A program made the translations under genes and the position numbers. Below, piece by piece: positions 1-40,217 of a DNA stretch of 40,217 bases. The stretch comes from Natrinema thermotolerans DSM 11552 (GTDB lineage Archaea > Halobacteriota > Halobacteria > Halobacteriales > Natrialbaceae), in NCBI GenBank assembly GCA_000337115.1, contig AOIR01000034.1:61025-101241 (forward strand). The letters run 5' to 3'. Every line of letters starts with the position of its first letter. Position 1 is the first letter of the stretch. The notes beneath the pieces were generated by a model that saw nothing but the letters and a program-made list of their open reading frames with translations, was not told the origin of the DNA and made no database searches.

Positions 1-318
1 TGGCGGCGGGCCGACCCCGCCGACAACGCCGCGAAGCTCTTTCGCCACCTCGAGGCAGGCTTGCTCGATGCGTTCGACGCGATCACCGTCTGTCACTGCT
101 TTACCGAGTACTACGACCTCGCCTCCGGTGGCGTCTCCTCGAAGCGGAAGAACGCCGAGTTCGTCGGCCGGATCGCGTCGCGGGCAGTCGACCGGTTCGC
201 GTACCATCCCGTCGAACTCCCCCTCGAGCCGCCGAAACGGGGCGGTGACCGCCCTCCGGATCTCCCCGCGGCCGTCGATCGGGCCGTCGACTCGATCGAT
301 CGCCACCTCGAGCGATAG
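1..318 (+). CDS. 3' part of an unrecognised protein gene (5' end outside window)
   Basis: An open frame runs from base 1 to a TAG at 316-318 and encodes the last 105 residues of a larger protein. The visible part starts WRRADPADNAAKLF and contains a Cys-His-Cys-rich stretch (TVCHCFTEYYDLASGG) followed by a basic segment (SSKRKNAEFVGR) and a Pro-rich acidic tail. Composition and codon use match the haloarchaeal neighbours, so it is a real gene rather than a chance frame. I do not recognise the family; the closely spaced Cys, His and Cys could be catalytic or metal-binding, but this is a guess. The next gene starts 90 bp downstream with its own TATA-like element. Confidence 0.6.
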   Translation, partial: WRRADPADNAAKLFRHLEAGLLDAFDAITVCHCFTEYYDLASGGVSSKRKNAEFVGRIASRAVDRFAYHPVELPLEPPKRGGDRPPDLPAAVDRAVDSIDRHLER

Positions 319-408
319 CGGTCGGTCGCCGCCGGTGCCCGGCTATCGGTGGCGTCGGCGGTTCCGGTAGCCGAGGAATTTTGGTCCCGTCTCACGCCCT
401 CTCGAGTC

Positions 409-1179
409 ATGGTAGCAGACTCCACAGTGTTCGTCACGGGCGCGAGCCAGGGACTGGGCCGAGAAATCGCCGTCGCATTCGCCGACGAGGGTGCGAACGT
501 CGTCCTCGCGGCCAGAAGCGACGGGATCTACGAGACCGAAGACCTGATCGACGCCCCCGAGCGGACGCTGACGGTCGAGACGGACGTGACCGATCCCGAC
601 TCGGTCGAAAACGCCATCGACGAGACGATCGAGACCTTCGGCGGGCTGGACTGTCTCGTGAACAACGCCGGGATCGCCGGCCCCACCGCGCCGCTCGAGG
701 AGACGACCGACGACGAGTGGCTCGAGACGCTCGATGTCAACGTCGTCGGCGTGGCACGTGTCACGCGGGCAGCGGCCCCGCACCTGCGCGAGTCCGAGCG
801 GGGCAGCGTCGTCAACATCTCCTCGATCGGCGGCAAGCGACCCTACGCCAACCGAGGGCCGTACGCCGCCTCGAAGATGGGGCTGATCGGCGTGACCCGC
901 GCACTGGCGGCGGAGTTCGGCGACGACGGCGTCACCGTCAACGCGATCTGTCCCGGCCCGGTCGAGGGCGACCGCATCCGAGGCGTCTTCGAGCGACAGG
1001 CCGAGGAGGCGGGCGTCCCCGTCGAGGCGGTCGAAGGCGAGGTCCGCGAGAGCCTCATGATCGACGACCTGGTCCCGCCCGAGGAGGTCGCCGACATGGC
1101 CGTCCACCTCGCGAGCGCGGCGTCGCGCCACGTCACGGGCCAGGACATCAACGTCTCGTCGGGCGGGGCGTGGTACTAG
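409..1179 (+). CDS. SDR family NAD(P)-dependent oxidoreductase
   Basis: This 256-aa classical short-chain dehydrogenase/reductase has every family landmark. The Rossmann glycine motif is TGASQGLG near residue 10. The structural NNAG motif is present, an NISS segment carries the catalytic Ser, and the YxxxK pair is Y152/K156 in GPYAASK. The PG motif (CPGPVEG) follows, and the C-terminus ends in SSGGAWY. The protein is expected to be cytosolic and to oxidise or reduce a small alcohol or ketone; the 3-oxoacyl-ACP-reductase/glucose-dehydrogenase-like pattern does not identify a substrate. The ATG at 409 was chosen because a TATA-like GGAATTTTGG at about 375-384 lies 25-30 bp upstream, giving a leaderless or nearly leaderless mRNA. 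The upstream in-frame start at 349 would place the TATA inside the coding region. Confidence 0.92.
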   Translation: MVADSTVFVTGASQGLGREIAVAFADEGANVVLAARSDGIYETEDLIDAPERTLTVETDVTDPDSVENAIDETIETFGGLDCLVNNAGIAGPTAPLEETTDDEWLETLDVNVVGVARVTRAAAPHLRESERGSVVNISSIGGKRPYANRGPYAASKMGLIGVTRALAAEFGDDGVTVNAICPGPVEGDRIRGVFERQAEEAGVPVEAVEGEVRESLMIDDLVPPEEVADMAVHLASAASRHVTGQDINVSSGGAWY

Positions 1180-1192
1180 CGCCGGCCCGAAG

Positions 1193-1993
1193 TCAGAGGA
1201 CGGCGAGAACCGCGACGAGCAGGCCGACGCCGACGAAAACCCCGCCGGCCGCCCGACGGAGCCGAACCGACGAGCGCACCTGCTCGCGCTGGTCCTCGAG
1301 GCTCCCGGCCGCGATCGCGAGCGGCGTCTCGTCGGTTCCGCGGAGGGCGTAGCCGTCGGCCGTCTCGATCAGTTCGCCCCGAACGACCAGTTCGTCGCCG
1401 TCACGGACGACGGTGGCCTGATACTTGTCGGGCATGGTGGTCTTTCCGCCGACGCTCACGTTGAACTCGAGGTCGCTGACGACGCCGTCCTCGCCCGCCA
1501 ACCCGGTTCGCTCGAGGAAGCGATTGACCGGATCGAGGTCGCCGAGATAGGACTCCGTTTCGGGATCGCCCAGGAACAACCCCGGCGAGTCGAAGGGATC
1601 GTCGTCCCCGTCGGTCGCCAGCGTCGTTGCGTCCACGCGGACGCGATCCCAACCCTGATCGACGGCGAACTCGCCGATCGCCAGTTCGGACTCGGCGGTC
1701 CGCCACCGGCTGCCGTTTCCCGTGTTCTCCTTCTGACGAACGCGCCACGCCCAGAGCGCGGCCGACTCGCCCCCGTTCGGTTCGGGGCCGGTCCGCGTCG
1801 GCGACGCCGACTCGAGGACGTGGACCGGGCCGCTGATCGTCGCTTCGCCGCCCGGCTCGACCGGCTCGTCGCTCGCCGACGCGAGTTCGCCGATCGTTTC
1901 GCTCCGATCGTCGAGTTCGCCGGCTCGAGACAGTACGATCCCGCCGAACAGGAGAAAGATCCCGCCGATGACGAGTGCGAACACTTGGACCAT
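1193..1993 (-). CDS. GIDE-domain-like membrane protein
   Basis: The 266-aa product has an N-terminal membrane helix (residues 1-22, VQVFALVIGGIFLLFGGIVL) and a C-terminal helix (about 247-266, GGVFVGVGLLVAVLAVL). Between them is a soluble acidic domain rich in beta strands. This two-helix layout, with an intervening segment reading roughly GPVHVLESASPTRTGPEPNG then WAWRVRQKE, resembles the archaeal GIDE (E3 ubiquitin ligase-like) proteins. No RING motif is visible, so ligase activity is not implied. The start at 1993 (MVQVF) follows a TATA-like AGTTATTATG at about 2019-2028. It is convergent with the SDR gene, with 13 bp between the stops. The family assignment is moderate; haloarchaeal two-TM hypothetical protein is the safe description. 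Confidence 0.75.
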   Translation of the reverse strand: MVQVFALVIGGIFLLFGGIVLSRAGELDDRSETIGELASASDEPVEPGGEATISGPVHVLESASPTRTGPEPNGGESAALWAWRVRQKENTGNGSRWRTAESELAIGEFAVDQGWDRVRVDATTLATDGDDDPFDSPGLFLGDPETESYLGDLDPVNRFLERTGLAGEDGVVSDLEFNVSVGGKTTMPDKYQATVVRDGDELVVRGELIETADGYALRGTDETPLAIAAGSLEDQREQVRSSVRLRRAAGGVFVGVGLLVAVLAVL

Positions 1994-2153
1994 GGCCGAG
2001 ATGTTGCCATCGAGACATAATAACTGTCCGAAAGCGACCGATCTCGGCGGCGGGCCGCAGCGACCGCGCGGACGCCGTTGCCGCGCTCGCGTCGCTGGTC
2101 GACCTCGAACTCACGACCGAAAAAACGGGCGTCGCAGAGGGATCCGGCGCCGG

Positions 2154-2573
2154 CTACTCGATATCGATCCGCTTCGAGTCCTCGCCCTCCGAAACCTTCG
2201 GGAGGTGGACCGTCAGCACGCCGTTCTCGAAGCCGGCCGCGACTCCTTCCTCGTCGACCGGCTCCGGCAGGCGGATCCGACGACTCGCGGTAGTCTCGGT
2301 CCGCTCGCGGCGGATATACCGGCTCTCGGCGTCCTCGACCTCGTCGGTCCGGGCGGCCTCGAGGCGCAACGTTCCGTCCGCGAGCGTCAGTTCGATGTCG
2401 TCGGTCTCGTAGCCGGGCAGGTCGGCCGTGACGACGAACTCCTCGCCGGTGTCGGCGACGTCGACCGGCACCGAGCCGGGGACCTGTAGCCCACCGGCGG
2501 TCATCCCCTCCTCGACCTGACTGCTCACGCGGTCGAGCATCTCCTCGATCTCGTCGAACGGATTTCGTCGCAT
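2154..2573 (-). CDS. Hsp20/alpha-crystallin family small heat-shock protein
   Basis: This 139-aa ATP-independent chaperone is expected to bind unfolding proteins in the cytosol. It begins MRRNPFDEIEEMLDRV, the usual haloarchaeal Hsp20 amphipathic N-terminus. The alpha-crystallin beta-sandwich covers about residues 40-125 (VDVADTGEEFVVTADLPGYE through the signature ENGVLTVHLPK), and the C-terminus is the short acidic KRIDIE. The DLPGYE and GVLTVHLPK motifs are diagnostic. I chose the ATG at 2573 over a longer frame to 2639, because a TATA-like AATTTATCC sits at about 2603-2611 and the N-terminus matches the family. The peroxiredoxin gene lies just upstream on the same strand; both fit a protein-quality/stress role but have separate promoters. 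Confidence 0.93.
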   Translation of the reverse strand: MRRNPFDEIEEMLDRVSSQVEEGMTAGGLQVPGSVPVDVADTGEEFVVTADLPGYETDDIELTLADGTLRLEAARTDEVEDAESRYIRRERTETTASRRIRLPEPVDEEGVAAGFENGVLTVHLPKVSEGEDSKRIDIE

Positions 2574-2635
2574 ACGTACTACTAGAACTCCACCGGGGAT
2601 AAATTCTGCCCGCGATGCGTCGACAGAAGTCGTCG

Positions 2636-3094
2636 TCACTCCGGCAGCGTCACGAGGCCGTCCTCGAGTGCGTCGAGCAGCACCTCGCGGGCGTGGCCGT
2701 CGGGGTCGACGCCGTCGTAAGCGGCCTGTACCTCGCCGTCGGAAAGCAGGAACGTCGTCCGCGTCGTCACGCCGCTGTCGCGCAGTTCGACGCCGAAGGC
2801 GTCGGCGATCTCGGCGTCGGGGTCCGCGAGCAGATCGAACTCGAGCCCCTCCGAATCGCAGAACGTACGGTGGGAGTCGACGTCGTCGATCGAGACGCCG
2901 TAGACATCGACGCCGGCCTCGCGGTAGGTCTCGAGTTCGCGCTGGAACTGGTTTGCCTCGACCGTACAGCCGGGGGTATCGTCTTTCGGATAGAAATACA
3001 GGACCGTCGGCGATTCGAACGAGAGGGTGACGTCCTCGCCGTCCTGGTTCGGTGCCGTTACGGTCGGCGCGTCGTCGCCTGCATCGAGTGCCAT
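2636..3094 (-). CDS. Peroxiredoxin (Bcp/PrxQ type, AhpC/TSA family)
   Basis: This 152-aa thiol peroxidase reduces H2O2 and organic hydroperoxides. The thioredoxin-fold motif YFYPKDDTPGCTVEANQF holds the peroxidatic Cys (C43) with the conserved Thr and Pro before it. The usual PrxQ resolving Cys five residues later is absent (the position is Asn), so the enzyme is 1-Cys or uses the other visible Cys in TFCDSEG, about residue 83. The ATG at 3094 (MALDAGDDAP) matches the family N-terminus; the open frame extends upstream to 3187 but those residues (basic, Pro-rich) are untypical. A short membrane-peptide gene is transcribed divergently from 3186. Confidence 0.93.
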   Translation of the reverse strand: MALDAGDDAPTVTAPNQDGEDVTLSFESPTVLYFYPKDDTPGCTVEANQFQRELETYREAGVDVYGVSIDDVDSHRTFCDSEGLEFDLLADPDAEIADAFGVELRDSGVTTRTTFLLSDGEVQAAYDGVDPDGHAREVLLDALEDGLVTLPE

Positions 3095-3185
3095 ACCCGT
3101 GCTACGGCGGGGCACGGAAAACGGCTTCCGGTACGGTTCGGGATCGATCGCGACTATTATGCCGGGCGTCGGCCTACGGTCGCGC

Positions 3186-3347
3186 ATGGAAGACGTCGTT
3201 CTTCACACCGGTACGGAACATCCCGACCTCCTGTGGATCGTCGTCCCGGCCCTGCTCTCGTTCGTCGCCGGGCTCGCGATCGGCCTCTTCGCGTATGCAG
3301 ACCGCATTCGGGCGTGGCTCCGCCCGGACGGCTCGACGACCGACTGA
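3186..3347 (+). CDS. Small single-span membrane protein (53 aa)
   Basis: The product is an acidic N-terminus (MEDVVLHTGTEHPDL), one strong membrane helix at about residues 16-40 (LWIVVPALLSFVAGLAIGLFAY), then a short positively charged and polar tail. The ATG at 3186 follows a TATA-like GACTATTATGCC at about 3151-3162 at the right distance for a leaderless start. Peptides of this shape are common conserved haloarchaeal hypotheticals; no function is known to me. It is divergent from the peroxiredoxin and convergent with pheA, with 24 bp between stops. Confidence 0.7.
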   Translation: MEDVVLHTGTEHPDLLWIVVPALLSFVAGLAIGLFAYADRIRAWLRPDGSTTD

Positions 3348-3371
3348 TCCGCCGGGTCGTCGTGCCGTCGA

Positions 3372-4190
3372 CTACTCGACGACGTGTTCGGTATCGTACG
3401 AACCCAGCCGCTTGACCCACCCCTTCTCGGCCAGTTCCTCGAGGTCCGCGATCGCCGCCTGCGTTCGGGACTCGTAGAGGCCGGCCTCGAAGTCGACGTG
3501 GAAGACGTAGTCGCCGAGTCGCTGGCCGCTCGGCCGTGACTCGACGCGGGTCAGGTTGATGTCGCGGTCCGCGAACGGCTCGAGCAACTCGAGTAGCAGG
3601 CCGGGGTAGTTGGCGTTGGGGTAGACCACTAGCGAGGTCTTCCCGCCGCCCGTCGACCGCTCCGCGGCGGGCGCGATCGCGAAAAAGCGCGTCGCGTTCG
3701 AGTCCTGATCCTGAATGTCCTCGGCCAGGACCTCGAGTTCGACGCCGTCATCGGCGTTGGCCGGGTGGCCGATCCCGGCGACCGACGGATCGTCGCGGGC
3801 GAACTCGACCCCCTGTGCCGTACTCGCGACGGCCTCGAGGGTGGCGTCGGGGTACTCGCGCTCGAGGTAGGAGCGACACTGTGCGAGCGCCTGTGAGTGG
3901 CTCGCGACGGTGTCGAACTCGGGTCCTTGCGCCAGCAGGGCGTGTCTGATCGGCGTGACGATCTCGCGGACGACGGCGACGTCGTACTCCGCGAGGGCGT
4001 CGAGGCTCTCGGTGACCGATCCCTCGATGCTGTTCTCGATCGGGATGACGCCGCGGTCGTACTCGCCGCCGTCGACGGCGTCGACGATCGCCGTGACCGA
4101 CTGGCGGAAGTCGATCTCGCCGTCGTCGGCGACCGCCGTCGTCGCTCGGTGTGAGTAGGTCCCTTCGGGTCCCAGCGTGACTGCAGCCAT
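3372..4190 (-). CDS. pheA: Prephenate dehydratase
   Basis: This 272-aa enzyme converts prephenate to phenylpyruvate, the committed step of phenylalanine synthesis. Residues 1-180 are the periplasmic-binding-protein-like PDT domain: LGPEGTYSHRA at the N-terminus, PIENSIEGSV near residue 50, and the catalytic-site signature DSNATRFF near 163. Residues about 185-265 form an ACT regulatory domain with the ESRP motif (TRVESRPSGQRLGDYVFHVDFE), the expected phenylalanine-sensing site, so allosteric feedback inhibition is likely. It is a stand-alone PDT with no chorismate mutase fusion, as is usual in archaea. A TATA-like CTTTTGACC lies at about 4214-4222. The aminoacyl-tRNA synthetases pheST and trpS lie 3-12 kb away on the same strand but not in the same operon. 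Confidence 0.96.
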   Translation of the reverse strand: MAAVTLGPEGTYSHRATTAVADDGEIDFRQSVTAIVDAVDGGEYDRGVIPIENSIEGSVTESLDALAEYDVAVVREIVTPIRHALLAQGPEFDTVASHSQALAQCRSYLEREYPDATLEAVASTAQGVEFARDDPSVAGIGHPANADDGVELEVLAEDIQDQDSNATRFFAIAPAAERSTGGGKTSLVVYPNANYPGLLLELLEPFADRDINLTRVESRPSGQRLGDYVFHVDFEAGLYESRTQAAIADLEELAEKGWVKRLGSYDTEHVVE

Positions 4191-4282
4191 TACGAACCGA
4201 TAGCAGGCTACGGGTCAAAAGACCGTTGGGTTTCTCGGCGGTGTGCTGGCGGCTCCACGGCCGGCGGCTCGTCGAACGCAGG

Positions 4283-5602
4283 TCAGTCGTCGGACGGTTC
4301 GCCCGCGACGGTACTCCCGGCGCTCGCGGCGACGAAGCCGTCCTCGGTCGCCCGCTCGGCGACGTGGGGCTGGAAGACCCACGCACACAGCAAGACGATG
4401 GGGATCATCGTGGCCGCGACGACGGAGTAGCCGGTGTGGAGGCTCGGTATCACCGACGCGGCGTAGACGAGCGGGTAGACGATCCCGCCGACCGTCCCGA
4501 CGCCGCCGACGACGCCGGCGACGCTCCCGGAACTGTTCGGGAACATGGCCGGGACCTGCGCGAAGATAGCGCCCTCGGCGAACGCACAGCCCATCCCGAC
4601 GACGAAGCCGGCGGCGACCGCGAGCATGACCTGTCCGGACAGCCCGGCCAGCGTCATCCCGATCATCGCCAGCACGATGAAACACAGCGAGACGAACGTC
4701 CACTGCTCGCGGTACCGACCGGTGAAGACGGGCAGGATGTTCTTTTCCTTGCGCGCGAGCAGGTCACTGACGTAGCCGCCGAAGGGCCGCAACAGCCCGG
4801 CCGCGACCGAGAACGTCGCCGCGAACGTACTCGCGAGGACGAGGTTCTCCGTGTTGAACCCCTCGCGGTAGTAGGTCGCCAGCCAGCCGTTCATCGACAG
4901 CTCGAGGCCGAAGCTCATCACGTACGCCAGCGCGAGGACGACGGTTCCGTAGCGAGTAGCGGTGTGAAGCCACTGTTTGAGCGTCGCGCTCTCGGCGGTC
5001 GCCTGCCGGCGCTGCTCGGACTTGGCGGCCTCGCCGATCGTGTAGTAGACGATCGCCAGCAGGATCGAGACGATCCCGGTGTAGAAGAAGGCGGCCCGCC
5101 AGTTGCTCTCGAAGAGGGGGCCGCTCCACCCCTCGCCGAACACGCGCGGGAGGATCAATGCACCGCCGGCGGCACCGGCGTTCCCGACGCCGGCATAGAT
5201 CCCCTCAGCGGTCCCCAGGTGTTCCTCGTCGAACCACTCGGAGACGTGCTGGATCCCGATGACGAAGGTGATCCCCGCCGTCGCGACGATCAGCCGCGTG
5301 ACGAAGAACACGCTGTAGGACTGGGCAAACGCCGACGCCATCGAGAACACGCCGACGTAGGCCAAGACGATAGCGAACACCGTCGGCGCGCCCCAGCGAT
5401 CGGAGAGCCAGCCCGTCAGTATCCGACCGAACGGTGCGAGCCAGATCGCCGCGCTCGCCAGAATCCCGATCTCAGTCACCGAGAGGCCGAACTCCTCGGC
5501 CATCGGCCCGGTAAACGGCGCGAAGGAAAACCAGATGAGAAACGAGAAGTTGAACCCGATCGTCGCCAACACCAACGTCCGCCACTTGGTCATCTTGATC
5601 AC
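4283..5602 (-). CDS. NarK/NNP-type nitrate/nitrite transporter (MFS)
   Basis: This 439-aa major facilitator has about 12 membrane helices. Features of the nitrate/nitrite porter group are visible: the N-terminal [17 protein letters not shown], the loop motif [13 protein letters not shown] after helix 2, the glycine-rich helix [11 protein letters not shown] near residue 140 and a second glycine-rich run [15 protein letters not shown] near 385. The start is the GTG at 5602: a strong Shine-Dalgarno GGAGGTGA lies 6 nt upstream, unusual here because most genes are leaderless. No nitrate reductase or nir gene is adjacent, so whether it works in assimilation or respiration is open. The 440-bp AT-rich upstream region contains two palindromes, described separately. 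Confidence 0.9.
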
Positions 5603-5608
5603 GGCTGC

Positions 5609-5616
5609 TCACCTCC
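5609..5616 (-). promoter_or_regulatory. Strong Shine-Dalgarno fixing the GTG start of the NarK-type gene
   Basis: The minus strand reads GGAGGTGA, six bases before the GTG at 5602-5600. It is complementary to the 3' end of 16S rRNA and decides the GTG over the internal ATG three codons later. Its presence implies a real 5' leader. A TATA-like CTATTAAGAG at 5650-5659 would give a leader of about 25-30 nt. Confidence 0.75.
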
Positions 5617-5667
5617 TGAAACGGCAACAACCCCTCTTTTCGATATGGCTCTTAATAGCGCAGATAA

Positions 5668-5683
5668 GGGGACAAACTTCCCC
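5668..5683. promoter_or_regulatory. GGGGA-N6-TCCCC dyad just upstream of the NarK-type promoter
   Basis: This perfect 5-bp inverted repeat with a 6-bp spacer sits about 9 bp upstream of the TATA-like CTATTAAGAG (minus strand, 5650-5659), where an archaeal activator or repressor would contact the pre-initiation complex. It could be an operator for a nitrate/oxygen-responsive regulator; that is inference from position only. Confidence 0.4.
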
Positions 5684-5806
5684 AATATTGCCGATATACT
5701 CTTATCTATGCTGTATGAACCGGTGAAACAGTCTACGTTCATCCACATGCTCTGCTCGAGCGAAACGCGACCGTCCGTATAAACCTACTTATTAGAACAA
5801 CCCCAT

Positions 5807-5828
5807 CTGTTGGGTCACTTCCCAACAG
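5807..5828. repeat. 8-bp perfect inverted repeat CTGTTGGG-N6-CCCAACAG
   Basis: The arms at 5807-5814 and 5821-5828 are exact reverse complements with spacer TCACTT. The repeat stands in AT-rich DNA about 205 bp upstream of the transporter start, close to a minus-strand TTTATA (about 5778-5783). It may be a distal operator, a terminator hairpin, or part of an unrecognised small RNA. Confidence 0.4.
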
Positions 5829-6044
5829 GTACGTCCAGTATTATTCCATATGTAGTTCTGACAAATGCAGACTATACGATCTTTCCATCGACATACAGAA
5901 CCATAACGAAGGGCTGGTGGTCGATCGTCGACTTCCTGTTGCGGCCGACCCATCTCGGTCGCTTCGGGCGACGCTGGTGACGGGCTCTCCACTGCGCCCA
6001 CGCCGGTGTCGTCGAGACACCGAGAAAACGACCGAGCGGGCGAC

Positions 6045-6353
6045 TTACTCGTCTAAGTGTTCGATTCCCTTCTTCGAGACGTTCGCTTCCGTGATCTCGT
6101 CGGGCATCCAGTCGGGTTTGTCGTCCGGTGCCGTCTCCTCCCACGCCCAGCCGTCGTAGATGTGGACTTTGTCGGTCCCTTTCTCCCGCAGTCTGAGTTC
6201 GACCCGCTCGGCCGACTCCTCGCTCGAGCCGGGCTCGAGTCGCCGGGCCGCCTTGAGCGCCGCCTGCCGGGGGGTGTTCCCCGAGAAGACGCTCGATTCG
6301 TCGCCGCCCGATTCGCGCAGTGCAAAGTTTCGTTTCCCGTCTTCGCGTACCAT
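6045..6353 (-). CDS. Non-histone chromosomal protein MC1
   Basis: This 102-aa protein is the haloarchaeal form of MC1, an architectural protein that binds and bends DNA. It starts MVREDGKRNFALR and has the family core ESSVFSGNTPRQAALKAARR (residues about 20-40), a basic amphipathic segment, the strand ELRLREKGTDKVHIYDGW, and the C-terminal tail PDWMPDEITEANVSKKG. The length is close to the methanogen MC1 (about 93 aa), with a more acidic surface as expected for a salt-in cell. The ATG at 6353 was selected over a 45-codon upstream extension: a minus-strand CTTTATG (about 6392-6398) gives a short leader. It is transcribed divergently from the AbrB-like gene, across 223 bp. Confidence 0.92.
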   Translation of the reverse strand: MVREDGKRNFALRESGGDESSVFSGNTPRQAALKAARRLEPGSSEESAERVELRLREKGTDKVHIYDGWAWEETAPDDKPDWMPDEITEANVSKKGIEHLDE

Positions 6354-6576
6354 GATTTTCGCCTCCGTGTCAGTCCAGCACACGATCCGACATAAAGATA
6401 TCCCCACTAATCGACCGACTGCGTCGGTATCTTTAAGTGAGCAGCGGCCGCCACATTTCCGCAGTTTCCGCGTCGACGGTCCCGCCACCGCGTGGCGCCA
6501 CCCGTCCGGGTCACGCTCCGAGGCGTCGAAAACACTTAAGTATATCCTACGGCGAAGTTCGGGATAGAATCCCGCG
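6354..6576. promoter_or_regulatory. Divergent promoter region between MC1 and the AbrB-like gene
   Basis: The minus-strand TATA-like CTTTATG at about 6392-6398 serves MC1. A second minus-strand TTAAAG-type element lies near 6430-6436, and between them sits the dyad ACCGAC-TGC-GTCGGT (6414-6428). On the plus strand, CTTAAGTATATCC (6534-6546) serves the AbrB-like gene, with the expected start near 6567. No gene is seen in this interval. Confidence 0.55.
6560..6574 (+). promoter_or_regulatory. Hairpin/operator CGGGAT-AGA-ATCCCG at the AbrB-like start
   Basis: This perfect 6-bp inverted repeat with a 3-nt loop spans the predicted transcription start and ends 2 nt before the ATG at 6577. In DNA it could be an autoregulatory operator for the AbrB-like protein. 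In RNA it would be a 5'-end hairpin if transcription starts upstream of it. Confidence 0.4.
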
Positions 6577-6774
6577 ATGGTACGGAAAAAGAAGCTGAGT
6601 CCAAGCGGTGCGAAAGACGAAGACGGTAACTACCACAACGTCCATCTGAACCTCCACGAGGACGAACTCGAGGTCGCGGGCATGGATATCGGTGACGAAG
6701 TCTTCGTCCGAGTCCGGGACGGCAAGATCATCATCCAAAAAGCCGACGAGGACGACGTCGAACACGAGTTCTAA
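6577..6774 (+). CDS. Small AbrB/SpoVT-like DNA-binding protein
   Basis: The 65-aa product starts with a basic MVRKKKLSPSG and then carries a swapped-hairpin-like core, MDIGDEVFVRVRDGKIIIQKA, ending in an acidic EDDVEHEF. The G-D-x-V-x-V-x-x-x-x-G-x-I-x-I-x-K pattern is that of the AbrB/MazE/SpoVT superfamily, which binds DNA as a dimer. The protein is short for a full AbrB, and no toxin gene lies next to it, so it is more likely a regulator than an antitoxin. The promoter is CTTAAGTATAT (6534-6544). The large palindromic repeat at 6778-6840 follows three bases after the stop. Confidence 0.75.
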   Translation: MVRKKKLSPSGAKDEDGNYHNVHLNLHEDELEVAGMDIGDEVFVRVRDGKIIIQKADEDDVEHEF

Positions 6775-6777
6775 GAC

Positions 6778-6840
6778 CCACCTTTTTACGCCTCGGGGTT
6801 CGCTCGCGAAGCGAGCGAACCACTCGGCGCAAAAATCTGG
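6778..6840. repeat. Long composite palindrome downstream of the AbrB-like gene (terminator-like)
   Basis: The core GGTTCGCTCGC (6797-6807), loop GAA, GCGAGCGAACC (6811-6821) is an 11-bp perfect stem. The outer arms 6778-6792 and 6826-6840 pair at 12 of 15 positions and place a T5 on one side and A5 on the other. The structure is therefore a possible bidirectional terminator between the AbrB-like gene and pheT. Bases 6850-6880 add a direct GCTCGCTCG repeat. The GC-only core with GAA loop looks like the palindromic intergenic repeats dispersed in haloarchaeal genomes (recalled, not searched). Confidence 0.65.
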
Positions 6841-6933
6841 ACCAAAAAAGCCGCTCGCTCGTTTCACTCGCTCGCGGTACAATACTCGGACTGCAACCGC
6901 AGTAACGCCGCTGAAACGAAAAAACTGCTCTCC

Positions 6934-8646
6934 TCAGTGCAGCGCCTCGAGGTCGAACTCGAAGGCCGACACCGGCACCTCGAGGTCGTGTTCGACCAGC
7001 ACCTTCGGATGGACTTCGCCGATCACGCCGACTTCCTCACCGTCGATGACGACCGCCGCGGTTCGACCCGAAATGAAGGTCGGGTGGTCAGTCGGCGGCG
7101 TCTCGAGGTCGACGCCGAAGTTTCGGGTCAGCGCCTGGAGTCGGGCCTTGGCGTCCTCGTACCCGGCCTCGTGGTGGGCGAGGACGGCTCCGACGCGACG
7201 GCCTTCCGCGACGCCCGTATTCTCGCTCTCGTCGACGTTGGCCGCGAAGCCGATCTCCGCGAGGTTCTGGGGATAGGCGCGGTGGGTGTTTCGCTCCAGC
7301 ACCATCAACAGCGAAGGCATGACCCACGTCCGCAGCATGGTGAAGTCCTCGCTGTAGGGCTCTTTGATCGTCGCGGGCTCGCCGGCTCCGTAGGCGTCGT
7401 CGCCCGGCGAAATATCGAGCCGGTCGTAGTTCTCCGCCTCGCTGATCATGTGGAAGTTCAGCAGGTCCTCGAAGCCCAGCCCGACGAGTTGCTCGCGGGC
7501 CGCTCGCTCGAGCCGCGAGCGCTCGTGGCGGCCGCCGACGGTCCCCACGTCGGGGTAGCGGGGCTCGAGGTTGTTGAAGCCGTAAGCCCGTCCGAGGTCG
7601 TCGATGACGTCCAGCGGGTGGAGGACGTCGACGCGGTAGGGTGGGATCGTCACCTCGTAGACGAGGTCGCCCGCGTCGTTCTCCTCGCGGTCGGCCTCGA
7701 GCCCGGAGCGCTCGGCGAGGTCGATGACCTCCTCGGGATCGAGCCCGATGCCGAGGATCGTCTCGATGCGGTCGTGGGCGACCGTCTTCGTCTTCGTCGC
7801 AAAGTCGGGTCGGACGACCTCGTGATCCGGGTACTCCACGTTCACCTCCTCGATGGTGGCCCCGCGGGCCGACAGCGCGTAGCAGACGATGTTCAGCATC
7901 TTGTCGATCGTCCACTGGTCGGTGCCCGTCATCTCGACGAACAGGTCACGGGAGTCCGTCGACACCTCGGTGCGCCGGCCGTTGATCACCGGCGGGAACG
8001 AAAACAGCCCGATGTCGTCATAGATCGCCGGATACCGCTCGTACTCGCTGACGAGGTCGGCGTAGGTCTGGCCCGTCTGGTGGTCCTCGAGGACGTCCGC
8101 GGGCGTCATCTCCGCGTCCGAATCGAGGGGGACGAACCGGTCCTCGTCGGGCTCGAGGCCGACGTACTGGATGGTCGGATTACCTTCGGTGGCGGCAGTG
8201 CCTTTCAGCATCGTCAGGTCGTGAATGCCGATCGCGCCCTTCGCGCGCTTGCGCCCCATCGTCGCGTGGAGCTTCTCCTGTAGTTGGATGAGCGACTCGA
8301 GGGCCTCGTCGTCGAGGTCGACGTCGCGGATCACCGCGCCCGTGACGTAGGGTCGCTCGTCCGGAACGGAGTCGTCGACTTCGATCGTCCACTCGGCCGA
8401 GTTCGGCGACGGGACGTGAATCCCTCGCGCGTCGCCGTACTGGTACCGCAGCGAGCGGGCAACGCCCTCGACGGAGAGCCGGTCGAGCCGGTCGGGCGCG
8501 AACTCGAGTTCGAACGCGCCCTCTTCGGTCCGGCCCTCGAACTCGAGGCCCAGCCCGAACAGGTCGTCTTTGAGTTCCTCGTCGCCTTTCTCCTCGCTGC
8601 CGGTCAGCTCGCGCAGTTCGTCGGGGTCGATGTCGACCGTGGGCAT
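6934..8646 (-). CDS. pheT: Phenylalanine--tRNA ligase beta subunit
   Basis: This 570-aa subunit of the alpha2-beta2 PheRS matches the archaeal-length beta chain, which lacks the bacterial EMAP/anticodon domains. It opens MPTVDIDPDELRELTG (B1 domain). The B3/4-like editing region follows in the middle (RGIHVPSPNSAEW, TIQYVG, LFVEMTGTDQWTIDKMLNIV), then the B5 motif IPPYRVDVLHPLDVIDDLGRAYGFNNL (about residues 340-365), and finally a catalytically inactive synthetase-like fold ending VPVSAFEFDLEALH. Its ATG overlaps the pheS TGA by one base (TGATG), so the two subunits are translationally coupled in one operon. It is the last gene of the operon, followed by the palindromic repeat near 6.8 kb. 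Confidence 0.97.
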   Translation of the reverse strand: MPTVDIDPDELRELTGSEEKGDEELKDDLFGLGLEFEGRTEEGAFELEFAPDRLDRLSVEGVARSLRYQYGDARGIHVPSPNSAEWTIEVDDSVPDERPYVTGAVIRDVDLDDEALESLIQLQEKLHATMGRKRAKGAIGIHDLTMLKGTAATEGNPTIQYVGLEPDEDRFVPLDSDAEMTPADVLEDHQTGQTYADLVSEYERYPAIYDDIGLFSFPPVINGRRTEVSTDSRDLFVEMTGTDQWTIDKMLNIVCYALSARGATIEEVNVEYPDHEVVRPDFATKTKTVAHDRIETILGIGLDPEEVIDLAERSGLEADREENDAGDLVYEVTIPPYRVDVLHPLDVIDDLGRAYGFNNLEPRYPDVGTVGGRHERSRLERAAREQLVGLGFEDLLNFHMISEAENYDRLDISPGDDAYGAGEPATIKEPYSEDFTMLRTWVMPSLLMVLERNTHRAYPQNLAEIGFAANVDESENTGVAEGRRVGAVLAHHEAGYEDAKARLQALTRNFGVDLETPPTDHPTFISGRTAAVVIDGEEVGVIGEVHPKVLVEHDLEVPVSAFEFDLEALH

Positions 8647-10172
8647 CAGTAGGTCACCTCCGTCTCGCGCAGCAGTTCCAGGTCACACAGCGTTCCGTGG
8701 ATGTCCCGGATGTCCTCGAAGCCGTACATCAGCATGAGCAGTCGCTCTAAGGCCAGTCCCCACGCCATCACGTCGCATTCGACGCCCAGCGGCTCGAGCA
8801 TTTCCTCGCGGAAGATCCCCGAGTTGCCGATCTCGACCAGCTCGCCGGTCGTCGGGTGGGTGCCGAACAGTTCGAAGCTGGGCTCGGTGTAGGGGTTGTA
8901 GTGGGGCTTGAACTGGATGTCCTCGATCCCGAACTGGGAGTAGAACTCCTCGAAGGTCCCCATCAGATCGCGAACGGAGAGGTCCTCGGCCATCACCCAG
9001 CCCTCGATCTGGAAGAACTCGAGGAGGTGGGTCGGGTCGAGCGTGTCGTTCCGATAGACCTTCTCGACGCTGAAATACCGCTGTGGGGGCTCCAGGTCGC
9101 CGACTTCCTCGCCGGAGAGATACCGGGTCGACAGCGAGGTGGTGTGGCCCCGCAGGGCCAGCGCGCGAGCGAAGTCCTCGTCCCACGGCGAGTGATAGCC
9201 CTCGCCGTCCGGGCCGACGCCTTCCTTGTGGGCGCGCTCGACGCGGTCGACGAGGTCCGCGGGGAGGTCGTCGATGTGGGTCGGCTGCTCTAAGGCGAAC
9301 CGGTCCCAGTGCGTGCGAGCGGGGTGGTCCTGGGGCATGAACAGGCAGTCGTTGATCCAGAAGTCCGCGTCGACGTGGGGGCCGTCCATCTCCTGAAAGC
9401 CCATCCCGACGAGGGTGTCTTTGACCCGCTCGGCCGTCTGGCGCAGGATGTGGACCTTGCCGCCGTCGAAGCGCTCGGCGTCGGCCTCGACGTTGTAGTC
9501 GGCGAACTCGACGTCGTCCCACTCGCCGCTCGTCAGGAGTTCGGGCGTGACCTGACCGACCGTCTCGCTGGTCTCGATGCCCGCCATCAGTTCAGTGACG
9601 GCGCGTTCGGTCAGCGTGACCTCGCGGACCGTCGACTCGTGGCGGTCGACCAGTCCGCGACGCTCGAGCTGGTCGACGGTGTCCGAATCGATGTCGACGG
9701 CGTCGACCGGCGTCTCGCCCGCGTCGGCGAGGGCAGCGAGCGCGTCGGCTTCGGCGTCGGCCGCGGGGTCGGCGTCGGGATCGGCGGTGATCTCACCGCT
9801 GTCAATCGTGCCGTATCCCTTCCGCGCGTAGTTCGAGAGCGCAATGTCGACCTGCGGTCCCTCGAGCCCGGAGGAGCCGATGACTTGCCCCATCTGGGTC
9901 GATTCCTCGTCGGCGCCGGCCTCAAGGGCGGCCTCGTAGAGTCGTACCTCGGGGAGGGCGTCGCCGGCATACTCGACACCTTCGTCGGTGAGCGTCACCG
10001 TTTCGTCGACCCGCTCGCTGACGGCGACCAGCCCCTCGTCCTCGAGTTCGAAGACGGCCCCCGTGACGGTTTCGGGGGGCAGGTCGGTCGCCGCGGCGAG
10101 GGCGTCGACGGACGTTGCCTCGTCCGCGCTCGCGGCCTCTAGGACCGCGACCTGTTGTGATGGGAGTTGCAT
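8646..10172 (-). CDS. pheS: Phenylalanine--tRNA ligase alpha subunit
   Basis: This 508-aa catalytic chain charges tRNA-Phe with phenylalanine. The first about 230 residues contain the winged-helix-like DNA/tRNA-binding repeats of archaeal PheS (for example SVDALAAATDLPPETVTGAVFELEDEGL). The class II catalytic core follows: motif 1 region (MGFQEMDGPHVDADFWINDCLFMPQDHPAR), motif 2 (PQRYFSVEKVYRNDTLDPTH LLEF pattern), and motif 3 (CDVMAWGLALERLLMLMYG, the GLxLER signature). It is upstream of and coupled to pheT. The 279-bp upstream region contains a 6-bp stem GCCCGG-TCTCA-CCGGGC at 10300-10316; I see no clear TATA box. Confidence 0.97.
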   Translation of the reverse strand: MQLPSQQVAVLEAASADEATSVDALAAATDLPPETVTGAVFELEDEGLVAVSERVDETVTLTDEGVEYAGDALPEVRLYEAALEAGADEESTQMGQVIGSSGLEGPQVDIALSNYARKGYGTIDSGEITADPDADPAADAEADALAALADAGETPVDAVDIDSDTVDQLERRGLVDRHESTVREVTLTERAVTELMAGIETSETVGQVTPELLTSGEWDDVEFADYNVEADAERFDGGKVHILRQTAERVKDTLVGMGFQEMDGPHVDADFWINDCLFMPQDHPARTHWDRFALEQPTHIDDLPADLVDRVERAHKEGVGPDGEGYHSPWDEDFARALALRGHTTSLSTRYLSGEEVGDLEPPQRYFSVEKVYRNDTLDPTHLLEFFQIEGWVMAEDLSVRDLMGTFEEFYSQFGIEDIQFKPHYNPYTEPSFELFGTHPTTGELVEIGNSGIFREEMLEPLGVECDVMAWGLALERLLMLMYGFEDIRDIHGTLCDLELLRETEVTY

Positions 10173-10299
10173 TCGCTTGGTTGAATGGCTGCGTGTCGGT
10201 CAGTTAGCGGTTCCGATACCGTGCGGGACGGGTCCCGCCGGCGTCGCGAACGGTCGGTTTCGCCGCGAGCGATCGATGTGACCGCTCTCGGGTCCACCG

Positions 10300-10316
10300 G
10301 CCCGGTCTCACCGGGC
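10300..10316. repeat. Short inverted repeat in the pheS upstream region
   Basis: GCCCGG-TCTCA-CCGGGC is a perfect 6-bp stem with a 5-base loop, about 130 bp upstream of pheS. A second dyad, GTGCCA-N7-TGGCAC (10385-10403), lies 70 bp further, just after the end of the next gene upstream, and may be a terminator or operator. Neither is strong in GC-rich DNA. Confidence 0.25.
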
Positions 10317-10451
10317 GAAGAAGAAACCGAATCCCGATCGCGGCCGCCGTAGCTGATCGCCGACACCGGCTTCGTGGGATTCGGGTGCCATACTCGGTGG
10401 CACTCGTGAGTGGGCAAAAACGTTGTGATACGTCTCACCACACCACCGTCG

Positions 10452-11738
10452 CTACTCGCCGGCCAGCCGCGTCGTCTCGAGGTCGCCGGCGTCGACCCAC
10501 TCGAAGCCGTCTTCCTCGGCGACGGCCGCCGCCTCGGACGGGTCGACCGGATCGCAGCCGTCGGCGTACTCGATGCGGACCGTGTCGGGGTCGGCGGCCG
10601 GCAACTCGGGGAGAAAGTCGTCGTCCTCGAGCAGCCCGCGGACCGAGACGTCCCCGCCTGCATCGAGCGCCGCGCCGAGCGCGCGGTAACGATCGGGCGC
10701 CGACGCACCCTCGATATCGGTTCCGAACGAGTCGTCGTCGATCCGCGTCCGCTCGCTGGTCCCCGAGAGCGTCCCGAACCCGTCCGAATCCGTCCCGGAC
10801 TCGTCGACGGCCGTCGATCGATCGCCGGCTCGTGAGTCGCCAGTCTTGCTCGAGCGACCGGCTCCTCCAGTCTCAGCAGCACCCGCTTCGGCCCGCTCGT
10901 CGGGCCCCTCGCCTCGCCGCGAGACCGACGGGGTCCCTCGGAGTTCGAACCCGTCGACTGACGACGCTCGCGCCGTCGCCCCGTCGCTCGAGTCGGTCGC
11001 CGTCGCGCCCGTCGCGGGCTCTGCCTCCTCGATGAGCGCATCGACGCTCCCCGCCGGCGGCTCGGTACGATGCTCGCGCCGCTCGCGCGCCCACGGCGGC
11101 CACGGCCCGTCGTCGCTGCCACCGGTCGCGCCGGCGCTGGTCGCGGGCACGTACGCCCCGAGCCCGTATTCGGGGAGCAGCGGGCGATCGAACGCGTCGA
11201 TCCGCGGCCCGTACGACTCCCGGAGGCGCTCGAGGGCGGACTCGTCGACCAGCGCGGCCCGCCAGCGGTCGACGCCCGCAGAGAGCAAGACGAATCGCGC
11301 GTCGGTCCCCGCGAAGAGGTCCTCGGTGATCGTCCACAGGACGGCCGGCAGGTTGTCGGTCCCCAGCGGCGTCTCGGGGTAGGTCACGGTCGTCTCGCGG
11401 CTCCGACCGCGCGGATCGGTGGCGGTGAGTCCCAGTCCGTCGCCGGTACGCTCGACCGCCAGCGACCAGCCGACCGACTCGAAGACACCGGTCAGTGCCC
11501 GCTCGAGCGCGGCCGTCCGGTAGCGAGCGTCACAGGCGATCCCGCGGTCGCTCCGGGCGATCGTTCGCCGAAGCACTGCCGTCCGGTCGCGGTCGGTCGC
11601 GAACGCGTCGGCCAGCGCCGCCTCGAGGGAGCCGTCGCTCGACGTGGCTGCGGTCACGTCGGCCGGCGTGACGCCGAACGAGCCGAGGACGTCGGCGGCG
11701 ACCGGCGGATCGTCAGTGGTCGGGAGGGCCAGGGCCAT
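10452..11738 (-). CDS. Haloarchaeal hypothetical protein with long disordered linker
   Basis: I do not recognise this 428-aa protein. The N-terminal about 190 residues look folded (MALALPTTDDPPVAADVLGSFG, then LEAALADAFATDRDRTAVLRRTIA, and an alternating strand/helix region with FVLLSAGVDRWRAALVDE). Residues about 200-340 are low-complexity Ser/Asp/Glu/Gly/Ala, without hydrophobic runs. The last about 70 residues look folded again (RGLLEDDDFLPELPAADPDTVRIEYADG to EWVDAGDLETTRLAGE). No signal peptide or membrane helix is visible. The ATG at 11738 fits a minus-strand TATATA at about 11768-11773; the open frame upstream of it is basic and untypical. It lies upstream of pheST on the same strand, 279 bp away. 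Confidence 0.6.
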   Translation of the reverse strand: MALALPTTDDPPVAADVLGSFGVTPADVTAATSSDGSLEAALADAFATDRDRTAVLRRTIARSDRGIACDARYRTAALERALTGVFESVGWSLAVERTGDGLGLTATDPRGRSRETTVTYPETPLGTDNLPAVLWTITEDLFAGTDARFVLLSAGVDRWRAALVDESALERLRESYGPRIDAFDRPLLPEYGLGAYVPATSAGATGGSDDGPWPPWARERREHRTEPPAGSVDALIEEAEPATGATATDSSDGATARASSVDGFELRGTPSVSRRGEGPDERAEAGAAETGGAGRSSKTGDSRAGDRSTAVDESGTDSDGFGTLSGTSERTRIDDDSFGTDIEGASAPDRYRALGAALDAGGDVSVRGLLEDDDFLPELPAADPDTVRIEYADGCDPVDPSEAAAVAEEDGFEWVDAGDLETTRLAGE

Positions 11739-12098
11739 CGGTGGCTCCCGGTTCCACGAACGGGCACATATATCCTCGTCAGACGCAGGACAACGCATCC
11801 GCGAGCCGACCGGACGGACGCGGACAGCGGTCGTCGGCCCGGAAGCGACGGGCAGCGCGCACCGCTTACCCCGCCGGCCGGCGGACGATGGTAACCCGAA
11901 ACCGGCGACGGATGCCGGAGAACGCGAGCGACCCCCGCGTTTCTGCCACAACTACCAAGCCGGTCGACTCGTTCTAGCGAAACGAGATCGGTGAGGGCCG
12001 GTACTGGTCGCGCTCGCGACCACAGCCGGGCGAACGGGGGGAGTCCGAGACGCGCTGTGTTCGCCCTGCGGACGGACCTGATCGACGTTTCGATACGA
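11739..12098. promoter_or_regulatory. Divergent promoter region (unknown protein / histidine kinase)
   Basis: No gene is seen in these 360 bp. The minus-strand TATA GATATATG (about 11768-11775) serves the unknown protein. Towards the kinase there is a perfect dyad TGGTCGCG-CT-CGCGACCA (12005-12022) about 77 bp before its ATG, and CTCGTT-N7-AACGAG (11969-11987) further away. Either could be an operator; no clean plus-strand TATA is visible. Confidence 0.4.
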
Positions 12099-14126
12099 AT
12101 GACCGAAGCGGGACACGACGGGGAGGCCGGGGCGGACGATTCGACCGTCCAGCTACTGCTCGCTGCCGACGACCGTCGAACGATGGTCCAGGCCCTGCTC
12201 TCCGATCGGTACGAGCTGGTGATCGGCGGTCCCGTCGCCGATGCGGACCTGTTCGTCGTCGACTCCGATCGTTTCTCCGAGTATGCCCCCTCGCTCCGGG
12301 AGCGAACGGCCGACCGACCGGCGTTTACCCCCGTCATCTTGCTTCGTCGCGATTCCCGTACCGACGACATCGCCGTCGCGGACCCCTCCGAGAGCGACGA
12401 GCCCCAACTCGTCAACGCGGTCGTCGATGCACCGCTCGATCCCGACCGACTCCGTCGGCGCGTCCACTCACTGCTCGTCCGACGCCACCAGTCGCGTACA
12501 CTACTCGCTGACGCGACGACGGGCGACGAGCGATCTCGACAGAACCCCCTCGAGCGAGCGGCCGAGCGGCCGGCCCGCACCGATTCAGACGATACCGTCG
12601 ACACCGCGGTCGATCTCTCGACCGATCGCGACGGCACCGGCCGGCCGGTAGCTGATGACCGCTACGAGGCGATCTTCAACCGGACGTCTCAGTTCACTGG
12701 CCTCCTCGAGCCGGACGGTACGATCCTCGAGGCCAACGATACTGCACTGGCGTTCGCCGGACTCGACCGGGACGATGTCGTCGGCCGTCCCTTCTGGGAA
12801 GCCGACTGGTTCGATCGATCGGCGTCGCTGCGTGAGCAGACCAAACGGGACGTCGAGCGGGCCGCCGACGGGGAGTTCGTCCGGCGAACGATCGAGATGC
12901 AGGGTACGGACGACACCGCCATCATCGACTTCTCGATCCGGCCGATCCGGGACGATTCGGGGGACGTGACGCTGCTCGTTCCCGAGGGACGTGAGATCAC
13001 TTCGCTCAAGGAACGAGAACGGGACCTCCGTCGGTACCAGCGCCGGTTCGAGGCCGTCTTCGAGGACCCGAAGACCCTCGTCGGGCTGCTCGAGCCCGAC
13101 GGAACGCTCGTGCAGGCGAACGAGACGGCGATGGCAGCCATCGATGCGGACCTCGAGTCGATCGTCGGCGAGCCGTTCTGGGAGACGCCGTGGTGGCCCG
13201 ACGACGCGCGGGCCGACGTCCGCGAGTGGACCGATCGCGCCGCCGCCGGCGAGTACGTCGACTACGAGCGCGACCACGTCGGCACCGACGACACCTTCAC
13301 CGTCACGGGGACGATCCGGCCAGTCACGAACGCCGCGGGCGAGGTCGTCTCGCTGATCGCCTCCGCCCACGACATCACCGAGCGCAAGGAACGCGAGCGG
13401 GAACTCGAGCGAACGAACGAACAGCTAGAGCGGTTCGCCAGCATCGTCAGCCACGACCTGCGGAACCCGCTGAACGTCCTCGCCGGCTGGCTCGAGCAGG
13501 CCGAAGCGACCGGGGACCCGAAGCCGTTCGAACACTGCCACGAGGCGGTCGACCGAATGGACCGGCTCATCGACGACCTACTGACGCTCGCCCGGCAGGG
13601 CGAGCAGGTCGACGCGATCGACGCCGTCGACCTCGAGCGGGTCGTCTCGGACTGTTGGCAGACGGTCGAGACGGGATCTGCGACGCTTCGAACCGACGTC
13701 TCGGGATCGATCCACGCCGACGAAACGCGGCTCCGCCAACTCCTCGAGAACCTGTTTCACAACGCCGTCGAACATGGTTCGACGAGCCCTGCTTCCCACG
13801 CTCAGCAGGACGCCGTCGAACATGGGACGACGAATCCCGACTCGCAGGCTCATCAGGGTGACGTCGAATACGGCGGGTCAACGGTCACCGTCTCCGTCGG
13901 GCCGCTCGAGGGCGGGTTCTACGTCGCAGACGACGGGGCGGGCATTCCGGCCGACGAACGCGAGCGCGTCTTCGAGAACGGGTATTCGACGGCATCCGAC
14001 GGCACCGGGTTCGGCCTCTCGATCGTCGCGACGATCGCCGAGGCCCATGGCTGGGACGTCCGCGTGACGGAGAGTCCGTCGGGCGGCGCCCGGTTCGAGT
14101 TCACGGGCGTGACCGTCACGGACTGA
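12099..14126 (+). CDS. PAS-PAS sensor histidine kinase
   Basis: The 675-aa soluble sensor kinase has three parts. Residues 1-130 resemble a degenerate receiver domain (VQLLLAADDRRTMVQALL, DLFVVDSDRF, ending in DRLRRRVHSLLVRR), without a clear acidic pocket. Two similar PAS domains follow at about 185-305 and 310-435, each opening with GLLEPDGT and containing a conserved G-x-PFWE-x-x-W. The HisKA box is SIVSHDLRNPLN with H452 as phosphoacceptor. The HATPase domain shows N (FHNAVEHG), G1 (DDGAGIP) and G2 (GTGFGLSI) boxes. No membrane helix is present, so the signal should be cytoplasmic. A 16-residue tandem repeat is inserted after the N box. No response regulator is adjacent. The upstream in-frame start at 11991 was rejected because its extension is basic and untypical. 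Confidence 0.92.
   Translation: MTEAGHDGEAGADDSTVQLLLAADDRRTMVQALLSDRYELVIGGPVADADLFVVDSDRFSEYAPSLRERTADRPAFTPVILLRRDSRTDDIAVADPSESDEPQLVNAVVDAPLDPDRLRRRVHSLLVRRHQSRTLLADATTGDERSRQNPLERAAERPARTDSDDTVDTAVDLSTDRDGTGRPVADDRYEAIFNRTSQFTGLLEPDGTILEANDTALAFAGLDRDDVVGRPFWEADWFDRSASLREQTKRDVERAADGEFVRRTIEMQGTDDTAIIDFSIRPIRDDSGDVTLLVPEGREITSLKERERDLRRYQRRFEAVFEDPKTLVGLLEPDGTLVQANETAMAAIDADLESIVGEPFWETPWWPDDARADVREWTDRAAAGEYVDYERDHVGTDDTFTVTGTIRPVTNAAGEVVSLIASAHDITERKERERELERTNEQLERFASIVSHDLRNPLNVLAGWLEQAEATGDPKPFEHCHEAVDRMDRLIDDLLTLARQGEQVDAIDAVDLERVVSDCWQTVETGSATLRTDVSGSIHADETRLRQLLENLFHNAVEHGSTSPASHAQQDAVEHGTTNPDSQAHQGDVEYGGSTVTVSVGPLEGGFYVADDGAGIPADERERVFENGYSTASDGTGFGLSIVATIAEAHGWDVRVTESPSGGARFEFTGVTVTD
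13764..13875 (+). repeat. 48-bp in-frame tandem repeat inside the kinase ATPase domain
   Basis: Units begin at 13764, 13812 and 13860 (exactly 48 bp apart). They encode AVEHGSTSPASHAQQD, AVEHGTTNPDSQAHQG and a third, truncated DVEYGGS. The repeat duplicates the end of the N box (NAVEHG) and adds about 32 residues between the N box and the next strand, in the ATP-lid side of the fold. Confidence 0.85.
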
Positions 14127-14155
14127 CCGAGCGGGGCCGGGGGAGTCGTTTCCCG

Positions 14156-15802
14156 TCAGCGACGCCGCGGCGACTCGAGTTCGATGTCGGCGTCCTCGAG
14201 CAGGTCTTCGACTTCTTCGCGTTTCTCCTGGTGGTCCTCGAGGAACTCCTTCATGAGCTGCGCCGCCTGCTCCTTGCAGTCGCCACAGAGTCGTTCGCCG
14301 TCGACACACTCGTCGTAGACGCGCTTGGCGAACTCGTCGTCGTCGCCGGACAGCAGGTAGGCGTAGAGTTCGTAGACGGGACACTCGTCGGCCTTTCCGC
14401 CCTTCTCGCGCTGTTCCTCGGCGGTCTCGCGGCCGCCGGTGGTCGCGGCCTTGACCTTGTCGTAGCCGTCCTCGGGGTCGTCCAGCAAGGAGATGTGGGA
14501 GGCTGGGATCGAGGAGGACATCTTGCCGCCGGTCAGCCCGGTCATAAAGCGGTGGTAGATCGAGGACGGCGGCTGGAAGCCGTAGCCGCCGTTGTCGACC
14601 TCGACCTCGCGGGCCAGTTCCTCGGCCGCGGCGCGGTCGAGGTCGAAGGCGTCGACGTGGTTCTCGTAGACTCGCTTTTCGCCCTCGACGGCGTCGATCA
14701 GGGCGTCGAAGGCCTCGTCGGTCGCCCGCCGGTCGAAAAACCGGGTACGGGGCCGGATCGGCTCCATGCCGGCCTCCTCGAGCTTCGTCAGGACCGAACT
14801 CAGCGTGTCGGCGTCGACCGCGAGTTCCGACAGCGGCGTCTCCTCGATCGCCTCGGCGACGTGGACACACCGCAGCTGGTCGTCGTCGAAGTCGGCGGGC
14901 TCGAGGTCCGCGTAGAACTCGGCCACGAGGGCACGCTCTTCGGGCTCGAGTTCGAAGCTGGCGTAGGCTTCCGAGACTTTGAAAAAGCGCATCCGTTCGG
15001 CCAGATCCCGCGCCAGCCTAACGTGGGGATCCTGATCCGGGCCGACCGGGATCACGGTCGGCTTGGGCTCCTCGAGTTGCGGGTAGAGGATGTCGGCCAT
15101 CTGGGTGACGACCGACTGCATGTGCGAGACGTCGGTCTCGCCGTCGAAGCCGTAGATCGCCTGGAACTCCGAGAAGTTGGCGTCGGCACCGAGTTCGAAC
15201 GCCAGGTCCTGCAGCTCGCGGTTGGTCGACTGCCGGTAGAGTTCGCCCTCCTCGGGGTCGAAGCCGAGCGCGAGCAGGGACAGGAGGTAATCGCGGGCGT
15301 GGTCGTCGATCTCCGCCCAGGACATGCCGCGGGCCGAATTCGCCTCGAGGTCGGCGATCAGCGCGTAGGCGTCGGCCCCCTGTTGCTGGTGCCAGATGAT
15401 CTCGTCGAAGACCAGCTTGTGGCCGATGTGGGGATCGCCGGTCGGCATGAATCCCGAGAGGACGGCCGCCGGCTCGTCGTTCTGCAGCGCCTCGGCGACC
15501 GGCCGGTAATCGCGGTGGCCGAAGATGACGCCCCGTCGCATCAGGTAGTGGGGGTTCGGCACTTCCTCGAGGATCTCGTCGAACTCCTCGATGCCGAACT
15601 CCTCGAACAGCTTGCGGTAGTCGGAGACGCTCGAGGATCCCCAGGGGTCAAGCGCGACGTCGTCCGCGCCCGCTGCTCCACCGTCGGAGCGGAGTTCCGA
15701 CGAGGATCGTGATCCGGCGGATCGCTCACCGCCGTCGGTGCGGGGTTCCGCAGTCGTCGGTTCCCCTGACTCGGACTCCTCGAGTGGGTCGTCTCCGGTC
15801 AT
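14156..15802 (-). CDS. trpS: Tryptophan--tRNA ligase
   Basis: The 548-aa class I synthetase of archaeal/eukaryotic TrpRS type carries the HIGH-type motif PTGDPHIGH at about residue 125, the middle motif PVGPDQDPHVRLARDLAERM at about 250, and the KMSSS loop (TGGKMSSSIPASHIS) at about 425. The first about 60 residues are a low-complexity acidic extension, and the C-terminal 60 residues (LCGDCKEQAAQLMKEFLEDHQEKREEVE) form a helical tail. The length is longer than a minimal archaeal TrpRS mainly because of the N-terminal extension. The ATG at 15802 follows a minus-strand CTTTTGC TATA-like element (15829-15835), with an exact GC palindrome between the two. It is convergent with the histidine kinase (29 bp). 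Confidence 0.97.
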   Translation of the reverse strand: MTGDDPLEESESGEPTTAEPRTDGGERSAGSRSSSELRSDGGAAGADDVALDPWGSSSVSDYRKLFEEFGIEEFDEILEEVPNPHYLMRRGVIFGHRDYRPVAEALQNDEPAAVLSGFMPTGDPHIGHKLVFDEIIWHQQQGADAYALIADLEANSARGMSWAEIDDHARDYLLSLLALGFDPEEGELYRQSTNRELQDLAFELGADANFSEFQAIYGFDGETDVSHMQSVVTQMADILYPQLEEPKPTVIPVGPDQDPHVRLARDLAERMRFFKVSEAYASFELEPEERALVAEFYADLEPADFDDDQLRCVHVAEAIEETPLSELAVDADTLSSVLTKLEEAGMEPIRPRTRFFDRRATDEAFDALIDAVEGEKRVYENHVDAFDLDRAAAEELAREVEVDNGGYGFQPPSSIYHRFMTGLTGGKMSSSIPASHISLLDDPEDGYDKVKAATTGGRETAEEQREKGGKADECPVYELYAYLLSGDDDEFAKRVYDECVDGERLCGDCKEQAAQLMKEFLEDHQEKREEVEDLLEDADIELESPRRR

Positions 15803-15815
15803 TACCTGCGTTTTG

Positions 15816-15829
15816 GCGCGCCGGCGCGC
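15816..15829. promoter_or_regulatory. 14-bp exact palindrome between the trpS TATA and start codon
   Basis: GCGCGCCGGCGCGC is self-complementary with no spacer and is flanked by TTTT/AAAA. It lies in the initiator region, 14 bp before the ATG, where a bound repressor would block RNA polymerase; alternatively it becomes a hairpin at the mRNA 5' end. It could also be chance GC richness. Confidence 0.35.
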
Positions 15830-15883
15830 AAAAGCCTTCGGCTTCGGCGCTCGCGCGACCGACTGACGGCTGAAGGGACGCGT

Positions 15884-16321
15884 TCAGGCGTCCGGTCGGG
15901 GCATCTCCTCGAGGTCACGGATCCGGGCCGTCTTCTCGACGGCTCGGTACTGCCGTCGCCACGCGTCCCGCGGGAACAGGCCGTTCCGGTCGAACAGGTC
16001 ACGGGCCGCGTCGGTGAGTTCGTAGAACTTGTAGGGGTAGTCCCGAAGCCGCTCCCCGGGTTCGAACGTCCGTTCCCGGACGACGCCGACCGATTCCAGC
16101 GCGTCGAGGTGTCGCCGGATGGCGTCGTCGCTGAGCGGCGGATTCATGTAGTCCAACTCCTCGACGCTCGGGGCACCTTTCGGGTGGCCGACGATGTCCG
16201 CGAGGATGTCGGCCCGCTTCTTGTCGGTCGCCTTCTGGAGCGCCCGCCACGTATCGAACCCCTCGTCGGTAACGCGTCCCGTCCCTTGCGTCGGGTCGGC
16301 TACCGCCGTCTCTGGCCTCAT
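15884..16321 (-). CDS. Winged-helix transcriptional regulator (ArsR-like)
   Basis: The 145-aa protein has a winged-helix DNA-binding domain at about residues 20-110: helices FDTWRALQKATDKKRADILADIVGH, a turn, then the recognition region SVEELDYMNPPLSDDAIRRHLDALESVGVVRERTF, and a wing PGERLRDYPYKFYELTDAARDLFD. The C-terminal 35 residues are helical and basic (RDAWRRQYRAVEKTARIRDLEEM), perhaps for dimerisation. The ATG at 16321 (MRPETAVADP) fits a minus-strand TTTATG TATA at about 16346-16351 as a leaderless start. It is divergent from the NDT/TIR-like gene, and a 26-bp dyad lies between the two promoters, suggesting autoregulation and control of the neighbour. The effector is unknown. Confidence 0.82.
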   Translation of the reverse strand: MRPETAVADPTQGTGRVTDEGFDTWRALQKATDKKRADILADIVGHPKGAPSVEELDYMNPPLSDDAIRRHLDALESVGVVRERTFEPGERLRDYPYKFYELTDAARDLFDRNGLFPRDAWRRQYRAVEKTARIRDLEEMPRPDA

Positions 16322-16360
16322 ACTCCCGTATTGGAGCGCAATCACCATAAACACTTGCAT

Positions 16361-16386
16361 CTAATTGAGTCTGGTACCACAATTAG
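16361..16386. promoter_or_regulatory. Putative operator CTAATTG-N12-CAATTAG between divergent genes
   Basis: The arms 16361-16367 and 16380-16386 are exact 7-bp inverted repeats; the whole dyad is 26 bp. It lies just upstream of the regulator's TATA (16346-16351) and about 30 bp from the plus-strand AATTAATATT TATA (16416-16425) of the divergent gene. This is the usual position for a regulator controlling both directions. Confidence 0.5.
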
Positions 16387-16448
16387 TTCCACAACTGATC
16401 TGGCACTGACCACGCAATTAATATTCTTTCCGGAACGATTCGAGAGCG

Positions 16449-17045
16449 ATGGAACCTGGCGACGATGACGGTGATGGCTCCGAACGCGGTTTCCCGGACG
16501 AAGACGAACTCCTGACTGAACTCGAGGACGTCAGCCTCACTCCGAGCGACCACCAGCGGATCAAGGACCTCGTGAACGGTCCGGAGATGGATCGTATCAG
16601 GGGCTACGATCGCCGCTATCTAGTCGCCGGGGCAGGAGGTGAAACGGGGGCTGCAACCCGACGCGGGATCGTCTACGATCGCCTCGATGCACGGACCGAT
16701 CCGCCGGCGGTCGCGATGCAACTCGAGGACTTCGGGCTCACGCCCGAGGATATCGAGTTGTGGACGCGCGTCTTCGATATCCTCTGTGGACGGGCGACGC
16801 ACATCGTCGCCGTCATCGAGGACTTCGACGGCGGGTACGTCTGGGAACTCGGGTTGCTGTTCGCGCCCACCTATCGCGATAAGACGTGGGTACTGAAACG
16901 ACGCTATCCGGACCCGGAGACCGAGCGAGAACGCTACGACAACGGAATGGCCGCTTCGTACGTCGAACTCCTGCTAACGGGTGACCGTGCATACGAGTGG
17001 CTCGACGCCGACGAACTCCGGGACGTCGTCGACGAAGTCCCGTGA
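16449..17045 (+). CDS. Haloarchaeal hypothetical protein, possible nucleoside deoxyribosyltransferase/TIR-like fold
   Basis: The 198-aa product starts with a 20-residue acidic tail and a helix (LTPSDHQRIKDLVNG). It then alternates strands and helices: RYLVAGAG, a helix RRGIVYDRLDA, AVAMQLEDFGLTPEDIELWTRVFDILCGRATHIVAVIE, then DFDGGYVWELGLLFAPTYRDKTWVLKR. The combination of a glycine loop after strand 1, a VAVIEDFDGG strand-end and a helix with WELG is reminiscent of nucleoside 2-deoxyribosyltransferase and related SLOG/TIR folds, in which a Glu in that helix is catalytic. That is a weak structural guess, not a family assignment. The TATA AATTAATATT (16416-16425) gives a leaderless start at 16449. 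The partner is the divergent winged-helix regulator; the ornithine cyclodeaminase homologue follows 36 bp downstream. Confidence 0.6.
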   Translation: MEPGDDDGDGSERGFPDEDELLTELEDVSLTPSDHQRIKDLVNGPEMDRIRGYDRRYLVAGAGGETGAATRRGIVYDRLDARTDPPAVAMQLEDFGLTPEDIELWTRVFDILCGRATHIVAVIEDFDGGYVWELGLLFAPTYRDKTWVLKRRYPDPETERERYDNGMAASYVELLLTGDRAYEWLDADELRDVVDEVP

Positions 17046-17081
17046 CGCTCGAGCTCCGGATCCGTCGGGCCACATACTGTT

Positions 17082-18035
17082 ATGGGTGCGCCGTCCGACC
17101 GGGCATCCGTGACCGAATTTCCCATCCTCACGGACGGTGACGTCTACTCGCAGTTCGACTACGACGGGGTCGTCGAGGCCGTGCGCGACGCCATCGCCGA
17201 ACGCGCGGCCGGAACGCTCGAGGCCCCGCCGCGCTGGACGGTCCCGGCCGGCGAGGGCGACCTCGTCTTTACCGCGGGGGCCGCGACTGGGCCGACCAAC
17301 GCCGCCGGCTTTCGGGTCTACGAGACCCACGGGACCGGCGACGACCATACGGAACTGGTGGCGGTCTTCGACGCGGCGACCGGCGCGTTCGAGGGCCTGC
17401 TCGCGGGCCACGCCGTTGGCGGGCTTCGGACCGGCGGCATCGGCGGCGTCGCGATTGATGCGCTCGCTCGTCCCGACGCCGAGACGCTGGGGATCCTGGG
17501 CACGGGCTTTCAGGCGCGGGCGCAGGTCGGCGCGGCGTGTGCGACTCGGGACTTCGACGATGTCGCGGTCTACAGCCCGACCCCCGAGAGCCGCGAGTCC
17601 TTCGCCGACACCCTCGAGGGCGAGGTCGAGTCGACCGTTCGCGCGGCCGACGACCCCGAGCCGGTCGTCCGCGAGGCCGACGCGCTCGTCTGTGCGACCA
17701 ATAGCGAAGAGCCCGTGTTCGACCCCGACTGGCTCGAGGCCGGCACCCACGTCACGACGATCGGCCCGCGGTTCGACGACGCCCACGAACTCCCCCTCGA
17801 GGCCGTCGACCGGGCCGACGCGATCGTGACCGACTCGCTCCCGCAGGTCGACGCCTACGACCGCCCCTACATCGCCTCGGGCGCGGACCGCGACCGGATG
17901 GTCGAACTCGCCGCCGTCCTCGAGGACCCTGATCTCGGCCGCCAGCGCGCTGACGACCTCACGCTGTTTTGCTCGGTCGGGCTGGCCGGGACGGAGGTCG
18001 TCCTCGGGAAGCGGTTCCTCGAGCAGTTCGTGTAG
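17082..18035 (+). CDS. Ornithine cyclodeaminase/mu-crystallin family protein
   Basis: The 317-aa member of the OCD/mu-crystallin family is an NAD(P)-binding fold acting on amino or imino acids (ornithine cyclodeaminase, alanine dehydrogenase or ketimine reductase in known members; which one cannot be told here). Landmarks are the N-terminal substrate domain (APPRWTVPAGEGDLVFTAGA), GLLAGHAVGGLRTGGIGGVA at about residues 105-125, the Rossmann motif LGILGTGFQARAQV at about 138, the CATNSEEPVF segment at about 205, and THVTTIGPRFDDAHEL with the conserved Asp of the active site. The alternative GTG start at 17109 would remove nine residues; the ATG at 17082 is preferred, following CATACTGTTATGG. 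Its short spacing suggests it may be co-transcribed with the previous gene. Confidence 0.88.
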   Translation: MGAPSDRASVTEFPILTDGDVYSQFDYDGVVEAVRDAIAERAAGTLEAPPRWTVPAGEGDLVFTAGAATGPTNAAGFRVYETHGTGDDHTELVAVFDAATGAFEGLLAGHAVGGLRTGGIGGVAIDALARPDAETLGILGTGFQARAQVGAACATRDFDDVAVYSPTPESRESFADTLEGEVESTVRAADDPEPVVREADALVCATNSEEPVFDPDWLEAGTHVTTIGPRFDDAHELPLEAVDRADAIVTDSLPQVDAYDRPYIASGADRDRMVELAAVLEDPDLGRQRADDLTLFCSVGLAGTEVVLGKRFLEQFV

Positions 18036-18052
18036 CGGACAGCCCTTCCTCT

Positions 18053-18182
18053 GGGTGGCGCGCGCTGTCGGCCAGCCGAACGTAGTGAGGGTGGTCGACG
18101 ACGTTGCGCGAGGGATGAGTGAGGGAACGGCGTGACCGAACGAATCGGCTGGGGAGGGCGTGGCTACTCCGTGTTGCCAGTT
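18053..18182 (-). repeat. Dispersed intergenic element, copy 1 (inverted relative to 26.8 kb copy)
   Basis: On the minus strand this segment begins TGGCAACACGGAGTAGCCAC and ends GACAGCGCGCGCCACC. Its first 37 bases (18143-18179 on the plus strand) match 26721-26757 at 36 of 37 positions, and its last about 70 bases match 26840-26906 with about 80% identity. It fills most of the gap between the OCD homologue and endA. The plus strand could encode a short peptide with NRLGRAWLLRVA, the same peptide that the other copy can encode, but I do not call a gene. Confidence 0.75.
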
Positions 18183-18257
18183 TGAGCAGGACACTCGTCG
18201 TTTCGTCCTCGTTGCCGGTAGAACGCTCGTCTTCGGTATCGATACCCCGGCCGGTTA

Positions 18258-19334
18258 CTAGGGCGTCAATCGCTCGAGCGACCACCACTCGATCCCGTCG
18301 CCGTCGGCCGCCTCGTCGCCCACCAGCGCGAACACCATCGTCTTCCGGACGCCATGTGCCAGCCGCACGTCCAGCGCCAGATCCCGCGGCTCGAAGACGT
18401 GGTCGGCCGGATGTACCCGCACCAGCAGTTCGGAGTGGCCCAGGTCCTCCACGGACTCCACGTCGGCGTAGGTCCGGAAGTCAGCGCCGAACTTGTAGCC
18501 TGTCTTCGGCACGACGCCGCGCCCCCGCAGGGCCGTGTAGACTTGCAACCGCCGATCGAACCGCTCGCCCTCGACTTCCCGGCCCCGCTCGCGGACCGTC
18601 GTCGGCTCGAGGTCGATCGCCCCCCGTTCGGCGAGATAGGCCGCCTCGAGCAGGGAACACTGCAGCGTCGGCTCGTCGTACTCCCGGCCCTCGAGGGGCT
18701 GGCCGTAGAACGTCCGCTCGTAGAGGTCGAGCGGCGGCTCCCAGACGACCACCCGGTCGGCCAGCAGGTCGGCCTCGCAGCCGTCGGGTAGGTCGGTGTC
18801 AGACCCCGACGTCCCGGTGGGATCGCGCCGATCGACCTCGAAGTAGGTGATCTCGCTCTCCTCGTCGACGACCGCCAGCACGCCCGGCTGGAGTTCGGCG
18901 GCGGGAATGTCCGTCCGCTCGCCGATGATCCGCAGGGCGTAGGCGATCTCGCCGTCGCCGGGGCCTTTCCCCCGCGGGAAGACCGCGAAGTCGGCCGCGC
19001 CGCCCGGCGGGTCGGCCACCCACGGCTTCGCGGCCGGCGAGAGGTAAAAGCCCCGCGAGCGCAGGTCCGCGTAGACCAGAAATCGTACGCCGAAATCGTC
19101 ACCGGGTTCCCGAGCGATGAACTCCCGGAACCCCAACCGCTCGCCCCCGTCGGCGTCGACGACCGCCTCGAGGTCACCCCGGTAGAGCAGATGGGCCGCT
19201 TCCACGGGTGCGAGCGCGATCTCGTTCCCCTCGAGCGGGTAGCCGTACCCCCGCGAGTCGTGATACCGCTGGCGCGCGTCGCCGCCGACCCGGACGACGC
19301 CGTCGGCCGCGTCGAACCGCCCCTCGAGTGTCAT
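18258..19334 (-). CDS. endA: tRNA-splicing endonuclease
   Basis: This 358-aa enzyme cuts pre-tRNA at bulge-helix-bulge introns. The length and two-fold internal similarity (an inactive N-terminal half and an active C-terminal half) correspond to the fused euryarchaeal EndA that forms a homodimer. The catalytic triad is visible in the second half: Tyr289 in ADFRTY, His300 in LGHSELLVRV, and Lys331 in AHGVRKTMVFAL. The N-terminal half retains the corresponding EFIAREPGDDFGVRFLVYADLRSRGFYL fold but not the triad. The ATG at 19334 (MTLEGRFDAADG) was preferred; upstream sequence lies in the non-coding repeat region. A CACTTAGTG TATA-like element is at about 19357-19365. Confidence 0.95.
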   Translation of the reverse strand: MTLEGRFDAADGVVRVGGDARQRYHDSRGYGYPLEGNEIALAPVEAAHLLYRGDLEAVVDADGGERLGFREFIAREPGDDFGVRFLVYADLRSRGFYLSPAAKPWVADPPGGAADFAVFPRGKGPGDGEIAYALRIIGERTDIPAAELQPGVLAVVDEESEITYFEVDRRDPTGTSGSDTDLPDGCEADLLADRVVVWEPPLDLYERTFYGQPLEGREYDEPTLQCSLLEAAYLAERGAIDLEPTTVRERGREVEGERFDRRLQVYTALRGRGVVPKTGYKFGADFRTYADVESVEDLGHSELLVRVHPADHVFEPRDLALDVRLAHGVRKTMVFALVGDEAADGDGIEWWSLERLTP

Positions 19335-19426
19335 GGCCGGGTGTTTGCCGGCCGGCACTAAGTGGCTGCGGATCGATTCCTCTTCGTCGATCGTGAGCGA
19401 GAGATCGCTTCGGATGCAGCCTCCCC

Positions 19427-19535
19427 GAAAGCCCCTGCCTCGCTCCAGTCGCAGGACTCGCTGTGGTCCTCGCCTCACTTCGTTCGGCTGCGGTCCTTGC
19501 GTCGTCCGGCTTCCCGGAGCGAGGCAGCCCCTTTC
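19427..19535. repeat. Intergenic stem-loop element with 20-bp imperfect inverted arms
   Basis: The left arm 19427-19446 and right arm 19516-19535 pair at 17 of 20 positions, with a perfect inner 12-bp stem CTGCCTCGCTCC / GGAGCGAGGCAG. The 69-base interior contains further inverted pieces (AGGAC/GTCCT, CGCAGGAC/GTCCTTGCG). Read on the minus strand it runs from ACTGAAAGGGGC to GGGGCTTTC. This general form recurs in haloarchaeal intergenic DNA as I recall it; no protein gene is convincing here. It lies between endA and the zinc-ribbon gene. Confidence 0.6.
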
Positions 19536-19615
19536 AGTCCCGCCCACCGCAGCGGCGGCTGATCGGGGTGCTGTCGTGGAGGTGTGGTCGAGGGTCGACG
19601 GGACCGGTGGTCGGT

Positions 19616-20392
19616 TCAGTCGTCGGCCGCGGCGTCGCTCTCGAGCGGTCCCTCGAGCGCCCGGTCACAGGTCGCATCGAGACAGCGGATCCCGCTGGCG
19701 GTTTCGAAGGTCGGCAGCCCACAGCCACACTCGCCGTCGACCACGCCGGCGGGGACGGCGAAGCCGATCTCACAGTCGGGATAGTGTTCGCAGCCGGCGA
19801 TGAGCCCGCCCCGCCGGAGGATCCGGAGGTCGCCGTCGCAGTCCGGTTCGGGGCAGTCCCACTCGCGGTCGAAGGCCTCTTTGACCGCCGCGTCGAGCGA
19901 TTCACAGCCCCGATCGAGACAGACGTTGAAGGCCAGCCCGCGCTCGACGCGCATCTTGGGGAGGCCACAGTCGCAGTCACATTGGTCACCTCGGACCGTT
20001 GCGTCGGCGGGGACGCCGTACTCGTCGCCACAGCCGACACAGTGGACCCCGCTCGAGCGCACTAAGGTCCCGTCGCAGTCGGGACAGGTACCGATGGGGG
20101 TCCCGGCCGCCGACGAGGGGTAGTGGGCGAACCCGTCCTGGTCGTGGGCGGCGATCCGCAGCGTCTGGGTGTCCTTCTTGGCGACGAGGGTGAACCCGCC
20201 GGTTCGGTCGCTCGAGACGCTGTCGGCGCGGGTCAGCCACGCGACGGGCTGGTAGCCGTCGGTGTCGTGGACCAACACGGTGTTGTCGGGTTTGACGATC
20301 GTGGTCACTCGACCCCGGTACTCCTCGCGGTCGCCGTTCTCGGCGATGACGGTACAGTCACCCGCAAGCACGCGGATCGCGTCGTCGATCAT
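19616..20392 (-). CDS. NucS-N-terminal-like domain with topoisomerase-type zinc ribbons
   Basis: The 258-aa product has two parts. Residues about 1-90 (LAGDCTVIAENGDREEYRGRV, VKPDNTVLVHDTDGYQPVAW, then VAKKDTQTLRIAAHD) resemble the N-terminal DNA-binding/dimerisation domain of EndoMS/NucS; the catalytic PD-(D/E)xK domain is not there. Residues about 100-245 carry four Cys-rich zinc ribbons: CPDC...CVGC, CDCDCGLPK...CLDRGC, CPEPDCDG...CEHYPDC, CGCGLPTF...CLDATC. They resemble topoisomerase I C4 fingers. The ATG at 20392 (MIDDAIRVL) sits 25 bp after a minus-strand AATTTAAG TATA (20416-20423), so the gene is leaderless. A nucleic-acid-binding role in repair or replication is inferred. Confidence 0.82.
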   Translation of the reverse strand: MIDDAIRVLAGDCTVIAENGDREEYRGRVTTIVKPDNTVLVHDTDGYQPVAWLTRADSVSSDRTGGFTLVAKKDTQTLRIAAHDQDGFAHYPSSAAGTPIGTCPDCDGTLVRSSGVHCVGCGDEYGVPADATVRGDQCDCDCGLPKMRVERGLAFNVCLDRGCESLDAAVKEAFDREWDCPEPDCDGDLRILRRGGLIAGCEHYPDCEIGFAVPAGVVDGECGCGLPTFETASGIRCLDATCDRALEGPLESDAAADD

Positions 20393-20661
20393 GGCCGCGT
20401 TGGCCGCGGTATCGTACTTAAATTCGCGGCCGAGAAACCGGGAGATCGCTATCGCGCGCTCGAATTCGGTCGCTGGTCGATCACGCCATACTGGCACCCG
20501 TTCGCGTTACTGCCGCCGATTGGCACGCGCTGTCGGAATCGCCGCGGGTTCCAACAAGCCGATCCCCAGTGCAGCGAGTACCCAGATGGCGAGGCGGTGA
20601 GGACGACCGCCACGACGATTGTCAGTGGCGAACCGATCGGCCAAGCAACAGCATCGCTGTG

Positions 20662-21327
20662 CTATCCGCTATTTTGCGATGTGTCCTCGTACTCGACCTG
20701 CGTCCCGTTCGCGACCGGTTGGAGGAGATACCGTTCGGTCTGACCGCGACGAACGGGTGTGAAGTCTCCCACGAAGGTCGTCGTCTGGTCCTCGCGGATC
20801 TCGAACCGGTGTTTGAACTGCAGTGGCGCATCCCCGGGCGTTCCGACGTCGGCCTCGCCCCCGTCCTCGAGGACGCCCTCGACGCCCGTCACGTCGAGCT
20901 GGAGGAACTCGTATTCTTGGGCGTCGAGTTCGCGTTCGTCGACTAGCTGCGTGTTCCCGTTTTGCAGTTTCACGAGGTCCGCCTCCTGCGGGTCGTCGAA
21001 CTCGTGGTACTCGCGCCCATCGCTTTCGTCGACATCGCCTTCATCCTGTTCTTCGACGGTCTCGTTCCCGTCTTGCTGCTCGGTAGTCTCGTTGTCCGTG
21101 GAGTCCGTGCCGTCGTCATCGGCGTCGTCGCCGCTCGGTTTGACCCAGATCCCCTGGATCGTGACGATGCATGACTCGAAGTCGGCGATGTCTCCCGGTT
21201 GGTCCGTGACCTGCGTTGCGAGCGTCCCGGTCGCCGCGTTCGCGCCGGTACAGCCCGCTAATCCGATCGATCCTGCCGTTGCGATACCTGCCGATTTGAG
21301 ATACGTCCGTCGATTGAGTTCTGTCAT
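20662..21327 (-). CDS. Tat-exported lipoprotein with DUF4382-like domain
   Basis: The 221-aa product begins MTELNRRTYLKSAGIATAG with the twin-arginine motif (NRRTYLK) and a lipobox LAGC (Cys26), so it should be exported folded by Tat and lipid-anchored outside the membrane. The mature part opens TGTLATQVTDQPGDIADFESC and IVTIQGIWVKP, the signature of the DUF4382 family (beta-sandwich, presumably carbohydrate- or protein-binding; function unknown). A Asp/Glu-rich insertion (about residues 68-100) interrupts it, and the rest is LQLDVTGVEGVLEDG to RRGQTERYLLQPVANGTQVE. A TATA-like GGATTAAGTG is at about 21423-21432, and phased T-tracts (21453-21474) lie directly upstream, a feature shared with the secreted-protein genes further on. 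Confidence 0.85.
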   Translation of the reverse strand: MTELNRRTYLKSAGIATAGSIGLAGCTGANAATGTLATQVTDQPGDIADFESCIVTIQGIWVKPSGDDADDDGTDSTDNETTEQQDGNETVEEQDEGDVDESDGREYHEFDDPQEADLVKLQNGNTQLVDERELDAQEYEFLQLDVTGVEGVLEDGGEADVGTPGDAPLQFKHRFEIREDQTTTFVGDFTPVRRGQTERYLLQPVANGTQVEYEDTSQNSG

Positions 21328-21828
21328 GGGTTTGAATTCGTGTGGTCCGCGTTCGACCGCCGTCCAGTTCCGTGCGTCAGTCGTTTCGTCCCGTTCATCG
21401 CAATTGTCCCTTCTCGGACAGTCACTTAATCCGGATAGTTGATGGCGACGAATTTCGCCGATTTGACCGCATTTACGCGGGTCTTCCGCCTCTCCACAAC
21501 TCGAGCGGCGTCGCCGTGTTCGCGCCGCGACGGTTCGTCGGAGCGCGATTCGTCGATCCCCCGACGGTCGGCCCCAGTCACAGCCATCGGGGTCGTCGAG
21601 ATGTCTCTGAGGTAGTAGTGTACGGACGCGGTCCCTGGCTCACAGCGCGCGTTCGAGACCGTCTCGATGGCGTCCTGTGGCTGCCCTCGTTCGGCAGGTG
21701 CGATTCGGTCGCGATGACGTCGGGACGTGTCTCGTCCCTCTATCCGACGGATTCGTCGGACGGCCTCGTCGCCCAGTGTACTGCTATTCACGGACAACTG
21801 GCTTCGTCGCGACTCGGTCAATACCGTC
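21328..21828. other. 501-bp gene-free interval holding the lipoprotein promoter
   Basis: No convincing gene is seen. The right-to-left promoter of the lipoprotein occupies 21423-21475: TATA-like GGATTAAGTG preceded by T-tracts starting at 21453, 21462 and 21472. A perfect stem TCCGACG-GATT-CGTCGGA lies at 21743-21760, about 70 bp beyond the stop of the next gene (21829), and could be its terminator. The remainder looks like ordinary GC-rich spacer. Confidence 0.45.
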
Positions 21829-22530
21829 TCAGCCGTCACTCGCCGCGCCGTCGGTTCCAGTGTCACCGTCCGCGCGCTCGTCGGACTGCGACTCGCCGTT
21901 TCCGTCGTTCGATCCGTCGGGAGTCGGATCCGCGTTCGTCGATCGGCCAACGTCGTCGCCGGCGATCGAGCGAGCGGTCTCCGCCGTCTCGGGGCCGCCG
22001 AGTTCGCCCGCGCGGTCCCGGAGCGTCCGGATCGCCTCGGCGTCGACCCCGCTGTCGGCGAGCGCTCGGTCGGGGACCTCGCTCGCGGCGGTTTCGGCCG
22101 CGGCGGCCCGGCGCTCGATCCCGCGCATCTCCGCGACGGCCGTCGCGACTTCCGCCCGGTAACGGCCCTCGCTGATCTCGCCAGTCTCACGGGATTCGTT
22201 CAGGGTCGCGAGGCGGTCCTCGAGTTCCGCCAGTCGCTGCCGGCTCTCGTTGACTTCCGTGGCGATGACGGCCGCTTTCGTCTCGTTCGTCTCGGCGCTG
22301 GCGAACCGCACGCCGAAGGCCCGCTCCGAGACGTCGCCCTCGAGTTCGGCGTTCTGGACGCCGACGGCCGCGGCGAACTGTTCACCGGGGGCGATCGAGT
22401 CGTTGCCTTCCTCGTCGGCGGTCCCGTCCTGAGCGCCGCCGTTCGGGGCGACGGTCGCCGCGGCCAGCGGGACCGCGACCGCTGCGACGAGCAGGACCGC
22501 GACGAGCGTGATCGATGTGGGTCGGTTCAT
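21829..22530 (-). CDS. Secreted helical haloarchaeal protein (DUF7096-like)
   Basis: The 233-aa product has a Sec-type signal peptide (NRPTSITLVAVLLVAAVAVPLAAA). After it come a short strand region with PGEQFAAAVGVQNAELEGDVSERAFGVRFA and a long charged helical stretch (ETNETKAAVIATEVNESRQRLAELEDRLATLNESRETGEISEGRYRAEVATAVAEM pattern) with clear coiled-coil heptads. The C-terminus is an acidic, Ser/Asp/Gly low-complexity tail of about 40 residues. I recall this layout as a conserved haloarchaeal secreted family, often beside a membrane helix-turn-helix protein as here, but the family number is from memory. It lies 150 bp downstream of that gene on the same strand. Confidence 0.72.
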   Translation of the reverse strand: MNRPTSITLVAVLLVAAVAVPLAAATVAPNGGAQDGTADEEGNDSIAPGEQFAAAVGVQNAELEGDVSERAFGVRFASAETNETKAAVIATEVNESRQRLAELEDRLATLNESRETGEISEGRYRAEVATAVAEMRGIERRAAAAETAASEVPDRALADSGVDAEAIRTLRDRAGELGGPETAETARSIAGDDVGRSTNADPTPDGSNDGNGESQSDERADGDTGTDGAASDG

Positions 22531-22588
22531 TGGTGGTGGGTGTCGCTCGATCGATACCAGGCGGGGCGAGGACTTGGGGTCATCGACG

Positions 22589-22646
22589 GTTAACGCCGTT
22601 TAACGCTGTTTTCGATCCGCTCCCGTCCGGCGATTTCGACGGTTTT
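22589..22646 (-). promoter_or_regulatory. T-tract repeats upstream of the secreted helical protein gene
   Basis: On the plus strand GGTTAACGCC, GTTTAACGCT and GTTTTCG stand at 22588-22614 in a 9-10 bp rhythm. TTT runs at 22634 and 22643 follow. TTAA-type sequence here could itself be the promoter core. The resemblance to the arrays at 24271-24283 and 25836-25890 is moderate. Confidence 0.35.
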
Positions 22647-22680
22647 CGCTCCGCATCCGTCTCGGTCGGCCCGACGCGAG

Positions 22681-23859
22681 TCATTCGTCCTCATCTGCCG
22701 AGTCCGGGACGATTCCGTCGTCGACCTCGGGCAGCGAGAGGACGTTCTCGCGGCCGAGCCGGAACGACTCGAGCTTGCCGTCCTCGCGGAGCCCGCTGAC
22801 GACCTTGCTGGTCTTTGCGTCGGTCCAGTCCAGTTCCTCGACGACCGCCTGCTGTTTCATCCGGCCGCCCCGCTCTTTGACCAGCCGAAGGACCTGTTCC
22901 TCGTTGCTCAGCAGTTCCGTGTCGACCCCCGCGGCCGCGGCGTCGCTTGCCGGGTCGGACGTGCCCGCCGGACTCGAGTCGGCGGCCGATGCGGTCTCGG
23001 CAGCCGATCCGGATGCAGACTCGGTGTCGGTACCGGACGCGGACCCGCCCCCGGAGCCGGCCGCAGGGGTCCCGTCGCCGTCGTCGGGCCGATCCGCCGA
23101 CGGCTTGCGGGTCCGGTACCACCACGCGCCGGCGGCTCCGAGGCCGAGCAGGACGACCACCCCGCCCGCGATCAGCAGCGGACTCGAGCCGGTCGCGCCG
23201 CCCGCGGCGGTGACGACGATGCGGGGTTCGTCGTCGACGAAGTCGGTGTCGTCGCCCCGCCAGATCACGGCCCGCTCGCGCTCGTCGTCCGGGTCGGGCG
23301 CGACCGACGTTCGCTCGTAGCCCTCGGGCCACTCGATCAGCAGTCGGGTCCCGTCGTCGAGGTAGAGTCCCGCGACGGCGTCGCCGGCCCGGAGCCGGTC
23401 GCCATCGACGGCGGCGAACCCGTCCCAGCGGAACGTGTACCTGACGACGCCGTACTCGCGGGCGAACGACTGGCGCTCGGTCTCGACGGAGAAGTCGGTG
23501 GCGGCCATCTCCCGCCCGGTCGCGTTGCTCGCCGTCGCGACCGTCCCGTTCATCCGCTCGGCGAACCGCGCCGTGTGGTTTGCCGGATCTTCCCGGATAT
23601 CGTCGCGTAACGACTCGAACGCCGCCTCGCTCTCGTTGTCGTCGAGTCGGATCCAGAACTCGAGGGTCCAGTCGGCGCTGCCGTCGGCCCGGAGCGCGAC
23701 GTCCATCCGGACCTCGTCGGCGTCGATCCCGTCCTGCTGGAGGGTAAACGGCTCCGACTGGGCCCCTCCCGTCGCCACCGTTCCGGTCGCTGCAATGGGA
23801 CCGGCTGCGACGAGTAGTAGCGCGACGACCGCGACCGTCACGGCGGCGCGACCGTTCAT
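22681..23859 (-). CDS. Membrane-anchored helix-turn-helix protein (DUF7345/DUF7343-like)
   Basis: The 392-aa protein has a signal-like hydrophobic N-terminus (residues 5-25) and an extracytoplasmic beta-rich sensor region (about 35-220: DEVRMDVALRADGSADWTLEFWIRLDD to DEPRIVVTAAGG). One membrane helix follows at 227-248, then a flexible Ser/Gly/Asp linker (252-315) and a cytoplasmic winged-helix domain (318-377: SNEEQVLRLVKERGGRMKQ, then VVEELDWTDAKTSKVVSGLREDG). The topology suggests direct one-component signalling from outside the cell to DNA. The minus-strand TATA TTTTAAG (23884-23890) implies a nearly leaderless start. Neighbouring secreted and membrane genes on the same strand are plausible targets. 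Confidence 0.82.
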   Translation of the reverse strand: MNGRAAVTVAVVALLLVAAGPIAATGTVATGGAQSEPFTLQQDGIDADEVRMDVALRADGSADWTLEFWIRLDDNESEAAFESLRDDIREDPANHTARFAERMNGTVATASNATGREMAATDFSVETERQSFAREYGVVRYTFRWDGFAAVDGDRLRAGDAVAGLYLDDGTRLLIEWPEGYERTSVAPDPDDERERAVIWRGDDTDFVDDEPRIVVTAAGGATGSSPLLIAGGVVVLLGLGAAGAWWYRTRKPSADRPDDGDGTPAAGSGGGSASGTDTESASGSAAETASAADSSPAGTSDPASDAAAAGVDTELLSNEEQVLRLVKERGGRMKQQAVVEELDWTDAKTSKVVSGLREDGKLESFRLGRENVLSLPEVDDGIVPDSADEDE

Positions 23860-23970
23860 ACGGGTCGGTACTTCCCAGCTCGCTTAAAACACACGGATGT
23901 CGGAAAACGGAACCTCACCCGCTAAAACGGGATTCCGTACCGGATTCGACGAGAACGTATTGGGCGACTA

Positions 23971-24216
23971 TCACTCGCCGTTACCGTTCGGGATGGCCGC
24001 GCCATTACCGGGCGTGACGCTCCGGATGGCCTCGCCGACGGCCTCGAGGGCACCGCCGAGGACGTCGGTGATCGTTTCGAGGAGGTCGGAGACGAAGTCC
24101 GGAACCCGATCGGGCAGGTCACTCGGCGGGCCGTCCGCGGGCTGTGCCGCCGCGGCACCGGTCGCGCCGAGGAGGAGTGTCAGTGCAACCGCGATCGTGA
24201 GTATCGGTCGTTGCAT
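23971..24216 (-). CDS. Small secreted protein, paralogue of the gene at 25.3 kb
   Basis: The 81-aa product has a signal peptide (QRPILTIAVALTLLLGATGAAAA), so the mature part is only about 57 residues: DLPDRVPDFVSDLLETITDV, then LGGALEAVGEAIRSVTPGNG. This amphipathic segment aligns with DLPEQVPDHVSAIHDRISAF and LSGDLETSLGDAISEVTP of the gene at 25255-25776, so the two are paralogues. The other copy adds a long acidic tail. The ATG at 24216 gives a typical signal peptide. Upstream T-tracts at 24271 and 24281 resemble those of the sister gene. Function unknown; I see no known family. Confidence 0.7.
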   Translation of the reverse strand: MQRPILTIAVALTLLLGATGAAAAQPADGPPSDLPDRVPDFVSDLLETITDVLGGALEAVGEAIRSVTPGNGAAIPNGNGE

Positions 24217-24270
24217 CACGGCTCGAGCGTGGCGGCTCACCCCTATCAACCGGGCAGTCGGTGACCGCGA

Positions 24271-24283
24271 TTTGCGCCGATTT
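24271..24283 (-). promoter_or_regulatory. Paired T-tracts with CGCCGATTTGA upstream of small secreted protein
   Basis: The plus strand reads GCGATTTGCGCCGATTTGAG, with TTT runs starting at 24271 and 24281. The 11-mer CGCCGATTTGA is repeated exactly at 21456-21466 in the promoter region of the Tat lipoprotein. A shared regulator site is inferred. Confidence 0.4.
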
Positions 24284-24343
24284 GAGCCGGATGTCGCCAC
24301 CGTCGGCTGGGTATTGATCGCCGTCGGCCGATGGCAGGGCCGC

Positions 24344-24694
24344 TTACGCCCCCGGGACGCCGAACGCGCCGACGCCGAGTCGGAAGACGGCGTTGAGGAC
24401 GAACAGGATCGCGATCGCGGCGAGCCACGCGATGAACCCGATGGCCGCGGCCGCCCCCCAGCCGCCGGGGTAGCGCCAGTTGATCACCCAGACCCAGGCG
24501 ATCAGGGCGAGGATCGGGCCAAACAGGGGGATCCACGCGGTCAGCCCCCACGCGAACCCGCCGAGGATCGCCGTGACGAACGCGTGTGAGTAGTCGTCCA
24601 CGTCGGCGACGACCCGCGCGCTGACGTAGATCGCCAGCCCGCCGACTACCAGTGCGACCAGAAACGCGACGAACGAGCCGACGATGGAAACCAT
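24344..24694 (-). CDS. Four-helix membrane protein, paralogue of the gene at 24.9 kb
   Basis: The 116-aa product has four predicted membrane helices (about 6-28, 38-56, 57-72 and 80-102). It carries VADVDDYSHAFVTAILGGFAWG and WVWVINWRYPGGW and ends GAFGVPGA. The pattern D-Y-x-H-A-x-V-T-A and P-L-x-G-x-x-L-A-x-x-A-W-V-x-V-x-x-W-R-Y is repeated in the neighbour at 24856-25230, which is thus a duplicate. Neither pore nor catalytic motif is obvious; the conserved Asp-Tyr-His and Trp-Arg-Tyr sites could matter. A minus-strand GTATTGAAAG (about 24708-24717) may be the TATA. Function unknown. Confidence 0.75.
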   Translation of the reverse strand: MVSIVGSFVAFLVALVVGGLAIYVSARVVADVDDYSHAFVTAILGGFAWGLTAWIPLFGPILALIAWVWVINWRYPGGWGAAAAIGFIAWLAAIAILFVLNAVFRLGVGAFGVPGA

Positions 24695-24855
24695 ACGAAC
24701 CGGTACGCTTTCAATACACTTGATACCTCCCTCGCGATAACCGCCCGTGTGAGGCCGTCGCCGCCGGGGAGACGGTCGTGTTCGGAAGAAGCGTCAGCGG
24801 GGTGGTGGGGGATACGTCAGCGGGACAGGTACGGAACCGTCAGCGGGAGCGCGAT

Positions 24856-25230
24856 TCAGGTGCCCGGCACGCCGAGTGCCGACACCGAGCCGATACCGAC
24901 CAGCTCGAGGGCCGCGAGGACGACTACGGCGGCCGCCCAGGCGGCGACGCCGACCCCGGCCGACCGGAGCCAGCCGAGGTCGTAGCGCCACTTGACGACC
25001 GCGACCCAGGCGACGATCGCCAGCAGGCCGCCGACCAGCGGCACCGACTCGAGGACCGCCCAGGCGAGGGCGGCCAGTAGCGCGGTCACCACCGCGTGGC
25101 CGTAGTCGCGGGTCTCGGCGACGACGTAGGTGCCGGCCTGGAGGGCCGCGCCGCCGACCAGCAGGCTCACGGCGAACGCCAGCAGTCGGTCCTCGAGTCC
25201 GATCGGTGCCGGCTGTGCGAATGGGGGCAT
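24856..25230 (-). CDS. Four-helix membrane protein, duplicate of the gene at 24.3 kb
   Basis: The 124-aa product starts MPPFAQPAPIGLEDRLLAFA and has four hydrophobic segments. It carries YVVAETRDYGHAVVTALLAALAWAV and VVKWRYDLGW and ends SALGVPGT. It shares the DYxHAxVTAxLxxxAW, PLxGxxLA and AWVxVxxWRY patterns with the neighbouring 116-aa protein. The stop of the upstream secreted gene is at 25255 and this ATG at 25230, so the two form a probable operon with 24 bp between them. Homologues with a WRYPxGW-like motif are widespread haloarchaeal hypotheticals as far as I recall; no function is assigned. Confidence 0.75.
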   Translation of the reverse strand: MPPFAQPAPIGLEDRLLAFAVSLLVGGAALQAGTYVVAETRDYGHAVVTALLAALAWAVLESVPLVGGLLAIVAWVAVVKWRYDLGWLRSAGVGVAAWAAAVVVLAALELVGIGSVSALGVPGT

Positions 25231-25254
25231 AGGTGTGTAGCGTTACCGGGTGGT

Positions 25255-25776
25255 CTATTCGTCGGTTTCGTCGTCAGCGTCGTTGTCCTCGTCGGCGGTG
25301 TCGCCAGCGTTGCTCTCGTCTGACTGTTCGTCGTCAGCGTCGTTGTCCTCGTCGGTGGTGTCGCCGGCGTCGCTCTCGTCGGAGTCGTCACCGCTCTCGG
25401 TCGCGTCATCTTCGTCGGCAGCGTCCTCGTCGTCCGGCGTGACCTCACTGATCGCATCGCCCAGCGAGGTCTCGAGGTCGCCGCTCAGGAACGCCGAGAT
25501 CCGGTCGTGGATCGCGGAGACGTGGTCGGGAACCTGTTCAGGGAGGTCGACGGCGGGCCCCTGCCCGTTCCGGTCATCAGCGTCGGCGGCTCCGTTCTCG
25601 CTGCCGTTGTCGTGGTCGTCCGCGGATCCTGCGCGGTCGTTCGCAGGGTGGTCGTCGGCAGTACTGTCTGCGCCCGTGTCCACGGACACGGGAGCGGAGC
25701 CGGGTGCCGCGGCGGCGAACCCGGTGGCTGCGATCAATGCGGCGAGTGCGACTGCGATGATGGTCGTTCGGTTCAT
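25255..25776 (-). CDS. Secreted protein with acidic repeat tail, paralogue of the 24.0-kb gene
   Basis: The 173-aa product has a signal peptide (NRTTIIAVALAALIAATGFAAAA), an acidic Asp/His/Asn-rich linker, then the conserved segment DLPEQVPDHVSAIHDRISAF LSGDLETSLGDAISEVTP that matches the 81-aa protein downstream. The tail is an Asp/Glu/Ser run in which a 20-residue unit (SDESDAGDTTDEDNDADDEQ) is repeated. A longer start, MRAM, at 25785 adds three residues; either is possible. The tail is far more acidic than the haloarchaeal average and could bind cations or stay extended outside the cell. The next gene, a four-helix membrane protein, starts 24 bp downstream. An unusual phased T-tract array lies upstream. 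Confidence 0.72.
   Translation of the reverse strand: MNRTTIIAVALAALIAATGFAAAAPGSAPVSVDTGADSTADDHPANDRAGSADDHDNGSENGAADADDRNGQGPAVDLPEQVPDHVSAIHDRISAFLSGDLETSLGDAISEVTPDDEDAADEDDATESGDDSDESDAGDTTDEDNDADDEQSDESNAGDTADEDNDADDETDE
25268..25380 (+). repeat. 60-bp direct tandem repeat encoding the acidic tail
   Basis: Bases 25268-25320 and 25328-25380 are 53-base blocks exactly 60 bp apart, identical at 50 of 53 positions. They encode the 20-residue acidic unit twice. The differences are C/T, A/G and T/C, which suggests a fairly recent duplication. Confidence 0.85.
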
Positions 25777-25835
25777 AGCTCGCATCCGATTCTCGGCGGG
25801 TCGACGCACTTGAAGGGGTGATGCCGTGAACGCGC

Positions 25836-25890
25836 TTTGCCGCCGTTTTCGGGTGTTTGACCGACGTTTTCGCCCGTTTGTGCCCGGTTT
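25836..25890 (-). promoter_or_regulatory. Six helically phased T-tracts upstream of the secreted protein gene
   Basis: TTT runs begin at 25836, 25846, 25856, 25867, 25877 and 25888, spaced 10, 10, 11, 10 and 11 bp (mean 10.4). Five are preceded by G and read GTTT (AAAC on the coding strand). All face the same side of the helix. The array ends about 25 bp upstream of a weak minus-strand TATA-like CTTCAAG (25809-25815). It is either repeated protein binding sites or an intrinsically curved upstream element. Confidence 0.7.
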
Positions 25891-26060
25891 ACCGCGATCC
25901 GAGTACCGGGGGATCGGCGACACCCGGGTGACCCCGGCGCGACGACGGGACGGCGCGTCGCGCGACACGTGCCGCCGCCTCGAGCGGGCCGATCGACGGC
26001 TCGGGACGGGCGATCGAGCGGAGTGTCCAGTGACGGCTGCCGAAGACACAAACGGCTTTG

Positions 26061-26078
26061 CTCGTCGCCGGCGACGAG
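26061..26078. promoter_or_regulatory. 18-bp perfect palindrome at the DJ-1/PfpI gene start
   Basis: CTCGTCGCCGGCGACGAG equals its own reverse complement. It lies 5 bp before the ATG at 26084, just after a TATA-like GGCTTTG (26054-26060), so it covers the expected initiator. The sequence downstream contains GAGGAGGT, which is almost adjacent to the ATG and too close to act as a normal Shine-Dalgarno. It is a candidate operator. Confidence 0.5.
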
Positions 26079-26083
26079 GAGGT

Positions 26084-26683
26084 ATGGCCGATATTGCTGC
26101 CGAAATCGTACTATTCGACGGCTTCGACGAACTCGATGCGATCGGTCCCTACGAGGTCCTCCGGAACGGGGCCCAGGCTGGCGCGTCGCTCGAGACGCGG
26201 CTGGTGACCCTCGCGGAGACGGATCCCGTGCGGGCGAGCCACGGGCTCCGCCTCGAGCCCGACGGGACGCTTGGGGAGCCGGATCTGCTGCTCGTTCCCG
26301 GTGGCGGGTGGACGACCGAGGGCGGCGTCCGGGCGGCCGTCGAGGACGGCGCGCTCCCGGAGGCCGTCCGCGAGCGCTACGACGACGGGGCGACGATCGC
26401 CTCGGTCTGTACCGGCGCGATGGTGCTTTCCGCGGCCGGGATCCTCGAGGGCCGACCGGCCGCGACCCATCCCGTCGCCGTCGACGACCTCGCGGCCACC
26501 GCGGCGACCGTGGTCAACGAGCGGGTCGTCGACGACGGCGACGTCGTTACGGCCGGCGGCGTGACCTCGGGGATCGATCTGGCGCTGTGGCTGCTCGAGC
26601 GGGAGTTCGGCGGCGAAATCGCAGAGGCGGTGACCGCGGAGATGGCCCATGAGCGGCGCGGCGACGTGTTCGGATTGGAGTGA
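26084..26683 (+). CDS. DJ-1/PfpI (ThiJ) family protein
   Basis: The 199-aa flavodoxin-like protein has the DJ-1/PfpI layout: IVLFDGFDELDAIGPYEVLR at the N-terminus with an acidic residue of the active site, DLLLVPGGG near residue 70, and the nucleophile elbow IASVCTGAMVLSAAGIL with Cys109, followed by a conserved His (ATHP). The LDAIGPYEVL and SVCTGA pattern is that of the isonitrile hydratase-like/AraC-N-terminal-like subgroup rather than the PfpI proteases. Known members act as glyoxalase/deglycase, isonitrile hydratase or stress proteins; the substrate is unknown here. The ATG at 26084 keeps the family N-terminus; an in-frame extension to 25826 would run through the phased array and palindrome. 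Confidence 0.88.
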   Translation: MADIAAEIVLFDGFDELDAIGPYEVLRNGAQAGASLETRLVTLAETDPVRASHGLRLEPDGTLGEPDLLLVPGGGWTTEGGVRAAVEDGALPEAVRERYDDGATIASVCTGAMVLSAAGILEGRPAATHPVAVDDLAATAATVVNERVVDDGDVVTAGGVTSGIDLALWLLEREFGGEIAEAVTAEMAHERRGDVFGLE

Positions 26684-26716
26684 CCGCTAGGAACGACCGA
26701 CGAGAGGCATCCTGCT

Positions 26717-26915
26717 ACCGTGGCAACACTGAGTAGCCACGCCCTCCCCAGCCGATTTCTCCGCACGGGTGCGATGCACCCGTTCGGACGGTTCGCGGGA
26801 CCTGCAGTTCCGCGCTAACGCTCGCTCCGGAGTCGCTCGCTCATCCCTCGCACAGTATCGTCAGCAGCCCTCACTATCGTTCGGGCGGCTGACAGCGCGC
26901 GCCACCGCACAGAGT
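26717..26915 (+). repeat. Dispersed intergenic element, copy 2, with an internal hairpin
   Basis: The element starts CGTGGCAACACTGAGTAGCC. Bases 26721-26757 match the 18.1-kb copy (inverted) at 36 of 37 positions; 26840-26906 matches its other end at about 80%. The middle differs: it carries about 45 extra bases, including the perfect hairpin ACGGGTGC-GAT-GCACCCGT (26765-26783). No gene is called. It occupies most of the 293-bp gap between the DJ-1 and HAD genes. Confidence 0.75.
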
Positions 26916-26943
26916 AGCTACTGCTCACCGCGTCGTGCCAAAC

Positions 26944-26968
26944 GGCTATCCGTCACGACCGGATAGCC
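26944..26968. promoter_or_regulatory. 9-bp perfect inverted repeat just upstream of the HAD gene
   Basis: GGCTATCCG-N7-CGGATAGCC (arms 26944-26952 and 26960-26968) ends 8 bp before the ATG at 26977. It may be an operator covering the transcription start, or a 5' RNA hairpin next to the start codon. It follows directly after the dispersed element. Confidence 0.5.
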
Positions 26969-26976
26969 TGAGTCAC

Positions 26977-27627
26977 ATGAACGCAGTGTTGTTCGATATG
27001 GACGGCGTGTTGGTCGATAGCGAGGACTATTGGGTCGAGTTCGAGCGCGAGGAGATTTTTCCCGCGACCGTCCCCGACGCCGAGGTCGACCTGGCCGAGA
27101 CCAGCGGGATGAACTTCCGCGATATCTACGACTACCTCGAGGCCGAGTACGGGACGGCCATCTCCCGTACGGAGTTCGTCGCACGCTTCGAGGCTGCCGC
27201 CGAGGAGATCTACACCGAGCGGGTCGCCCTGCTCGATGGTCTCTACGATCTGCTCGCCGAACTGGACGACCGCGGGGTCGACACGGCGCTGGTCTCCTCG
27301 TCGCCCCACGACTGGATCGACATGGTCCTCGAGCGATTCGACCTCGAGGGGGCGTTCGACCGCGTGATCAGCGCCGACGACATCGACGCGGCAAGCAAGC
27401 CCGAACCGGACGTCTTCGAGTACGCGGCCGCCGAACTCGGCGTCTCGGCTGTGGAGTGCGTCGTCGTCGAGGACTCCGAAAACGGGATCGAAGCCGGCGA
27501 CAGAGCGGGCGCGACCGTCGTCGCCTACCGAATCGCTGCCCACGGCGACATCGACCGCTCGAGAGCCGACGCGGTCGTCGACTCGTCCGCCGAACTCCGG
27601 GCGACCGTTCTCGAGTCGACCCTCTGA
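26977..27627 (+). CDS. HAD superfamily hydrolase (beta-phosphoglucomutase/phosphatase-like)
   Basis: The 216-aa protein has all four HAD motifs: I, FDMDGVLVDSE with nucleophile Asp7 and Asp9; II, VSSSP near residue 107; III, SKPEPDVF with the Lys near 144; IV, VVVEDSENGIEAG. The C1-type helical cap lies between motifs I and II, as in phosphoglycolate phosphatase and beta-phosphoglucomutase. The substrate is unresolved, but the GVLVDSE, KPEPDVF and EDSxNG details favour a small sugar-phosphate or phosphoglycolate-type substrate. The ATG at 26977 is immediately after an inverted repeat. It is convergent with the helicase gene (16 bp). Confidence 0.92.
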   Translation: MNAVLFDMDGVLVDSEDYWVEFEREEIFPATVPDAEVDLAETSGMNFRDIYDYLEAEYGTAISRTEFVARFEAAAEEIYTERVALLDGLYDLLAELDDRGVDTALVSSSPHDWIDMVLERFDLEGAFDRVISADDIDAASKPEPDVFEYAAAELGVSAVECVVVEDSENGIEAGDRAGATVVAYRIAAHGDIDRSRADAVVDSSAELRATVLESTL

Positions 27628-27643
27628 TCGCAGCGCGAAGCCG

Positions 27644-29998
27644 TTATTCGACTTCGACCGTCCGGCTCGCCGTGATCGGCACCAGCGGCTCCTCCGGGAA
27701 GGCGACGCTGACGGTAAACTCGAGTTCCTCGGCATCCGCGCCGAAGACGCCGACCGGGACGGTCTCCGCGTCGCGCAGGTAGGTGTTCGAACTCGTCATT
27801 TCCACGCCGTTGACGGTCACCCGGATCCCCGCGCGGGCCGGTTTGCCGACGTTCCGAACAGTCACGTCACAGACCTCGTTCTCGCCGGTCGCGACGGTCT
27901 CGGGGAACTGCCCCCAGTCGATCTCGAGGGCGGGCAGCGACGACGCACCCTCGGCGACACGCTCGGCGACGCCTTCCGAGAGGCCGGCGTCGATCAGCCC
28001 CTCGACGCCGGCGTCGGCGACGTCGCCGGGCGTCGACAGTCCCTCTTTCGCGAGCTTGCTCGCGCGGCCCGGCCCGACGCCGTCGATGGCGGTCAGTCCG
28101 ACCGCGTCCTCGGCGACGCCGTTCTCGATGCGGGCCTCGACCCGCCGTGCGAGGTTCGCGGCGTGGGGACCGACGAACCGATCGAGGAAGGCCCCCAGCG
28201 CGGAGACGAGCCGGGTCGCGTTGCGCCGGATGGCCCACGCGTCGCTGCGCAGTTCCGCCGGCGTCGAGCCGCTCGCCGCCCCGCGCAAGATTGCGAGGAC
28301 CTTCCGCTCGCCGGCGTCGAGATCGTCGGTGTCCTCGCCGACTAAGACCGCCGATATCGCGTCGCGTTCGTCCTGTCGGGCCGACACCGAGTCGAACTCC
28401 TCGGCGGTCGCGACCGTCTCGAGGACGTTCCCGGCCGTAATCGGGCCCGATTCGGCCCGGTCACAGAGCGCGGCGAAGCGGGCGGCCGTATCCAGCCGGA
28501 GGTAGTACTTCGAGGTCAACACGCCCAACGGCGTCGCCTCGATCGAGAGGTCCTCGCCGGTCTCGACGAAGCCGCGCTCGACCAGCCCCTCGAGGCAGTC
28601 CCGGACCCGCTCGCGCAGGTTCGGAAAGTCGTACTCGTCGGGTTTGGACTGGCCGCGCACGTAGTAGAAGGTCGTCTCGAGCCAGTCCATCACGTCCTCG
28701 AGATCGGTGATCGTCCCCATCGCGATCTCGGCGTTGAGATGCGTTTCGAGGCTCTCCGCGAGCCGGGACTCGATCTCCTTGCCGTCCCGGAGCAAGCGGC
28801 GGTACTTGTCGGCCTCGCTCGAGTCACAGACGACCCAGCCGTAGCCGACGTCGTCGTACCCCGGGCGGCCGGCGCGGCCGAGCATCTGGAGGACGTCGAG
28901 CGGACTCATATCGACCTCGCCCTCGAGGGGATCGTGGTATTTCGTATCTCGGATCACGACACAGCGGGCCGGCAGGTTGACGCCCCACGCCAGCGTCGAC
29001 GTCGAAAAGAGGAGTTCGATGTGTCCCTGTTTGAACCACTCCTCGACGAGGTCCCGCTCCTCCTTCGAGAGGCCCGCGTGGTGGAAGGCGACGCCGTCGA
29101 GGATCGACTGCCGGAGGGTGTCGTTGTCGATCGCCTCCTTCAGATCGGTATGGAAATCGTAGTCCCCCCGGACGCCCATCGAGACGTCGCGTTCGGCGAT
29201 CTCGTCTCTGGCCTTCTTGGCCGCCTGCACGGTGTCCTGTCTCGAGGAGACGAAGACCAGCGCCTGGCCGTCCTCCCGGAGGTGGGGTTCGGCGAGGTCG
29301 AGCGCCCGGTAGAGCCGGCGGTACTTGTCCGCGAAGGCGTTGTCGCCGTGGGTGTAGGTCCTGACGCCCGATTTGAGATCGACAGGCCGGTACTCGTCGC
29401 CGAACTCGAAGGTGGCCTCCTCGGGGACGTCGAGCCACGCCGCCACGTCGTCGACGTTTGGCATCGTCGCCGACAGCGCGACGATGCGGGGCGCACAGAG
29501 CCGGCGCAGCCGGGAGATCGTCACCTCCAGCACCGACCCTCGTCGGTCCGCGTCCAGCAGGTGGACCTCGTCGATGACACAGACGTCGATGTCGGTGACG
29601 AAGTCGTAGCGACGGGAGTCGTGTTTGCGGGTCGCCGAGTCCAGTTTCTCGGGGGTCATCACGAGGATGTCCGCCCGGCGCGCGCGGCGGGGGTTGAGAT
29701 CGCGCTCGCCGGTGACGACGTAGACCGAGTAATCCAGCGCCTCGAAGCGGTCCCAGTCGTCCTCTTTCTCGTTGGTCAGCGCCCGCATCGGGGCGATAAA
29801 CAGCGCGGTGCCGCCGTCGGCTAAGGCCTTACAGATCGCCAGTTCCGCAAGCGCCGTCTTCCCCGAGGCCGTCGGCGCGCTCGCGACCACGTTCTCCGAC
29901 GACTCGAGCAAGGCCGGTAGAGCCTCGCGTTGCATGCGGTTGAACTCCTCGAAGGCGAAGGCGTCGGCGAACTCGGGGAGAACCTCGGCGACCTCCAT
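27644..29998 (-). CDS. Ski2-type DEAD/DEAH-box helicase with Sec63-like domain
   Basis: This 784-aa helicase resembles archaeal Hel308 relatives. Motif I is ASAPTASGKTALAE (Lys47), Ia APMRALTNEK, II DEVH, III SATMPN, IV VFVSSRQD, V STSTLAWGVNLPA and VI QMLGRAGRPGYDD. These are followed by a winged-helix region, a ratchet/Sec63-like section and helix-hairpin-helix repeats (GLTAIDGVGPGRASKLAKEG, about residues 595-640). The final about 100 residues (WGQFPETVATGENEVCDVTVRNVGKPARAGIRV pattern) look like an Ig/FN3-like beta domain, unlike classical Hel308. Expected role: unwinding in stalled-fork repair or RNA processing. The ATG at 29998 is preferred to the GTG one codon upstream. A TATA-like CCTTTGACC lies at about 30022-30030. 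Confidence 0.92.
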   Translation of the reverse strand: MEVAEVLPEFADAFAFEEFNRMQREALPALLESSENVVASAPTASGKTALAELAICKALADGGTALFIAPMRALTNEKEDDWDRFEALDYSVYVVTGERDLNPRRARRADILVMTPEKLDSATRKHDSRRYDFVTDIDVCVIDEVHLLDADRRGSVLEVTISRLRRLCAPRIVALSATMPNVDDVAAWLDVPEEATFEFGDEYRPVDLKSGVRTYTHGDNAFADKYRRLYRALDLAEPHLREDGQALVFVSSRQDTVQAAKKARDEIAERDVSMGVRGDYDFHTDLKEAIDNDTLRQSILDGVAFHHAGLSKEERDLVEEWFKQGHIELLFSTSTLAWGVNLPARCVVIRDTKYHDPLEGEVDMSPLDVLQMLGRAGRPGYDDVGYGWVVCDSSEADKYRRLLRDGKEIESRLAESLETHLNAEIAMGTITDLEDVMDWLETTFYYVRGQSKPDEYDFPNLRERVRDCLEGLVERGFVETGEDLSIEATPLGVLTSKYYLRLDTAARFAALCDRAESGPITAGNVLETVATAEEFDSVSARQDERDAISAVLVGEDTDDLDAGERKVLAILRGAASGSTPAELRSDAWAIRRNATRLVSALGAFLDRFVGPHAANLARRVEARIENGVAEDAVGLTAIDGVGPGRASKLAKEGLSTPGDVADAGVEGLIDAGLSEGVAERVAEGASSLPALEIDWGQFPETVATGENEVCDVTVRNVGKPARAGIRVTVNGVEMTSSNTYLRDAETVPVGVFGADAEELEFTVSVAFPEEPLVPITASRTVEVE

Positions 29999-30054
29999 CA
30001 CACGGACAGGAGAAGCGGCGGGTCAAAGGCGTTTCCTTCGAGGCGTCTCCCGGC

Positions 30055-30651
30055 CTACCGCGACGCGAGGACCGTCGCGATCGCGGCCCCGAGCGTGGCG
30101 AAGACGAGTGGGTAGATCACACCGCCGAGGAGGACCCCGGGTACGAGCGCCGGTGCGACCGTCCGCGTCGCTTCGATCCCGAACGCCGACACCTCGGTCG
30201 TCGATTTGGCGGCGACCGCGCCGACGCTCAGTACCGCCGAATAGCCGATCATCACCGGGAGCCCGATGGTGATGGCGTCGCCGAGTTCGCTCGCTCCCAG
30301 CCGGACGGCCAGCCCCGCCCCGGCCGCGATCAGCGCCAGCGGGACGACAACGTACAGCAGGTCCGCGGCGCCGCCCGTTCGCGCGATGAGATCGAGGGTG
30401 TCGGTCCCGCCGACCGAGCCGACCTGTCCGGTGAGTTCCACGTCGACCATGTGGGCCTCGTAGAAGTACCAGGCAGCGCCCCGCCAGTCGGCGACGCCGT
30501 CGCCGAACCGCTCGCGGACTTCGCTCCCGATCAGCAGGGCGGTGACGAGATAGCTGATCGCGGCCGTGAGGACGCCGATGCCTGCACTCGCCGCGATGCT
30601 CGATCGGCTCGATACCGCGGGTTCGCCGGCCGTCGATCGCTCCGTCGACAT
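30055..30651 (-). CDS. Multi-span haloarchaeal membrane protein
   Basis: The 198-aa product begins with a polar N-terminus (MSTERSTAGEPAVSSRSS) and has about five hydrophobic segments: AGIGVLTAAISYLVTALLIG, LLYVVVPLALIAAGAGLAV, AITIGLPVMIGYSAVLSVGAVAA, a Pro/Gly-rich one (ALVPGVLLGGVIYPLVFATLG) and a C-terminal one. An extracytoplasmic loop with AAWYFYEAHMVDVELTGQVGSVGG lies between the first two. No transporter signature is visible. It is transcribed towards the helicase gene and lies 43 bp downstream of the PH-domain gene, with a possible own TATA ATTATTG (about 30677-30683). Function unknown. Confidence 0.72.
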   Translation of the reverse strand: MSTERSTAGEPAVSSRSSIAASAGIGVLTAAISYLVTALLIGSEVRERFGDGVADWRGAAWYFYEAHMVDVELTGQVGSVGGTDTLDLIARTGGAADLLYVVVPLALIAAGAGLAVRLGASELGDAITIGLPVMIGYSAVLSVGAVAAKSTTEVSAFGIEATRTVAPALVPGVLLGGVIYPLVFATLGAAIATVLASR

Positions 30652-30694
30652 CGTATCGGTGATCCGAAACGCGCAATAATGGGTCTTGTGGTCC

Positions 30695-31210
30695 TCAGAC
30701 CGCCGACTCGTCGGTCGCAACCGCCTCGAGCTGGTCGCTGAGCCGGCTGCTCGCCCGCTCGGGACTGGGGACCCGCTCGAAGGTCAGTTCCGGCTCGCCC
30801 GAGCCAGCGGTGTAGACCGTCAGATCGCCGTACCCCAGCATGCGGCCGACCCACGACTGGCGGAGGCTGGTGTTCTGGACCCGCTCGAGGCGAAACTGGG
30901 TGACGTCCCTGGAGACGACGCCGCGTTTCTTGTAGAGTTCCGTGGAGGTGATGACGTAGCGGGTGTTCGTCCAGACGAGATAGCGGGCACCGGCGACGGC
31001 CGCGCCGACGACGGTCACGAGAACGCCGAGGATCGTCAGGGTCCCGACGCCGTCGGTCCCGCTCCAGCCGGCGAGGAGAAACCCCGCGATCGCGATCCCG
31101 ATCCCGACCGGGAGTCGCGTTCCCATCGTGACCGGATGGGGACGGCTCTCCCAGACGACGTCCTCGTCGTCGCTGATGTGGAACCAGTCGGGCGTCGAGC
31201 CGAGGGCCAT
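30695..31210 (-). CDS. PH domain-containing membrane protein (YdbS/YdbT-like, DUF304)
   Basis: The 171-aa product has two membrane helices near residues 33-50 and 58-80 (PVGIGIAIAGFLLAG, LTILGVLVTVVGAAVAG). The bacterial-type PH domain follows: TNTRYVITSTELYKKRGVVSRDVTQFRLERVQNTSLRQSWVGRMLGYGDLTVYTAG pattern. The VQNTSLRQS and YGDLTVYTAG segments are diagnostic of bPH2. Such proteins are membrane associated, of unknown role. The minus-strand gene starts at 31210, with the low-GC Tat protein divergent from it. The multi-span gene lies just downstream, so the two may be co-transcribed. Confidence 0.85.
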   Translation of the reverse strand: MALGSTPDWFHISDDEDVVWESRPHPVTMGTRLPVGIGIAIAGFLLAGWSGTDGVGTLTILGVLVTVVGAAVAGARYLVWTNTRYVITSTELYKKRGVVSRDVTQFRLERVQNTSLRQSWVGRMLGYGDLTVYTAGSGEPELTFERVPSPERASSRLSDQLEAVATDESAV

Positions 31211-31386
31211 CGGCCCCGCCTATTCCGTACCCGTCCGTAAAGCTATCGGGGTAACGGACCGGTTAACGGTCGTTGATGGCCCACTCTCCTCATTGGATAC
31301 GGACTACGAAACGCCATTCAATGAATTTGGTTGCTGTGTTCAATGAGCCAGAACGTCTTAGTGTTTTTAGCTACGGGTGACACGTA

Positions 31387-31812
31387 ATGCCCACTCGACG
31401 GGAGCTTTTGTTTACAGGTGGTGGCGCAGTTATTGGTGCTACGAGCGTCTACGCCGGTGTGTCTGCGCTCGATTCCGGATACGGCTCAGTCAGTTGGGGC
31501 AACGACCGTGACGAGGAAGTGTGGGTGAAAACGACGATCAGCTCCGCCGGCGGTCTTTTCACTGATTCTGATGTCGTGTACGAACGTCGGTATCGGATCT
31601 TTCCGACGCGACATTCCCGTAGTGGTGATACGAATATCGTCGAAACTGGAACCTACGACGTGGAAGTAGAGGTCGCGACGACGGATCGATCAGAGCGTTC
31701 GGGCCCGTTCAGTACGAGATGGACTCCTGACGGTTGTTATCATCAGAAGTTGATTATACGGGTGACTGACGACATGCGCGTTAGATTCACTCAAAAAACG
31801 TGCGGAGGATAA
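31387..31812 (+). CDS. Tat-exported hypothetical protein in a lower-GC island
   Basis: The 141-aa product begins MPTRRELLFTGGGAVIGATSVYAG, a twin-arginine type signal (TRRELLF) without a lipobox Cys. The mature part is about 115 residues, rich in beta-strand patterns (VSWGNDRDEEVWVKTTISS, YDVEVEVATTDRSERSGPF) with two Cys near the end (DGCYHQKLII, TQKTCGG) that could form a disulphide. The DNA is visibly poorer in GC (31260-31800) than the neighbours and uses more A/T-ending codons, suggesting recent acquisition. A leaderless start fits a TATA-like TGTTTTTAG at about 31360-31368. I recognise no family. Confidence 0.65.
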   Translation: MPTRRELLFTGGGAVIGATSVYAGVSALDSGYGSVSWGNDRDEEVWVKTTISSAGGLFTDSDVVYERRYRIFPTRHSRSGDTNIVETGTYDVEVEVATTDRSERSGPFSTRWTPDGCYHQKLIIRVTDDMRVRFTQKTCGG

Positions 31813-31923
31813 CGTCGTCCGGTCCGTCGTTCGACGGACGACGAGAGAGTTCCATACCGGGTCGTTGATCGGGCTCGGCCGCCGGACCACCACGGTTTTT
31901 GGCTATCGGCCCGACGTACCGGT

Positions 31924-32892
31924 ATGAGTCGCGCGCGAAAGCCCGACTGGCTGAAGAGCCGCCCCCCGTCTGGCCAGGAGTTCGCCGGCATCCGCGAGAC
32001 ACTGCGCGAGTACGACCTCCATACCGTCTGCGAGGAGGCAAACTGTCCCAATCTGGGCGAGTGCTGGTCGGGTCGTTCGGGACCCGGCGACGGGTCGGCC
32101 GACGGCGGAACGGCCACGTTCATGCTGCTGGGCGATCGCTGTTCTCGAGCCTGCAACTTCTGTGACGTACAAACGGGCGGCATGGAGCCGCTCGATCCCG
32201 ACGAGCCCGCGAACGTCGCCGACGCGATCGCCGAGATCGGGTTGGACTACGTCGTGTTGACCAGCGTCGACCGCGACGACCTTCCCGATCAGGGCGCGGG
32301 CCAGTTCGCCGAGACGATACGCGAGATCAAGGCCCGCCATCCCGGCATCCTCGTCGAGGTGTTGATCCCGGACTTCCAGGGCGAGGAACGGCTCGTCCGG
32401 AAGATCATCGACGCCGAACCGGACGTGATCGCCCACAATGTCGAGACCGTCGAGCGCTTGCAGTTCCCGGTCCGGGACCGCCGTGCGGGCTACGAACAGA
32501 GCCTCTCGGTCCTGGAACAGGTCGACCGCGAGTCCGACATCTACACGAAGACCTCGATCATGCTCGGCCACGGCGAGTACGATCACGAGGTCTATCAGAC
32601 GTTAGCGGACTGTCGCGAGCGCGGCGTCGACATCGTCACGCTGGGCCAGTACTTGCGGCCTTCGCGGGACCACCTCGCGGTCCAGCGCTACGACCACCCC
32701 GACAAGTACGAGACGTGGCGGCGCGTCGCCGAGGCGGAACTCGGCTTTCTCTACTGTGCCAGCGGTCCCATGGTCCGCTCGTCGTACAAGGCGGGCGAAC
32801 TGTTCGTCGACGCCGTGTTGCGGGAAGGCAAGAGCCTCGAGGAGGCGAGAGCCGATGCCCGTCGCTCGAGGCCCCAGCAGACGGGCCACTGA
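31924..32892 (+). CDS. lipA: Lipoyl synthase (radical SAM)
   Basis: The 322-aa enzyme inserts two sulfurs into octanoyl-lysine to make the lipoyl cofactor. Three features mark LipA: the auxiliary cluster motif CEEANCPNLGEC near residue 38, the radical-SAM motif CSRACNFC near 78, and the C-terminal SGPMVRSSYKAGE that supplies the serine ligand of the auxiliary cluster. The insert GRSGPGDGSADGG between the two Cys motifs is a small haloarchaeal addition. The TATA-like GGTTTTTGGC at about 31891-31900 fits a leaderless start at 31924. It lies 277 bp upstream of the 2-oxoacid dehydrogenase operon, on the same strand, whose E2 needs the lipoyl group. Confidence 0.96.
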   Translation: MSRARKPDWLKSRPPSGQEFAGIRETLREYDLHTVCEEANCPNLGECWSGRSGPGDGSADGGTATFMLLGDRCSRACNFCDVQTGGMEPLDPDEPANVADAIAEIGLDYVVLTSVDRDDLPDQGAGQFAETIREIKARHPGILVEVLIPDFQGEERLVRKIIDAEPDVIAHNVETVERLQFPVRDRRAGYEQSLSVLEQVDRESDIYTKTSIMLGHGEYDHEVYQTLADCRERGVDIVTLGQYLRPSRDHLAVQRYDHPDKYETWRRVAEAELGFLYCASGPMVRSSYKAGELFVDAVLREGKSLEEARADARRSRPQQTGH

Positions 32893-33169
32893 GCGACGGC
32901 CGACGGACCGTCTCGGGCCCGCCGGCTCCGTCCATCACGAGTCGCTCGCGATCGAATTTCGAGTTCGTCCAGTCCGACACCGATTCTCCGATACGAATAC
33001 AACGAACGTCAAAGAATGACCTCTTTCGCTCGCTTTCACCCGATACTGTTCGGTATTGGGCGGTGATTCGATAACTGCCAGGCAAGAATCACACCAATAG
33101 TAACGTATTTTGGGAAACTCCTTTACCTTGAGCGATAGTTCAGTAGGGTATGTACAGGTGGGTCTTCCT
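32893..33169 (+). promoter_or_regulatory. Promoter region of the 2-oxoacid dehydrogenase operon
   Basis: In this 277-bp interval, GC drops after 32960. It contains a hairpin-like element CCCGATAC-TGTTCG-GTATTGGG (33039-33060; eight pairs, one G-U wobble). This may be the lipA terminator or an operator for the operon. A TATA-like CTCCTTTACC near 33117-33126 lies about 45 bp before the GTG start at 33170. No gene is seen. Confidence 0.45.
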
Positions 33170-34279
33170 GTGAGTACGATACAACGCGATCCCCGTGAGC
33201 GAGTACAGGTTCTCGACGACACCGGCCGCGTCCTCGACGACGCCGACGTACCCGACCTCTCCGAGGACGAACTCGTCGAGATGTACGAGCAGATGCGGCT
33301 CGTGCGGCGATTCGACGAGCGGGCCGTCAGTCTCCAACGCCAGGGCCGAATGGGGACGTATCCGCCCCTGTCGGGGCAGGAGGCCGCACAGGTCGGCAGC
33401 GCTCACGCGCTCGCCGACGGCGACTGGGTCTTCCCCAGCTACCGCGAACACGGCGTCGGCCTGGTTCGCGGTCTCTCCCTTGAGCGTACCCTGTTGTACT
33501 GGATGGGCCACGAGCGGGGCAACTACATCCCCGAGGACGTCAACATGTTCTCGGTCGCGGTCCCCATCGCGACCCAGATCCCCCACGCGACCGGCGCGGC
33601 CTGGGCCTCGAAGCTCAAGGGCGAGGAGAAGGCCTTCGTCTGTTACTTCGGCGACGGCGCGACCTCGGAGGGTGACTTCCACGAGGGGCTGAACTTCGCC
33701 GGCGTCTTCGACACGCCGTCGGTCTTTTTCTGTAACAACAACCAGTGGGCGATCTCCGTGCCCCGGGAGCGCCAGACCGCGAGCGATACCCTCGCCCAGA
33801 AGGCCACCGCCTACGGCTTCGACGGGGTCCAGGTCGACGGCATGGATCCGCTGGCGGTCTACAAGGTCACCAAGGAGGCCGTCGAAAAGGCCAAAGACCC
33901 CGATGCGGACGAACTGCGACCGACGCTGATCGAAGCGGTCCAGTACCGGTTCGGTGCCCACACCACCGCCGACGACCCCTCCGTCTACCGCACCGACGAG
34001 GAGGTCGAACGCTGGAAACAGAAGGATCCCATCCCGCGTCTCGAGACGTATCTGCGCTCGACCGGGATCCTCGATGACGAGCGAGTCGACGCGATCGAGG
34101 ACCGGATCGAGGACGACGTGGCCGACGCCATCGAGGGGGCCGAGTCGTTCGACCGGCCCGACCCCGAGGAGATCTTCGCCCACGTCTACGAGGGGATGCC
34201 CCGACGGCTGCAACGGCAACTCGAGTACTTCGAATCGATTCGCGAGGAACACGGCGACGACGCGCTCTTGGAGGGCTAA
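33170..34279 (+). CDS. 2-oxoacid dehydrogenase E1 alpha subunit (pyruvate/branched-chain type)
   Basis: The 369-aa subunit is the thiamine-diphosphate-binding E1 alpha chain. It has the TPP motif [36 protein letters not shown] near residues 160-195 (GDG to NN) and the phosphorylation-loop-like [22 protein letters not shown] near 260. It decarboxylates a 2-oxoacid and passes the acyl unit to E2. I place the start at the GTG at 33170 ([16 protein letters not shown]); an ATG-initiated frame from 33110 would add 20 residues without family resemblance. It is the first gene of a four-gene operon (E1 alpha, E1 beta, E2, E3). In haloarchaea pyruvate is oxidised by ferredoxin enzymes, so the true substrate may be a branched-chain or other 2-oxoacid. 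Confidence 0.93.
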
Positions 34280-34282
34280 CAC

Positions 34283-35272
34283 ATGGCAGCAGAATCAGAG
34301 AGTCTGACGCTGGTACAGGCGGTCCGGGACGGACTGCACACCGAGATGGAACGCGACGACGACGTCATCGTCATGGGCGAAGACGTCGGGAAAAACGGCG
34401 GCGTCTTCCGCGCGACCGAGGGGCTCTACGACGAATTCGGTGACGACCGAGTCGTCGACACTCCGCTGGCCGAATCGGGCATCATCGGCACAGCGATCGG
34501 GATGGCCGCCTACGGGATGCGGCCGGTCCCCGAAATCCAGTTTCTGGGCTTTATCTATCCTGGATTCGACCAGATCGTCTCGCACGCGGCGCGCCTGCGA
34601 ACGCGCTCGCGCGGGCGATTCACGTGCCCGATGGTGATCCGGGCCCCCTACGGCGGCGGCATCCGCGCCCCGGAACACCACTCCGAGTCGACCGAGGCGA
34701 TGTTCGTCCACCAGCCCGGGCTCAAGGTCGTCGTTCCCTCGACTCCCTACGACACCAAGGGGCTGTTGATCAGCGCGATCCGAAGTCCGGATCCGGTGAT
34801 GTTCCTCGAGCCGAAGCTGATCTATCGGGCGTTCCGCGACGACGTCCCGAACGAATCCTACGAGGTACCGCTCGGCGAGGCGGCCGTCCGCCGCGAGGGG
34901 TCGGACGTCTCGGTCTATACGTGGGGCGCGATGACCAGACCGACCCTCGAGGCCGCCGAGAACCTCGCCGAAGAGGGGATCGACGCCGAGGTCGTCGACT
35001 TACGGACGCTGTCGCCGCTGGACGAGGAGACGATCGTCGAGTCCTTCGAGAAGACCGGCCGCGCGGCGGTCGTCCACGAGGCCCCGAAGACCGGCGGGCT
35101 GGGCGCGGAGATCACCGCCACCTTACAGGAAGAGTCGCTGCTGTATCAGGAAGCGCCGATCGAACGAGTCACCGGGTTCGACACCCCGTTCCCGCTGTAT
35201 GCCCTCGAGGACTACTACCTCCCCGAGGCGGCGCGCATCGAGGACGGCATTCGACGGGCTGCGGGGTTCTAA
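34283..35272 (+). CDS. 2-oxoacid dehydrogenase E1 beta subunit
   Basis: The 329-aa E1 beta chain (transketolase pyrimidine-binding fold) pairs with E1 alpha as alpha2-beta2 and completes the thiamine site. Landmarks are VMGEDVGKNGGVFRATEGLYDEFG at residue 30, DTPLAESGIIGTAIGMAAYGMRPVPEIQF near 60, and APYGGGIRAPEHHSESTEAMFVHQPGLKVVVPSTPYD near 130. The C-terminal domain has DLRTLSPLDEETIVES and an acidic VVHEAPKTGGLGAEI. The ATG follows the E1 alpha stop by three bases and the E2 ATG follows this stop after one base, so all three are translated from one mRNA. Confidence 0.95.
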   Translation: MAAESESLTLVQAVRDGLHTEMERDDDVIVMGEDVGKNGGVFRATEGLYDEFGDDRVVDTPLAESGIIGTAIGMAAYGMRPVPEIQFLGFIYPGFDQIVSHAARLRTRSRGRFTCPMVIRAPYGGGIRAPEHHSESTEAMFVHQPGLKVVVPSTPYDTKGLLISAIRSPDPVMFLEPKLIYRAFRDDVPNESYEVPLGEAAVRREGSDVSVYTWGAMTRPTLEAAENLAEEGIDAEVVDLRTLSPLDEETIVESFEKTGRAAVVHEAPKTGGLGAEITATLQEESLLYQEAPIERVTGFDTPFPLYALEDYYLPEAARIEDGIRRAAGF

Positions 35273-35273
35273 C

Positions 35274-36923
35274 ATGGTCAGGGAGTTCGAACTACCGGAC
35301 GTCGGCGAAGGGGTCGCGGAGGGCGAACTGGTCTCGTGGCTGGTCGAACCGGGCGATGCTGTCACGGAGGACCAGCCGGTCGCGGAGGTCGAGACCGACA
35401 AGGCCCTCGTGGAGGTCCCCGCGCCGGTCGACGGCACGGTCCGTGAGTTACACGTCGAGGCGGGCGAGGTCGTCCCGGTCGGGACGGTGATCATCTCGTT
35501 CGACGTGGAGGGCGAGGCGCCACGCGCCTCGGAAGAAGCGAGCGGCGAAGCCGCGAGCGAGGGAGCCACGGAGCAGCCCGAATCGGAGCAGGCGTCGACG
35601 AGCGAACCCGCCGGCGATCCCGGTGCGACCGACGCAGACGCCGAGGACGCCGCGCCGCCGGACGACCGCGTCTTCGCGCCCCCGCGCGTCCGCCGCATGG
35701 CCCGCGAGCGGGGGATCGACCTCTCGAGCGTTCGGGGGAGCGGTCCCGGCGGGCGGATTACCGCGGGCGACGTGCGGGCCGCGGCAGGCGGCGAGTCCGC
35801 CGGCGAAACGGCAGGGTCGCAGTCCCAGAGCGCCGGCGCGACGGCAGGTGAGGCCGCGTCCGAGACGGCCGATTCGACCGCGACCGGTACTACTGGGGAG
35901 ACGGCCACCGAGAGCGCGGCGACGGCAACCGCGGACTCGAGCGCCCGGCGACACGAGACGCCAGGGCAGGTCAACTCCGCAGACCGCGACAAAACGCTGG
36001 CAGCGCCCGCAACCCGTCGGATCGCCCAGGAGGAAGGCGTCGATATCGACGCCATCCCGACTGACGAGGAGCGCGACGGCGAGGCCTTTGTCACGCCCGA
36101 AGCGGTCCGTGAGTACGCTGCGGCCCAGCGACAGGCACAGGAGGCCGACCGCGAATCGCTCGAGGCGGGCGAACCGGTCGGGACGACGGGCGCTGACTTC
36201 GCCGAGGGCGAGCGCGAACGTCGCGAGCCGTTTACGGGTGTGCGCAAGACGATCGCCGACGCAATGGTCGAGTCCAAGTACAGCGCGCCCCACGTCACTC
36301 ACCACGACGAGGTCGACGTGACCGAACTCGTCGCGGCCCGCGAGGACCTCAAACCGCGCGCCGAGGAGCGTGGCATCCGGCTGACCTACATGCCGTTCAT
36401 CATGAAGGCCGTCATCGCGGCGCTGCACGAATACCCCGAGATGAACGCCGTCATCGACGAGGCCAGCGAGGAGATCGTCTACCGCGATTACTACAACATC
36501 GGGGTCGCGACCGCGACCGACGTCGGACTGATGGTCCCAGTGATCGAGGACGCCGATCGGAAGGGGCTCTTGCAACTCTCCTCGGAGATGAACGAGGTCG
36601 TCCAGAAGGCCCGCGACCGGACGATCAGTCCCGACGAACTCCGGGGCTCGACGTTTACCATCACCAACATCGGCGGCATCGGCGGCGAGTACGCCACGCC
36701 GATCATCAACTACCCCGAGGCGGGCATTCTCGCGATCGGGGAGATCAAGCGCAAACCCCGCGTTGTCACCGACGAGGACGGCACCGAGTCGATCGAACCC
36801 CGTTCCGTGATGACCCTCTCGCTGTCGTTCGACCACCGGCTGATCGACGGTGCGGTCGGCGCACAGTTTACGAACACCGTCATGGAGTACCTCGAGAACC
36901 CGCATCTACTATTGCTCGAGTAA
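35274..36923 (+). CDS. 2-oxoacid dehydrogenase E2, dihydrolipoyl acyltransferase
   Basis: The 549-aa transacylase core protein has four parts. Residues 1-80 are the lipoyl domain with the modified Lys43 in VETDKALVEV. A flexible linker (about 80-130, Glu/Ala/Ser-rich) contains the palindrome-derived segment described separately. The peripheral-subunit-binding domain follows at about 132-170 (FAPPRVRRMARERGIDLSSVRGSGPGGRITAGDV), and a second, degenerate copy lies at about 241-285 (TLAAPATRRIAQEEGVDIDAI). The catalytic domain from about 310 ends with HRLIDGA, the HxxxDG active site. E2 receives the acyl group from E1 and passes it to CoA. It lies downstream of E1 beta and upstream of E3 in the operon. 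Confidence 0.95.
   Translation: MVREFELPDVGEGVAEGELVSWLVEPGDAVTEDQPVAEVETDKALVEVPAPVDGTVRELHVEAGEVVPVGTVIISFDVEGEAPRASEEASGEAASEGATEQPESEQASTSEPAGDPGATDADAEDAAPPDDRVFAPPRVRRMARERGIDLSSVRGSGPGGRITAGDVRAAAGGESAGETAGSQSQSAGATAGEAASETADSTATGTTGETATESAATATADSSARRHETPGQVNSADRDKTLAAPATRRIAQEEGVDIDAIPTDEERDGEAFVTPEAVREYAAAQRQAQEADRESLEAGEPVGTTGADFAEGERERREPFTGVRKTIADAMVESKYSAPHVTHHDEVDVTELVAAREDLKPRAEERGIRLTYMPFIMKAVIAALHEYPEMNAVIDEASEEIVYRDYYNIGVATATDVGLMVPVIEDADRKGLLQLSSEMNEVVQKARDRTISPDELRGSTFTITNIGGIGGEYATPIINYPEAGILAIGEIKRKPRVVTDEDGTESIEPRSVMTLSLSFDHRLIDGAVGAQFTNTVMEYLENPHLLLLE
35513..35559 (+). repeat. 47-bp palindromic element in the E2 linker (copy 1)
   Basis: CGAGGCGC-CAC-GCGCCTCG (35513-35531) and GCGGC-GAA-GCCGC (35542-35554) are two adjacent hairpins in the coding sequence of the E2 linker, read in frame as GEAPRASEEASGEAAS. 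A second copy of the same length and frame is in the E3 gene at 37798-37844, identical at 39 of 47 positions. Confidence 0.8.
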
Positions 36924-36944
36924 TCGAAGCCGGAACTACCGAAC

Positions 36945-36986
36945 ATGAGCGCACATATCACACGCACGACGGAGGACGATAACTGA
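36945..36986 (+). CDS. Possible 13-codon leader peptide coupled to E3
   Basis: ATG at 36945 opens a frame encoding MSAHITRTTEDDN, whose TGA (36984-36986) overlaps the E3 ATG (36986-36988) as TGATG. It sits in the 62-bp gap between E2 and E3, where the other genes of this operon are separated by 1-3 bp. It may serve translational coupling, or be fortuitous. There is no other evidence of translation. Confidence 0.35.
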   Translation: MSAHITRTTEDDN

Positions 36987-38503
36987 TGGTCGTTGGAGAC
37001 GTCACCACCGGCACGGACGTACTGGTCATCGGCGCGGGTCCCGCGGGCTACGTGGCCGCGATCCGCGCGGGGCAGCTCGATCTCGACGTCACGCTCGTCG
37101 AGAAAGACGCCTATGGAGGGACCTGCCTGAACTACGGGTGTATCCCCTCGAAGGCGCTGATTACCGCCACCGACGTGGCTCACGACGCCGCGACCGCCGA
37201 GGAGATTGGGGTCCACGCCGACCCGGAGATCGACCTCGGCGAGATGATGACGTGGAAAGACGGCGTCGTCGACCAGCTCACGGGCGGCGTCGAGAAGCTC
37301 TGTAAGGCCAATGGAGTCTCCTTGCTCGAGGGGACCGCCCGCTTCGCCGGCGAGAACACCGCCCGCGTCTCCCACAGCGGCGAGGGTCAGGGCTCGGAGA
37401 GCCTCGAGTTCGAACACGCGGTCATCGCGACCGGCTCCCGCCCCATCGAGATCCCCAATTTCGACTTCGGCGACGGGCCCGTACTGGACTCGAGACAGGC
37501 ACTCGCCCTCGAGTCGGTGCCGGACTCGCTCGTCGTCGTCGGCGCGGGCTATATCGGAATGGAGCTGGCAAGCGTCTTCGCCAAACTGGGGACCGACGTG
37601 ACTGTCATCGAGATGCTCGACTCGATCCTCCCGGGATACGACGACGATCTCAAACGCCCCGTCAAAGGGCGGGCGACCGACCTCGGGATCGAGTTCGAAT
37701 TCGGGTATACCGCGTCGGAGTGGCACGAGCGCGACGGCGATGACGGGATCCGCGTCGTCGCCGAACCGGCAGACAACGCCGCTGCCGATGGTGGGGGCGA
37801 GGCATCACACGCCTCGGAACAGGAGAGCGGTGAAACCGCGAGCGGCGCCGAAGCCGTCGAAGACGAGCGCCTCGAACTCGAGGCCGAGAAGGTACTCGTC
37901 GCCGTCGGCCGCCAACCCGTCTCGGACACCCTCGACCTCGAGGAAGCCGGCGTCGAGACCGACGATGCCGGCTTCGTTGAAACCGATTCGCGCGCACGCA
38001 CGAACCTCGAGCATATCTTCGCCGTCGGCGACGTCGCCGGCGAACCGATGCTCGCTCACAAGGGCAGCGCGGAGGGACAAGTCGCGGCCGAGGTCATCGC
38101 CGGCGAACCCGCCGCGATCGACTATCAGGCCATGCCCGCAGCCGTCTTCACCGACCCCGAAATCGGAACCGTCGGGATGACCGAACCCGAGGCCGCCGAG
38201 GCCGGCTTCGAACCCGTAACCGGCCAGTTCCCCTTCCGCGCGAGCGGTCGCGCGCTGACGACCGGCGACTCGGACGGCTTCGTCAAGGTCGTTGCCGACG
38301 AGGAATCCGGCTACCTTCTCGGTGCCTCGATCGTCGGTCCCGAAGCCTCGGAACTGATCGCCGAACTCGGCCTCGCGATCGAACTCGGCGCGACTCTCGA
38401 GGACGTCGCCGCGACGGTCCATACCCACCCCACGCTCTCGGAGTCAGTGATGGAAGCCGCCGAGAACGCGCTCGGGCACGCGATTCACACGCTGAATCGG
38501 TGA
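36986..38503 (+). CDS. Dihydrolipoyl dehydrogenase E3
   Basis: The 505-aa flavoprotein reoxidises the dihydrolipoyl group of E2 with NAD. The FAD motif is LVIGAGPAGYVAAIRA, the redox-active disulphide is C47/C52 in GGTCLNYGCIPSKA, the NAD-binding motif is VVVGAGYIGMELAS near residue 190, the FAD-ribityl motif IFAVGDVAGEPMLAHKG lies near 350, and the C-terminal active-site HTHPTLSE is present. An acidic insertion of about 30 residues (about 255-290, AAADGGGEASHASEQESG onward) separates two strands of the NAD domain and is encoded by the same 47-bp palindromic element as the E2 linker. It is the last gene of the operon. A hairpin (38505-38534) follows the stop. Confidence 0.95.
   Translation: MVVGDVTTGTDVLVIGAGPAGYVAAIRAGQLDLDVTLVEKDAYGGTCLNYGCIPSKALITATDVAHDAATAEEIGVHADPEIDLGEMMTWKDGVVDQLTGGVEKLCKANGVSLLEGTARFAGENTARVSHSGEGQGSESLEFEHAVIATGSRPIEIPNFDFGDGPVLDSRQALALESVPDSLVVVGAGYIGMELASVFAKLGTDVTVIEMLDSILPGYDDDLKRPVKGRATDLGIEFEFGYTASEWHERDGDDGIRVVAEPADNAAADGGGEASHASEQESGETASGAEAVEDERLELEAEKVLVAVGRQPVSDTLDLEEAGVETDDAGFVETDSRARTNLEHIFAVGDVAGEPMLAHKGSAEGQVAAEVIAGEPAAIDYQAMPAAVFTDPEIGTVGMTEPEAAEAGFEPVTGQFPFRASGRALTTGDSDGFVKVVADEESGYLLGASIVGPEASELIAELGLAIELGATLEDVAATVHTHPTLSESVMEAAENALGHAIHTLNR
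37798..37844 (+). repeat. 47-bp palindromic element inside E3 (copy 2)
   Basis: CGAGGC-ATCACAC-GCCTCG (37798-37816) and GCGGT-GAA-ACCGC (37827-37839) match copy 1 in order, spacing and reading frame. Relative to copy 1 the second hairpin has two changes (C to T, G to A) that restore each other's pairing. It encodes GEASHASEQESGETAS. Confidence 0.8.
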
Positions 38504-38504
38504 C

Positions 38505-38534
38505 GCCGGCCATCGAACGAACGAGCGGGCCGGC
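38505..38534 (+). terminator. Hairpin after the E3 gene (operon terminator candidate)
   Basis: The arms GCCGGCC (38505-38511) and GGCCGGC (38528-38534) are perfect 7-bp inverted repeats, with a 16-base loop, one base after the TGA. No T-run follows. The 222-bp gap to the next gene shows no other feature. Confidence 0.45.
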
Positions 38535-38726
38535 ATAATCGCCCCGATTCCACGCCGGCACGTTGAACACCGGTTTGCCGCCGTCGACTCACGGATCGAC
38601 GTACGAGTCGTCGAGGACGGTATCACAACTCCGTGCCACTACGATTGCTCGACGCTTCTCGAGGTAGAATCGAGACGAGAACGCCACAACAGTCAGTTAC
38701 GTCTGCGGCCGTGACACGGCGCCCGC

Positions 38727-39023
38727 TCACTGTGCGTACATCGAGTACGCGATCACGAGAAAACCGATCAACACGAGCAGACTCTCGAGCAAGATCCCCG
38801 TCACGAGCGCGACGCCGAGTACCTCGTACAGCATGCCGGCCAGGACGAACCCGAGCGTCACGATCCCGAACCCGGCCGCGAGATAGCCAAGCGCCGGCTG
38901 GCGCGTCCGTCGATAGGCCTTGAAGGCGAAGTACGTGATGACGCTTCCGACCACGAGGACGAGCGTCTTCACGACCGCCAGTGCGAGCATCGTTTCCGTC
39001 GGACCGGCAGGGAACGGGTTCAT
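38727..39023 (-). CDS. Small three-helix membrane protein (DUF7521-like)
   Basis: The 98-aa product begins MNPFPAGPTETMLALAVVKTLVLVVGSVITYFAFKAYRRTRQPALGYLAAGFGIVTLG pattern. It has three hydrophobic helices (about 13-33, 43-63 and 70-93) and a short C-terminus. The ATG at 39023 overlaps the 3' end of the winged-helix gene by four bases (ATGA), so they are translationally coupled and should function together. I recall this pair (winged helix plus small membrane protein) as conserved in haloarchaea; the role is unknown. One hypothesis is that the membrane partner modulates the regulator. Confidence 0.78.
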   Translation of the reverse strand: MNPFPAGPTETMLALAVVKTLVLVVGSVITYFAFKAYRRTRQPALGYLAAGFGIVTLGFVLAGMLYEVLGVALVTGILLESLLVLIGFLVIAYSMYAQ

Positions 39024-39397
39024 GTTTCCTTTCGCACCTCCGACCACAGCTCCGCGAGTCGCTCGTCGGCGGTCCGGGCCGGCCGCTCGATCTCGACCGT
39101 CAACTGCCGCTCCTCGTCCAGCCCCAGCGTAATCTCGTCGAACGCGACCGAGTACTTGCTCGCGTGGTGGCCGTCCTGTCGAATCTCGGTCGACTCCTCG
39201 AGCAGCGTCGCCTCGGTCAGCAACTCGAGTTTCCGGTATAGCGTCGACTGCGGGATCTCACACCGCTTCGTAAGTTCCGATGCAGTCATGGGTTCCTCGA
39301 GGTTGCGGATTATCTCACGGCAGTCGGGATCGTCCAGCGCAGAGCAGATCTCCTCCGCGGACGGCGTCGACTCCGAAGCGAACGGGTCCCGGACCAT
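39020..39397 (-). CDS. Winged-helix DNA-binding protein
   Basis: The 125-aa regulator has a winged-helix domain at about residues 10-80: EEICSALDDPDCREIIRNLEEP, then MTASELTKRCEIPQSTLYRKLELLTEATLLEES, which is a clear ArsR/MarR-like HTH with the recognition helix IPQSTLYRKLELL. The wing and a beta-rich tail (YSVAFDEITLGLDEERQLTVEI) follow. It overlaps the downstream membrane-protein gene by four bases. A minus-strand TATA-like CCGATAAACC lies at about 39422-39431, and a perfect 8-bp dyad lies 30-55 bp upstream of that, a candidate autoregulatory site. Effector unknown. Confidence 0.85.
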   Translation of the reverse strand: MVRDPFASESTPSAEEICSALDDPDCREIIRNLEEPMTASELTKRCEIPQSTLYRKLELLTEATLLEESTEIRQDGHHASKYSVAFDEITLGLDEERQLTVEIERPARTADERLAELWSEVRKET

Positions 39398-39718
39398 TCG
39401 TCCCTACGTTACGACGCACGTGGTTTATCGGCATCGATGCGTCTCGCGCCGCTCGAACGGCCCGTTCATACTGGTTGACATGAACGGTCGGCAGCGATCG
39501 GTGACACGAAGCCTTCTTGCGCGTCCGCGCTCGAGAACGACGCACGCGGGTATCATCCGGCCCGACTCCCTACGAGGGTGGGATGACCGGCCGACCTCCG
39601 CCCGCGTGACATTCTCGGCGACCATCGCACTGCTCGAGCGACTGGTGTTTTAATAGCAACACGTCCCCCTTTTCTCGTGGAAAACCGTGCCATGGTATCG
39701 GGATCCGATGCGGGAACC
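39398..39718. other. Gene-free interval between the winged-helix gene and the rRNA promoters
   Basis: Apart from the TATA (39422-39431) and dyad (39462-39487) of the winged-helix gene, I see no gene in these 321 bp. A TTTTAATAGC near 39646-39655, inside GTGTT-N8-AACAC (39643-39660), might be a further promoter element for rightward transcription. The rest looks like unconserved spacer. Confidence 0.4.
39462..39487. promoter_or_regulatory. 8-bp dyad CCGTTCAT-N10-ATGAACGG upstream of the winged-helix gene
   Basis: The arms 39462-39469 and 39480-39487 are exact inverted repeats; the dyad is 26 bp long, the same overall size as the dyad at 16361-16386 before the other winged-helix gene. It lies upstream of the TATA, compatible with a dimeric regulator. 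Confidence 0.45.
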
Positions 39719-39765
39719 GTTCGACGGCCTTATATACTACCCGGGCACTCGATTGTAATGCGAAC
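39719..39765 (+). promoter_or_regulatory. rRNA operon promoter P1
   Basis: GTTCGACGGCCTTATATACT is followed by CCCGGGCACTCGATTGTAAT and GCGAAC. The TTCGACGG upstream element, the TTATA box and the conserved start region with TGTAATGCGAAC agree closely with the haloarchaeal 16S rRNA promoter pattern I recall from Halobacterium. The start is expected near 39757. Confidence 0.8.
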
Positions 39766-39847
39766 AACGCGGCGCTCGCCGCCGCGTCCTTCGGCCGTTA
39801 CCCGGCACGGAGGAACTGCACATCCGCTCTCGACGCTCGTCGGTTCG

Positions 39848-39890
39848 TTCCGACGGCCTTATGGACACTCGAGGGTTCCGTTGAAGACGT
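39848..39890 (+). promoter_or_regulatory. rRNA operon promoter P2
   Basis: TTCCGACGGCCTTATGGACA is followed by CTCGAGGGTTCCGTTGAAGA. It has the same GACGGCCTTAT core as P1, 129 bp further on. The start is expected about 25 bp after the box. Confidence 0.7.
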
Positions 39891-39917
39891 GGTCATAGCC
39901 GGTTTCCGGCCGTGACA

Positions 39918-39962
39918 GTCCGGTGCCCTTATACGTGTCCGGGCGTTCAGTTGTGATCGCAC
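39918..39962 (+). promoter_or_regulatory. rRNA operon promoter P3
   Basis: AGTCCGGTGCCCTTATACGT precedes GTCCGGGCGTTCAGTTGTGA. Together with GGTTTCCGG upstream it forms one unit of an approximate tandem duplication with P4. The TTATA box is at 39929. Confidence 0.75.
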
Positions 39963-39998
39963 ACGCCCTCGCCGGATGCGGTTTCCGGCGTGGCCGCG

Positions 39999-40044
39999 AT
40001 CCGACGCCCTTATATGCTCGAGGGCATTCGGATGTGAATGCAAA
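39999..40044 (+). promoter_or_regulatory. rRNA operon promoter P4
   Basis: ATCCGACGCCCTTATATGCT is followed by CGAGGGCATTCGGATGTGAA. The TTATA box is at 40010, 81 bp after P3, and GGTTTCCGG stands upstream of both, so P3 and P4 look duplicated. Confidence 0.75.
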
Positions 40045-40091
40045 AGACGATGTGATCGACGGGCCGTTCAACTCGGTCCGTCATCTCGGAC

Positions 40092-40139
40092 GGTTCGAAC
40101 CCGAAGGGGTTTTATACTCCAGACGGTGTACGAATACGT
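40092..40139 (+). promoter_or_regulatory. rRNA operon promoter P5
   Basis: GGTTCGAACCCGAAGGGGTT leads into TTATACTCC (box at 40112). It is the most divergent of the five and the last before the leader; initiation is expected near 40135-40140. Confidence 0.65.
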
Positions 40140-40217
40140 CCGAAGGAAATGAGGATTCCACCCCTGCGGTCCGCCGTACAGATGGGATCTGATGTTAGCC
40201 TTGGTAGTTCGGTGACG
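40140..40217 (+). ncRNA. Partial 5' leader of the pre-rRNA (16S upstream spacer)
   Basis: After P5 the sequence contains CCACCCCTGCGGTCCGCCGT, then ACAGATGGGATCTGATGTTA and GCCTTGGTAGTTCGG. The segment resembles haloarchaeal pre-16S leader as I recall it. The mature 16S 5' end (ATTCCGGTTGATCC) has not yet been reached, so the rRNA genes themselves are outside the window. Confidence 0.65.

Follow-up and report, generated by a model that had tools for sequence, protein, structure and literature searches.

Little is known about the way in which haloarchaea perceive surface conditions and relay the signal to their genes, and an operator has been proposed for few of the membrane-bound regulators of archaea. 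A 40,217-nucleotide stretch of the Natrinema thermotolerans genome (the window) contains a run of six genes for exported and membrane proteins, one of which carries a predicted helix-turn-helix, raising the question of whether these genes form one regulatory system and which DNA element would connect them. A first-pass annotation had proposed that a secreted-plus-membrane module was duplicated here beside a membrane-anchored one-component regulator, and had suggested envelope or salt-stress sensing as roles. We find a predicted tethered regulator, an exported partner and shared promoter repeats, and the locus therefore looks like an undescribed surface-sensing gene circuit with a candidate binding site.

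The six open reading frames (P1 to P6 in order of transcription, all on the minus strand of the window) lie where the annotation had placed them, and they are evidently real genes: all were chosen by a codon-usage gene caller, and comparison with three Natrinema orthologues gave dN/dS values of 0.18–0.54, indicating purifying selection. Conservation of gene order, which had been suggested as a check on the cluster, was found at 27 loci of the genus Natrinema, where the order P1-P2-[DUF4382]-[P3-P4]-P5-P6 is fixed; P3 and P4 are missing from several of these loci and are thus dispensable.

The helix-turn-helix protein, P5 (22681..23859), was confirmed as membrane-bound. It is a predicted regulator consisting of a signal peptide, a DUF7345 sensor domain (residues 54–181; E 7e-32, 110.8 bits against a curated cut-off of 27.5), a single membrane helix (227–250) and a DUF7343 winged helix (316–377; E 3e-28, 98.1 bits against 27.6), with both domains modelled by AF2 at a pLDDT of about 95. 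The winged helix is a MarR-like match, such that P5 combines a predicted DNA-binding domain and a membrane helix in one protein, the layout of a transmembrane one-component regulator. A sequence-profile search found no relative in the PDB; for the DUF7345 domain, FMO proteins and LppM were the top fold matches but superposed at an rmsd of 7.7 Å or more and were distrusted. CsmR and the Haloferax motility factors HVO_1357/HVO_2248 were also set aside as relatives, their architectures being different. The literature searched contained no mention of DUF7343, DUF7345 or DUF7096 and no description of an operator or regulon for the P5 architecture.

P6 (21829..22530, minus strand) is an exported helical protein that resembles DUF7096 while scoring below the curated cut-off (21 versus 27 bits; the orthologue at locus L099 reaches 26.6 bits). 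P5 and P6 were detected together at 78 of 80 haloarchaeal loci, and also in genomes of many other families, showing that this pair is the order-wide core of the system; P5 is its sole predicted DNA-binding protein. In several families the pair adjoins argG/LigT, a neighbourhood judged incidental.

The remaining genes fall into two groups, and both paralogous pairs noticed by the first-pass annotation were upheld. Among the exported proteins, P1 (25255..25776) has a DLPEQVPDHV core followed by an acidic tail, and P4 (23971..24216) is a short member of the same core family (50% identity over 42 aa, pairwise E 3e-9), of a type that adjoins P5 in other Natrialbaceae. Hydrophobic, Sec-like N-terminal signals were read by eye on P1, P4, P5 and P6, none of which contains cysteine. 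Two further minus-strand features belong here: a DUF4382 exported protein (twin-arginine/lipobox-type; 20662..21327), which locus comparison identifies as a recurrent member of the set, and before it the remnant of a third exported gene, P1b (21328..21398), recognized by ATGAACGGGACGAAACG, which is common to the start of intact P1b as found at three loci (L028, L039, L040). The four-helix membrane proteins P2 (24856..25230, starting 24 bp downstream of P1) and P3 (24344..24694), both on the minus strand, are likewise related (44% over 114 aa, E 2e-23). P3 belongs to an old, mostly stand-alone family that lacks a Pfam model, and P2 is a lineage-specific branch. No Pfam family was common to the 33 members of the P2/P3 family, no NCBIfam match was found, and the four-helix model had no PDB match at E≤0.001.

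Paralogy of the pairs did not extend to duplication of a module. The topology along the locus is secreted-membrane-membrane-secreted rather than two secreted-membrane copies, and in the tree P3 clusters with stand-alone orthologues of many other families, apart from P2; the duplication was rejected on gene order and the tree. Moreover, it is unsupported because the four-helix genes lack the promoter element described below and, except in a few Natrialbaceae, are absent from the conserved locus. Thus, what stands of the original proposal is a membrane-anchored one-component regulator beside exported proteins.

The new feature is a set of repeat arrays at exported-gene promoters. Direct repeats at intervals of approximately 10 bp mark the promoters of P1, P4, P6 and the P1b/DUF4382 unit, all in minus-strand orientation, and are found at neither the P5 promoter nor the promoters of the four-helix genes. 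Upstream of P1 there are six A-tracts with a mean spacing of about 10.3 bp (25824..25897); upstream of P4, a pair of CAAATCG units at a 10-bp interval (24267..24287); upstream of P6, GAAAAC, TTAAAC and TTAACC units in steps of about 10 bp (22588..22652; G000:C34:83614-83676); and upstream of the P1b remnant and DUF4382, TAAAT-CAAAT-GAAAT at 9–10 bp (21449..21477). An array of at least three AAA units occurs once in the window (0.1 in shuffles). When the P1 array was aligned across 23 species, the A-tracts were the main invariant blocks of the Natrinema promoters while the spacers varied. The consensus CGAAAACGNCGNTNAA with one mismatch allowed gave 20 matches in Natrinema versus 1 in the control. 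Genome-wide, 24 of 25 Natrinema genomes contain one strong array match each; the remaining genome, G022, has none, and the P1–P6 locus was not found there either. Among weaker matches, 9 of 50 fall inside the same cluster (0.23 expected). A broader Natrinema regulon was rejected, as array sites were confined to P1 and P6 and most other consensus matches were coding.

The same specificity holds across haloarchaea. In Natrialbaceae, phased pairs number 66 at P6 (0.6 expected) and 30 at core-family genes (0.4 expected), with 0 at P5, 0 at TM4 and 2 in 139 other genes. Families beyond Natrialbaceae have 53 pairs at P6 versus 0.9 expected, distributed over 37 of 54 genes (the strict pair is absent at the other 17), and 3 in 378 other genes. 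The spacing between repeat units peaks at 10 and 20. Of the 25 core promoters from outside Natrinema, 15 were positive, with 22 pairs versus 0.23 expected, and 10 lacked the strict pair. The same test on other genes gave 8 in 100 (0.83 expected); part of this excess arises because of shared divergent intergenic regions, as seen at L240. The unit itself differs between lineages, being AAA(A/T)C, TTGAACGG, in Natrialbaceae and TTRATCCGG in other families, where tandem decamers of this type lie immediately upstream of the TATA box of P6. The repeats are located upstream of a TATA-like box, and the last unit is often 14–16, 24–26 or 34–36 bp from it. Scanning 12 genomes with nothing but the motif recovered unlinked core genes (in G060, G055 and G056) and unlinked DUF4382 genes (in G040 and G056).

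Gene content follows the same lines. The exported core family shared by P1 and P4 is present in 52 of 116 genomes across the order and is confined to those bearing P6: 51 genomes have both, a single marginal case has the core only, and 48 have neither (Fisher p 2e-17, kinship ignored). The association also holds inside four individual families (f1, f4, f5 and f12). Together with the conserved order and the shared cis-element, this co-occurrence is strong new evidence for the link into one system that had previously been suggested.

According to the model that we consider probable, P5 is a membrane-tethered one-component regulator of a small exported-protein regulon, acting through direct-repeat arrays on one face of the DNA. 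The DUF7345 domain would lie outside the cell and respond to a surface condition; a single transmembrane helix would connect it to the C-terminal DUF7343 winged helix, which would bind DNA at the membrane surface. Several P5 heads would sit next to one another on repeats spaced by a single helical turn, holding one side of the promoter to the membrane immediately upstream of the TATA box. The targets P1, P4, P6, P1b and DUF4382 would most likely be activated, as the position of the repeats upstream of TATA suggests. P6, itself under the element and encoded beside P5, would most likely be an external partner or feedback inhibitor of P5. Whether this amounts to an undescribed, order-wide archaeal signalling system, in which a tethered winged helix reads phased repeats on one DNA face in register with TATA and controls an exported set to which its own partner outside the cell belongs, closing a transmembrane feedback loop, we consider evenly balanced. 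Envelope sensing is a plausible role; no evidence singles out salt stress. The model proposes a role in one circuit for DUF7345, DUF7343, DUF7096-like and DUF4382 proteins and an unnamed exported family. Its components, a defined predicted regulator with its partner, operator and few target genes, recur across many genera of haloarchaea, tractable species of Haloferax among them, and the model is therefore directly testable.

It is also conceivable, although we favour this less, that a different transcription factor, such as a soluble DUF7343 or other winged-helix paralogue, uses the repeats as its operator, with P5-P6 being merely regulated neighbours or co-inherited. The genome encodes nine DUF7343 matches over the cut-off that could include another binder, HTH-bearing genes adjoin four-helix paralogues elsewhere, and the P5 promoter is itself devoid of the element; the variation of the repeat unit between families likewise counts against P5. 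However, the arrays track the P5-P6 pair, as in array-free G022 and in the genomes G033 and G057, which lack both a P6 orthologue and an array at DUF4382, and the locus has no other conserved regulator. Rather improbably, P5 would bind the repeats and keep the exported genes repressed until freed by a surface signal: sequence cannot give the sign of regulation and MarR-like winged helices are frequently repressors, but archaeal activators usually bind upstream of the TATA-like box, where these repeats lie, and not across TATA or the start.

That the phased A-tracts are architectural, bending DNA or positioning archaeal histones or nucleoid proteins with no dedicated regulator, would fit their constancy in Natrinema, their variable spacers and their 10.3 bp spacing. 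We consider it quite improbable, since outside Natrialbaceae the unit is a sequence-specific decamer with no A-tract and since the element goes with a small number of functionally linked genes and with the presence of P6. Least probable of all is a halocin-like secreted antimicrobial with a four-helix immunity protein, duplicated near an unrelated regulator; small exported proteins do adjoin a four-helix protein here, but that family mostly stands alone, and the exported family also occurs in its absence and tracks P5-P6.

The preferred model, with P5 as a tethered regulator, has parallels in known systems. In bacterial envelope stress, the regulator gene of CpxP/Spy feedback lies beside one of its own targets, the gene of an exported helical protein; the adjacency of P5 to P6 may suggest similar feedback, although CpxP/Spy belongs to a two-component system, unlike P5. 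GvpE is a soluble, bZIP-like haloarchaeal activator that uses paired TGAA-type half-sites near BRE/TATA with a spacing of about 12 bp; P5 is likewise haloarchaeal with candidate sites near TATA, and differs in its predicted tether, its spacing and its gene set. As in bacterial ToxR, TcpP and CadC, a cytoplasmic winged helix and an external sensor would be joined through a single membrane helix in one polypeptide. The ToxR box, TNAAA-N5-TNAAA (PMC8517210), is built of direct repeats at one-turn spacing; P5 is predicted to bind arrays of units approximately 10 bp apart at conserved promoters. ToxS, another membrane protein, acts together with ToxR (PMC8359183), and P6, the conserved neighbour of P5, may have a comparable role. 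In contrast to the N-terminal OmpR-like domain of ToxR, TcpP and CadC, the winged helix of P5 is C-terminal and MarR-like (DUF7343), with no Trans_reg_C match, a departure from the layout of the ToxR family; the exported DUF7345 domain, the unrelated partner P6, the arrays of up to six units and the archaeal TATA promoter differ as well. ArnR and ArnR1 of Sulfolobus acidocaldarius are membrane-bound one-component regulators of surface structures (PMC6396743), a description that is predicted to fit P5. ArnR has an N-terminal HTH, a HAMP domain and two C-terminal membrane helices, and its sites are inverted repeats, TCGAC-N5-GTCGA (PMC6396743), whereas the layout of P5 is reversed and its repeats are direct, setting it apart from the ArnR/ArnR1 architecture. 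A survey of transmembrane transcription regulators across bacteria and archaea (PMC10269533), whose text does not name haloarchaea, describes proteins combining a DNA-binding domain and a membrane helix, and P5 has the general layout of this class.

The six reading frames claimed by the first-pass annotation on the - strand, P1 (25255-25776), P2 (24856-25230), P3 (24344-24694), P4 (23971-24216), P5 (22681-23859) and P6 (21829-22530), are all present: a codon-usage gene caller picks every one, and all are under purifying selection (dN/dS 0.18-0.54). The paralogy proposed for the exported proteins P1/P4 and the four-helix membrane proteins P2/P3 also held, both pairs being true relatives, and P1 and P4 have in common a 43-residue motif, termed the core (GPPxDLPEQVPDFV..IH..I..FL.G....LG...S). 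No Pfam family exceeded its cut-off in P1-P4, and a PDB search with the P3 model (four helices, pLDDT 82) returned no match at E<=0.001. P5 contains DUF7345 and DUF7343, both far over the Pfam cut-offs; in its AF2 model an alpha/beta domain outside the cell (49-218) is connected by a single membrane helix (227-250) and a disordered linker to a winged helix at the C-terminus (313-378), which resembles MarR-type domains. The exported helical protein P6 matches DUF7096 below threshold.

Across 27 Natrinema loci the gene order is P1-P2-(DUF4382)-(P3-P4)-P5-P6, where DUF4382 is an exported protein family; P1-P5-P6 is retained in all 27, and P3 and P4 are absent from several. Among haloarchaea, the best 80 of 226 P5 relatives (a sample biased to P5 orthologues) place P6 in the same locus as P5 in 78/80, on the opposite strand in three. 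P6 precedes P5 in Halorubrum-type loci, some loci have P6 followed by a DUF7345 gene without winged helix, and a core gene adjoins P5 in many Natrialbaceae and is divergently placed in Natronomonas-type loci. At the P5-P6 locus, four-helix genes are confined to Natrinema and a small number of relatives. The suggestion that a secreted-plus-membrane module was duplicated in place was not borne out, as the tree separates P2 from P3. Because P3 groups with stand-alone orthologues from other families (92/96, slightly below the strict bar) and P2 forms its own long branch, the sequence tree indicates that the pair was brought together. Five Natrinema loci (L029, L030, L033, L039, L040) carry a second DUF4382 gene as an insertion separating P2 from P3. 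Other four-helix paralogues adjoin short DUF7343 winged-helix genes in Natrialbaceae (L053, L065, L074, L075, L078), possibly a parallel pairing. Elsewhere in the source genome (L021, G000:C53, 7297-10010), a four-helix paralogue lies downstream of genes for a KaiC-type ATPase and an Amphi-Trp protein and upstream of one for a universal stress protein, with gene sizes repeated in L077 and L062.

Upstream of P1 lie six A-tracts at successive spacings of 11, 9.5, 11.5, 9.5 and 10.5 bp, the window's sole array with at least three AAA units (0.1 in shuffles). When P1 promoters from 23 species were aligned, spacers varied and A-tracts were constant (mean spacing 10.3). In 24/25 Natrinema genomes a sequence model of the array gave a single strong match, invariably at P1; G022 gave none, and the P1-P6 locus was likewise not found there. 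Weak matches fell within the same cluster in 9/50 cases (0.23 expected), and shorter versions stand at P4, P6 and the P1b/DUF4382 unit. P1b, a third exported gene, is a remnant 5′ of DUF4382 (21328-21398) and intact in L028, L039 and L040; its promoter element outlives the gene and now faces DUF4382.

Pairs of units 9-11 bp apart were counted within 170 bp upstream of genes, using a regular expression set after inspection of some of the counted promoters, so that the following counts are partly fitted: in Natrialbaceae, 66 at P6 promoters (0.6 expected), 30 at core promoters (0.4 expected), 0 each at P5 and four-helix promoters and 2 in 139 at other genes; in other families, 53 at P6 promoters (0.9 expected; 37/54 genes), 1 in 56 at P5 and 3 in 378 at other genes (3.0 expected). 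Unit spacing peaks at 10 and 20. Outside Natrialbaceae the P6 unit is close to G-G-N-T-T-R-A-T-C-C-G-G, and a TATA-like box often follows the last unit by 14-16, 24-26 or 34-36 bp, in many cases ~30-33 bp 5′ of the start codon; the statistic for this register has a modest value (R 0.66, kinship ignored). Residue 352 in the P5 recognition helix is K in every Natrialbaceae sampled and mostly Q elsewhere, a shift that parallels the change of unit and is confounded by kinship.

Motif scans of 12 genomes and core promoters outside Natrinema covered loci uninspected beforehand. Scanning with TTRAWYCGNNTTRAWYCG at one mismatch gave 35 matches against 3 control matches, marking four P6 promoters, unlinked core genes (G060, G055, G056) and unlinked DUF4382 genes (G040, G056); core adjoins DUF4382 in several other genomes. 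Strict pairs occur at 15/25 core promoters outside Natrinema (22 pairs versus 0.23), compared with 8/100 control genes of the same loci (versus 0.83), part of these being divergent partners sharing the intergenic region and the rest untraced. G033 and G057, which have no P6 orthologue, carry DUF4382 without the element. With P6 orthologues called at E<=1e-40, a threshold chosen by eye at a clear gap, P6 was found in 67 of 116 genomes of the order and core in 52, both in 51 and neither in 48 (Fisher p 2e-17, kinship uncorrected); the sole core match without P6 is marginal (22.7 bits), and the association also holds within families f1, f4, f5 and f12. The DUF4382 protein HVO_1030 of Haloferax volcanii has been detected as an N-glycosylated exported lipoprotein, so one proposed target family includes a real surface protein. 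A perfect decamer pair also precedes a 278-residue membrane protein without known family (L223, G047:C1:1698942), a possible further target.

Within the conserved P5-P6 pair, P5 is the sole predicted DNA-binding protein. Repeats in direct orientation, spaced by one helical turn, expose a single DNA face, as a row of heads tethered to the membrane would need, and P5 could bind them in this way. Because the element lies upstream of TATA-like boxes, its position suggests activation. Since P6 is exported, adjoins P5 and lies under the element, a feedback loop involving an external partner is likely. Transmembrane transcription regulators are already known as a general class (PMC10269533), and the literature searched yielded no description of the P5 architecture with this putative operator and target set. 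ToxR, like P5, has a membrane anchor, and its operator, TNAAA-N5-TNAAA (PMC8517210), consists of direct repeats with one-turn spacing. Among described archaeal regulators ArnR comes nearest; its layout is the reverse of that of P5, and its repeats are inverted rather than direct (PMC6396743). Halosimplex pelagicum carries two successive P5-like/P6-like pairs (L171, 4032-9760), of which the second has the weaker P5-like gene; repeats precede each of the two P6-like genes.
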